Below, one piece after another: positions 1 through 40,596 of a DNA stretch of 40,596 nucleotides. Below the pieces are notes generated by a model. That model made no database searches. It was not told the DNA's origin and saw only the letters and a list, made by a program, of their open reading frames with translations. The position numbers were made by a program, and so were the translations under genes. This DNA comes from Desulfuromonadales bacterium (lineage in GTDB: Bacteria > Desulfobacterota > JAENJC01): assembly GCA_919902985.1 (NCBI GenBank), contig CAKKSC010000076.1, positions 1 to 40,596 on the forward strand. The letters run 5' to 3'. Each line of letters opens with the position of its first letter. Within the stretch, counting starts at the first letter, position 1.

Positions 1-96
1 AATAATCTACCACAGAAACAGGATTAATTCAAGTATTTAGTTGCCGAGGCAATACTATAGTTTTAATGCGTTTGACCTGGTTTCTTCCTGATGTAA

Positions 97-124
97 TTGA
101 CTTTTTACTCATGTTTACTATAAT
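97..124 (+). promoter_or_regulatory. Sigma-70-type promoter of recG
   Basis: TTGACT at 97-102 and a perfect TATAAT at 119-124 are separated by 16 bp. The expected transcription start (130-133) falls on or just before the ATG at 133, and no Shine-Dalgarno precedes it, so the recG message may be leaderless. The first 96 bases hold nothing else I recognise. Confidence 0.7.
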
Positions 125-132
125 CAGCAGTC

Positions 133-2562
133 ATGGCTGACTTTGAAGAGATACTCAATAGCATCGAAAGACCTTTACATTTTGCATCCAAGAACTCATT
201 TTCTCACCTGCCAAACATCAAAGGCATTGAATCCACCGTCCGACAGATAGTCGCAAAGGCAGAGCACATTGAGTTAATACAACGCAAGAGAGAGAGACTT
301 CAATGTATAACAGAGGCCCTTGAAGGTTTTGATTCTAAACTCTTACCTGAGAAAAAGGAGAGTGTAATCAGGGCAATGCAGATAGTTGGGGAATTGCGGA
401 AAAATATAGAACCTCTCAACCTCTTAACCTCTCAACCTCATTCTTCGGAATTTAACCTCCTTGCTTCTCAAAAAGCCCTTTCAACCCCTATCCAGTTCAT
501 TAAGGGGGTTGGCCCAAAGCTGGCCTCTCTCCTGGATAAGAAGGGGATAAGGACAGTTGAGGATGCTCTATACTTCATCCCGAGGGAGTATCAGGACAGG
601 CGGGAGATCAGGAAGATGTCGAGGGTTGAGATCGGAAAGGTGGCGACTGTAACAGGGGAGGTACTAACTGTTGATACTGTCGGGTTCAAGGGGGGCAGGA
701 AAAAGGTCTTTGAGGTAATGGTTGGGGACGGGAGCGGAGTTATAGTAGGAAAATGGTTTTATTTTAATCTCAGGTTTATGAAGGGGAGGTTTAAGAAGGG
801 GGACAGGGTGATAATGACCGGGGAGGTAAGGGTCTTCGGCGGGCAGAGGGAGATGCACCACCCTGATATTGAGCCTTATGATGATACGGACAAGCTGAAC
901 TTTGGCAGGATAGTGCCGGTATATCCGCTGACTGAAGGACTCGGAGAGAAGACGTTAAGGAAAATAATAAGCCAGGTTATTGCAGGGTATGGAGATAATG
1001 TGATAGATGGCTTGCCGCATGGAATCGTAAGAGATAGGAGATTAATACCTCTGAGGGAGGCGCTGGAGAAGGTACACTTCCCTATAAACACTGAAGACAT
1101 AGGTGCTCTAATGGATGGCAGGTCTCCGGCCCGCAGAAGGCTTGTGTTTGACGAGTTTTTTTTTCTGGAACTGGGGTTGGCGCTCAGGCATAAAGGGGTC
1201 ACCATGGAGAAGGGGATTCCAATGATCGATACGGGTGAGCTTACAGATAAACTCAGAAAGCTCCTTCCATTTGCTCTGACCGAGGCGCAGGAGAGGGTGA
1301 TAGGCGAGATAAAAAGCGATATGGCTTCACCTCATCCGATGAACAGGCTAGTTCAGGGGGATGTGGGTTGTGGTAAGACCATAGTGGCCTTTATATCTCT
1401 CCTGATCGCAGTTGAAAACGGATATCAGGCAGTTATCATGGCTCCGACTGAACTCCTTGCAGAACAACATTACCTTAATATTCACCGTTTTGCAGAATCT
1501 CTCGGCCTCAAGACGACATTGCTTACCAGTGGTGTCAAGAGTAAAGAGCGGGTGCCGATCCTCTCAGGGATAAGGAGTGGCATGATCCATATCGTTATAG
1601 GCACACATTCAATTATTCAGGAGGCCGTGGAGTTCAAGTCCCTGGGCCTTGCTATTATTGACGAACAGCACAGGTTTGGTGTTATTCAGAGGGGGATAAT
1701 AAAGAAGAAGGGGGATAACCCACATATTCTGGTCATGACGGCCACTCCTATTCCAAGGACGCTGGCCATGACAGTCTACGGAGACTTGGACATCTCCGTG
1801 ATAGATGAGATGCCTCCCGGAAGAAGCCCTGTGGAGACCAGGATTTACAGCGAAAAAGAGAGGGGAAAGGTTTATGCAGTCATAAAAAAAGAGGTGGAGA
1901 CCGGAAGGCAGGTGTATGTAGTATATCCACTTGTGGAGGAGTCAGAAAAGACCGATCTCATGGATGCAACAAATATGGCGGCAAGGTTGAAGGATGCCTT
2001 CCCTGATTTTAATATAGGTCTTTTGCATGGAAGGATGAAGGCTGAGGAGAAAGAAGGCGTGATGAAGGGATTCAAAGATAGGGAGATTAACATCCTTGTT
2101 GCGACGACAGTCATCGAAGTCGGGATAGATGTCCCGAATGCCTCCGTCATGCTTATAGAACATGCAGAGAGGTTTGGCCTTTCCCAACTTCATCAGCTGA
2201 GAGGGAGGGTAGGCCGCGGTTCCCATAAGTCCATCTGTCTTCTCCTTGCACAGTATAAGCGCTCTGACGATGCCTGGAAGAGGCTCAAGGTGATGGAGGA
2301 AAGCACGGACGGTTTTAAGATTGCCGAGGTAGACTTGGAGATACGTGGGCCTGGTGACTTTCTTGGAACCCGTCAGTCGGGGATGCCTGATTTCAGGGTT
2401 GGAAGCATCATCAGGGATGCGAGGATACTGGATGAGGCCAAGATAGCCGCTTTCAATGTAGTTGAGGATGATCCAGACCTGGCAAAGCCTGAGAATTCTA
2501 TTTTAAGAGTGGTCTTGAGGGATAGGTGGAAGGGAAGGCTTGAACTGGCCGGGATAGGATGA
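133..2562 (+). CDS. recG: ATP-dependent DNA helicase RecG
   Basis: Cytoplasmic superfamily 2 helicase that regresses stalled replication forks and processes branched recombination intermediates. The 809-residue product is longer than the roughly 690 residues of E. coli RecG. It carries an N-terminal helical extension (about residues 1-115), as in Thermotoga-type RecG. The wedge/OB domain follows, opening with the helix-hairpin-helix-like FIKGVGPKLA. The motor has Walker A GDVGCGKT at about 409-416 and a DEQH box at about 510-513; the C-terminal RecG helicase motifs include the VGRG region. The ATG at 133 keeps the whole extension; no better start with a ribosome site is visible. A pyrimidine-rich AACCTCT-type repeat at about 411-440 lies in the linker between extension and wedge. 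The stop overlaps a tiny downstream ORF (ATGA). Identification is very secure. Confidence 0.97.
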   Translation: MADFEEILNSIERPLHFASKNSFSHLPNIKGIESTVRQIVAKAEHIELIQRKRERLQCITEALEGFDSKLLPEKKESVIRAMQIVGELRKNIEPLNLLTSQPHSSEFNLLASQKALSTPIQFIKGVGPKLASLLDKKGIRTVEDALYFIPREYQDRREIRKMSRVEIGKVATVTGEVLTVDTVGFKGGRKKVFEVMVGDGSGVIVGKWFYFNLRFMKGRFKKGDRVIMTGEVRVFGGQREMHHPDIEPYDDTDKLNFGRIVPVYPLTEGLGEKTLRKIISQVIAGYGDNVIDGLPHGIVRDRRLIPLREALEKVHFPINTEDIGALMDGRSPARRRLVFDEFFFLELGLALRHKGVTMEKGIPMIDTGELTDKLRKLLPFALTEAQERVIGEIKSDMASPHPMNRLVQGDVGCGKTIVAFISLLIAVENGYQAVIMAPTELLAEQHYLNIHRFAESLGLKTTLLTSGVKSKERVPILSGIRSGMIHIVIGTHSIIQEAVEFKSLGLAIIDEQHRFGVIQRGIIKKKGDNPHILVMTATPIPRTLAMTVYGDLDISVIDEMPPGRSPVETRIYSEKERGKVYAVIKKEVETGRQVYVVYPLVEESEKTDLMDATNMAARLKDAFPDFNIGLLHGRMKAEEKEGVMKGFKDREINILVATTVIEVGIDVPNASVMLIEHAERFGLSQLHQLRGRVGRGSHKSICLLLAQYKRSDDAWKRLKVMEESTDGFKIAEVDLEIRGPGDFLGTRQSGMPDFRVGSIIRDARILDEAKIAAFNVVEDDPDLAKPENSILRVVLRDRWKGRLELAGIG

Positions 2563-2636
2563 GCGTTAGTCTTGGAACCGGACAGGGTGAGATAACAGCC
2601 GTAAAGATAGTTGCTGCACAGTCTCAGGATAAGTAG
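2559..2636 (+). other. Short ORF overlapping the recG stop
   Basis: An ATG overlaps the recG stop codon as ATGA and opens a 25-codon frame starting MSVSLGTGQGEIT and ending at TAG 2634-2636. The overlap is typical of translational coupling, so this could be a small coupled peptide or the stump of a gene whose remainder was lost. I do not recognise the sequence. It may equally be chance. Confidence 0.2.
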
Positions 2637-2703
2637 ATGATTTTCGATTTTCTCCTTGATTTTTAATGTTCAAACTGATATATAAAATATAGAGGGTTAT
2701 TTT

Positions 2704-2880
2704 TCCCCTGCGATGTTCGTGATTGGGTTTAAAATTTGAGCCAACAGTAACAGTACGGGAGCTTTCTCTCACTGTCGTGTGCAAGCCTCCACGAAAGAGG
2801 AGGACGCCTTAAGCAGTAATGAAGCGCCCACTTGAATCGAAAAGGTTCAAATCTGTTATCCACACGGCAGTCGTGGGGGA
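2704..2880 (+). ncRNA. ssrS: 6S RNA (SsrS)
   Basis: 6S RNA mimics an open promoter and sequesters the housekeeping sigma-70 RNA polymerase holoenzyme in stationary phase. The two ends form a long closing stem: TCCCCTGCGATG and TTCGTG at the 5' end (2704-2721) pair with CACGGCAGTCGTGGGGGA (2863-2880), with G-U pairs and only two mismatches. The interior has the usual alternation of helices and bulges, including a short TTGAA/TTCAA hairpin at about 2832-2850 on the 3' side. A T-run (TTTTTT) follows directly, as in an intrinsic terminator. The position immediately upstream of the 5-formyl-THF cyclo-ligase gene is the classic ssrS-ygfA arrangement. AT-rich -10-like hexamers (TATATA 2679-2684, TATAAA 2681-2686) and TTGATT at 2656-2661 suggest its promoter. 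Ends are approximate. Confidence 0.85.
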
Positions 2881-2954
2881 TTTTTTGTGAGTTTATCCAC
2901 AAAGCATATGAAAATCAAGATACTAAAAAAGGATTAAGGTCAGGGTGAGGATTG

Positions 2955-3176
2955 ATGTTTCTGGTTTTATTGACAATTATTAGTTTGGCATCCATTATTG
3001 TAGCAAGGGCATGCGGCTATCAGTATTTAACTAAGGCCAGAATGGGTGTTCTATATGTTGTCATGCCTCTTAATGTATTTAACGGGCATTCCTCCATCCA
3101 ATATCTAAAGGGAACCAGGGTTTTAAATATAAGGAGAGTCGGACGGCTCTATTCTCCCTATTCCCCGCAGATTTAA
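2955..3176 (+). CDS. Possible small membrane protein, unrecognised
   Basis: An ATG at 2955 (preceded in frame by TTG 2952) follows GGTGAGG at 2944-2950, a plausible ribosome site with a 4-nt gap. The product would be about 73 residues, with one hydrophobic N-terminal helix (MFLVLLTIISLASIIVA) and a second moderately hydrophobic stretch (MGVLYVVMPLNVF). I recognise no family. It sits between 6S RNA and the cyclo-ligase gene, where most genomes have no gene, and the C-terminal half looks non-descript. It may be a chance ORF. Confidence 0.25.
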   Translation: MFLVLLTIISLASIIVARACGYQYLTKARMGVLYVVMPLNVFNGHSSIQYLKGTRVLNIRRVGRLYSPYSPQI

Positions 3177-3250
3177 TCCATTTTTCTTGGTTTTCCTATT
3201 CAGTTACCCTCCAGTTTTACCGTAAAAAATATCAAAAAAGACGATATCTG

Positions 3251-3348
3251 CCACTAAGACGCTAAGACCCAAAGAAAAAAATGAACTCTCTCGCTTTTCT
3301 TTGCGACCTTGCTTAGAAGCACCTACTTTTGGCTGCGTCTTCGCGGTG
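3251..3348. repeat. Imperfect palindromic intergenic repeat
   Basis: CCACTAAGACGCTAAG at 3251-3266 is inverted imperfectly as GCTGCGTCTTCGCGGTG at 3332-3348; the conserved core is AAGACGC / GCGTCTT. It belongs to the same style of element as 8874-8939. The open frame extending upstream from the cyclo-ligase (TTG/ATG starts from 3309) runs through this repeat, which is why that N-terminal extension is not accepted. Confidence 0.6.
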
Positions 3349-3371
3349 ATGGAACTTTAATTGATGGGATT

Positions 3372-3935
3372 ATGAAGGCAAATATCCGACGGGAGATGAT
3401 TGCAAGGCGGAACTTGATTTCTCGCGAAGAGATAATGGAGAAGAGTACTGTAATTCAGAAAAGAGTACTGAAACTGCCCATCTATCAGGAGTCAAAGACG
3501 ATAGGGCTTTATGCCAGCTTTAATAATGAGGTTTCTACCTCTGTTATCTTTGATAGGGCGGTTGAGGATGGAAAAAAAGTACTATTCCCCTGCATAAGAA
3601 AGGCAGATGGGGAGCTTGCCTTCTTCCCTGTTCGAGGATTGGATGAATTAGAGTTGGGACCGTTCGGGATAATGGCCCCTTTCATTCGAGCGGGGATGGG
3701 CGATTGTCTGTCAGAGGCAGACCTCCTGTTGATACCAGGTGTTTCCTATGATTTAAAAGGCGGACGGATTGGTTATGGCGGCGGGTTCTATGACAGGACT
3801 CTGCATAAACTTGCAAAACTTCCATTTATCGTCGCCCTGGCCTATGAGTTCCAGATACTGGATGAAGTTCCAATGTGTGCTCATGATATAAGGGTCGACG
3901 TTATTGTTACTGAAAAAAGGGTGATAGTCTGTTAG
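3372..3935 (+). CDS. 5-formyltetrahydrofolate cyclo-ligase
   Basis: ATP-dependent enzyme (YgfA/MTHFS family) converting 5-formyl-THF to 5,10-methenyl-THF, recycling folate trapped as folinate in the cytoplasm. The product is 187 residues, the usual size, beginning MKANIRREMIARRN. It shows the family signature near the C-terminus: LLIPGVSYDLKGGRIGYGGG, then FYDR. An in-frame start at 3309 would add 21 residues encoded by an intergenic repeat, so the ATG at 3372 is preferred; its ribosome site is weak. The 6S RNA gene lies upstream, the conserved ssrS-ygfA pairing, and rny follows after 69 bp. Confidence 0.93.
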   Translation: MKANIRREMIARRNLISREEIMEKSTVIQKRVLKLPIYQESKTIGLYASFNNEVSTSVIFDRAVEDGKKVLFPCIRKADGELAFFPVRGLDELELGPFGIMAPFIRAGMGDCLSEADLLLIPGVSYDLKGGRIGYGGGFYDRTLHKLAKLPFIVALAYEFQILDEVPMCAHDIRVDVIVTEKRVIVC

Positions 3936-4004
3936 AAGCAGCAGGTTAGATCGGGGAACTTTTTTATCCTACCTGCTTTATTATATAATTGGGAGGTTCT
4001 GAAA

Positions 4005-5558
4005 ATGGAAACATTGTTGATATCGGTAATTGCGGTATTAGTTGGTCTTGCCGGCGGCTTCCTTCTAAGGAAGTTGGTTGCAGGGACCAGGATTCAGGCA
4101 GACGAAAAGTTTGCTGAAAAGGTCTTGAATGATGCAAAGAGGGAGGCCGAGACTATAAAGAAGGAGTCCATGCTCCAGGCCAAAGACTATCTTTATCAGG
4201 CGAGGTCAGATTTTGAGAAGGAAAGCAAGGAGAAGAGACTGGAACTCCAGGGTATAGAAAAAAGACTTGTCAGTAAAGAGGAAAACCTTGATAAGAAGCA
4301 TGACCTTCTTGAGAAAAGGGAGAATGAGGCTGTCAAAAAAGAAAAGGGTCTTGCCTTTGTAGAGTTGCAGGTACAGGAGAAAGAAAAAAAGTATACCGAT
4401 ATGATAGCGGAAGAAAGGAAAAAACTGGAGAGCATATCAGGTATTTCCTCGGAAGAGGCAAAGAGGCTGCTGATCGCCGACATGGAGAGCGAGGCCAGGC
4501 AAGAGGCTGCTAAGATCATAAAGAAGATCGAGGACGAGACCAGGGAGGTCGCTGACGGCAAGGCGAAAGAGATAATTGCTACCGCAATCCAGAGATATGC
4601 CGGTGAATATGTTGCTGAGAGGACAACCTCTGTCGTTCACCTGCCGAGCGATGAGATGAAAGGAAGGATCATAGGCAGAGAGGGCAGGAACATCAGGGCA
4701 CTGGAGGCGGCAACTGGAGTTGATTTTATTATTGATGATACACCCGAGGCTATCATAATATCCGGTCACAATCCTGTGAGACGCGAGGTTGCACGGCAGT
4801 CAATAGAAAAGCTTGTCACTGACGGCAGGATTCACCCCGCCAGGATCGAGGAGGTAGTTGCCAAAGTTTCACTGGAGATTGAAAACTCCATCAAGGAGGC
4901 AGGGGAGCAGGCGACCTTTGATACGGGCCTTCACGGGGTACACCCCGAACTGGTCAAGCTTATAGGAAGGCTTAAGTACAGGAGCAGCTATGCCCAGAAT
5001 GTTTATGCCCATTCCATGGAGGTTGCCTTTATCTGCGGTGTTATGGCTGCTGAGCTTGGGATTAACCAGAAACAGGCAAAGAGGGCAGGCCTTCTCCACG
5101 ACATAGGCAAGGCCGTTGACCACGAGGTCGAAGGTTCTCATGCGGTAATAGGGGCTGAGCTTGCTAAAAAATATGGAGAGCATCCAAGGGTTGTCCATGC
5201 AATCATGGCTCACCATGAGGAGGAGAAGCCGTCTACAGTCCTTGCCTTCATTGTGGCGGCTGCCGACGCCCTTTCAGCTGCAAGGCCGGGGGCCAGAAGG
5301 GAGATGGTGGAGACCTACATAAAAAGACTTGAAGACCTGGAAAGGATCTCCACATCGTTCAAGGGGGTTAATAAGTCATACGCCATCCAGGCTGGAAGAG
5401 AGATAAGGGTGCTGGTGGAGCCAACAGAGATAAACGATGAGTCTTCACTTATGCTGGCAAGGGATATAGCGAGGAAGATAGAGAGCGAGATGACATATCC
5501 GGGCCAGATAAAGGTGACTGTGGTCAGGGAGACCAGGGCGGTAGAGGTAGCAAAGTAA
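4005..5558 (+). CDS. rny: Ribonuclease Y
   Basis: Membrane-anchored endoribonuclease that initiates mRNA turnover in bacteria lacking RNase E. The 517 residues, the usual length, show an N-terminal transmembrane helix (about 3-22, [18 protein letters not shown]), then a long charged coiled coil (about 30-190). A KH domain follows at about 210-275 with [12 protein letters not shown], then an HD phosphohydrolase domain (about 330-430) with [17 protein letters not shown]. The ATG at 4005 follows GGGAGG at 3991-3996 at good spacing. A TATAAT at 3984-3989 touches this ribosome site; its -35 is weak, so it may not be used. The upstream gap has an inverted AGCAGGT/ACCTGCT pair. YmdB is encoded 3 bp downstream, a conserved rny-ymdB pairing. 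Confidence 0.97.
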
Positions 5559-5561
5559 GTA

Positions 5562-6350
5562 ATGAAGGTACTTTTTATAGGCGACATAATAGGCAATCCT
5601 GGAAGGAAGGCCGTCAGAGAGCTTTTAAACGGCCTTATAGACAGGAATAATCTTGACCTCGTCATTGCAAATGGCGAAAACGCTGCCGGCGGCTTTGGTA
5701 TAACCCCTGATATTGCAGAGGAGCTTTTCGGTCTTGGCATCAATGTAATAACCACCGGAAACCATATCTGGGACAAGAAAGAGATAATCCCCTACATCCC
5801 GAAGCAGAAGATGCTGTTAAGACCTGCCAATTACCCCCCTGGTGTTCCAGGGTTCGGCTCTGCGGTTGTATCCGCGCCTTCCGGTGAGACTCTGGGGGTC
5901 ATAAATGTAAACGGCAGGGTCTTCATGGATGCCCTGCTGGACTGCCCTTTCAGGGGGGTGGATGCGGAACTGGAGAAGATGAAAGGCAAGACAAAGGCTG
6001 TCTTTGTCGACATTCATGCTGAGGCAACATCTGAGAAGATGACGATGGGCTGGTACCTTGACGGCAGGGTGAGCGCTGTGGTCGGCACTCACACCCATGT
6101 CCAGACAGCTGATGAGAGAATACTACCGAAAGGGACCGCTTTCATATCCGACGCAGGGATGACAGGCCCCCTCGATTCCGTTATAGGGATAGACAAGACC
6201 CAGGCTGTAGGAAAGTTCCTGACCCAGATGCCGAGGAAGTTCGACATCCCCGGTAAGGACATTGAGTTGAACGGGGTTATTCTGGACATAGATGCAGAAA
6301 GCGGCCTGAGCAAAAGTATTACAAGGGTAAAGGTGAAGCTCAATGCTTAA
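5562..6350 (+). CDS. ymdB: YmdB-family metallophosphoesterase (TIGR00282)
   Basis: Calcineurin-like dinuclear metal phosphoesterase; characterised relatives hydrolyse 2',3'-cyclic nucleotides and affect RNA-dependent development in Bacillus. The 262 residues match the family size. Metal-ligand motifs visible are GDIIGNPGR at the N-terminus, [27 protein letters not shown] and [10 protein letters not shown], in the order expected. The gene starts 3 bp after rny and overlaps tyrS by 8 bp, so rny-ymdB-tyrS is an operon. No strong ribosome site is present, consistent with coupling to rny translation. The cellular substrate here is unknown. Confidence 0.95.
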
Positions 6351-7551
6351 TGTTAATGAGCAATTGGAGATCATAAAGAGAGGCTCTGTAGAGGTCATTT
6401 CCGAGGATGAGCTTGTAAAGAAGCTTAATAGAGGTAAGCCCCTTCTTATAAAGGCAGGGTTTGACCCGACTGCCCCGGATCTTCATCTCGGACATACCGT
6501 CCTGATCCACAAGCTGAGGCAGTTCCAGGAACTTGGTCACAGGGTCCTCTTTCTCATCGGTGATTTTACCGGCATGATAGGAGACCCTACAGGGAAGTCC
6601 GAGACACGGAGGTCCCTGACCAGGGGCGATGTCGTTAAAAACGCCGAGACTTACAAGGAGCAGGTCTTCAAGATACTCGACCCTGAAAAGACCGAGGTCA
6701 GGTTCAACAGCGAATGGATGGACAAGATGACTGCATCTGACATGATTAACCTTGCGGCGAAATACAATGTGGCAAGGATGCTGGAGAGGGAGGATTTCCA
6801 CAAGAGATACAAAAGCGGCCAGTCCATATCTATCCACGAGTTCATGTACCCGCTGATTCAGGGATATGACTCTGTGGCCTTGAAGGCCGATGTGGAGATA
6901 GGCGGGACTGACCAGAAGTTCAATCTCCTTGTAGGGAGGGAACTCCAGAGAGATTATGGTCTGGAACCCCAAGTGGTGCTGACCATGCCGCTGCTCGAAG
7001 GGACAGACGGGGTCAACAAGATGAGCAAATCCCTTGGAAACTATATAGGGATAACCGAGCCACCGAAAGAGATATTCGGGAAGGTGATGTCTGTCACAGA
7101 CGAACTTATGTTCCGCTATTATGAACTCCTTAGCCATATATCAACCCAGGAGTTGGGTTCATTGAAGGACGGAGTAAAGAACGGGAGCGTTCATCCAAAG
7201 GATGCCAAGGTAAACCTTGCAAAGGAGATGGTGGCAAGGTTCCACGGTCAGGATGCGGCGGAGCGGGCAGCAGAGGAGTTCAGCAGGATGTTCAAGGCTG
7301 GCGGGCTACCTGATGAGATTGAGGAGAAGGAAATTATTTGCGAAGGGGAAGAATGCTCGGCTGCCGCTTCTCTTGCCTTGTCAGGGTGTGCTTCCAGCAA
7401 CTCTGATGCAAGGCGGCTTATACAGCAAGGTGGTGTAATCATTAATGGCGAAAAGATAAATGATATAAACCTTAAACTATTAGCAAATAAGGAATATCTT
7501 ATCCAGGTCGGGAAGAGGAAGTTTGCGAAAGTGAAATTGAAAAAGGGTTGA
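6343..7551 (+). CDS. tyrS: Tyrosyl-tRNA synthetase
   Basis: Class I aminoacyl-tRNA synthetase charging tRNA-Tyr in the cytoplasm. The 402 residues include the HIGH-equivalent HLGH in [14 protein letters not shown], the tyrosine-binding region around [13 protein letters not shown], and KMSKS in NKMSKSLGN. An S4 RNA-binding domain sits at the C-terminus (about 340-400, with [16 protein letters not shown]). This is the longer, TyrZ-like subfamily with a GGTDQKFN motif. The ATG at 6343 overlaps the end of ymdB by 8 bp. No T-box or other leader is visible because the gene sits inside the operon. Confidence 0.97.
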
Positions 7552-7617
7552 TTTCTATTGCAGGGAAAATATAATAGTTGAGATAGGCGCTTTATGCGCC
7601 CTAATATTTTTGTGGAG
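7548..7617 (+). promoter_or_regulatory. dapL promoter with 5' leader hairpin
   Basis: TTGATT at 7548-7553 and TATAAT at 7570-7575 are 16 bp apart. The predicted start is near 7582. The transcript would then begin almost directly with a GGCGC-TTTAT-GCGCC hairpin (7586-7600) followed by TAATATTTTT. That hairpin could be a weak terminator for tyrS read-through or a 5' stabiliser. GGAGG at 7613-7617 lies about 12 nt before the ATG, a rather long spacing. Confidence 0.55.
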
Positions 7618-7629
7618 GGTTGATATCTA

Positions 7630-8865
7630 ATGGGAGAGAGTTTTATTCAGTCACTCTTTGCTGCGAGGCTTGGGGGGAACAACTTCGGTAAGGACACAAA
7701 GATTTACAAGTTCGAGAAGATAAAGAGGGCAAAGAGGGCGGCTATTGCAGCCCATCCTGGGGTTGAACTCATAGACCTGGGGGTCGGAGAGCCCGACGAG
7801 ATGGCGTTCCCGGGCGTTGTGGATACCCTTCGGGTTGAGGCAGGGAGGCCTGAGAATAGAGGATATGCGGACAACGGCATCCAGGAGTTCAAGAATGCTG
7901 CTGTAAGATATATGGACAGGATTTACGGAGTAAAGGAACTTGACCCTGCGACTGAGGTACTGCATTCGATAGGTTCAAAGCCCGCCCTGGCAATGTTCCC
8001 TTCCGTATTTATTAACCCTGGGGACGTGACTCTCATGACTGTCCCGGGTTATCCCATAATTGCGACGCACACCCGCTGGTACGGCGGGGAGGTTTTTAAT
8101 CTGCCGCTTCTTGAAGAAAATAACTTCCTTCCAAACCTCGAAAGCATCCCCGCAGGTATCAGAAAGAGGGCGAAGCTCCTCTATCTCAACTACCCAAACA
8201 ACCCCACCGGGGCTGTGGCAACGCTGGAGTTTTTCAGGAAGGTGATAGACTTTGCAAAGGCCAATGATATCATAGTCGTCCAGGATGCGGCATACGGGGC
8301 ACTGACATACAATGGTAAGCCGTTCTCTTTCCTCTCAGTCCCAGGCGCTAAAGAGGTTGGTGTAGAGATACACTCCATGTCAAAGGCATACAACATGACC
8401 GGATGGAGGCTTGCCTTTGTTGTCGGGAACCCGCTGGTTGTTGCCGGCTTTGCCAATGTGAAGGACAACTATGACTCAGGTCAGTTCATTGCAATACAGA
8501 AGGCAGGGGTATATGCTCTTGAACATCCTGAGATTACTGATGAGATTTGCGCCAAGTACAAGAGGAGGCTTGACCTTCTTGCAGATGCGTTGAATTCAGC
8601 CGGGTTCAGCGCAAGGCAGCCAAGGGGCTCATTCTACCTGTATGTAAAGGCGCCAAATGGGATAAATGGCGGAAGGAGATTTGCTACTGCCGAAGACTTT
8701 TCAGAGTTCCTTATTACTGAAAAGCTTATATCTACTGTGCCTTGGGATGATGCAGGGAGCTTTATAAGGTTTTCCGCCACATTTATCGCCAAAGGGGAGG
8801 CGGAAGAGAAAAGAGTGATCTCAGAAGTTAAAAAGAGGTTTTCAGAGCTGAACCTGGAATTTTAA
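7630..8865 (+). CDS. dapL: LL-diaminopimelate aminotransferase
   Basis: PLP enzyme that converts tetrahydrodipicolinate directly to LL-diaminopimelate, the one-step shortcut of lysine and peptidoglycan precursor synthesis. The 411 residues are typical of DapL. N-terminal FEKIKRAKRAA and LGVGEPDE are characteristic, NYPNNPTG binds PLP, and the Schiff-base lysine is K252 in SMSKAYNMTGWR. The gene has its own predicted promoter (7548-7575), separate from the tyrS operon. Another class I/II aminotransferase is possible in principle, but similarity to DapL runs the whole length. Presence of this route is useful for phylum placement, since many proteobacteria use the succinylase pathway instead. 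Confidence 0.92.
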   Translation: MGESFIQSLFAARLGGNNFGKDTKIYKFEKIKRAKRAAIAAHPGVELIDLGVGEPDEMAFPGVVDTLRVEAGRPENRGYADNGIQEFKNAAVRYMDRIYGVKELDPATEVLHSIGSKPALAMFPSVFINPGDVTLMTVPGYPIIATHTRWYGGEVFNLPLLEENNFLPNLESIPAGIRKRAKLLYLNYPNNPTGAVATLEFFRKVIDFAKANDIIVVQDAAYGALTYNGKPFSFLSVPGAKEVGVEIHSMSKAYNMTGWRLAFVVGNPLVVAGFANVKDNYDSGQFIAIQKAGVYALEHPEITDEICAKYKRRLDLLADALNSAGFSARQPRGSFYLYVKAPNGINGGRRFATAEDFSEFLITEKLISTVPWDDAGSFIRFSATFIAKGEAEEKRVISEVKKRFSELNLEF

Positions 8866-8873
8866 TAATTTGA

Positions 8874-8939
8874 ACCGCAGAGGCGCTGAGGCGCTGAGAA
8901 CACCTCTGTCTTTCCTCTGCATCTCTGCGTTTCCGCGGT
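8874..8939. repeat. Palindromic GCAGAG-type intergenic repeat
   Basis: The left arm ACCGCAGAGGCGCTGAGG (from 8874) and right arm ending CTCTGCGTTTCCGCGGT (to 8939) form an imperfect inverted repeat, about 18 matches over 25 positions. It fills the dapL-folK gap and ends only 5 nt before the folK ATG, so any RNA hairpin here would sit on the folK ribosome site. Confidence 0.65.
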
Positions 8940-8944
8940 GAAAA

Positions 8945-9427
8945 ATGTCTGTAGCTTATATCGGTCTTGGTTCTAACATGGGCGACAAGGTTGCTAATCT
9001 GGAAAAGGCCGTTTTGGAGCTTGGAAAGGTTCCGGGGAATAAAGTCTTAACTGTATCGTCGATCTATAAGACTGAACCTGTGGGAGGGGTAGAGCAGGAC
9101 TGCTTTGTAAATGCAGTGGCTGAGGTTCAAACGAGTCTTACCCCCAGAGAGCTTTTAAATAAATTGCTTTATATTGAAAAGAACCTTGGCCGGGTAAGGG
9201 ATGTAAGGTGGGGCCCTCGTGTAATAGACCTCGACATCCTTCTTTATGATGACCTGGTAATGGATGAAGAAGGGCTTTCCATACCTCACCCCTACCTGCA
9301 CAAGAGAGGATTTGTCCTTGTGCCATTGGCTGAGATAGCGCCGAAGGTGATACATCCGAAGTTGAAAAAAGGTATGTCGGAACTTATGAATGGGATTCAC
9401 GATAACAAAAATATAGAGAAGATATGA
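8945..9427 (+). CDS. folK: HPPK: 6-hydroxymethyl-dihydropterin pyrophosphokinase
   Basis: Transfers pyrophosphate from ATP to 6-hydroxymethyl-7,8-dihydropterin in folate synthesis. The 160 residues equal the usual size. Signatures: YIGLGSNMGDK at the N-terminus, VGGVEQDCFVNAVAEV, the ATP/Mg signature GPRVIDLDILLYDD and IPHPYLHKRGFVLVPL. The start codon follows the palindromic repeat at once, with only a weak GGTGA-like ribosome site. The downstream TPR lipoprotein gene starts 9 bp after the stop, so the two are probably co-transcribed. Confidence 0.96.
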   Translation: MSVAYIGLGSNMGDKVANLEKAVLELGKVPGNKVLTVSSIYKTEPVGGVEQDCFVNAVAEVQTSLTPRELLNKLLYIEKNLGRVRDVRWGPRVIDLDILLYDDLVMDEEGLSIPHPYLHKRGFVLVPLAEIAPKVIHPKLKKGMSELMNGIHDNKNIEKI

Positions 9428-9436
9428 GGTGTCATC

Positions 9437-10012
9437 ATGAAAACAAAATTGCTGCTGTTATTTCTATGTCTATCAATTGCAGGCACTGGTTGCAAGAAGA
9501 AGGAAAAAGGGGCTGAATACCAGGGGACAGAGGGTGCTGTAAATGCCCTTCAGGACACCAGCCGGATGGAGGGGCAATACAAGGATGTTATTGCAAAGGA
9601 CCCAAAGAACTATGATGCAATAGTTGCCCTTGGGAACCTCTATTTTGATACAGGCCAGACTGAAAAGTCGATAGAGATGTATCAAAAGGCCCTGGAGTTA
9701 AACCCGAATGATGTCAATGTCAGGACTGACATGGGGACAATGTACAGGAAGATGGGTAATTCCGACAAGGCAATAGAGGAATTCAGAAAGTCCACAACCA
9801 TAAATCCTAAGCACGAAATGTCTTGGTATAATCTTGGGACAACGCTTTATTATGATAAAAAAGACCTTAGGGGTGCCGCCGATGCCTGGGAGCATTTACT
9901 CAATATTAATCCTTATTATCCTGACGCAGAAGAGTTGAAGCAGATAATTAGCCAGGCAAAGAATCCTCAGCCGTCTGAACCAAAATCACCGTCGAGCGGG
10001 TGGGTAAAGTAG
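9437..10012 (+). CDS. Tetratricopeptide-repeat lipoprotein
   Basis: The N-terminus has a basic start, a hydrophobic core (LLLLFLCLSIAG) and Cys19 in GTGC followed by lysines, so a lipoprotein signal is likely although the -3 residue is not the canonical Leu. Residues about 50-165 contain at least three TPR units (YDAIVALGNLYFDTGQTEKS, then VNVRTDMGTMYRKMGNSDKA, then SWYNLGTTLYYDKKD). The tail is Pro/Ser-rich. TPR proteins scaffold protein-protein contacts; the partner here is unknown. The gene lies 9 bp after folK and overlaps the next small gene by 13 bp. Confidence 0.85.
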   Translation: MKTKLLLLFLCLSIAGTGCKKKEKGAEYQGTEGAVNALQDTSRMEGQYKDVIAKDPKNYDAIVALGNLYFDTGQTEKSIEMYQKALELNPNDVNVRTDMGTMYRKMGNSDKAIEEFRKSTTINPKHEMSWYNLGTTLYYDKKDLRGAADAWEHLLNINPYYPDAEELKQIISQAKNPQPSEPKSPSSGWVK

Positions 10013-10254
10013 CTTTGATCAGATATTTAATCATCTTCGCATTTATATATATCGTTTATAGAATGATCAGGTCTCTCATTGCTCGTCCTGCAGATATCCA
10101 TGATACTGCCAAGACCCCTATCGGAACAGACATGGTTAAGGACCCTAACTGCAACACCTATATCCCTCTTAAATCGGCCATAGTGGGCAATGTAAAGGGG
10201 AAGTCTCATTACTTTTGCAGTAAGGAGTGTGAGAAGGAATACAGTAATAAATAA
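10000..10254 (+). CDS. Small TRASH/YHS-like metal-site membrane protein
   Basis: An 84-residue product with one N-terminal membrane helix (LIRYLIIFAFIYIVYRMI) and a C-terminal Cys module: DPNCNTYIPLKSAI, then YFCSKECEKEYSNK. This pattern resembles the PP0621-type/TRASH domain, thought to bind metal through Cys. The GTG at 10000 overlaps the TPR gene; a TTG at 10015 is an alternative start. The C-terminus would face the cytoplasm or periplasm depending on orientation, which I cannot tell. Function unknown beyond probable metal binding. Confidence 0.75.
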   Translation: MGKVALIRYLIIFAFIYIVYRMIRSLIARPADIHDTAKTPIGTDMVKDPNCNTYIPLKSAIVGNVKGKSHYFCSKECEKEYSNK

Positions 10255-10268
10255 TACCCATCCGGGTA
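10255..10268 (+). promoter_or_regulatory. Small hairpin before the aldolase ribosome site
   Basis: TACCC-ATCC-GGGTA forms a 5-bp hairpin that ends a few bases before the AGGAGG ribosome site of the downstream aldolase gene. No T-run follows. Role uncertain. Confidence 0.3.
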
Positions 10269-10286
10269 TAAAAGGAGGGTACAGTC

Positions 10287-11090
10287 ATGGATTGGGGAAT
10301 GAAAAACCGTTTGTCGCGGATAATCAAAGCGGACGGGAAGTGCCTGCTTATGCCTATTGATCACGGCTATTTTCTGGGTCCAACGTCAAAACTGGAAAGG
10401 CCCGGAGAGACAATTAAGCCGCTGCTTCCATACAGTGACGCCCTGTTTGTCACGAGAGGGGTGTTGCGCTCATGTGTGCCGCCAGACAGCAATATACCGA
10501 TTATACTCCGCGTATCCGGCGGAACCAGCATTGTAGGTAAAGACCTGGCAAATGAGGGGCTTACCACATCCATAAATGAGGCCATCCGCTTGAACGTCTC
10601 GGCAGTTGGTCTCTCTATCTTTGTGGGAAGTGATTATGAGCATCAGACCTTGATGAATCTGTCAACCCTTGTGAATGAGGCTGAGGAGTATGGTATCCCT
10701 GTTATGGCGGTTACAGCTGTCGGGAAGGAGCTGGAAAAGAGGGATGCCCGCTACCTTTCTCTCTGTTGCAGGATTGCCGCAGAACTTGGGGCAAAGGTTG
10801 TAAAGACATACTGGTGTGAAGATTTCGATAAGGTGACCAACAGTTGCCCAGTACCGGTGGTTATAGCCGGTGGGCCAAAAACCAATACCGAGATGGAGGC
10901 GTTTGAATTCATTGTAGACGGGATGAAGAGGGGCGCCATAGGTGTAAACCTCGGAAGAAATATCTGGCAGAACGCCCACCCTGTGCCAATGATAAAGGCC
11001 ATCCATGCCATTATCCACGAAAACGCCTCGGCAAGTGAGGCCAATAAGATATACGAGAGTGAGAAAGGTAAAAAGGGTAAAGGGAAATAG
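10287..11090 (+). CDS. LsrF-like class I (DhnA-family) aldolase/thiolase
   Basis: The 267-residue TIM barrel closely resembles LsrF, the 3-hydroxy-5-phosphonooxypentane-2,4-dione thiolase of autoinducer-2 breakdown. Shared segments are WGMKNRLSRI, the PIDHGYFLGPT region, VPPDSNIPIILR, VGSDYEHQ, KVVKTYWCEDF with the likely Schiff-base Lys, VVIAGGPK and GVNLGRNIWQ. A near-perfect AAAAGGAGG ribosome site precedes the ATG. No lsrK, lsrR or lsr transporter genes occur nearby. The enzyme may therefore act in another route, for example a fructose-bisphosphate or aminoshikimate-type aldol reaction of the DhnA superfamily. The charged tail (KGKKGKGK) is unusual. Family assignment is firm; substrate is not. 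Confidence 0.85.
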   Translation: MDWGMKNRLSRIIKADGKCLLMPIDHGYFLGPTSKLERPGETIKPLLPYSDALFVTRGVLRSCVPPDSNIPIILRVSGGTSIVGKDLANEGLTTSINEAIRLNVSAVGLSIFVGSDYEHQTLMNLSTLVNEAEEYGIPVMAVTAVGKELEKRDARYLSLCCRIAAELGAKVVKTYWCEDFDKVTNSCPVPVVIAGGPKTNTEMEAFEFIVDGMKRGAIGVNLGRNIWQNAHPVPMIKAIHAIIHENASASEANKIYESEKGKKGKGK

Positions 11091-11114
11091 GCTAAGACCT
11101 TGACAAGTACCTGA

Positions 11115-11222
11115 GAGGCGGGAAAACTTGAAGATGACGGAAGAAACTATAAACCACTTTCTGAAGCCGAGTTCGAACTGACCAGAACAGTAGCGAAGCT
11201 GTGTATAGAGAGACAATTCTAA
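11115..11222 (+). pseudogene. Unidentified gene-end remnant
   Basis: The 185-bp gap between the aldolase and the cytochrome contains an open stretch 11115-11222 encoding about 35 residues (LEDDGRNYKPLSE..., ending CIERQF) with no start codon or ribosome site. It has the character of a coding C-terminus rather than random sequence. I do not recognise the family. Confidence 0.25.
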
Positions 11223-11274
11223 AGTGCGTCAGAGCAACAGGCCGTGTAGACCTTCTTTCCGACCTATCTCGCTC

Positions 11275-12372
11275 TCATATCACTCCCTTGGTGTGGCACT
11301 TAATGCAAAGGACACTCTTTTTCTCTGAAGATTCAAATCTTAGCAGGTTACTGTGATTGGCTCCATGGGCTTCATGGCAAGTCACACAGGTTATGAGACC
11401 GTCCCCAATGGTTGGAAGTTCAAGGGAGGTTTTCAATTCAGGGCGGATTTTTATCCTAACGCGATGAGACGAACCACTCTTATGACATTCAACACATATA
11501 TCAATAGTTGTGGTACTCTTTGGAAGCAGGCCGTATCCGTGCGATGTGGGGTCTATGTCTTCCCTAAGATTTAATAATAGAGCAGATGGTTTTGAGGTGA
11601 ATATTTTAACATATGTGTTGTGATCGTCTTTTATCCTAAAAAACCTTAGTGATCCTATTTCAGGTTGAGAACCGTCATCTACAGAAGCTGATTCTTCAAG
11701 CTTAAATGTTTTGCCTGTATCTAATGTTAACTCTTCGGACAGAGTTGTGTTGTGGAAGACATCCTCTGCCTGAATCTGGTAGTGATAAACACTATTGGGT
11801 TTTAAGCCACTGAGTGACACCCTGTGTATCTCAGTCAGTTGAAAGAAATCGTTGAACTGCTTTTCTCCATACTTATCTGTTAGTCCATATTTTACACCAG
11901 AATTAGTCGGCAAATTTGTTTTCCATGTAATAGTAGCGGATGCGAAAGTCCCGTGAGAGACCTCCGTAACCTTAATATCAAGTATTTTAGGTGAAACTCC
12001 CTCACTGTCTTCTACAACAATAGTGTTTACATCGAGAAGGGTATTTAGCTGTTTGGATTGCTGTTCCCCCTTATCCTTTGCCTTTGCCACAACGCGGTAG
12101 CTTTTCTTCGGAGGGATGTTGATTTTTAAAATAACATTGTTTTGATAAGAAGTAGATGCGATATCTATATTTATAGCAGGCTTTGTATAGATATGACATC
12201 TGGCGCATTCTCTGTCAGCATTTAAATGACGATAGGGCGACATTACTGACTGCTCATAGGCTTTCTGGTGGCATTTAATGCAGGCAGTGGAGGATGCAAA
12301 GTCCTCGGCCTTAAGAGGGGAGACCTCGTTAAGCATAAAAACAGCAAATAGGAAAACGAATAGTCGTTTCAT
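11275..12372 (-). CDS. Pentahaem c-type cytochrome with fibronectin-III-like domain
   Basis: Five CXXCH haem-binding motifs are visible. CIKCH and CARCH lie near the N-terminus, then CVECH, CVTCH and CIKCH near the C-terminus. Between the two groups sits a beta-sandwich-like stretch with fibronectin type III character (ATITWKTNLPTNSGVKYG, then LSGLKPNSVYHYQIQAED). A signal peptide (MKRLFVFLFAVFMLNEV, then SPLKA) sends it out of the cytoplasm, where haem attachment occurs. A role in periplasmic or surface electron transfer is likely. The frame can also begin 4 codons earlier (ATG 12384); MKR is preferred as the typical signal-peptide start. No Shine-Dalgarno is visible. The gene has its own promoter overlapped by a palindrome at 12381-12408. 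Confidence 0.85.
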   Translation of the reverse strand: MKRLFVFLFAVFMLNEVSPLKAEDFASSTACIKCHQKAYEQSVMSPYRHLNADRECARCHIYTKPAINIDIASTSYQNNVILKINIPPKKSYRVVAKAKDKGEQQSKQLNTLLDVNTIVVEDSEGVSPKILDIKVTEVSHGTFASATITWKTNLPTNSGVKYGLTDKYGEKQFNDFFQLTEIHRVSLSGLKPNSVYHYQIQAEDVFHNTTLSEELTLDTGKTFKLEESASVDDGSQPEIGSLRFFRIKDDHNTYVKIFTSKPSALLLNLREDIDPTSHGYGLLPKSTTTIDICVECHKSGSSHRVRIKIRPELKTSLELPTIGDGLITCVTCHEAHGANHSNLLRFESSEKKSVLCIKCHTKGVI

Positions 12373-12380
12373 AATAATAA

Positions 12381-12427
12381 GCATAATATGGTGAAAACTA
12401 TATTATGCTTCCTCCAAATAAAGTCAA
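12381..12427 (-). promoter_or_regulatory. Cytochrome promoter overlapped by a 9-bp inverted repeat
   Basis: On the minus strand TTGACT (12427-12422) and TAATAT (12405-12400) are 16 bp apart, placing the start near 12393. A perfect inverted repeat GCATAATAT (12381-12389) / ATATTATGC (12400-12408) with a 10-bp centre covers the -10 box and initial transcribed bases, the expected place for a repressor operator. The -10 box is itself part of one arm. Confidence 0.55.
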
Positions 12428-12437
12428 GAAAATTTAG

Positions 12438-12466
12438 AAGCACTCGGAACTTTATTTTGAGTGCTT
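12438..12466. promoter_or_regulatory. CIRCE-like inverted repeat (atypical spacing)
   Basis: AAGCACTC (12438-12445) and GAGTGCTT (12459-12466) are perfect inverted 8-mers with a 13-bp spacer. The half sites resemble HrcA CIRCE (GCACTC/GAGTGC), but CIRCE spacing is 9 bp. It lies just upstream of the cytochrome -35 box, in the divergent region shared with the dehydrogenase. A second short inverted pair AAAACC/GGTTTT follows near 12474-12490. Confidence 0.35.
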
Positions 12467-12602
12467 AAATTACAAAACCTCCCGGGTTTTAGTAAGCCCT
12501 GTCTGCCAAAGCCATAGTGTTGCATTGTAACTTAATAGATTACAGAAGCCAGAAGTGAAGGAAATTACTTATCATGGGTGTTCATGTCTAATAACGAAAG
12601 GC

Positions 12603-12631
12603 TTTCATATTTTATGGAAGATGGGTATAAT
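12603..12631 (+). promoter_or_regulatory. Predicted -10 for the alcohol dehydrogenase
   Basis: A perfect TATAAT lies at 12626-12631, 9 nt before the ATG (from last -10 base to A). The -35 region (TTTCAT at 12603-12608, 17-bp spacer) is weak. No Shine-Dalgarno is present, suggesting a leaderless message. Confidence 0.5.
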
Positions 12632-12639
12632 TCAATGAT

Positions 12640-13668
12640 ATGCGCGTAGCGATGTATTACAGCAATAAGGACGTGAGGCTTGAAGAGAGGCCGGTTCCTG
12701 TGATCGGCCCAGGCGAAATCCTTATGAAGGTCCACGCCAGCGGCATCTGCGGAAGCGACGTAATGGAGTGGTACCGCATCCATAAGGTCCCTCTTGTGCT
12801 TGGGCATGAGGTCAGCGGTGAAGTTGTAGAGATTGGGGAAGGGGTAACGAGTTATAAAAAGGGGGACCGGATTTGTGCAGCACACCATGTCCCATGCAAT
12901 ACCTGCCATTACTGCCTTAGCGGGCACCATACTGTATGCGAGACCCTGCGCAAGACGAACTTCGATCCAGGCGGTTTTTCAGAGTATACCAGGCTCCCTG
13001 CCATAAATGTGGACAGGGGCGTCTTTCTGCTCCCTGAGGAGGTTTCTTATGAAGATGCAACATTTATCGAGCCCCTTGCATGCGTATTGCGCGGACAGAG
13101 GCAGGTTAGGCTGGAGGCGGGGCAGAGCGTCCTTGTCATCGGCAGCGGGATCGCAGGACTCCTCCATATCCAGTTGGCAAAGGCGCTTGGCGCAGGGCGG
13201 ATCATAGCTACAGATATCAGCGAATACAGGATGAGTACAGCCTTGAAGCTTGGGGCCGATGCAGTTATTAATGCAAAGGACGATGTCCCTGCCCGGGTGC
13301 GGGAGATAAACGACAACAGGCTTGCTGATGTGGTCATACTGTGCGCCGGGGCTACAACCGCCATTGAGCAGGGGCTGAAATCGGTAGAGCGATGCGGAAG
13401 CGTACTTTTCTTTGCACCCACAGAAAAGGGCGTCACCATACCGTTCTCAGTAAATGACACATTCTGGCGGAACGAGATAACACTCACATCGTCGTATGCC
13501 GGAAGCACGGCAGACCATGCAACGGCCCTGGAGCTTATACGCGCCGGAAGGGTGGATGTAAACGCCATGATTACCCACAGGCTGGGACTCGCTGACACAG
13601 GAAAGGGTTTCCAGATGGTTGTCGATGCAAAGGACTCGCTCAAGGTTATCATTGAGCCGCAGAGATAA
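12640..13668 (+). CDS. Zinc-dependent medium-chain alcohol/polyol dehydrogenase
   Basis: MDR-superfamily oxidoreductase, probably cytoplasmic and NAD(P)-dependent. Catalytic zinc ligands are Cys37 in GICGSD and His56-Glu57 in LGHEVSG. The structural zinc site is the four-Cys lobe CNTCHYCLSGHHTVC, and the dinucleotide fold follows at about 165-200 (VLVIGSGIAGLLHIQLAKAL). At 342 residues it matches threonine/sorbitol dehydrogenase-like members. The substrate cannot be told from sequence: a polyol, threonine or simple alcohol are all possible. It is transcribed alone, divergently from the cytochrome, and its start codon is only 9 nt from a TATAAT box. Confidence 0.88.
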   Translation: MRVAMYYSNKDVRLEERPVPVIGPGEILMKVHASGICGSDVMEWYRIHKVPLVLGHEVSGEVVEIGEGVTSYKKGDRICAAHHVPCNTCHYCLSGHHTVCETLRKTNFDPGGFSEYTRLPAINVDRGVFLLPEEVSYEDATFIEPLACVLRGQRQVRLEAGQSVLVIGSGIAGLLHIQLAKALGAGRIIATDISEYRMSTALKLGADAVINAKDDVPARVREINDNRLADVVILCAGATTAIEQGLKSVERCGSVLFFAPTEKGVTIPFSVNDTFWRNEITLTSSYAGSTADHATALELIRAGRVDVNAMITHRLGLADTGKGFQMVVDAKDSLKVIIEPQR

Positions 13669-13697
13669 CACCCTTTCAAAATGAAAGATCTGAGAAA

Positions 13698-13740
13698 AAA
13701 TAAATCTGTCCCCTTTCTGTCCCTTTCTGTCCCCTTTTTC
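13698..13740. repeat. GGGGACAG-family repeat cluster
   Basis: The 16-mer AAATAAATCTGTCCCC (13698-13713) is identical, in this orientation, to the right flank of the RAYT transposase element at 18012-18027. It is followed by further TCTGTCCC(C)TTT units. It sits directly against the truncated 5' end of the HicB-like remnant. A partial unit, AACTGTCCCC, lies at 13927-13936 against the ORF6N remnant. Confidence 0.75.
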
Positions 13741-13760
13741 TCTTTTTCCTTTTTAATATC

Positions 13761-13886
13761 AGGGTCGGCTCCGCTCTACACCAGCGAATTGCACTTGAGG
13801 CATCGAAAAGAAGCATGACGCTGAACAGATTTATTATTGATGTGCTTGAAAAAGAGGTAGGAGAGAGACAGGCGGCCTGATGGGCT
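13761..13886 (+). pseudogene. Truncated HicB/ribbon-helix-helix antitoxin remnant
   Basis: The frame reads ALHQRIALEASKRSMTLNRF and continues IIDVLEKEVGETGGLMG before TGA at 13884-13886. The LHxRIALEAxKxxMTLN pattern is the C-terminal ribbon-helix-helix segment typical of HicB/CopG-like antitoxins. No start codon or N-terminal part remains; the upstream boundary coincides with the GGGGACAG repeat cluster. No HicA toxin is adjacent. It is a dead fragment. Confidence 0.55.
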
Positions 13887-13937
13887 GAGGAATAGTAGCG
13901 AAGGATGGTTTTAGCATTCCCTGCGGAACTGTCCCCA

Positions 13938-14142
13938 TCAACAGCGAAAGGCCATCAGGGTAAACATCCAGATAATGAGGACCTTCACGAAACTCCGGGA
14001 GATGCTGGCCACGAACAAGGAATTGGCGAAGAGGCTTGATGAGATGGAGAAGAAATATGATGCACAGTTTAAAGTCGTCTTCGATGCCATCAGGCAGTTG
14101 ATGGTGGTGCCGGAACCGAAAAAGAAGAAGATAGGGTTTTGA
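13938..14142 (+). pseudogene. ORF6N-family C-terminal fragment, frameshifted
   Basis: The last 60-odd residues (AIRVNIQIMRTFTKLREML, then NKELAKRLDEMEKKYDAQF, ending PEPKKKKIGF) match the full ORF6N-domain protein encoded at 30534-31037. Relative to that gene, one G is missing at about 13950 (GAAAGGCC where the full gene has GAAAGGGCC), which breaks the frame. Everything upstream of the NSER segment is absent. ORF6N proteins are DNA-binding-like proteins common on phages and mobile elements. The copy is inverted relative to the two ORF6N copies at 27 and 30 kb. Confidence 0.85.
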
Positions 14143-14167
14143 TGTTTGGAAAAAAGGGGGAAAGGGA

Positions 14168-14208
14168 TTGACAAGATAAAATATGTATAGGATGATTATA
14201 CATATTTT
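14168..14208 (+). promoter_or_regulatory. Promoter/operator of the VapBC-like module
   Basis: A perfect 12-bp inverted repeat AAAATATGTATA (14178-14189) / TATACATATTTT (14197-14208) with a 7-bp centre lies between TTGACA (14168-14173) and the antitoxin start. With a 17-bp spacer the -10 would be GATGAT (14191-14196), inside the palindrome centre. This is the layout expected for antitoxin autorepression. Confidence 0.75.
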
Positions 14209-14223
14209 CTACGGAGGGGATAT

Positions 14224-14463
14224 ATGGAGGCTTCAGTTGTAGATCTTAGATATAAGATGAGCGAGGTGCTGAACGCACTTGAAAAGAGGGAAAGAGTGAA
14301 CATCCTTTATCATGGAAAGATCAAAGGGGTCATAGTACCTGTTGAGGAAAGGCCCAAGATAAAGGCCGCCGACCATCCTTTTTTCGGAATTTCCTCAGGG
14401 GAAAAGAAAAAGGTTGGACAGATAATGGATATCCTCAGAGAGGGACGTTACCGTGATATTTGA
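14224..14463 (+). CDS. Antitoxin of a VapBC-like module
   Basis: A 79-residue Phd/YefM-like antitoxin: N-terminal MEASVVDLRYKMSEVLNALE dimerisation/DNA-binding segment, beta strand with VNILYHGKIKGVIVPV, and a C-terminal toxin-binding tail (VGQIMDILREGRYRDI). It would neutralise the PIN toxin encoded next and repress the operon through the palindrome at 14178-14208. GGAGGGG at 14213-14219 region gives a strong ribosome site. Its last codons overlap the toxin start by 11 bp, so the pair is translationally coupled. Confidence 0.85.
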   Translation: MEASVVDLRYKMSEVLNALEKRERVNILYHGKIKGVIVPVEERPKIKAADHPFFGISSGEKKKVGQIMDILREGRYRDI

Positions 14464-14830
14464 CACCGATATTTTCATATGGGTGCAACGTGGAAACAAG
14501 AAGGCCGCCGCTCTGATCGACGGGGCAGAGGAAAGATACCTCTCCATCCAATCATACATGGAGCTTCTGCAATGCGCCAGGGACGCGAAACAACAGAGGC
14601 TGACAAAACAGTTCATCTCCGACCTTGGTTTTATAGTACTGCCTCTTTCGGAAAATATCGGACACAGAGCCCTCATTTACGTCGAGGAATACGGCCTTTC
14701 TTCAGGGATGCGCGCAGGTGATGCCGTCATCGCCGCAACGGCGGTTGAAAATAACATGCCTTTAACATCCGGCAATGGAAAACACTTCAAGGTCGTAAAG
14801 GAACTGGAGTTTAAGCTGTTTAAGCCATGA
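14453..14830 (+). CDS. PIN-domain toxin (VapC-like)
   Basis: A 125-residue PIN-domain ribonuclease; family members cleave tRNA or rRNA when freed from antitoxin. The acidic residues expected at the active site are visible: Asp near the N-terminus (MIFDTDIFIW), Glu in YMELLQC, and Asp in RAGDAVIAATAVEN. The start is GTG at 14453, overlapping the antitoxin gene. Full-length and with no frameshift, so the module is probably active. Downstream, 14831-14960 has no gene. Confidence 0.88.
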   Translation: MIFDTDIFIWVQRGNKKAAALIDGAEERYLSIQSYMELLQCARDAKQQRLTKQFISDLGFIVLPLSENIGHRALIYVEEYGLSSGMRAGDAVIAATAVENNMPLTSGNGKHFKVVKELEFKLFKP

Positions 14831-14897
14831 GCCCATCCCACAGCGCACGCGCATAAATCTGTTATCTGGACGCAGGATACGGGTTTTAAGGGGATAA

Positions 14898-14931
14898 GGG
14901 GCGTGAAGTATCTAGGGGCGTGAAGTATCTA
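14898..14931. repeat. Perfect tandem duplication of a 17-mer
   Basis: GGGGCGTGAAGTATCTA occurs twice head to tail (14898-14914 and 14915-14931), between the VapC-like gene and the dnaB remnant. A further short doublet, CTAATTATCCC, occurs at about 14965-14986, at the edge of the dnaB remnant. Confidence 0.8.
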
Positions 14932-14981
14932 GAAAAAAAAGAGGTGAATTAAATTGGGATGTGTCCCTAATTATCCCTAAT

Positions 14982-15224
14982 TATCCCCAGCTTGCAGACC
15001 TGAGAGAGTCCGGGGCCATTGAGCAGGACGCCGACGTCATCATGTTCATATACAGGGACGAGGTTTACAACAAGTCCGACGATAATCCCAAGAAGGGCGT
15101 GGCAGAGATCATTATAGGCAAGCAGAGAAACGGTCCTATCGGCACAGTAGAGCTGGCGTTCCTTAACAAATACACCGCGTTTGAAGACCTGTCCCATGAT
15201 TCGGATTCGAGTTTCGGGGATTGA
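14982..15224 (+). pseudogene. dnaB: C-terminal fragment of replicative helicase DnaB
   Basis: The frame reads [20 protein letters not shown], then [31 protein letters not shown] and [12 protein letters not shown]. This is the last ~80 residues of DnaB, including the [13 protein letters not shown] and KQRNGP segments of the RecA-like ATPase domain. Walker A and the N-terminal domain are missing. The homology begins abruptly at the CTAATTATCCC repeat, so the rest was lost or never transferred. A GTG at 14961 keeps the frame open, but the product could not be a helicase. Confidence 0.88.
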
Positions 15225-15237
15225 TACCGGCCTCAGC

Positions 15238-15531
15238 CTACAATATGCTTTCTAATGGTTTTGTGCCATGACATATTGCCACGATTTCAACAAGATCAGG
15301 TTTCAAACGATAAACTATGCGATATCCTTCATAAATCTTTTCTCGTAGGTTCTCATCATTGTATTCCGGCACTATTCGGCCGGATTTGGGAAATTGAGGT
15401 ATGGCTTTGACTATTGCGGTTACTTTCTTTGCAAAGAGGATGGCGTAATATTCCGAATCTTTAGCGATGTAATCACATGTTTCTTCAAGATTTGAAGCTG
15501 CCCTCGGAGACCATTTTATCTTGAGAGCCAT
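15238..15531 (-). CDS. RelE/ParE-family toxin
   Basis: A 97-residue ParE/RelE-fold protein: KIKWSPRAASNLEETCDYIA at the N-terminus, LFAKKVTAIVKAIPQFPKSGR in the middle and the family ending IYEGYRIVYRLKPDLVEIVA, ICHGTKPL. ParE members poison gyrase; RelE members cleave ribosome-bound mRNA; which applies is not visible. Translation is coupled to the upstream antitoxin gene, which it overlaps by 16 bp. It converges with the dnaB remnant, 13 bp away. Confidence 0.85.
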   Translation of the reverse strand: MALKIKWSPRAASNLEETCDYIAKDSEYYAILFAKKVTAIVKAIPQFPKSGRIVPEYNDENLREKIYEGYRIVYRLKPDLVEIVAICHGTKPLESIL

Positions 15532-15704
15532 TTGGACATCCGCTTTTCTACTTCTTCGTGAGGGATGCCTTTCCCCTCGTCAAGTTCCTTCATGCCTGCG
15601 TCAATCTGAGATTTGAAGTATAATTCTGCCATGATGTCGTCAATGGTGGATTCATCGGGAAGAGTTTGAATCATCTTTATTACGTCTTGTTTAACCCCTA
15701 ACAT
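15516..15704 (-). CDS. Antitoxin partner of the ParE-like toxin
   Basis: A 62-residue protein (MLGVKQDVIKMIQTLPDEST ... EEVEKRMSKWL) preceding and overlapping the RelE/ParE toxin gene by 16 bp. The pattern (I..LPD..T.DDI...LYF...ID.G..ELDEGKGI..EEV) is common among short antitoxins of ParE modules. A strong AGGAGG ribosome site lies 8 nt before the ATG. Confidence 0.8.
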   Translation of the reverse strand: MLGVKQDVIKMIQTLPDESTIDDIMAELYFKSQIDAGMKELDEGKGIPHEEVEKRMSKWLSR

Positions 15705-15820
15705 ATAGTTTTCCTCCTATTCGCGCGGCGAGATATTTATAACTATAGCATGGCAAAATGGGTTTCAACAAGTGGTCATTGTAACTGAGCCGTAGAGATT
15801 TTTTTGGTTCCAGTCAATTC

Positions 15821-16744
15821 TTAAAACCGCAGAAGCATTGTTACGTTATATGAATCTCTATCCCTTCCCTGGTCATTGTCAGCATTAAATTTATTGAATC
15901 CAATAATGACGGCAAATTGTTGATTCAGGAATGCGGTAACTCCCAAACTGACTGTTTTCCCCTCGCTACTTTTATTATCTCCGGTGTCTAACGTTAGACC
16001 TCCGCCTAAGCTGAACTTCTGGTTAAAATAATAGTCTCCTGCAATTCCATATGTCCTGTTTGATTTTTTACTACTGTAATCTATCTCTGTAACTCCTAAA
16101 AGGCCTTCGATATTATAGGCGGTGCCGTCGCCATGTTCTTTTACATATTTTGCGGTCAGAGAATAGTGCTTTGTCTTGCTCGTCCCCTTTGAAATCGATG
16201 CTGATGCCGGTGTTGTGCCGTTAATAATGATGGGTTCTGATTCAGTATATTTGATTCCAGCAAGCAAATTCTTGTCAAGAAAGTATGCCAGGCCAAGTCC
16301 ATAAGTATCTGCTGTCGCTTCACCGCTGGCTGGGGATTTAAGTTCCCCCTTTCTTTTAGAATAGGTGGCTTGTAAAACCACTGGCAAGTCGGGCTTTGCA
16401 TATGTCAAAGCCGCTCCATAACTTGATCTGCTTGCCTCAATACCGCTGGAAGATTTAAAGTCTGACTGTATGACGAAAGCTTGAACGTTGCCAATCCTTT
16501 CCAGGAATGCCGCTTCCGCAAAAGGATGACCAGCCGTGCTCACCGGGGATAAGTGAATCTTGGCGTTCAAGGCATAATTTGAGTTTGTATTATGATCTTT
16601 GTCATCCGAACGGTAATAGTCGGCTGAAATCTCTGATTGATAGCTGTCCTGTGCGTTGGCCATCCTCACGCTGAAAGCAAATAATAAACATACGGCTAAA
16701 CCAATGGTGATATGATTGCGATTTTTCACTATAAACCCAGCCAT
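15821..16744 (-). CDS. Putative outer-membrane porin-like beta-barrel protein
   Basis: The preferred start is the ATG at 16744 (MAGFIVKNRNHITIG), preceded by AAGGAGA at good spacing; an upstream in-frame start at 16807 would add residues lacking a ribosome site. A signal peptide ends near MANAQ. The mature part consists of alternating beta-strand-like segments with many Tyr/Gly/Ser and ends in Phe (MLLRF), the usual outer-membrane insertion signal. It resembles general putative porins rather than a specific transporter; substrate unknown. It has its own promoter with a palindrome at the start site. Confidence 0.75.
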   Translation of the reverse strand: MAGFIVKNRNHITIGLAVCLLFAFSVRMANAQDSYQSEISADYYRSDDKDHNTNSNYALNAKIHLSPVSTAGHPFAEAAFLERIGNVQAFVIQSDFKSSSGIEASRSSYGAALTYAKPDLPVVLQATYSKRKGELKSPASGEATADTYGLGLAYFLDKNLLAGIKYTESEPIIINGTTPASASISKGTSKTKHYSLTAKYVKEHGDGTAYNIEGLLGVTEIDYSSKKSNRTYGIAGDYYFNQKFSLGGGLTLDTGDNKSSEGKTVSLGVTAFLNQQFAVIIGFNKFNADNDQGRDRDSYNVTMLLRF

Positions 16745-16799
16745 TTTATCTCCTTGATATTTTGATAGATTGTTTATATCTGAATGGAATGTGAAGTAT

Positions 16800-16839
16800 G
16801 TGTGCACACGATTATTATGAAATTATTCATGAATGTCAA
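16800..16839 (-). promoter_or_regulatory. Porin promoter with palindrome at +1
   Basis: On the minus strand TTGACA (16839-16834), a 17-bp spacer and AATAAT (16816-16811) form a near-consensus promoter. The 10-bp perfect palindrome GTGTGCACAC (16800-16809) covers the predicted start site (about 16804), a position suited to a repressor. The leader is about 60 nt. Confidence 0.6.
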
Positions 16840-16952
16840 TAAAATAATGAATTTATACGCAGTTGTCTTGTCGGGCATCAGAATGGGTGTGGCAGGTAAG
16901 AAATCGGCAAATCCAGTTGCATCTCTCATGATTCGGTGTTAGAAAATATGGT

Positions 16953-17120
16953 ATGAGAAGGTTTCTGAAAATCTCTGCCATCATCGCTTTAGTCTTATTT
17001 CTCCTCCTCATAACCGCCTCATTCATAGTAAAACTCAGCCTTGTCCGGTTAGGAAATTGCATAAGTTCATATGTTGAAAAAAAGTTCATAAACCCAGCGT
17101 GGAGGCCACTTTTAGCTTGA
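16953..17120 (+). pseudogene. Truncated single-helix membrane protein start
   Basis: A 55-codon frame begins MRRFLKISAIIALVLFLLLI with a clear membrane helix, then KLSLVRLGNC and YVEKKFINPAW. The layout (short basic start, one helix, amphipathic region) resembles the N-termini of AsmA/TamB-like or DUF748 proteins, which are far longer, so this is probably a broken-off gene start. No strong ribosome site. The family is not certain. Confidence 0.35.
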
Positions 17121-17183
17121 CTTTTGAAAAAACGGCTATGGAAAATTTTTCGTAAAATACCTTAATAACAAGGAGTTACGAAA

Positions 17184-17315
17184 ATGCCCTACACCTTCAA
17201 CCCGCTGGGTAAGAAAATTAAAAAAGCACCATCATTTTGGTTGCTGCTTAAAAAAAAAGAAAAAAAGGGGACAGATTTATTTATTGACACTGTTCGCAAA
17301 TATTTTGTAATATAG
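17184..17315 (+). pseudogene. Gene start interrupted by the RAYT element
   Basis: AAGGAG at 17170-17175 gives a good ribosome site for an ATG at 17184. The first residues MPYTFNPLGKKIKK have the look of MPYTFNP-type starts seen in phage-tail-like proteins. The frame then runs into the poly-A and GGGGACAG flank of the RAYT transposase and ends at TAG 17313-17315. The natural gene appears cut off by the insertion; no continuation is found on the other side. Confidence 0.4.
17284..17313 (+). promoter_or_regulatory. Promoter of the RAYT transposase
   Basis: TTGACA at 17284-17289 and TAATAT at 17308-17313 with an 18-bp spacer. The ATG at 17322 follows the -10 by 9 nt with no Shine-Dalgarno. The -35 box is immediately adjacent to the element's left flank. 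Confidence 0.55.
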
Positions 17316-17321
17316 CTCACG

Positions 17322-18017
17322 ATGCCAAGAACATCAAGAGTAGTAATACCAAACTATCCGCACCATGTCATGCAACGGGGCCATAATAGGCAGGTGGTCT
17401 TTGTAAGGGATGAGGATTATCTCTATTACCTTGAAAACTTAAAGGAATGGAAGAGAGAATTAGGTTGTAAGGTATATGCTTACTGCCTCATGTCAAACCA
17501 TGTTCACCTGATAATCGACCCTGGAGATAAGATTGAAAATCTGGCATTACTTATTAAGAGGGTTGCGGGAAGACAAACCAGATACGTGAATAGGCTGGAA
17601 AGTCGTAGAGGAACCCTTTGGGAAGGGCGATATAAATCCAGTCCTATCGATAAAGACCCGTACCTTATAGCGTGTTGCCGATATGTTGAACTCAACCCTG
17701 TTCGGGCAAGGATCGTAGATGATCCGGGAGAATACAGATGGTCGAGTTACAGGCACAGGGCAGGTATGGAAATGTTAGATTGGCTGGATAGAGACCCAAG
17801 TTATCTGGGGTTAGGAAAGACGAATAAAGAACGTGAAAAGCGCTACATCGAATCGCTGAAGGAATCGATTCCGAAGTCAGAATGGGATATTATCCGTCAA
17901 GCTGTCCAACGAGGACAGCTCACGGGGACTTCCCGATTTATTGAAGAAGTGGAAGCAGAGATTGGAAGGAGGATAGAATTTCGGAAACAAGGAAGGCCAA
18001 AAGGTGATAAAAAATAA
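17322..18017 (+). CDS. REP-associated tyrosine transposase (Y1_Tnp domain)
   Basis: A 231-residue HUH-type single-strand transposase. It opens MPRTSRVVIPNYPHHVMQRG, has the HUH pair His60-Val-His62 in SNHVHLII, and a catalytic-Tyr helix region (VAGRQTRYVNRLESRRGTLW). The RAYT signature CCRYVELNPVRARIV and the RWSSYRHR segment follow. The C-terminus (about 165-231) is an extra helical domain. Such proteins excise and insert repeat-flanked DNA and help spread REP-like palindromes. The 3' end of the gene runs into the right flank of the element. Confidence 0.92.
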   Translation: MPRTSRVVIPNYPHHVMQRGHNRQVVFVRDEDYLYYLENLKEWKRELGCKVYAYCLMSNHVHLIIDPGDKIENLALLIKRVAGRQTRYVNRLESRRGTLWEGRYKSSPIDKDPYLIACCRYVELNPVRARIVDDPGEYRWSSYRHRAGMEMLDWLDRDPSYLGLGKTNKEREKRYIESLKESIPKSEWDIIRQAVQRGQLTGTSRFIEEVEAEIGRRIEFRKQGRPKGDKK

Positions 18018-18060
18018 ATCTGTCCCCTTTTACTCCTTTTACTCTTTTACTCTTTTACTT

Positions 18061-19353
18061 ATGACTGACCTCAAAAAACATCAGGAAGAGCTTTCAAAAT
18101 GCAGTAAATGCGGCTTCTGCCAGGCATTCTGCCCTGTTTATGCCGTAACAGGGAGGGAGCCGGAGGTAGCAAGGGGCAGGAATGCCCAGTTGCTGGCTGT
18201 TTTGAAAGGAGAACTCTCAATATCTGAGATAGAACCGGCCCTCTCAACATGTCTTCTGTGCAGGGCATGCGTCCCTTCATGCTTCACCGGGGTTAAAACC
18301 GATGAGCTGGTTCGCGCCGGCAGGGAGAGCTTTGTTGAGTCCAAGAGGGGCGGTGTTGTTCAGAAGATGGTTTTTAACAGCATCCTTCCTTATCCGGCAA
18401 GAGTTGCCGCACTCCTGAAGATAGTTCTTTTTTTTAAAAGGATTGGATTCGCCTCCCTGGCAAATAGACTGGGGATCCTTCCTGAGCGGCTGAGGATAGC
18501 TGATTCTCTTATGGACGATGTCTCAAAGAGGTTCATGCGCTTCAGGCCATCGCCCCACCCTTCTACCCATCCGGGCATAAATACCAGAGGAGCTAAGGTT
18601 GCCTGGTTCAAGAGCTGCGGTTTTAATTACCTTCTCCCTGAGACAGGTGAAGCCACAATAAGACTCATTGAAGGGCTTGGATACGAAGTTGTAATCCCTG
18701 ACAACAACTGCTGCGGCCTGCCCCCTTATGCCCATGGTTATGCAGATGCTGCGAAGAAGCTGGCAAGAAAGAACATAGAGGCGCTTGAAAAGTTTGAAAT
18801 GATCTTGACCGAGTGCGGATCCTGCTCATCCTTTCTGAAGGAATATGCGGAGCTGTTGTCTGATGATCCTGAATATGCAGAACGGGCCAAAATAGTCTCA
18901 GAGCGGGTAGTTGACTCAAATGATTTTATTTTCAATGTGTTAACGGGGACAGCCCCGAATCTACGTCCATTCGACGAGCTCATGGCCCGTAATTCTGGGA
19001 CAGTCCCCTCGTTAAAGGTAACATACCACGACCCGTGCCACCTCAGCCGTTACCAGGGCATTACCAGAGAACCGAGGGAGATACTCAGGTCTGTTCCGGG
19101 GCTTGAGTTCATTGAACTCCCGGAGGCTGACTGGTGCTGCGGCGGGGCTGGGACCTACAGCGTTACGAACAACGAGATATCCATGAAGATACTCGAAAGG
19201 AAGATGAATAATATAAAGAAGACGGGGGCAGATGTGGTCGCAACATCGTGCCCTGCCTGCATGATTCAGCTTTCCTACGGGATAAGACGGGAAGGACTAA
19301 ATATCAGGGTCATGCATGTAAATCAATTACTTGCTTTATCCCTGAAACCGTGA
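18061..19353 (+). CDS. glcF: GlcF/HdrD-like iron-sulfur oxidoreductase subunit
   Basis: A 430-residue protein with two ferredoxin-type clusters at the N-terminus (CSKCGFCQAFCPVY and CLLCRACVPSC). Two CCG (cysteine-rich) domains follow, containing NNCCGLPPYA, ECGSCSSFLKEY, then YHDPCHLSRYQGI, DWCCGGAGTY and TSCPACMIQL. This is the glycolate oxidase iron-sulfur subunit (GlcF) layout; lactate or heterodisulfide-reductase relatives are alternatives. The FAD subunit GlcD is not in the window. The ATG at 18061 is chosen because the upstream frame is RAYT flank. Between the two CCG domains, residues from 18945-19008 come from a REP-like repeat translated in frame. The 3' end overlaps the converging glycosyltransferase gene by 31 bp. 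Confidence 0.85.
   Translation: MTDLKKHQEELSKCSKCGFCQAFCPVYAVTGREPEVARGRNAQLLAVLKGELSISEIEPALSTCLLCRACVPSCFTGVKTDELVRAGRESFVESKRGGVVQKMVFNSILPYPARVAALLKIVLFFKRIGFASLANRLGILPERLRIADSLMDDVSKRFMRFRPSPHPSTHPGINTRGAKVAWFKSCGFNYLLPETGEATIRLIEGLGYEVVIPDNNCCGLPPYAHGYADAAKKLARKNIEALEKFEMILTECGSCSSFLKEYAELLSDDPEYAERAKIVSERVVDSNDFIFNVLTGTAPNLRPFDELMARNSGTVPSLKVTYHDPCHLSRYQGITREPREILRSVPGLEFIELPEADWCCGGAGTYSVTNNEISMKILERKMNNIKKTGADVVATSCPACMIQLSYGIRREGLNIRVMHVNQLLALSLKP
18945..19008. repeat. REP-like segment inside glcF
   Basis: GGGGACAGCCCC (18945-18956) and GGGACAGTCCCC (18997-19008) bracket a 40-bp centre. Both are members of the GGGGACAG motif family seen around the RAYT. The whole segment is read through in frame, giving roughly GTAPNLRPFDELMARNSGTV in GlcF. 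Confidence 0.6.
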
Positions 19354-20816
19354 AAATTCCTGCAGTAAGACACGGCATAGGTCTTTATGACCTTCCCATT
19401 TCTCATCGGCTCTATTCTTTTTATCTCTGTAATTTCATCAAACAGGGAGTTGATATATGCGTCATCCTCTCTGCCGGGACTGCTGACCAATAGGGCGTCA
19501 GCGCCTTTTTGGGGGCCTGCCCACATATTATATTGATTGAATTTACCCTCGCCCGCGAGCTCGTAAACATACGGTTTTGACGGGATATAGAAGGAAAGCT
19601 CTGATGCGACCTGGTGAGAAGTGGCCATTATGAAAAGACCTTTTGAGTTGTCAAATTCCTTCTGGTGCTGCAATTCATTCAACACCTTCCCAGTCTCCAG
19701 ACCCAGTTCCTGCCACCTGTGAAGTTCGTTTGTCGGGTCTTTTTTAATGGTAATAAGGGGGCTTACAGCCTGAATATGGACGAATATGGTAAGTATAACA
19801 GCAGTAGCAGCAACAGCGGTTGCAAACACCTTTTTCCTTTGATAGTCACTCTTAAAATACAGGGATACGAGGGCGATTATTGCCGTAAAATATGCAGACA
19901 TCGGCCAGTTGCCTTCCACCTTTGCCCTAAGGCTTGAATATCCGAAGAACAGGACAACGAAAGAGGATAGGGAGGATAAAAGGAGGTATCTCCAGTCTTT
20001 TTCTCTAAACCATGCAATGGAACTCATTATCATGGCCCATACGCAGGCAATGAACAGGAATGGGGAGACTATTCCGGCCTGGCTGCCGATGTATTCCAGG
20101 AAGGATGGGAACCCTGCCTTCCTCTTGACTTCAAGGCCGTGGGTAAGCTGAAACTTGAATGAGGCCCAGTCATTCCGAGCGTTCCAGATGATGACGGGTG
20201 AAAATGTCAGGAGGGCAATGGCGCTGCCGATATATGGTTCCTTTCTTCTCAGCCAGTGGCGATGCCCTTTCGAGAGTAACAGGAATATGAGAAATGCCGG
20301 GACAAAGAGGACCATTATGTATTTGCTCAGCATCCCGAGACCAAGGGCAATGCCATTCAGATACCACCACATCCCCACGCCGGTCTTAATGGCCCTGACG
20401 CCAGAATATGATGCCAGGAGCCAGAAAAGGGCGAATGGCGTATCTACAGTTGCCAGTATCCCGCCAATTGAATAGATGAGAGTTATGTTTGCAAGCAGGG
20501 CAGAGTAAAATCCTATTTTTTCATCAAACAGATCTTTTCCCAGAAGATAGACAGTGACAGTGACGGTGCTGCCTATAATAACGGAAGGAAGTCTCACGAC
20601 AAACTCTGTGTTCCCAAGGGCGCCGGTAAAGAGGCTTATCAGATACATCAGCATCGGGGGGTGGTCATAATATGAAAGCTGAAGCCTGCGGGAAAGGTCC
20701 CAGTAATAGGCCTCATCAGGGACGAGCTCTATGAAGTTAATGTAAATAAGGCGGAAGGCTGTTGTTAAAACAACGAGGATAAACAGCGGTATCCGGTATC
20801 TGTTGTCAACAGTCAT
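19323..20816 (-). CDS. ArnT/PMT-like membrane glycosyltransferase
   Basis: A 497-residue polytopic protein of the GT39/ArnT (PMT_2) superfamily, which moves sugars from polyprenyl-phosphate donors to lipid or protein on the periplasmic side. About ten hydrophobic helices are visible. The first external loop carries the family acidic pair in ELVPDEAYYWDLSRR followed by LQLSYYDHPPM. Acceptor and sugar are unknown; lipid A modification is only one option. It is the last gene of the rimI-pyrD operon, 6 bp after pyrD, and its 3' end overlaps glcF. Confidence 0.82.
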   Translation of the reverse strand: MTVDNRYRIPLFILVVLTTAFRLIYINFIELVPDEAYYWDLSRRLQLSYYDHPPMLMYLISLFTGALGNTEFVVRLPSVIIGSTVTVTVYLLGKDLFDEKIGFYSALLANITLIYSIGGILATVDTPFALFWLLASYSGVRAIKTGVGMWWYLNGIALGLGMLSKYIMVLFVPAFLIFLLLSKGHRHWLRRKEPYIGSAIALLTFSPVIIWNARNDWASFKFQLTHGLEVKRKAGFPSFLEYIGSQAGIVSPFLFIACVWAMIMSSIAWFREKDWRYLLLSSLSSFVVLFFGYSSLRAKVEGNWPMSAYFTAIIALVSLYFKSDYQRKKVFATAVAATAVILTIFVHIQAVSPLITIKKDPTNELHRWQELGLETGKVLNELQHQKEFDNSKGLFIMATSHQVASELSFYIPSKPYVYELAGEGKFNQYNMWAGPQKGADALLVSSPGREDDAYINSLFDEITEIKRIEPMRNGKVIKTYAVSYCRNFHGFRDKASN

Positions 20817-20822
20817 CTGCTG

Positions 20823-21881
20823 CTATCTCCTCTCAATTCCAATAATATCAGTTATATTTTTGACCCCATCCCTCTCCATCAGTTCCTGAAGTTCCTTATT
20901 TATCCTGCCGACCAGCGCCGGGCCGTGGAATATCATGGCCGAATATATCTGGACCAGGGAGGCGCCGGCCTTGAGTCTCCTGTATGCCTCTTTCCCTGAG
21001 TCTATGCCGCCTACACTTATCAGTATGGTCTTGCCGTACAGCTCACCTGCTATTGAGTCAAATATGGCAAAATTCTTCTCACGTATCACCTTCCCGCTTA
21101 TGCCTCCAAATTCCCTGGCCCCGGGCAGAAGGCTGTACTCTGTGCTTGTGTTGGCTGCAATAATACCGGATGCGCCGTGCTCTACTGCTGTTGAACAGAG
21201 TGACACCGCGGCAGCATTATCCATATCGGGGGCTATCTTCAGAAATATGGGGCGTGACGTCATCTGTCCGGCGGTTTTAAACAGATCAGCTATAAATCGC
21301 TCGTTCTGCAAATCCCTTAGCTGAGGAGTATTTGGCGATGAGATATTTATTACCAGATAGTCGCACAGGTCTTTAAATGCGCTTATTAGGGTTTGGTAGT
21401 CCTTAATTGCCTCTTCCTGTGGAGTTGCCTTATTTTTCCCAATATTAACGCCTACAGGGACCGAGGAGGGAAAGGTCCGTTCCATTCTTTTCAGTACAGA
21501 TTCCATCCCGTCATTATTGAAACCCATAGCGTTCTGGAGACTCTCATACTCAGGGAACCTGAAGAGGCGAGGCCTGGGGTTGCCTTCCTGCGGAAGTGGG
21601 GTTACCGTTCCCACCTCAACAAATCCAAAACCAAGGGCGCTCATTCCCCTGATCATGGTGGCATTCTTGTCGAACCCCGCGGACAGCCCTACCGGGTTTG
21701 GAAACTGCCTGCCAAAGATAGTCTGGGTCAGGGACTCGCCTGATACAGAGTACCTCCTCTTGAGCAGAGGCAGGAAAAACGGCATTGTCTGAGCGAAACG
21801 TACAGCCATCTCCGTCATGTGATGAGCGGTTTCAGGGTCTATTCTGAACAATATCTTTTTCAGCTTCTTGAAGTCGCACAT
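20823..21881 (-). CDS. pyrD: Dihydroorotate dehydrogenase (quinone), class 2
   Basis: FMN enzyme of pyrimidine synthesis, linked to the membrane quinone pool. The 352 residues include the class 2 N-terminal amphipathic extension (LFRIDPETAHHMTEMAVRFA). They also include VGLSAGFDKN, the VGTVTPLPQEGNPRPRLFRF stretch, NAMGFNN, the catalytic Ser region NISSPNTPQLRDLQ and the FMN phosphate loop VGGIDSG. The gene follows rimI by 23 bp. The ribosome site is weak (GGAG lies about 20 nt upstream), so expression may depend on the rimI transcript. Confidence 0.96.
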   Translation of the reverse strand: MCDFKKLKKILFRIDPETAHHMTEMAVRFAQTMPFFLPLLKRRYSVSGESLTQTIFGRQFPNPVGLSAGFDKNATMIRGMSALGFGFVEVGTVTPLPQEGNPRPRLFRFPEYESLQNAMGFNNDGMESVLKRMERTFPSSVPVGVNIGKNKATPQEEAIKDYQTLISAFKDLCDYLVINISSPNTPQLRDLQNERFIADLFKTAGQMTSRPIFLKIAPDMDNAAAVSLCSTAVEHGASGIIAANTSTEYSLLPGAREFGGISGKVIREKNFAIFDSIAGELYGKTILISVGGIDSGKEAYRRLKAGASLVQIYSAMIFHGPALVGRINKELQELMERDGVKNITDIIGIERR

Positions 21882-21904
21882 AGCTTTATTAATTATTCTT
21901 GCTC

Positions 21905-22348
21905 CTATAAAACCAGTTCCATCAGGATTGCATCCTCTCCTGTATCTCCGTAATAACCTTTTCTGATCCCTGCCTCCCTGAATCCAAAACCTTTATATAA
22001 ATTCAGGGCTGCAATATTCAGGTTCCTTACTTCCAGTAAAAAAATATTTGCACCCTTCTCTTTGGCAAACTTCAGGACATGGCAAAGGAGCTTTTTTGCG
22101 ATCCCCTCCCTCCTGAACATCTTATGCACGGCAAGGTTCAGGATATGTACCTCATCCACTATGAGCCGGAAAGATACATAACCCAGGAGTATGCCGGCAT
22201 CGTCTTTTGCCAGGATGATATGAGAGCAGGGGTTTTCAAGTTCATTCAGGAAGAGCCTGATCGACCAGGGAGTCGGGAAAGATGAATTCTCAATCTCCAG
22301 TACGTCAGCCAGATCGGCTTCCGTCATCGGGGTCAGTCTTATGTCCAT
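21905..22348 (-). CDS. rimI: Ribosomal-protein-S18-alanine N-acetyltransferase RimI
   Basis: GNAT-family acetyltransferase that acetylates the N-terminal alanine of ribosomal protein S18. The 147 residues match the family length. They show TEADLADVLEIENSSFPTPW, the acetyl-CoA loop region LAVHKMFRREGIAKKLL and LEVRNLNIAALNLYKGFGF. First gene of the operon with pyrD and the membrane glycosyltransferase. A good promoter lies 21 bp upstream, leaving a leader of about 14 nt with a weak AAGG site. Confidence 0.9.
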   Translation of the reverse strand: MDIRLTPMTEADLADVLEIENSSFPTPWSIRLFLNELENPCSHIILAKDDAGILLGYVSFRLIVDEVHILNLAVHKMFRREGIAKKLLCHVLKFAKEKGANIFLLEVRNLNIAALNLYKGFGFREAGIRKGYYGDTGEDAILMELVL

Positions 22349-22368
22349 TTTCCAACCTTTTTGCAGAA

Positions 22369-22397
22369 ATCATAGGGATGAAGTCCAATGTTGTCAA
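22369..22397 (-). promoter_or_regulatory. Sigma-70 promoter of the rimI-pyrD operon
   Basis: On the minus strand TTGACA (22397-22392), a 17-bp spacer and TATGAT (22374-22369). The predicted start is near 22362, so the leader to rimI is about 14 nt. Confidence 0.75.
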
Positions 22398-22430
22398 GGT
22401 CTTTTTCCGCTGGTATACTTTTGATTAGAT

Positions 22431-22498
22431 TGCAAAGTGCAAAGTGCAAAATGCAAAGTGTAAAATGGTGATTTAAATTTTGCAATTTGCATTTTACA
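22431..22498. repeat. TGCAAAR heptamer tandem repeat with inverted arm
   Basis: Five heptamers of the form TGCAAAG/TGCAAAA/TGTAAAA run from 22431 to 22465. The stretch 22445-22466 is matched in inverse (19 of 22) by 22477-22498, across a 10-nt loop, giving a long A/T-rich hairpin just before the nitroreductase ribosome site. Confidence 0.75.
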
Positions 22499-22517
22499 AT
22501 AACATACAGGAGGTTAT

Positions 22518-23180
22518 ATGGACGCGATCGAATGCATCAGGACACGGATGAGCATCAGAAAATTCAGGCCGGACCCGGTTTCCAGGGAGATACTTTCGGA
22601 GATAATAAAGACAGCCCAGTGCAGTCCGTCATATAAAAACAGTCAGCCCTGGGAGGTGGCGATAGTATCCGGCGAGAAAAAGGAGGAGTTGTCAAAGGCG
22701 CTGATAGAGTTGATAAAAAAGGATGCGCCGCCCCAGCCGGACATCCCCGAACCTGTATCATGGCCGCCTCTTATTGAGCAAAGGATGGCTGAACACATGA
22801 GGAAGAGGAGTGAAAAGTTCGGCTTTAATCTTGCCGACACCGGACTCCTGAAGATGTCAAAGATAGCAAACTCCCGGTTTTACGGCGCTCCCCACGGAAT
22901 ATTCCTTTACCAGGATCAGACACTCCCGACATGGTCAATCCTTGACATTGGTATGTTTGCCCACGGCCTCATGCTGGCCGCCAATGCCCACGGCGTCGGC
23001 ACCGTCCCTCAGGCGTTCCTCACCGATTACCCGGCCACCGTAAAAAGGTTGCTAAAGATACCTGACTCCAAAAGGCTGGTCCTCGGCATCTCCATTGGCT
23101 ACCCGAACATGGAAGACAAGGCCAACAGCTACAAGAGCCAGAGGGTAGATGTAAGCGAGATACTGAAGTGGATAGAATAA
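22518..23180 (+). CDS. Nitroreductase-family flavoprotein
   Basis: FMN-dependent NAD(P)H oxidoreductase fold. The 220 residues show RTRMSIRKFRPDPVSREIL with the FMN-phosphate-binding Arg/Ser cluster, CSPSYKNSQPWEVAIV, IGMFAHGLMLAANAHGVGTV and ISIGYPN near the C-terminus. Members reduce nitroaromatics, quinones or flavins; the natural substrate here is unknown. AGGAGG directly precedes the ATG at good spacing. It is flanked by a hairpin repeat upstream and transcribed alone, converging on the phospholipase gene. Confidence 0.88.
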   Translation: MDAIECIRTRMSIRKFRPDPVSREILSEIIKTAQCSPSYKNSQPWEVAIVSGEKKEELSKALIELIKKDAPPQPDIPEPVSWPPLIEQRMAEHMRKRSEKFGFNLADTGLLKMSKIANSRFYGAPHGIFLYQDQTLPTWSILDIGMFAHGLMLAANAHGVGTVPQAFLTDYPATVKRLLKIPDSKRLVLGISIGYPNMEDKANSYKSQRVDVSEILKWIE

Positions 23181-23229
23181 GATACACCTCACAATCCTGA
23201 TCTCTCTATTGTGTCCCCTTTTCCTCTTT

Positions 23230-24240
23230 CTAATAGAAGAATGAAAGCCCGCCCTTCCACTTCGTCTCCTGACTGGAAAACTTTTGCAGGCTTTCTCCGT
23301 AACCGTCCCAGTATTGGACATACAGAAAAAAGTTTGTATACGGGATATTTTGGTGATAACCGATCTCGATTGAGCCTTTATCCCAGTCGCGGAATATCCG
23401 TGTCTTGAAATCCAACTGGTTATTCTTCAGCCATGCCATGTTAGACAAGTAAGGCAACTCTCTTATACTGAAACCGACCTCGCCTCTTCCGGCATAATCA
23501 AGAAACTTTTCGTTATGTCCTATAGATGTGAGATAGTCGTCCTGGTCTTCATATCCGTATGCCTGCCACAGTTTAAGGTAAGCCGAATACTTTTCCTTAC
23601 GGAGGACACCTTTTCCCTCCAGTTCGTTTTTTGCTTCAATTCCGAATGAGAAGAGGAGATAAAGCCTGTTCCAGCTTCTTGACTCTGCCCCGTCACGGCC
23701 GTTGGACTCATGTTCCCCGCCGATCACCACATGATCGAGGTATATACCGCTTCCTTTGACCTTGTAGTCAAGAAACAGTTCAGGGTTGTAGTTGTTCTCT
23801 TCAAACGGGGCCGAGGGTTTTCCGATATTCCAGAAAGACTTCTGGGTATAGGCCATATATAGTGGGAAATAGTCTCTTTTAAAGATATTAAGGCTCCCTT
23901 CGAATACTTGGTATTTGGCGCTTATCTGAAACTTTACCTGGGCGGCAGGATCGCCGGGGAGGCCGTTTGCGATAAAATAGTTGAGCTTGTGGGGCTGAAA
24001 ATCAAGACCAGGTTTTTCTGCTTCAGCCATTGGCTCCAGCAGTGCCCCCTTCATTTCCGCCCATATTGCCTCCTTTCCCCTTTTTGCGCTTTCATTTTCA
24101 TAGACATTCTGTATCGTCGCCTCCAGCTTTTCAAGCTCTTCAGTCGTAAACTGGCCAACTGCGCCGGCTCTTACTGGAAGTAAGATCAGGAATGCGCTCA
24201 GCAGGATCAACTGAATATTGAAAGCAGACATCATATTCAT
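23230..24240 (-). CDS. pldA: Outer-membrane phospholipase A (OMPLA)
   Basis: Outer-membrane beta-barrel phospholipase A1 that hydrolyses membrane phospholipids when activated by dimerisation and calcium. A signal peptide (IQLILLSAFLILLPVRAGA) is followed by a longer than usual N-terminal region and then the barrel with YTQKSFW. The catalytic residues are His177 and Ser179 in GGEHESNGRDG and Asn191 in SRSWNRLY. The His-Ser and Ser-Asn spacings (2 and 12) equal E. coli OMPLA (H142, S144, N156). The protein ends in aromatic residues (SFFY). Its ATG overlaps the stop of the upstream DUF900 gene (ATGA), so the two are coupled. Confidence 0.92.
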   Translation of the reverse strand: MNMMSAFNIQLILLSAFLILLPVRAGAVGQFTTEELEKLEATIQNVYENESAKRGKEAIWAEMKGALLEPMAEAEKPGLDFQPHKLNYFIANGLPGDPAAQVKFQISAKYQVFEGSLNIFKRDYFPLYMAYTQKSFWNIGKPSAPFEENNYNPELFLDYKVKGSGIYLDHVVIGGEHESNGRDGAESRSWNRLYLLFSFGIEAKNELEGKGVLRKEKYSAYLKLWQAYGYEDQDDYLTSIGHNEKFLDYAGRGEVGFSIRELPYLSNMAWLKNNQLDFKTRIFRDWDKGSIEIGYHQNIPYTNFFLYVQYWDGYGESLQKFSSQETKWKGGLSFFY

Positions 24241-25373
24241 TTCATAACCCAGACATTCGGCCCTTTGGGGCTGTGATCGCGCCGGCGCGCACTGAAATCG
24301 TGTGATACGCCGTCTATGCTCTGCCTTATGTCCTCATTCACCTTTCCCATCAGATAGTAACTGTGCTCTACCAGCCCTTGACCCTTCACCACAGGTGAAC
24401 AGTCTATCTGGTTGACCTTGTTGTGCAGCTGCATCGGTCTTGCCGCCCCTTTTGTCCCAAGTCTTTCAGGATTTCCCTTTGTATAGTCGGAGATATACAT
24501 CGCTTTGTCACCCTCATTGTGGTAGATGTTCACAAACCTCGCCAGCTCATGCACCCTCCCCATCTCCTTATCAGGCTCCAGGGCGTTGTCGTCCACGTCA
24601 GGGGCGCACATGAATATATGCTCGAAGACCCTCGGAAGGGCAGAGCCAGAGGTATGATCGTATATCCGCTCAATCGTATTCTGCAGAACGTAGTTCCCCA
24701 TAGAGTGGCAGAGAAGGTGAATATCCTGTCCGCAGAGGCCGCCGCCATCCTTCTTTAATGTCATGAGGAAGTCCCTGACCTTAAGCATCCCCCTGCCAAA
24801 GGCATACCCGGATGCCTGCGCCTCGGTCCTGTCCGATTTGTAGGAGACAAAAGGGAGGGCCATCCCGTCTGACGGCCAGGTAAACAAGATAACCAGAAGA
24901 TTCTGATCCGGGTCTTTTGTCGGCGAATTATTAAGCATCTCCTGAAGCGAAAGGGCGGAACCGACCGCCTCATGCCATGAGACATTGAAGCCGTGAATGT
25001 ATATGAGAACATCAGTCTTGTCCATCATCTCCTTTTTCAGGTCATCGAACATGGCAAGGGAACCGAGCTTCGCATCCTCCTGATGGATATCTGCGACATT
25101 AGGGTCGAGCTTCTCCCTATACGCCTCGATCTTCGCGCCCTTGGCCTGCTCAGTCAGGTAAGTTGCAAGGGACACCCCATCTCCAACTCCATAAGCGCCT
25201 TTCCTCTTATGATGCTTATCGATTACCTTTTCGTCCGCCGATAGGTTCAACCAGCCGAACCGGAGATTCTCCGCACCGTCATCGCTGAAGCTTTTCCCAT
25301 AAGATGTGGGTTGCCATCGGTCACTGCCTTCATGTTTTCGGTTTGTGGCGTAGTAAAGGGAAAGTGTTTTCAT
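24237..25373 (-). CDS. DUF900-type alpha/beta hydrolase
   Basis: The 378-residue product starts at MKTLSLYYATNR, where AGGAGG lies about 4 nt upstream; a 7-residue upstream extension is rejected for this reason. Features: LIYIHGFNVSWHEA (oxyanion region), FTWPSDG, the nucleophile elbow LLCHSMGNYVLQ with Ser224, CAPDVDD and a late His (VEHSYY). No signal peptide, so probably cytoplasmic. DUF900 members are esterases or lipases with unknown substrates. Fourth intact downstream member of the caspase cluster and coupled by overlap to pldA. A 111-bp gap with a GTCCCC-rich repeat separates it from the SPOR-like gene upstream. Confidence 0.82.
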   Translation of the reverse strand: MKTLSLYYATNRKHEGSDRWQPTSYGKSFSDDGAENLRFGWLNLSADEKVIDKHHKRKGAYGVGDGVSLATYLTEQAKGAKIEAYREKLDPNVADIHQEDAKLGSLAMFDDLKKEMMDKTDVLIYIHGFNVSWHEAVGSALSLQEMLNNSPTKDPDQNLLVILFTWPSDGMALPFVSYKSDRTEAQASGYAFGRGMLKVRDFLMTLKKDGGGLCGQDIHLLCHSMGNYVLQNTIERIYDHTSGSALPRVFEHIFMCAPDVDDNALEPDKEMGRVHELARFVNIYHNEGDKAMYISDYTKGNPERLGTKGAARPMQLHNKVNQIDCSPVVKGQGLVEHSYYLMGKVNEDIRQSIDGVSHDFSARRRDHSPKGPNVWVMK

Positions 25374-25455
25374 CCTGCCTCCTGAGATATTCAATAGATT
25401 TCAGCATCTATCCACTGGTATTTTATTATTGTAACGGACGTCCCAGCCAGTTCTT

Positions 25456-25481
25456 AAAAGGTTGCGTCCCCTTTATCCCCT
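25456..25481. repeat. AAAAGGTTGCGTCCCC repeat, copy 1
   Basis: AAAAGGTTGCGTCCCCTTT at 25456-25474 is nearly identical to AAAAGGGTTGCGTCCCC at 27176-27192. Both lie between genes of the minus-strand cluster. A third, weaker relative (GGTTGCGGAGCCTTTA) is at 27131-27146. Confidence 0.6.
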
Positions 25482-25484
25482 TTA

Positions 25485-26228
25485 TCACCATCTCCCCTTC
25501 AATATCTGAGGGGTTAGCTCCGGGTCGTTAATCCTGAGTAGCTTATATGTCTTAGCGGCCTCCTCCTCGGTGGCGTGGCGGGAGAATATTACTACGTAAC
25601 TATCTCCGGCCTTAAGCACCTGAAGGCTTTTGGGGACATACTTTTCGGTGCTGAGCTTCTTATTTAAAAGAGATTTGTACGAAGCAACGGCATCATCCTG
25701 TGATACATATTCTCCGATTGATACCGCAAAAGTACCAGTAGATGGCACTGCGCTCGATGCTTTTTTATCCTCGGCAAAGGCAGGTTTGGGGAATAAAAAG
25801 CCGGACTGTTTCAAATCCTCCAGTGGTATCTGTATGGTTTCAAGTTCTTTAATCACAGGCTGCATATTATCAATAGATAAGACCTCCGCCGAGGCGCTTG
25901 CTTTAACATCCTCGACCTTTTTGGTTGCTGAAAAGTTTGTGTTTAGATTGCTGATCGTTGCTATCAGGATAGCAGGAATGCCAAGGGCATAGAAGAAGAT
26001 GTCCTGGGGCTCCTTTTCCTTGAAACTTTTCGAAAAGATGATTGCGGTGATTGTCCCGATAAGGACGCCGGTAACGATTATCGCCCCATAGTTCGGCTTA
26101 GGTGCAACGCCATTATGAGAAAGCAGGCTCGGCAACAGGTCCATAAAAAGAAAAGGAGCGATACCTGCTATGAGGCCGATAAAGAAGGTCAATAAGATGC
26201 TGGTTAAGATACTTGTTTTTTCGGACAT
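25485..26228 (-). CDS. Three-helix membrane protein with SPOR-like C-terminus
   Basis: ATG 26228 (MSEKTS) is chosen over 26234 because AGGAGG lies 6 nt before it. Three hydrophobic helices occupy about 8-30 (ILTSILLTFFIGLIAGIAPF), 47-65 (YGAIIVTGVLIGTITAII) and 78-92 (FYALGIPAILIATIS). A linker of about 60 residues follows. The final ~75 residues read TFAVSIGEYVSQDDAVASY ... SYVVIFSRHATEEEAAKTY, the beta-alpha pattern of SPOR domains, which bind denuded septal peptidoglycan. Overall function unknown; the layout suits a protein tethering or sensing at the cell wall. It lies 65 bp after the muramidase gene. Confidence 0.65.
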   Translation of the reverse strand: MSEKTSILTSILLTFFIGLIAGIAPFLFMDLLPSLLSHNGVAPKPNYGAIIVTGVLIGTITAIIFSKSFKEKEPQDIFFYALGIPAILIATISNLNTNFSATKKVEDVKASASAEVLSIDNMQPVIKELETIQIPLEDLKQSGFLFPKPAFAEDKKASSAVPSTGTFAVSIGEYVSQDDAVASYKSLLNKKLSTEKYVPKSLQVLKAGDSYVVIFSRHATEEEAAKTYKLLRINDPELTPQILKGRW

Positions 26229-26293
26229 AAACACCTCCTACTGTGATTGATCTACCATCGTGGTTGAGCTTCAGATTATTACCTCATTCAATT

Positions 26294-27100
26294 CTATCCT
26301 CTCGGATCTCTGGGAAGATAATGGCCTGTGGCTCTCTTATAGGCATCCGATGTGCGAGCACCGGGGACGCCGTCCACCTTTACGAACATCCCTGGAAAGG
26401 TATTAAGCCATCGCTGGAGTTCCCCAGCGCGCGACACCGACATTGGATCACTCGATTTCTTCAACGAATATCTGACAACGAGCGGCTTGGCATCTGGTTT
26501 AGGGATCGGCTGGTCTGCAAAGTCAATCTGGATGTTTTCCGCCATTCTTCTCAATAGAACCGCAGCGCCGCATTGTTTGGACACTGCCGTATCAGACCAG
26601 ATGCCGTCTGCTACAAACTTGCCGCTCGTATAATGATTTGAATAACTCCAGAGGTATGGCGAGAGGACATGCGGATGATAAAGGCGGTAGCCGAATCCGT
26701 TGTACCTTTCAAGTTGATAGAGCGTTCCCGAAAGGCTCCAATCGGTCTTTGAACTTAATCCCTTCAGCGAGAGGGCATCACTTGCACTTTCCTCCCATGT
26801 GAAGGGTGGGTCCCCGTTTTTTGGTCTTCCTGCAGGAGCCTGCACTGTGCGGCGAACGAGCGGGTCTCCATTATGAAGATGTTTCGTGAAATTGAGGCTT
26901 GACTCCATATTGTGGATCACGGCTGTAAAAAACCAGGGAACCCCAAGAATACTTTCGGCATTATTATAGCGTGCCGTATTTGCCTGTATTTTAGCGATAA
27001 TACCCTCAACCACCCCGGCTCGATTGTGCCGGATGACGCATGTATTAAACAAATTCTCATATTCATCACGCAATGCCTGGGATAGCTTTACAGTAGCCAC
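26294..27100 (-). CDS. Lysozyme-family (COG5526-like) muramidase with peptidoglycan-binding tail
   Basis: The 268-residue product starts at a GTG (27100) preceded by AGGAGGT. The catalytic-type domain (about 20-190) has GVPWFFTAVIHNMESSLNF, HLHNGDPLVRRTVQAPAGRP and FTWEESASDAL, then GFGYRLYHPHVLSPYLW, the pattern of the lysozyme family in COG5526. The likely acid is the Glu of HNMESS. The C-terminal 50 residues (AGELQRWLNTFPGMFVKVDG, then VPGARTSDAYKRATG) resemble a peptidoglycan-binding-domain repeat. No signal peptide is present, so reaching the wall would require membrane breach or a dedicated exporter. It follows the caspase genes in the same direction after an ORF6N insertion. Confidence 0.8.
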   Translation of the reverse strand: MATVKLSQALRDEYENLFNTCVIRHNRAGVVEGIIAKIQANTARYNNAESILGVPWFFTAVIHNMESSLNFTKHLHNGDPLVRRTVQAPAGRPKNGDPPFTWEESASDALSLKGLSSKTDWSLSGTLYQLERYNGFGYRLYHPHVLSPYLWSYSNHYTSGKFVADGIWSDTAVSKQCGAAVLLRRMAENIQIDFADQPIPKPDAKPLVVRYSLKKSSDPMSVSRAGELQRWLNTFPGMFVKVDGVPGARTSDAYKRATGHYLPRDPRG

Positions 27101-27175
27101 GGCTTACCTCCTCAAACAAAATTCAAAAACGGTTGCGGAGCCTTTATTCTCAATATTCGCCGAATTTAATATGTG

Positions 27176-27196
27176 AAAAGGGTTGCGTCCCCTTTT
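27176..27196. repeat. AAAAGGTTGCGTCCCC repeat, copy 2
   Basis: Second copy of the element at 25456-25474, here AAAAGGGTTGCGTCCCC followed by TTTT. It lies between the muramidase start and the ORF6N remnant. Confidence 0.6.
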
Positions 27197-27347
27197 CCGC
27201 ACATTTAACTCTGTGCTTCATACATCAACCCTCTCCTCTCCTCTCCTCTCCTCGCCTCGCTTTGCCGCCCTTAACGCCCCCTGGCCTTTTCATAACTCCC
27301 CTCAATCTACCCACGGTCCATAAACCCTCTTACCTTAAGAGGCAAGC

Positions 27348-27770
27348 TCAAAACCCTATCTTCTTCTTTTTCGGTTCGGGTGCCACCATCAATTGCCTGA
27401 TCGCATCAAAGACCCCTTTAAACTGAGAATCATACTTCTTCTCCATTTCGTCCAGCCTCTTTGCCAATTCTTTGTTGGAGGCCAGCATCTCCCTGAGACG
27501 GACAAAGGCCCGCATTATGGCTATATTTGCCTGTACCGCCCTTGGGCTTTTGAGAATGCCGGAAAGCATTGCAACGCCTTGCTCTGTAAAGACCATTACG
27601 CTCTTTGAGAATTTCAATGTTTCCGTATCATGCACTGCCGAGGATATCACAATTTGTGATATCCTCATTATCTCATCACGAGTCAATGAAAACATGAAGT
27701 CCTCCGGAAACCTTTCAATGTTCCGGCGAACAGCCTGGTTTAACGCCCTGGACAAAATAAAGGGGACCAA
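27348..27770 (-). pseudogene. N-terminally truncated ORF6N-family gene
   Basis: Homology to the intact ORF6N gene at 30534-31037 begins at about 27746 (RALNQAVRRNIERFPEDFMF) and continues to the shared end PEPKKKKIGF. The first ~35 residues of the domain (VMFDKDLAELYGVET region) are replaced by sequence derived from the GGTCCCC/GGGGACAG repeats. The ATG at 27770 lies in that repeat sequence and has no ribosome site. A reduced protein might be made, but the gene is probably inactive. Codon and sequence differences from the 30.5-kb copy show it is a diverged paralogue, not a recent duplicate. Confidence 0.8.
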
Positions 27771-27795
27771 AATAAAGAAAATAAAGAAAAATAAA

Positions 27796-27811
27796 GGGGA
27801 CAGATTTATTT
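27796..27811. repeat. Solitary RAYT-type 16-mer
   Basis: GGGGACAGATTTATTT, identical to the left flank of the RAYT element at 17267-17282. It lies in the AT-rich stretch where the ORF6N remnant loses its N-terminus. Confidence 0.8.
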
Positions 27812-27882
27812 AATCCTCTCACTGCCTTGCTTTGCTACCCTTAACGCTCTCTGGCCTTTTCATAACTCCCCACCATTGCCCC

Positions 27883-28713
27883 TTAAACCATCTTCCCCTT
27901 CCTCTTCGTCGCCTCGCACTCCAACTGCGGTACCTGGGTGTACTTCTCCTTTTTCAGGTCACCGCGGACCTTTTCAACCAGCTGTTTGCGCGTAAGCTTG
28001 TTTTTGCTGCCTCTTATTCCCTTGCAAAGATAGTAGGTAAATGCACCGTGCCATGTTTTGCCAATCTTGGCGTCTGCGCTGGTCTGGTCGGAACGGCAGC
28101 CGGTCCAGAGGACGTGGTGGGTTATCCCTTTATCCAAAAGCGCCCTGCTCAGGCCTCTTGAAGAACGTCCCTCCACTTCTTCAAAGGCAGCAAGGGACGG
28201 CGGAGGAAGATATCTTGGCCTCCTTGTAAGGAGGAAATCTATTGCCTTCAGTCCTGTGCCGCTGTGGCATGTATCGAGATAGACTTCGAGAAGGACCTCC
28301 TTCGGGAGTTGAATGAACAGGTCATGCAGTTCGTCGTCGGTGATTATGTATTTGGAATCCCATTGCCCGTTCTTTTCGGCCAGGTCATGAGGGCAGAATG
28401 CCTCGTCGGCGTTATCAGGTTCGTCTCCACTGATGTCGGGGACCTGTGTTCCGTGGCTCGAAAGGCTGAAGACTATATGGCCGAGCCTCCCTGCCTTGGC
28501 ATCCTTCACCATCGCCTTGAGGTTGTTTATGATGTTTTCTTTGGTCGCCTTGGCATCGGTCAGGATGGTTATATCCTTTTTGATAAAACCGAGGAACTCC
28601 TGAAGCACCGAAGACATGTCGTTGGCGTCATTGATGCAACCCTGCAATGCCGCATCCGGATAGTTTTTAAACTTGTTGATCCCTACACAAAGCGCTTTTC
28701 TGTTGTTTGCCAT
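27883..28713 (-). CDS. Caspase-family (peptidase C14/metacaspase-like) protease
   Basis: A 276-residue stand-alone caspase-like cysteine protease. It opens KALCVGINKFKNYPDAALQG (the standard p20 start), has the catalytic His87 in LSSHGTQVPD and Cys149 in DTCHSGTG. A DEAFCPHDL segment contributes the acidic pocket typical of the Arg/Lys-specific metacaspase side. No signal peptide. AAGGAGG precedes the ATG and only 11 bp separate it from the upstream hydrolase-caspase gene, so they are co-translated. Bacterial caspases often act as activators of effectors in conflict or death modules. The likely targets here are inferred from the neighbours, not shown. Confidence 0.9.
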   Translation of the reverse strand: MANNRKALCVGINKFKNYPDAALQGCINDANDMSSVLQEFLGFIKKDITILTDAKATKENIINNLKAMVKDAKAGRLGHIVFSLSSHGTQVPDISGDEPDNADEAFCPHDLAEKNGQWDSKYIITDDELHDLFIQLPKEVLLEVYLDTCHSGTGLKAIDFLLTRRPRYLPPPSLAAFEEVEGRSSRGLSRALLDKGITHHVLWTGCRSDQTSADAKIGKTWHGAFTYYLCKGIRGSKNKLTRKQLVEKVRGDLKKEKYTQVPQLECEATKRKGKMV

Positions 28714-28724
28714 TTGCTTCCTCC

Positions 28725-30464
28725 TTATTTTATGAATTTCAGCGGTTCATTTCTCTTTGATTTCGGACATACCAGCATAGGGGTCTGATGGAACTTCAAT
28801 TCATCCTTCAACAAGGTCTCCGCCTCTTCAATCAGGGTACTGAAGGTGAAAGGCTTCTTGTTCTTGCCACCCTTTCTTCTCCTGAAGGTGTTCACCAGGC
28901 AATACGTGAACGCACCATACGAAAGGGCGCCGTGCCGGTATTCATGGGCGAACTGGTCTTCCCTGCACGCCTCCATGAGGATCGGCATATACGGACCGTG
29001 GTGGCCGTATGCCTTCTTGGCCTTTTCAAAAACCTCATGATCGGACCACAAGGACACTGCCCGTCCCAACTTCTTAGCTGCCCCCGAACCTCCAAGCCAT
29101 GCCTTCTTTTCCTCATCGGAGGCAGTAAGCTCTTTCTTTGCCAGCCCCAGCTCCCTGGGGAACCACATCTTCTTCTTTGAGTCCCACCGGAGGGACCTGT
29201 GTCTTATGTCGTCGGGAGGGTCGACACCCCTTACCCGAAGGGAGCCGTTCCGCGTCATCCCGCCGGAGTGGCAACAGTCGAGGATGGCTATGAAGTTGGC
29301 ATCGTAGGGCAACTGGCTGTACAGTTTGTGGAACTGGTCGTCAGTGACGGCCCTTTCAAGAGACCAGTCAAAGTCGTGGGGGACAAGACATTCATCCAGA
29401 TGATCCGCCTCCTGGGCGGCACCATAACCTGGTATCTGAGTCCCGTGTCCGCTGTAAAAGAAGAAGCGGGCATCATCCTTCCCTGCCCCTTCCAGCAGCC
29501 ATTCCAATCTTTCAAGTATCCCTTTTGCAGTGGCCCTGTCGTTCAATACAACGCGGATGTCGTCGGGTTCAAACCCGATCTCCTGCAGCGCCTCGCTCAT
29601 GAGATAGACGTCGTTGACGCACCCTTCCAGCCTCATGGCCGGGTTGGGATACTCGTTGATCCCCACCAGAAGGGCTCGTTTCACCGGTTTTTTCTTCGAT
29701 GCCTTTTTCCATTTATCAATCGATCTGACGATGGTCTCAGGTTCGCCCTTTACGATAGGTTTCCAGACCTGGTCCCGCACCGCGGCATGGCTGAGATATG
29801 AAACCGCATCATGGTCAAGCATACCGGGAATGTCAAAATATGTGCTCACCTGCTTAAACCTGTCTGAGTCCAGGCTAATGGGCGCGGCAAATGCTGCATC
29901 CTCGCTGTTGTAGAGGTGATACCATTTTACTGCTGATTTTAGTTCGATGACCCTCCCTCCGAAAACGGACCGGACGAAGGGATTGCCGATCTGCGATCCA
30001 TAGGTCACGTAGTGTCTGCCTTCTATCATTTTTGCGTTGGAGGCGAATAGGTCATATGAGAGGAGGGAGCCGAGACTATGTGCACACACAACGTTGGGGT
30101 CGAATTCATTCACCTTCTCAGACAGTTTTTCTCGGAGCTTTTCCCTTAACTTTTCATCTGCTGTCCACTGGGCCACCATCCCGGCTGTCCAGCGAAGGTC
30201 GTCGGCAAAACCCCTTCTTCCCGTTATGAAGTCCCCAATGCCGTGATATACTCCACTTGCCATGAGCCTGGCCATGGCCTCGGCCACTACGGCCGTGTCA
30301 ATCTTTGCCTCTGAAAATAATCTGTCATATTGAAATATATCAAATTCCAGGGCTGTGTCTGGATCAAGTGAGGAAACAGCGTCCATGATAGCCTTTTCCC
30401 ATTCCTCATGCCATGACTGATCAGCCTCCGTGTGCCCTACACCGTGAATAAGAAGAATTTTCAT
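28725..30464 (-). CDS. Alpha/beta-hydrolase fused to a caspase-family protease
   Basis: A 579-residue two-domain protein. Residues 1 to about 250 form an alpha/beta hydrolase: MKILLIHGVGHTEADQSWHE (oxyanion start), a nucleophile elbow CAHSLGSLLSYD with Ser130, and a late LDHDAVSYLSH with a possible catalytic His. Residues about 265-579 are a caspase p20-like domain. It has KRALLVGINEYPNPAMRLEG, His340 in YSGHGTQIP and Cys398 in LDCCHSGG, plus a long insertion after the Cys. The second caspase follows 11 bp later. A GGAG ribosome site precedes the ATG. No signal peptide or membrane helix. Fusion of a lipase/esterase-like domain to a protease is the most distinctive architecture in the window. 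Domain calls are firm; substrates are unknown. Confidence 0.88.
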   Translation of the reverse strand: MKILLIHGVGHTEADQSWHEEWEKAIMDAVSSLDPDTALEFDIFQYDRLFSEAKIDTAVVAEAMARLMASGVYHGIGDFITGRRGFADDLRWTAGMVAQWTADEKLREKLREKLSEKVNEFDPNVVCAHSLGSLLSYDLFASNAKMIEGRHYVTYGSQIGNPFVRSVFGGRVIELKSAVKWYHLYNSEDAAFAAPISLDSDRFKQVSTYFDIPGMLDHDAVSYLSHAAVRDQVWKPIVKGEPETIVRSIDKWKKASKKKPVKRALLVGINEYPNPAMRLEGCVNDVYLMSEALQEIGFEPDDIRVVLNDRATAKGILERLEWLLEGAGKDDARFFFYSGHGTQIPGYGAAQEADHLDECLVPHDFDWSLERAVTDDQFHKLYSQLPYDANFIAILDCCHSGGMTRNGSLRVRGVDPPDDIRHRSLRWDSKKKMWFPRELGLAKKELTASDEEKKAWLGGSGAAKKLGRAVSLWSDHEVFEKAKKAYGHHGPYMPILMEACREDQFAHEYRHGALSYGAFTYCLVNTFRRRKGGKNKKPFTFSTLIEEAETLLKDELKFHQTPMLVCPKSKRNEPLKFIK

Positions 30465-30533
30465 ATATCAGCTCCTGTAGTTTTAGATATTGGAGAAATA
30501 TGGGGACAATCCACTAATTAATTCTGTTATCTC

Positions 30534-31037
30534 TCAAAACCCAATCTTCTTCTTTTTCGGTTCCGGTGACGCCATCAATTGCCTGATGGCATCAAAGACC
30601 CCCTTGAACTGAGAATCGTATTTCTTCTCCATCTCATCCAGTCTCTTTGCCAATTCTTTGTTGGAGGCCAGCATCTCCCGGAGTTTCGTGAAGGTCCTCA
30701 TAATCTGGATGTTTACCCTGATGGCCCTTTCGCTGTTAAGGACACTGGAAAGCATGGCAACTCCATTTTCTGTAAACACACGGGGCAACTTTCGAGTGCC
30801 GCCCCAACTTGATCTTCCAAAATGGAATATCAAGTTTTGAAACTCTTCTTTTGTTAACTGAAACATGAAATCATCAGGGAACCGCTCGATGTTTCTGTTG
30901 ACGGCCTTATTGAGGTTTCCTGTTTCCACCCCATAAAGCTCTGCCAGGTCTTTGTCAAACATAACCTTCTTACCCTGCACAAGGAATATCTTGTTTTCAA
31001 TTACCTCCGACTGCATTAATAGGGCATTTTTAGTCAT
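30534..31037 (-). CDS. ORF6N-domain protein (intact)
   Basis: A 167-residue protein with the ORF6N domain at the N-terminus (VMFDKDLAELYGVETGNLNK, then NIERFPDDFMFQLT) and an alpha-helical coiled tail (NKELAKRLDEMEKKYDSQF) ending PEPKKKKIGF. ORF6N proteins occur on phages and mobile elements and are thought to bind DNA through a KilA-N/Bro-N-like fold. GAGGGGG precedes the ATG. It lies 69 bp upstream of the hydrolase-caspase gene in the same direction, so it could regulate or be carried with that cluster. Only intact member of three copies in the window. Confidence 0.88.
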   Translation of the reverse strand: MTKNALLMQSEVIENKIFLVQGKKVMFDKDLAELYGVETGNLNKAVNRNIERFPDDFMFQLTKEEFQNLIFHFGRSSWGGTRKLPRVFTENGVAMLSSVLNSERAIRVNIQIMRTFTKLREMLASNKELAKRLDEMEKKYDSQFKGVFDAIRQLMASPEPKKKKIGF

Positions 31038-31040
31038 CTA

Positions 31041-31218
31041 CAGCCCCCTCGCTGCAACCACAGTACATACAGAGTTTACGGATTTATTAAATGGAATAAT
31101 ACAAGGGAATGGCTGTTTTTTGATTGATACCCATCCGGGGAAGGTGAATGCTTGCATATCTACCGCCTTTACAGGAAGATTAGAACATGAAGCTGTCCCG
31201 ATTATCATGCAGGCATGA
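31041..31218 (+). pseudogene. Possible C-terminal gene remnant, unrecognised
   Basis: The 384-bp gap before dnaK contains a plus-strand frame ending TGA at 31216-31218. Its later part (FTDLLNGIIQGNGCFLIDTH, then FTGRLEHEAVPIIMQA) has normal codon use and looks protein-like. No start codon with a ribosome site exists before it runs into the opposite-strand ORF6N gene. I do not recognise a family. The rest of the gap (31219-31351) shows nothing I can name. Confidence 0.25.
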
Positions 31219-31351
31219 AGAATAGTCAAGGAATTTTGAAAAGTGACGAGTCGCTGTGATGATTAACACCAATCCGCATTTAAATAATGACTCTGAATGC
31301 TGTGCCCGGCACCCCTCTGAAACGTATGAGCGTGTGTTTCAGGACGACCCC

Positions 31352-31380
31352 TTGACAAACCGAATACCCATGATTATCAT
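31352..31380 (+). promoter_or_regulatory. Sigma-70-type promoter of dnaK
   Basis: TTGACA (31352-31357), a 17-bp spacer and TATCAT (31375-31380). The start would be near 31387, with a 35-nt leader carrying TTGGAGGT before the ATG. No CIRCE repeat or correctly spaced sigma-32 boxes are seen. Confidence 0.7.
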
Positions 31381-31421
31381 CCAGGTAGCGGTAAAATTCT
31401 ATATTTTGGAGGTAGGATCAA

Positions 31422-33329
31422 ATGGGCAGCAAGATTATCGGTATAGACCTCGGTACGACCAACTCCGTGGTTGCAGTCATGGAGGGTGGAGAGGCTAAGG
31501 TTATAGTAAACCAGGAGGGAGCAAGGCTTACCCCTTCTGTTGTGGCCTTTACAAAGGACGGCCAGATTCTGGTCGGGCAGGTGGCAAAGAGGCAGGCGAT
31601 CGTTAACCCTGAGAACACAATTTTTTCCATAAAGAGGTTCATGGGGCGCCGCTATGACGAGGTGAACGAGGAGATGAAGATGGTCCCCTACAAGGTCCTT
31701 GCAGACGACCAGGGGAGGGCTGTTGTTGATATAACGGGGAAGCACTATGCCCCCCCCCAGATATCCGCCATGATCCTCACCAAGCTTAAGGAAGCGGCAG
31801 AGGCCTACCTTGGGGAGACTGTCACTGATGCCGTAATAACAGTCCCGGCCTATTTTAACGATGCCCAGAGGCAGGCAACTGTAGAGGCTGGAAAGATTGC
31901 CGGACTGAACGTAAGAAGGATCATCAACGAACCTACAGCCTCGGCCCTGGCTTATGGGGAAGATAAGAAGAAGGAAGGGACTATCGCAGTTTATGACTTC
32001 GGAGGGGGTACTTTTGACATCTCAGTACTCGACATAGGGGAGGGGGTTTTCGAGGTCAAATCAACCAATGGAGATACCCATCTTGGAGGGGACAACATAG
32101 ACCAGAGGCTTGTGGACTGGCTGGTTTCAGAGTTCAAGAAGGACCAGGGGATAGATCTTTCCAAGGACAGGATGGCCCTCCAGAGACTTAAGGAGTCTGC
32201 TGAAAAAGCGAAGATAGAGCTCTCATCCACAACGGAGACAGAGATATCCCTTCCGTTTATAACGGCCGACGCGACAGGGCCAAAACACCTCAGTTACAGG
32301 CTCTCCAGAGGGAAGTTCGAGCAGATGGTGGAAGACATACTGAGCAGGAGCGTTGAACCATGCAAGAAGGCAATGGCTGATGCAAAGCTGAGTCCGGACA
32401 AGATCAATGAGGCGTTGCTGGTTGGTGGATCTACCAGGATACCAAGGGTACAGGATATTGTGAAGACAGTGTTCCAGAAGGAGCCGAACAGGAGCGTCAA
32501 CCCTGATGAGGCCGTTGCAGTCGGCGCTGCAATCCAGGCCGGAATACTTGGGGGAGAGGCCAGTGTGAAGGACCTGGTGCTGTTAGATGTGACCCCTCTT
32601 TCACTTGGGATAGAGACCCTTGGCGGCGTCATGACAAAGTTGATAGACAGGAACACCACTATCCCAAGCAGGAAAAGCGAGATATTTACGACCGCTGCAG
32701 ACAGCCAGACCTCTGTGGAAGTCCATGTCCTGCAGGGTGAGAGGAATATGGCCAGGGACAACAGGACCCTTGGGAAGTTCCATCTTATGGGGCTCCCTCC
32801 TGCGCCAAGAGGGGTCCCGCAGATAGAGGTCGCCTTCGACATAGATTCCAACGGCATACTTCATGTCACTGCAAAGGACATGGGTACAGGGAAGGAGCAG
32901 AAGATTGTTATCACTGCATCCAGTGGACTCTCCAAGGACGAGGTAGACAAGATGGTGAAGGACGCCGAGGCCCATGCTGAAGAGGACAAGAAGAGGAAAG
33001 AAGAGGTCGAGGTCAGGAACCAGGCCGACTCCCTTGTTTACAGCACTGAAAAGCTCCTCACGGAGAACAAGGAAAAACTCCCTGAGGCAGACGTGAAGAA
33101 CCTTGAAGAGGCCATAGGTGAGGCAAAGAAGGCGATAGAAACCAATGACGCCGTCAAGATCAAGGATAGCATGGACAAGCTCACAAAGGCCTCCCACAAG
33201 CTTGCCGAGGTGCTCTATCAGCAGCCCAAGGCTGAAGAGCATGCGCATACCCAGGAGCCGGAGGGGGGGGAGAAGAAGGCCCAGGAGGGAGATGTTATAG
33301 ACGCGGAGTTTAAGGAAGAGAAGAAGTGA
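31422..33329 (+). CDS. dnaK: Chaperone protein DnaK (Hsp70)
   Basis: ATP-driven chaperone for nascent and stress-denatured proteins. The 635 residues include the N-terminal phosphate loop [17 protein letters not shown], the [20 protein letters not shown] signature, [18 protein letters not shown], the third Hsp70 signature [11 protein letters not shown], and the substrate-binding domain with a charged lid and an acidic end. GrpE, DnaJ and HrcA genes are not adjacent. hsp20 follows after an 82-bp gap. Good GGAGGT ribosome site. Confidence 0.98.
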
Positions 33330-33349
33330 GAGGTGTTAGATGTAAGATG

Positions 33350-33374
33350 TTAGTGTTAGAATCCCTGACACTAA
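33350..33374 (+). other. Hairpin in the dnaK-hsp20 gap
   Basis: TTAGTGT (33350-33356) and ACACTAA (33368-33374) form a 7-bp stem with an 11-nt loop. The gap also carries TTAGATG/TTAGTG-type short direct repeats. No T-run follows, so it is more likely an RNA processing or attenuation feature than a terminator. Confidence 0.35.
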
Positions 33375-33411
33375 TGACTAATACTAACAACTGAAACAAG
33401 GAGGTGAGTAT

Positions 33412-33861
33412 ATGGCATTGGTAAAGTGGGACCCGTTCAGGGACATTATCACCCTCAGGGAAAGGATGGACAGGATGTTTGAGGACAGCCTCTCCAGGTT
33501 CAGGATGCCGGAGGAAGCTGCTATGCCGACCTTCTGGTCGCCGTCAGTGGATATATATGAGACTGATGAGAATATTGTCCTTAAGGCCGAGTTGCCCGGG
33601 GTTGATAAGAAAGAGGTCTCTGTCGAGGTCAAGGACAACACTTTGATCCTGAAAGGGGAGAGAAAGAGGGAGAAGGAGGTAAAGGAGGAGAACTACCACA
33701 GGGTTGAACGCTCCTTCGGGACCTTCATGCGCTCCTTCAGCCTTCCTATCAGCGTTAAGCAGGACCAGGTAAAGGCCAAATTCAAGGACGGCGTCCTTGA
33801 GGTGAGCCTGCCGAAAGCAGAAGAGGCTAAACCGAAGCAGGTGAAGGTTGAGATAGAGTAG
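33412..33861 (+). CDS. Small heat-shock protein Hsp20
   Basis: A 149-residue alpha-crystallin-domain holdase that binds unfolding proteins and passes them to DnaK. The N-terminal arm ([20 protein letters not shown]) is followed by the crystallin core from about residue 42 ([20 protein letters not shown]) to [13 protein letters not shown], including [11 protein letters not shown]. The short C-terminal tail ends [10 protein letters not shown] and holds a VEI-type motif. AGGAGGTGAG precedes the ATG. It lies downstream of dnaK, consistent with co-regulation. Confidence 0.95.
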
Positions 33862-33874
33862 CCTTCAGAAAAAA

Positions 33875-33904
33875 GGTAGGGGCAATTCATGAATTGCCCC
33901 TACC
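33875..33904. terminator. Long palindrome after hsp20 (terminator-like repeat)
   Basis: GGTAGGGGCAATTC and its exact inverse GAATTGCCCCTACC form a 14-bp perfect stem around a 2-nt centre. It lies 13 bp after the hsp20 stop and 28 bp before the uvrB ATG. It could terminate hsp20 transcription, but no proper T-run follows; a short palindromic repeat family is the alternative. Confidence 0.6.
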
Positions 33905-33917
33905 GACCTTCCTTCCA

Positions 33918-33926
33918 TGTTATAAT
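33918..33926 (+). promoter_or_regulatory. Extended -10 promoter of uvrB
   Basis: TGTTATAAT is a perfect TGn-TATAAT extended -10 box (33918-33926). The +1 would fall at about 33933, exactly the A of the uvrB ATG. The -35 region is poor, as allowed for extended -10 promoters. Confidence 0.6.
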
Positions 33927-33932
33927 CCATTC

Positions 33933-35936
33933 ATGTCCAGATTTAATCTCGCAACAGGTTTCAAATCAGCCGGCGATCAACCTCAGGCCATAGAAAAACT
34001 TTCCAAAGGGATAAAACAAGGGCACAGGGATCAGGTACTCCTTGGCGTCACCGGCTCAGGAAAGACATTTACCATGGCAAATGTGATTGCCATGGTAGAA
34101 AAGCCCACCCTTGTCCTGGCCCCAAACAAGACTCTGGCAGCTCAGCTTTACAGCGAGCTTAAGGAGCTCTTTCCCGAAAACGCAGTTGAATACTTCGTCT
34201 CATACTACGACTACTACCAGCCTGAGGCCTATATCCCCTCATCCGGGACATTCATAGAAAAGGACGCCCAGATTAACGACGAGATAGACAAGATGAGGCA
34301 CTCCGCCACATATGCCTTACTGGAGAGGAACGACGTGATAATAGTTGCATCTGTCTCATGTATATACGGCCTGGGCTCTCCAGAGGCATACCACGGGATG
34401 CTTTTGCAGCTTACGACAGGCCAGGAGGTAAACAGGGACTCTATTCTGAAGAAGCTGGTGGAGATCCAGTACCAGAGGAACGACATAGACTTCTACCGCG
34501 GTACCTTCAGGGTCAGGGGGGATGTCATAGAGGTCTTTCCAGCCTACGAGGAGGAGAAGGCCATACGGATCGAGCTTTTTGGTGATGATATAGAGGCGAT
34601 ATCAGTTATAGATCCGTTAAGGTGGAAGGTCCTTCAGAAGTTGGAGAAGGTCGCCATATACCCTGCCAGCCATTATGTCACCCCCAAGGAGCAGATGCAG
34701 AAGGCCGTAGAGGCGATAAAGGAAGAGATGCATGAGAGGGTCAGGGAGTTCAAGTCCCAGAACAAGCTGATAGAGGCCCAGAGGATAGCGGAGAGGACCC
34801 TCTTTGACATAGAGATGATCGAGGAGATGGGGTATTGTAACGGTATAGAGAACTACTCCAGGCATCTGTCAGGAAGAGGGGCTGGCGATCCGCCCCCTAC
34901 ATTGATTGATTACTTTCCGAAGGACTCCCTGTTCATTATAGACGAAAGCCATATTACTGTCCCCCAGCTTATCGGGATGTACAGGGGGGACAGGTCGAGG
35001 AAGGAGAACCTGGTAGGGTATGGATTCAGGCTCCCGTCCGCATTGGACAACAGGCCCCTAAGGTTTGAAGAGTTCGAGAAGCTCGTCCCCCAGATAGTTT
35101 ACGTTTCGGCCACACCGGCAGCTTATGAGATGGAAAAGGCGGAGGGAAGGGTGGCAGAGCAGGTCATAAGGCCCACAGGGCTCATAGATCCTGAGATAGA
35201 GGTAAAACCCGCCAAAAACCAGGTGGACGACGTCCTGGGGGAGATAAGGGAGAGGATAAAGGGTGGCGACAGGGTGCTGGTTACTACTCTTACAAAGAGG
35301 ATGTCCGAGGACCTGACGGAGTACCTTGCTGACCTCGGTATAAAGGTCAGATACCTTCATTCCGATGTGGATACCCTGGAGAGGGTGGAGATCATAAGGG
35401 ACCTCAGGATGGGGAAGTTCGATGTACTTGTTGGGATAAACCTCCTGCGGGAGGGGCTTGATCTCCCTGAGGTATCCCTTGTGGCCATCCTGGATGCAGA
35501 CAAGGAGGGGTTCCTCCGTTCAGAGCGCTCCCTGATCCAGACCTGCGGTAGGGCTGCAAGAAATGTGAACGGCAAGGTCATCATGTATGCGGACGTGATG
35601 ACCTTGTCCATGAAAAAGGCTATAGACGAGACCAACAGGAGAAGGAATATCCAGGAGGAGTACAATAGAAAACATGGCATAACACCCCAGACGATAAAGA
35701 AGTCTATTTCCGATATCCTGACCTCAGTATACGAGGCCGATTACTTCACAGTCCCGACTGTAATGGAAAAAGGGAAAGAGTATATCCCGTCCTCTGAAAT
35801 GCCCAGGCTCATAGCAAAGATGGAAAAGGAGATGAAGGCAGCAGCAAAGAATATGGAGTTTGAAAGGGCCGCCGAGATAAGGGACAGGATAAAGAGGCTG
35901 AAGGATATGGACCTGGTGGTGGGTGGAAAGGGTTAA
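33933..35936 (+). CDS. uvrB: Excinuclease ABC subunit B
   Basis: Damage-verifying helicase-like subunit of nucleotide excision repair. The 667 residues begin [20 protein letters not shown]. They show Walker [14 protein letters not shown], the beta-hairpin [12 protein letters not shown], the DEAD-like IIDESHIT, the [20 protein letters not shown] segment, the helicase VI-type region QTCGRAARN, and a C-terminal UVR domain ([20 protein letters not shown]). A 13-residue upstream extension from 33894 is rejected because it crosses the palindrome and TATAAT box. No Shine-Dalgarno is present, suggesting a leaderless mRNA. Confidence 0.97.
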
Positions 35937-35962
35937 AACAAATACTTTAGTGAGCAGAACAT

Positions 35963-36748
35963 ATGTCCCCTTTAACAACTGGAACTACGATCACCATCCT
36001 GGGATCAGGGACCTCCACCGGTGTCCCCCTTATAGGATGTGACTGCGATGTCTGCACATCCACGGACCTGCGCAACAAAAGGACCCGTTGTTCAATTTTG
36101 ATATCCGGCAGAGAAGGGAATATCCTGGTTGATACATCTACAGACCTTCGTTTTCAGGCCCTGTCCAACAACATAAATAGGATCTCGGCGGTCCTTTTCA
36201 CCCACGCCCACGCGGACCACATCCACGGGATAGATGAACTGAGGAGCTTCAACTTCATTCAAAAAGAGAGGATACCGTGCTACGGTGACAGGAAGACCGT
36301 GGACAAGATAACTGCCATGTTCTCATATATCTTTGAAAGAACGTGGAAGGGTGGAGGCATCCCCAGGCTCGACATGAACTCCGTAGAAGCCGGGGATTTC
36401 ACGGTTCTCGGCAAGACAATCAAGGCAGTGCCTGTCATGCATGGAGACCTCCAGATCTTCGGCTACCGTTTCGGCCCCTTCGCCTACGTCACGGATTGTA
36501 GCGGTATCCCGCCGGAGTCCATGAAAGAGCTCGAAGGGCTCGACCTTCTAATCTTAGGAGCGCTGAGGTACTCTCCCCACACCACCCACTTTTCCGTGCA
36601 GCAGGCGCTGGAGGTCGTGAGGTCATTAAGGCCTCGCCGTACAATCCTGACCCACATGGGGCATGAGATAGAGTACGAAAAAGCTTCAAGGGAGCTGCCT
36701 GAAGGGGTAGAGCCAGGGTATGACGGGATGAGGATTGATTTGAAGTAG
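35963..36748 (+). CDS. MBL-fold metallo-hydrolase (PhnP-like)
   Basis: A 261-residue metallo-beta-lactamase-fold enzyme. The N-terminal TILGSGTSTGVPLIGCDCDVC carries a Cys cluster typical of PhnP relatives. DTSTDLRFQALS and the dinuclear metal motif HAHADHIHGID follow, with later metal ligands in PVMHGDLQIFGYRFG and AYVTDCSG, and ILTHMGHEIEY at the end. PhnP is a cyclic phosphodiesterase; whether this protein shares that substrate is not visible. The gene starts 26 bp after uvrB and probably shares its transcript. No strong ribosome site. Confidence 0.88.
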   Translation: MSPLTTGTTITILGSGTSTGVPLIGCDCDVCTSTDLRNKRTRCSILISGREGNILVDTSTDLRFQALSNNINRISAVLFTHAHADHIHGIDELRSFNFIQKERIPCYGDRKTVDKITAMFSYIFERTWKGGGIPRLDMNSVEAGDFTVLGKTIKAVPVMHGDLQIFGYRFGPFAYVTDCSGIPPESMKELEGLDLLILGALRYSPHTTHFSVQQALEVVRSLRPRRTILTHMGHEIEYEKASRELPEGVEPGYDGMRIDLK

Positions 36749-36854
36749 CATTGACATATTCCCCCTCTTAGGTTAATAGTACCCAAGAGCATAGGGCCAT
36801 GGGGCGTTATGTTTCGGCTTCCCCTCTTAAGATAAGAGCGGACTGAGGGGTGTT

Positions 36855-36935
36855 ATGAAAGCATCTAAAGTTGGCAAGGCGGGGAATGAATTAAGTAAGA
36901 TGTACCCGGAATATCAACTGGCTATATGGAGATAG
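36855..36935 (+). other. Short ORF before the GIY-YIG gene
   Basis: GAGGGG precedes an ATG opening a 26-codon frame (MKASKVGKAGNELSK, ending YQLAIWR) whose last codons contain the GGAG ribosome site of the GIY-YIG gene and stop 3 nt before its ATG. It could be a coupling leader peptide or a gene remnant. The rest of the 36749-36938 gap has short TCTTAA-type inverted sequence but no recognisable gene. Confidence 0.25.
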
Positions 36936-36938
36936 GTC

Positions 36939-37784
36939 ATGGCAAGCGCAACGATTAAGATCTTTCTGGTACATGGAGATCCGAAACGACTGAGAACTGC
37001 GGAATTGACAAACTGGACTATCCAAGCGGTTGCAGGACCACGCAGTGAATTCGAAGGCGTGGTCGGGCGTGAAGAGTCTGGACGCTCAGGAGTATATTTC
37101 TTAACAGGCAATGATCCAGAATCAGGGAAGCCTGCTCTATATGTCGGCGAAGCCGAAAACATTAGAGAGCGCGTTAAGGCTCATTTGGAAAAGGATTTCT
37201 GGAACCAGATCGTCCATTTCACCAGCAAGGATGACAACCTTACTAAAGCCCACATCCGTTATCTGGAAGGGAAGCTCATAGAGCAAGCCCGTCAGGCCAA
37301 TCGAGCACTTGTCATAAATGGCCAAAGCAGCGGTGCAAAACTTCCAGAGTCAGATCGGGAAGATATGGAGGTCTTCCTGGAAAAAATACATCAGCTTTTA
37401 CCGGTGCTTGGTGTTGACCTCTTAGTTACTATTGCCGGTAAGGCGGCGACAGACACAGAGAAGGAAATGTTGTCCTGTGAAATAAAAGGGCTAAAAGCAA
37501 AAGGTCGTCTGACTCCGAATGGCTTCCTTGTCCTGAAAGATTCTCAAGCTGTATTAAAGGAGCGCGCATCCTCGCAAAAATATCCGTGGCCAGTGAATAT
37601 GCGACAAAGGCTTAAAGATGAGGGCATCCTTTCCATCGCTGATGACCATCTTGTGTTTACCCGTGACGAGGAGTTTTCTAGCCCCAGTGCAGCTGCAGCG
37701 GTTGTTCACGGTGGTCATGCGAACGGTCTCACTGTGTGGAAGAACAAAGACGGCAAAACCTTGAAGGAGATTGAATCCATATGA
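36939..37784 (+). CDS. GIY-YIG nuclease-family protein with DUF4357
   Basis: A 281-residue protein. The GIY-YIG-like domain occupies about residues 45-130: GVYFLTGNDPESGKPALYVG (GVY...LYVG in place of GIY-YIG), ENIRERVKAHLEKDFW with the catalytic Arg, and YLEGKLIEQA with the Glu. The C-terminal part (about 215-281) matches the DUF4357 pattern (ASSQKYPWPVNMRQRLKDEG, then FSSPSAAAAVVHGGHANGL). This pairing is a common but poorly characterised class, possibly in DNA repair or restriction. Ribosome site GGAG upstream. ywbE follows 64 bp downstream. Confidence 0.85.
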   Translation: MASATIKIFLVHGDPKRLRTAELTNWTIQAVAGPRSEFEGVVGREESGRSGVYFLTGNDPESGKPALYVGEAENIRERVKAHLEKDFWNQIVHFTSKDDNLTKAHIRYLEGKLIEQARQANRALVINGQSSGAKLPESDREDMEVFLEKIHQLLPVLGVDLLVTIAGKAATDTEKEMLSCEIKGLKAKGRLTPNGFLVLKDSQAVLKERASSQKYPWPVNMRQRLKDEGILSIADDHLVFTRDEEFSSPSAAAAVVHGGHANGLTVWKNKDGKTLKEIESI

Positions 37785-37848
37785 AAGTAACATTAAGGTC
37801 AAGCCATGAAAAACCATTTTTTCAGGGCCAGTTGAACAGGAGAGTTTT

Positions 37849-38043
37849 ATGGATGGAACAAGGCGTCCAGATATAAGGCCGGGATTACGTGTTTCAATCG
37901 TATTGAAGCAGGACCAGCGGACGGGTAAGCTTACGGAAGGGATCGTAAAAGATCTCTTGACCAAATCACCCACACATCCGCATGGGATCAAGGTCCGCCT
38001 CGAAAGCGGAGAAGTTGGGCGCGTGAAAGAGATAATGGGTTAG
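37849..38043 (+). CDS. ywbE: YwbE-family protein
   Basis: A 64-residue protein matching the YwbE/DUF2196 family: RPDIRPGLRVSIVLKQDQRT, GKLTEGIVKDLLT, then HPHGIKVRLESGEVGRVKEI. The compact beta-rich fold resembles small RNA-binding-like domains but the function is unknown. AGGAGA precedes the ATG. It forms a likely operon with the GIY-YIG gene. Confidence 0.9.
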   Translation: MDGTRRPDIRPGLRVSIVLKQDQRTGKLTEGIVKDLLTKSPTHPHGIKVRLESGEVGRVKEIMG

Positions 38044-38059
38044 CGCTTCGGCTGTTTCG

Positions 38060-38422
38060 TCACGCTGCATAGGCTGCATATCCTATGACTTCAAGAAATC
38101 TTTCGTAATCGCTTTTGGAGATGAAACCCTTTTCGAGTCCTTCATCAATAAGCTTGCCTGTGCCGATTACCTTGAAGCTGTAAGCATCGGCAAACATTTT
38201 GGCGGTTTTTATCGCCGCAGACACTTTTTTTACCAGAATCCAATCTCTTACCGCATCTTTGATGCTTATAGCATCATTATAGCCCCTTAATTCACCTTTG
38301 ATTACGGCTTCTTTATAGACTTCTTCGGTTATCAGAACAGATTGATGGAGGGTCTTCAATAAAGGAAGGAGAGATGATTTGTAAAGGTAGATCAGAGGAG
38401 TAGTGTTGCTTACAGCCTTCAA
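38060..38422 (-). pseudogene. DUF3368-like PIN toxin with internal deletion
   Basis: The N-terminus (VSNTTPLIYLYKSSLLPLLK, then VLITEEVYKEAVIKGE) and C-terminus (FADAYSFKVIGTGKLIDEGL) fit the DUF3368 class of PIN-domain toxins. The central part between DWILVKKV and KMFADAY is too short. The roughly 25-30 residues that normally carry the RGEAEAIALA-type acidic helix and the LLLDD-type acidic pair are missing, in frame. The active site is therefore incomplete and the protein of 120 residues is probably dead. Its upstream antitoxin gene is also broken. Confidence 0.6.
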
Positions 38423-38531
38423 GAGGTCTTGCCTATTTGCAGAGGGACATTCATGGTTTTAAGCAGGTCGATCATTTCCCATACAGATATTCTGATTCTT
38501 CGATTTTAGAAAGTTCCGTCAAGGGTAGTAT

Positions 38532-38567
38532 TTAGTCTTCCGGGACTTTCAAATAGAGCTCAGCCAT
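38532..38567 (-). pseudogene. Broken antitoxin start upstream of the PIN remnant
   Basis: AGGAGG precedes an ATG at 38567 encoding MAELYLKVPED before a TAA. The following bases (to about 38425) still read as a plausible small protein in pieces (LTELSKIEESE) interrupted by stops. This is the expected position of an antitoxin gene for the DUF3368-like toxin and indicates decay of both partners. Confidence 0.45.
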
Positions 38568-38690
38568 GTTCAACCTCCTTGATTTGATAAGGAATATAGC
38601 AGAGCGAACATAAGAGCAAGTCTACTTAACAAAAATGAAAAATATGGCCTCCGTTACCAATCATCCATAGAGGTGTTTCTTTATTCTCAT

Positions 38691-40548
<1,858 letters not shown>

Positions 40549-40596
40549 AGTAAACTGCGTTGTGTGAATTTTTAGGGCTGTAAAAAGGGTGTACCT

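Follow-up and report, generated by a model that had tools for sequence, protein, structure and literature searches.

A fused alpha/beta-hydrolase-metacaspase gene as the candidate functional unit within a variable region of a Desulfuromonadales contig

The functional unit at the locus described here would be a gene that fuses an alpha/beta-hydrolase to a metacaspase (28725-30464, minus strand), probably acting with a co-directional second metacaspase, as a one-polypeptide form of the pair known from NTP-dependent conflict systems; we give this reading, which leaves four neighbouring genes outside the unit, about an even chance. The locus lies on contig CAKKSC010000076.1 of a Desulfuromonadales bacterium (Desulfobacterota; JAENJC01; assembly GCA_919902985.1), whose full 40,596 nt are the window of this analysis. 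A sequence-only reading had proposed that six minus-strand genes (23230-30464) form a death or defence cassette. All six open reading frames are indeed at these positions, and a role as conflict or death effector is plausible for the fusion, but the six-gene unit is conserved neither in congeners nor in the phylum. The genes for the muramidase-like and SPOR-like proteins, DUF900 and phospholipase A appear to lie outside the unit of the fusion, gathered in a variable region.

The fusion gene has an open frame of 579 aa with its own start site, in which an N-terminal alpha/beta-hydrolase is followed by a Lys/Arg-rich linker and a C-terminal metacaspase. The hydrolase part (about aa 1-240) is PGAP1/Abhydrolase_6-like and is matched at 2.2e-23 by an HMM that was built from 15 plasmid homologues without the window sequence; its Ser130, Asp189 and His218 retain a Ser/Asp/His triad that is invariant in 16 sequences of the family. 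We infer that it may be a serine esterase acting as a protease-gated effector. The linker (aa 251-263, KWKKASKKKPVKR) has the highest Lys/Arg density within the whole protein. The caspase domain (Pfam C14, 3.5e-31) has metacaspase relatives in the PDB and the features of metacaspases (C14B), namely, a p20 with the dyad (His340 and Cys398) and acidic S1 residues, and a p10 region matching metacaspases. The predicted S1 pocket, formed by Cys282, Asp285, Ser338 and Asp396, aligns with C92, D95, S156 and D211 of TbMCA2 and would accept basic P1 residues, a role of such a Cys/Asp/Ser/Asp pocket that is supported by published work (PMC4357240, PMC6426788). The catalytic and pocket residues are intact in both domains of the fusion.

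The stand-alone short metacaspase (27883-28713, minus strand; Pfam 1.4e-30, with PDB metacaspase matches) lies 11 bp behind the fusion gene and carries His87 and Cys149, so that both the short gap and the two catalytic His/Cys pairs previously reported are borne out. Dyad and pocket are retained in both proteases, and sequence prediction assigns them no export signal and a cytosolic location. In a phylogenetic tree, the second metacaspase groups with G152 (support 100/100), apart from the caspase of the fusion (98/96), which rules out tandem duplication as the origin of the two. The caspase of the fusion also falls outside the clade of plasmid caspases linked to hydrolases; therefore, this pairing arose separately, and descent of the fusion from a plasmid caspase-hydrolase operon is unsupported. 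The source genome contains a third caspase, which adjoins DUF4384, proteasome-family and HEPN genes.

The hydrolase family recurs as a caspase partner elsewhere. When it was searched without reference to caspases, 10 of the 16 plasmid loci that were read had a gene with a caspase domain as its immediate neighbour; one of these ten, in S. terangae (L124), also has DO-GTPase1/2 and a patatin. A CHAT gene adjoins one further member, and another forms a fusion with a trypsin. A two-gene plasmid pair of this kind occurs in Sinorhizobium fredii GR64. Additionally, a family member adjoins a Pfam-confirmed caspase gene in a viral contig (L176). Within the phylum, 15 hydrolase-family hits were examined with their surrounding stretch, and none has a caspase in that stretch. 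The pairing of caspases with alpha/beta-hydrolases in NTP-dependent conflict systems has been described by Kaur et al. 2020 (PMC7159879), and a limited literature search found no experimental test of it; activation of a partner enzyme by a caspase has been shown for Canu (PMC12799240).

A search of 59 relatives with the whole protein did not recover the fusion itself, nor did one of 297 phylum genomes with the hydrolase profile; it was not seen in viral contigs or in either congener (G001 and G002, both incomplete assemblies). A scan of genome contigs, with a reach limited to close relatives, did not find it either and returned one weak match to the caspase region, from a Gammaproteobacteria MAG.

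In the proposed mechanism, infection or stress would activate one of the two metacaspases, the domain of the fusion or the stand-alone protein, and the active protease would cut after Lys or Arg in the basic linker. The hydrolase, released or de-repressed by this cut, would then attack membrane lipids or another ester as a serine esterase, and the cell would stop. This model builds on the domains, their intact catalytic residues, the recurrent adjacency of hydrolase and caspase elsewhere and the absence of the other genes at the congener site; we infer the P1 specificity, the linker cleavage, the lipid substrate, the trigger and the role in defence or death. More speculatively, and in our view improbably, the fusion could be a self-releasing protease-lipase, in which the metacaspase, aided by the second one, cuts its own basic linker and unleashes the esterase without a separate NTPase sensor. 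It would then be an esterase counterpart of the caspase-activated nucleases (Canu) and would count among the several separate pairings of the hydrolase family with proteases of different clades (plasmid caspases, the metacaspase of the window, trypsin and WD40-linked caspases). Should the fusion act in this way, it would offer a one-gene system for testing caspase activation of lipid-attacking enzymes. The pairing of caspases with such enzymes was predicted in 2020, and caspase-activated nucleases were shown in 2025.

Metacaspases can have proteostasis roles, and the best surviving alternative, to which we would give perhaps one chance in four, is that the fusion is a housekeeping or stress enzyme of protein quality control or lipid turnover, its proximity to dnaK reflecting use under stress. 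The run of genes is flanked by housekeeping genes (pyrD, dnaK, hsp20 and uvrB), no sensor gene, including an adjacent sensor NTPase, was found near the two caspase genes, and the company of the third caspase of the genome would also suit such a role. However, the fusion was not found in the congeners, incomplete as these assemblies are, or in the sampled phylum; this patchy presence, together with the plasmid-borne relatives, fits an accessory conflict gene better.

A chance assembly, in which a deletion joined a hydrolase frame to a metacaspase and the neutral product is on its way out, is rather unlikely. The fusion is unique in the searches, and its neighbourhood is rich in repeats and includes a truncated gene, an ORF6N (antirepressor-like) remnant (27348-27770, minus strand; Pfam 6.6e-18) that is N-terminally truncated, starting at profile position 26, and is flanked on both sides by related, aligning repeats. 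Against decay of the same kind in the fusion, neither domain has lost a catalytic or pocket residue, the frame is open behind its own start, and GC and GC3 are like those of resident genes. The ORF6N family is multicopy in the source and congener genomes. A full-length member (30534-31037, minus strand; Pfam 3.1e-33) lies just upstream of the fusion; it has copies elsewhere in the genus and is considered to be outside the module.

That all six genes form a single death or defence cassette, with caspases that trigger peptidoglycan and lipid hydrolases, is very unlikely and largely refuted by congener synteny, in spite of the shared strand, the 11-bp caspase gap, the ATGA overlap of the last two genes and the existence of protease and muramidase neighbourhoods on rhizobial and related plasmids. 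The truncated ORF6N gene, a seventh minus-strand gene that the sequence-only reading overlooked, interrupts the run and separates the second caspase from the muramidase-like gene by 782 bp, so these genes do not make up a single compact operon. At the syntenic site of G002, upstream of dnaK, toxin-antitoxin-type genes are followed only by DUF900; the caspases, the muramidase, the SPOR-like gene and a phospholipase behind DUF900 are absent, and G001 has yet other genes beside dnaK. Four of the six families occur together in no other of the 297 phylum genomes, and no two of them were seen close together. A defence island is likewise rejected, given the housekeeping flanks, with no known defence genes as neighbours. 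For the six genes and the adjacent ORF6N genes, PADLOC returned candidate models of caspase and ORF6N type, plus one weak CARF_TM match to the SPOR-like protein (E 0.0026) that was judged to be due to chance. The four envelope-acting genes would be independent ones, gathered in the variable region between dnaK and the pyrD/nitroreductase block. As a lesson, same-strand neighbours with suggestive functions at a variable site do not make an operon, and congener synteny gives a cheap answer.

Pfam confirmed the domain calls for the caspases, DUF900 and phospholipase, but not those of the muramidase and SPOR-like proteins. No family of Pfam, NCBIfam or PHROGs matches the muramidase-like protein (26294-27100, minus strand), nor does any PDB sequence with an E better than 0.25; only its predicted fold and motifs point to a lysozyme-like enzyme. 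It has 240 relatives on IMG/VR viral contigs, which stand beside tail-fibre genes in both contigs examined, and belongs to a phage-endolysin-type family (HLHNGDP) in which Glu66 is invariant in 35 sequences. Its AlphaFold model (pLDDT 85) gives mostly lytic enzymes as top Foldseek matches, but these are weak (E >= 0.5); the protein probably has a lysozyme or lytic-transglycosylase fold. Where full-length homologues occur in the phylum, the other cassette genes do not accompany them, and we regard the gene as independent of the caspases. Rhizobial and related plasmids carry relatives of its domain that have a caspase, CHAT, S8 protease or patatin gene within a few kb, or that form a fusion with a nuclease; they are mostly domains of longer proteins from other lineages, which argues against the single cassette. 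The SPOR-like membrane protein (25485-26234, minus strand) has three hydrophobic segments and a SPOR-like C-terminus below the Pfam cut-off (E 0.042). It has only three other relatives among the 297 genomes, and the only one whose neighbours were scanned (in G059) adjoins MBL-fold and molybdopterin oxidoreductase genes. This gene is considered independent too, and a phage lysis pair with the muramidase is rejected, as the SPOR-like protein has no phage match and the G059 relative lies among unrelated genes.

The DUF900 alpha/beta-hydrolase (24237-25373, minus strand; Pfam 1.2e-27) is preceded by a separate conserved leader some 85 bp long, and ATG 25373, which stands behind an AGGAGG site, is more likely its start than TTG 25394. 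Within the genus, the gene is resident at this site: the protein is 96% identical at the syntenic site of G002, where DNA identity covers 24231-25479 only. The last gene (23230-24240, minus strand) encodes an outer-membrane phospholipase A (OMPLA/PLA1; PF02253, 1.2e-36) with an N-terminal export-type hydrophobic segment. The reported ATGA overlap is present, yet it is weak evidence of coupling because the same ATGA ends DUF900 in G002, where no phospholipase gene follows. The family occurs in 33 of the 297 genomes, never near a match of the other cassette genes, and the gene is considered independent. As the phospholipase is of the outer-membrane type and the caspases show no export signal, they would not normally meet; this, with DUF900 standing without the other five genes in G002, leaves unsupported the claim that the caspases trigger destruction of the whole envelope. 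Together with the lack of co-location in the phylum, it counts against the cassette on the very terms that the sequence-only reading had set for its refutation.

Among known systems, phage endolysins and lytic transglycosylases resemble the muramidase-like protein in that its relatives adjoin tail-fibre genes in two viral contigs and its fold weakly matches FlgJ, MltE/MltF and g-lysozyme, but it fits no existing family model and is unlinked to the caspases. With C14B metacaspases (TbMCA2, AtMC4/9), the fusion shares the p20/p10 arrangement, the His/Cys dyad, Cys-x-x-Asp and the Asp before the catalytic cysteine, while an N-terminal alpha/beta-hydrolase replaces the prodomain. EACC1-associated caspases (NCBIfam NF047832) likewise have variable partner domains, but the fusion reaches 48.7 bits where the cut-off is 140, and its neighbours, ORF6N and a second caspase, are not EACC1-like. 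The MoxR-vWA-VMAP and DO-GTPase/GAP1 systems of Kaur et al. 2020 (PMC7159879) also pair a caspase-superfamily peptidase with an alpha/beta-hydrolase, and one member of the hydrolase family of the fusion stands beside DO-GTPase1/2 and a caspase (L124); this family may be that of the published systems. No NTPase core genes of these systems were present among the window proteins scanned, and DO-GTPase2 was not found in the source genome. The fusion differs from those pairs in being a single polypeptide with the hydrolase first, in a caspase whose metacaspase clade is distinct from that of the plasmid partners, and in the extra stand-alone metacaspase. No Canu-type MBL-fold gated nuclease was found among the genes downstream of the fusion (the MBL gene at 35963-36748 lies past dnaK and uvrB, on the opposite strand), and Pfam detects no Ig-like domain. 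As in Canu (PMC12799240), a caspase-family protease would switch on a partner hydrolytic enzyme, which is an MBL-fold nuclease in Canu and an alpha/beta-hydrolase in the fusion.

All six minus-strand open reading frames on which the sequence-only reading was based are present in the window (one entire contig of a 2.13-Mb assembly, 95% complete), and their names are mostly correct. A seventh minus-strand gene was, however, overlooked: a truncated ORF6N gene (27348-27770), flanked by related repeats, between the second caspase (27883-28713) and the muramidase-like gene (26294-27100). A full ORF6N gene (30534-31037) is located directly upstream of the fusion (28725-30464), and the DUF900 start is better placed at 25373, where an ATG is preceded by AGGAGG. 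The ORF6N family, with another window copy at 13993-14142, has multiple copies in this genome and its congeners, frequently near variable sites. Additionally, REP-like motifs (ggttgcgtcccctttt, ggggacagatttattt) are found near the six genes (25457-25475, 27180-27195 and 27771-27812), and the same contig carries a Y1_Tnp (RAYT-type) transposase gene (17322-18017). Another repeat (22429-22502) has about 20 more weak copies across two congener genomes and is near-palindromic, as some copies match both strands at one place.

It had been proposed that the six genes form a single cassette, a claim contradicted both by synteny in the congeners G001 (86% complete) and G002 (79% complete) and by the scattering of the families in 297 genomes of the phylum. 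On contig C219 of G002, dnaK is followed by small genes, including a CopG-type antitoxin and a UPF0175/DUF3368 pair, and then by DUF900. Short repeats aside, DNA identity with the window is observed in dnaK (31136-33072) and then only in 24231-25479, that is, DUF900 (24237-25373) together with its leader of about 85 bp. The caspases, the muramidase and the SPOR gene (25485-26234) have no match at this site, and the G002 sequence diverges past the DUF900 stop, with an 11-codon ORF where the phospholipase (23230-24240) starts in the window. In G001, the genes adjoining dnaK code for YaeQ, a QSregVF_b protein, a cupredoxin-like protein and an ORF6N protein. As the congeners carry differing genes beside dnaK, the region upstream of dnaK is variable, DUF900 being common to two of the three genus members compared (the window's genome and G002). 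Absence elsewhere in the congener genomes is less certain than at this site, since both assemblies are drafts.

Including the window's own genome, relatives of the second caspase occur in 44 of the 297 genomes, of the phospholipase in 33, of DUF900 in 10, of the muramidase in 8 and of the SPOR gene in 4; the fusion is found in none beyond the window's own, which is also the only one with at least four of the six families. Three families are present in G160, a single contig, far apart (roughly 27, 953 and 1,908 kb), and in G174 and G198, each on separate contigs. Around the muramidase relatives of G110, G276 and G284 (55-60% identity), the other five genes are absent from the 18-19 kb stretches read; in G110 the neighbours are housekeeping-type genes. 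The strongest remaining argument for a cassette comes from rhizobial and related plasmids, where muramidase relatives share clusters with caspase, CHAT, S8 or patatin genes. In most of these relatives, however, the domain forms part of a longer protein, and both lineage and architecture differ from those in the window. The six-gene cassette is rejected as a unit; its genes are together by accident of a variable site.

The muramidase itself, with its HLHNGDP-type motif, Glu66 and NG-G, is read as belonging to a phage-derived endolysin family, apparently one defined by the HLHNGDP motif and without an existing model: a search with the window member found none in Pfam, NCBIfam or PHROGs. Relatives are encoded in 240 IMG/VR candidate stretches (tail-fibre genes lie directly upstream in the two examined), and a single match was obtained among 50,697 phage records. 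The N-terminal domain of the AlphaFold model is confident (blocks mostly >90), and its best Foldseek matches, mostly lytic transglycosylases, FlgJ and g-type lysozymes, are weak (E 0.5 or worse).

Against an HMM made from 15 plasmid homologues, with the window sequence excluded, the N-terminal domain of the fusion scores 2.2e-23. His-Ser-x-Gly, an Asp and a His do not vary across the 16 sequences (Ser130, Asp189 and His218 in the window). The homologues were found with the hydrolase alone as query, and a caspase-domain gene (assigned by Pfam, record annotation or leave-one-out HMM) directly adjoins the hydrolase in 10 of 16 plasmid loci, a fraction that is not an unbiased rate, as the loci were opened by choice. 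These are from Hymenobacter, S. fredii GR64, its close relative in R. ruizarguesonis, Sinorhizobium M14, S. terangae, Agrobacterium, S. chiapasense, S. meliloti, Bradyrhizobium and Leptolyngbya. In the remaining loci, the hydrolase adjoins CHAT or nSTAND/WD40 genes or is fused to trypsin, and in an Acinetobacter plasmid it stands alone. For the 15 hydrolase-family matches fetched from the window's phylum, the stretches read contained no caspase.

Both window caspases resemble PDB metacaspases and retain equivalents of TbMCA2 Cys92, Asp95, Ser156 and Asp211, which have been implicated in basic P1 side-chain binding (PMC4357240, PMC6426788). Lys/Arg density within the fusion is highest in the linker KWKKASKKKPVKR, which could be cut by the fusion's own caspase or by the second one; such cleavage would set the hydrolase free. 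In the tree, the fusion caspase falls outside the second caspase's group (98/96) and apart from the plasmid partner caspases. Consequently, the two are not recent duplicates, and pairing of caspases with this hydrolase family seems, from the tree, to have arisen more than once. Among relatives of the second caspase, the nearest (in G152, 59-60% identity; L098 7458-11046) lies between RNase T2 and Exo_endo_phos_3 genes. A third caspase-domain protein of the window's genome (502 aa; stretch L048, 7537-9045, contig C7) is encoded by a gene that overlaps a DUF4384 gene, with proteasome-family and HEPN genes nearby, and a similar caspase gene, also coding for 502 aa, is found in G002 (L047).

The caspase/hydrolase pairing is already known, as Kaur et al. 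(2020; PMC7159879) state that VMAP with a caspase domain always has an alpha/beta-hydrolase gene as neighbour, and that a related hydrolase is used in GTPase-centred systems. The S. terangae plasmid cluster (L124, 1630-10602) brings together DO-GTPase1, DO-GTPase2, caspase, alpha/beta-hydrolase and patatin genes; the DO-GTPase1/DO-GTPase2 pair is the feature by which a published conflict system is recognised. As far as searched, the fusion of the two domains is a new arrangement. Experimental proof that a bacterial caspase can turn on a partner enzyme is provided by Canu (PMC12799240). What holds up is the fused caspase-hydrolase, which represents a genuine variant of a pair known from conflict systems and can be put to the test.

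Follow-up and report, generated by a model that had tools for sequence, protein, structure and literature searches.

A caspase-type protease and an alpha/beta-hydrolase, which in other bacteria are usually encoded by two adjacent genes, are joined in one polypeptide chain in the 40,596-nucleotide stretch of DNA analysed here (the window). The fusion, its intact catalytic residues, a two-gene operon layout, protease neighbours recurring beside relatives of the hydrolase and a variable genomic site can be read from the DNA, and the fusion points to a self-contained module for killing or defence that is controlled by its protease. In the reading that we prefer, to which we give about an even chance of being right, the protein is the single-chain form of a recurrent protease-hydrolase pair, in which the hydrolase released by the caspase would be the killing or growth-arrest effector of a conflict or abortive-infection system, probably an anti-phage one.

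The boundaries originally predicted for the fused gene are exact, and its strand, which had been left out, is minus (Table 1). The start codon (CAGGAGCTGATATATG) is preceded by a good ribosome-binding site. No signal peptide is apparent, and strand beta-1 of the hydrolase starts from residue 2 in the AlphaFold2 model. The residues first singled out as catalytic were verified at their positions (S130 in CAHSLGS, H340 in SGHGTQ and C398 in DCCHSG), and the basic stretch KKASKKKPVK occupies residues 253-262.

Table 1. Coordinates in the window of the fused gene, its parts and the neighbouring genes
Feature	Positions	Strand	Size or residues	Basis or remark
Fused alpha/beta-hydrolase - metacaspase	28725..30464	minus	579 aa	
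Alpha/beta-hydrolase domain	29745..30464	minus	residues 1-240	homologues, triad invariance, AlphaFold2 core
Triad codon S130	30075-30077	minus		
Triad codon D189	29898-29900	minus		
Triad codon H218	29811-29813	minus		
Lys/Arg-rich linker (KWKKASKKKPVKR)	29676..29714	minus	residues 251-263	K/R count, low model confidence
Caspase p20 part	29250..29681	minus	residues 262-405	Pfam, alignments, model, structure matches
Catalytic codon H340	29445-29447	minus		
Catalytic codon C398	29271-29273	minus		
Long flexible p20-p10 loop	28986..29249	minus	residues 406-493	possible maturation cleavage site
Caspase p10 part	28728..28985	minus	residues 494-579	Pfam, alignment, model
Stand-alone metacaspase gene	27883..28713	minus	276 aa	Pfam C14 E 1.4e-30, dyad residues
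ORF6N-domain gene, anti-repressor-like, upstream of cassette	30534..31037	minus		Pfam, PHROGs
Second ORF6N gene, downstream of cassette	27348..27770	minus		Pfam, repeat comparison

The N-terminal hydrolase domain of the original prediction is real. Homologues of this domain were found on plasmids by tblastn (best E 1e-6, S. terangae), and S130, D189 and H218 form a complete Ser-Asp-His triad in the right order, invariant in all 32 aligned homologues, as are H7, G8, H129, G132 and Y223. Using an alignment with 11 viral-contig homologues, AlphaFold2 predicts a confident beta-alpha-beta core (pLDDT up to 95) with a nucleophile elbow at S130, made of strand 125-129 and helix 131-142. Pfam gives no match at all for residues 1-255 of the fused protein, the domain has no alpha/beta-hydrolase match in Pfam, NCBIfam, PADLOC or PHROGs, and its homologues match Abhydrolase_6/PGAP1 below cut-off only; the missing curated-family match reflects the limited sensitivity of the libraries, not a weakness of the evidence for the fold. 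Foldseek searches with the full chain returned mostly spurious two-domain matches, APT1 and BioH3 appearing only at E 0.04-0.05. On sequence and model grounds, the domain is a diverged alpha/beta-hydrolase with a full catalytic triad. The divergence is strong: its branch length in the tree is 4.35, a long-branch problem that affects its placement, and it differs from the family consensus at Q158, H183 and N186. H7 and S130 are separated by 122 residues, compared with 161-197 in the protease-paired homologues, i.e., about 40-75 residues fewer. Because this segment is shorter, a gating feature of the protease-paired homologues may be missing from the window hydrolase.

Pfam Peptidase_C14 matches residues 262-566 of the fused protein (E 3.5e-31). 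The caspase dyad predicted earlier is complete, and H340, C398 and the S1 acids D285 and D396 are invariant in 40/40 caspase relatives. Alignment rows mixing hydrolase-only and caspase-only sequences were misregistered, so that only hydrolase rows went into the full-chain model; the caspase half of this model is unreliable and the caspase domain was modelled separately. The resulting AlphaFold2 model adopts a metacaspase fold (pLDDT 80.6), and its best PDB structural matches are Arabidopsis thaliana MC9 and MC4 (E about 1e-18 to 1e-16), MC9 also being the closest solved structure by sequence. Residues C92, D95, S156 and D211 of Trypanosoma brucei MCA2 were reported to bind substrate (PMC4357240), and C282, D285, S338 and D396 of the fused protein align with them. 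Since all four of these S1-pocket residues are kept, the metacaspase-type Arg/Lys specificity that had been proposed is likely.

The original interpretation stands in part: the two domains with their catalytic residues, the likely Arg/Lys preference and the recurrence of hydrolase-protease coupling are supported, and self-cleavage of the chain at its Lys-rich linker is possible. No other stretch of the chain is locally as rich in K+R as the linker (8/13), which is of low confidence in both AlphaFold2 models (full chain and caspase alone). Residues 525-540 are nearly as basic (7/13 K/R), and basicity alone consequently does not single out the linker. In (meta)caspases, maturation conventionally involves cleavage within the p20-p10 loop. 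This loop counts 101 residues in the fused protein, 20 of which are K/R, against 45-78 residues in 36 of the 40 caspase relatives; it is also longer than in the nearest relatives from the phylum and has a pLDDT of 36-65 over most of its length in the caspase model. The linker hence appears to be a plausible but not a privileged cleavage site, the p20-p10 loop being the more conventional one.

The start (AAATAAGGAGGAAGCAAATG) of a second metacaspase gene lies 11 nt after the stop codon of the fused ORF, behind AAGGAGG. Based on this short spacing and the strong ribosome-binding site, both genes probably form an operon. The second metacaspase resembles that of locus L016, and because the two metacaspases apparently belong to different subgroups, they are not a recent tandem duplication. 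Two ORF6N genes flank this cassette, and the 3' part of the downstream one repeats 151 nt of the upstream one in direct orientation (91%). A 63-nt direct repeat (84%; 27244-27306 and 27814-27876) flanks the downstream ORF6N gene, and a related copy lies near 2153-2241 of contig G096:C219 in a sister genome. In the sister genome G096, the space between dnaK and the DUF900 gene is taken by toxin-antitoxin genes, a CopG-type antitoxin gene and a UPF0175/DUF3368 pair, in place of the cassette, and the genes upstream of dnaK are different again in genome G061. Over the three genomes compared, the dnaK-side interval varies in content, the pattern expected of a site that holds conflict cassettes.

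Other genes of the window and of the same genome were also recorded. The DUF900 gene, itself coding for an alpha/beta-hydrolase and 93% identical at the DNA level in G096, overlaps a phospholipase A1 (PLA1) gene by 4 nt (23230-25394, minus strand). A 268-aa ORF (26294-27100, minus strand) has no family match and by eye is lysozyme-like with a peptidoglycan-binding-like C-terminus. Elsewhere, the same genome encodes a third caspase of 502 aa (G000:C7:12854-13312; L003), a similar copy of which is found in G096, of the same genus.

No fused homologue was detected in 297 genomes of the phylum searched with the full protein, 55 of which gave a match. Likewise, plasmid records, phage records and 80 metacaspases from viral contigs yielded no metacaspase-hydrolase fusion, although the supplementary tables of Kaur et al. 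2020 may list one. The genome itself contains neither a further fused copy nor, using a profile of the window domain and eight homologues, a second copy of the hydrolase. Absence of the hydrolase domain from close homologues had been named at the outset as evidence against the idea, and the close caspase relatives examined in the phylum are indeed stand-alone and do not lie beside a hydrolase of this family. This absence is a poor test of the coupling, because the pairing of hydrolase and protease is conserved between separate genes. Stand-alone metacaspase-like C14 proteins also occur on at least 80 IMG/VR viral contigs (L120-L199), with a His-Cys dyad that is invariant where aligned, and in two families of the phylum (L112, L113) stand-alone metacaspase genes lie beside what by eye is a NusG/RfaH-like gene.

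On plasmids and viral contigs, the family of the window hydrolase occurs as a separate gene directly beside a protease gene. It adjoins a caspase gene in 12 loci, a set selected by similarity in which several loci are from related Rhizobiaceae: S. terangae, S. fredii GR64, R. ruizarguesonis, Sinorhizobium M14, Bradyrhizobium, S. chiapasense, S. meliloti (own profile only), Agrobacterium, Hymenobacter, Leptolyngbya and two prophage-like contigs. In Actinobacteria, the family is found beside caspase-NTPase-WD40 proteins, three of them profile-confirmed (two from Streptomyces, one from a viral contig); at L045, L104 and L107 this partner was assigned by reading alone. The partner is a CHAT protease in S. 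fredii NXT3 and a trypsin in R. etli and Sinorhizobium K101. A plasmid of Streptomyces jietaisiensis (NZ_CP108340.1, L099:3912-5900) encodes a Trypsin_2 domain and a hydrolase of the same family in one chain, a fusion independent of that in the window; an S8 peptidase gene lies near it. A Streptomyces VMAP-MoxR operon (L100) carries a member of the family as well. The predicted coupling thus recurs in other bacteria, through caspase, CHAT and trypsin neighbours and one trypsin fusion.

Most family members with no protease neighbour are single genes on phage contigs or belong to a separate chromosomal subfamily in the phylum of the window. The lone members were seen on contigs L042, L047, L204 and L210-L213, some of them among tail- or lysis-region genes. 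For some 20 alpha/beta-hydrolase loci of more distant kinship, no caspase ORF was found up to about 1.5 kb away. A weak match to the N-terminal domain in genome G073 (E 3.6e-5) was rejected as a different alpha/beta-hydrolase with no protease neighbour in the stretch read. Lamassu-type systems include hydrolase/protease subtypes; LmuA matched the trypsin partners only, and weakly.

In the following scheme we infer which enzyme controls the other, where the chain is cut, what the hydrolase acts on and that the module serves in defence. A cytosolic, Arg/Lys-specific metacaspase would be coupled to a serine alpha/beta-hydrolase of the esterase/lipase type, which would be kept inactive or mis-targeted as long as the caspase is not active. 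Either an upstream trigger or the second metacaspase of the operon would switch on the caspase, the chain would be proteolysed at the basic interdomain linker and/or in the p20-p10 loop, and the freed hydrolase would attack membrane lipids or another ester. By analogy with the pairs of Kaur et al. 2020 and with protease-activated pro-nucleases, it is most likely that the caspase licenses the hydrolase, either in cis or in trans through the second metacaspase. Several points speak against this scheme: there is one fused example, the hydrolase is strongly diverged and its H7-S130 segment is shortened, the family has protease-less members, no VMAP scores above cut-off and the closest caspases are not near a family hydrolase.

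The window hydrolase lacks the long segment that could be a gating insertion, as would suit a dual effector, i.e., a hydrolase and a caspase that are both weapons answering a common trigger with no need for cleavage between them. Kaur et al. (PMC7159879) also have peptidase and hydrolase acting together in an order that is not fixed. We nevertheless regard a dual effector as unlikely: what the partners from several distinct families (caspase, CHAT, trypsin) have in common is proteolysis, pointing to the hydrolase as its target, and the parallel pro-nuclease/protease pairs work through cleavage (PMC12799240). Somewhat less likely again is an initiator-executioner pair within one operon, in which the stand-alone metacaspase would cut and activate the fused protein. 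The presence of two different metacaspases, apparently of differing subgroups, at 11-nt spacing fits such a pair, which is compatible with licensing of the hydrolase by the caspase and could be a detail thereof. The 101-residue p20-p10 loop, lying with its 20 K/R at the conventional maturation cut position, would also agree with the hydrolase domain being a sensor or targeting module (e.g., binding membrane lipids), the caspase the sole effector and this loop the sole maturation site; we consider this improbable, as the full S-D-H triad is kept despite extreme divergence elsewhere, which argues that hydrolysis itself is selected. Chance joining of a housekeeping PGAP1-like hydrolase to a functionally unrelated metacaspase agrees with the single fused example and the stand-alone caspase relatives, but is very hard to credit given the same pairing as adjacent genes in Alphaproteobacteria, Bacteroidota, Cyanobacteria and Actinobacteria, the independent protease-hydrolase fusion in Streptomyces and the catalytic residues kept by both window domains.

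Licensing of the hydrolase by the caspase, our preferred reading, would have a wider bearing. Joint action of bacterial caspase/alpha-beta-hydrolase neighbourhoods has been predicted since 2020, and the papers that we found contain no test of it. With both enzymes keeping their catalytic residues in one chain and a second metacaspase adjacent, the coupling could be probed with two mutants (S130A and C398A). Viewed alongside the versions with trypsin, CHAT and fused trypsin, the fusion suggests that protease gating may reach beyond nucleases to a serine hydrolase family. We put forward, as a tentative extension, that this pro-hydrolase family, which has no Pfam match above cut-off and is missing from PADLOC and PHROGs, may be a general immune effector repeatedly adopted by caspase, CHAT, trypsin and NTPase-WD40 sensors, with the self-contained window form activating itself by cleavage. 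If true, the family would parallel the protease-gated nucleases but cut lipids or esters.

Kaur et al. 2020 reported that the caspase domain of VMAP systems always has a neighbouring alpha/beta-hydrolase gene and suggested that both operate jointly (PMC7159879). The window shares with these VMAP/MoxR-vWA ternary systems a caspase-fold peptidase genetically coupled to an alpha/beta-hydrolase, but differs in having both on one polypeptide, a metacaspase-type domain and a second metacaspase as operon partner. There is no VMAP or MoxR gene on the window contig; as the VMAP-M2 model scored only below cut-off, on another contig, and MoxR was likewise found on another contig, membership of these systems was rejected. 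In Hachiman, AVAST and Canu, as a 2025 study showed, pro-nucleases become active through their trypsin and caspase partners (PMC12799240). As in the window, these pairs consist of a protease and a second enzyme, in a module shared between systems, and the protease of Canu is a caspase. Unlike them, the window protein combines its protease with a serine alpha/beta-hydrolase instead of an MBL nuclease, the two are fused, and activation of the hydrolase is proposed by analogy; the neighbours on the contig being ORF6N, caspase and hydrolase, no MBL-fold nuclease (CanC) lies beside the window caspase. The window caspase matches the model of EACC1-associated caspases (NF047832, E 6e-13) far under its cut-off (48.7 vs 140 bits), and no EACC1 partner was identified for it. 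The H-C dyad, the S1 residues and the p20-p10 organisation are common to A. thaliana MC9/MC4, T. brucei MCA2 and the window protein, which differs in being bacterial and in bearing an N-terminal hydrolase domain. The pairing of caspase and alpha/beta-hydrolase was already known (Kaur et al. 2020); no other single-chain metacaspase version was found in the records searched. The S. jietaisiensis fusion (WP_331725097.1) likewise joins a hydrolase of the same family to a protease in one chain, although there the protease is a Trypsin_2 domain and N-terminal, and the hydrolase C-terminal.
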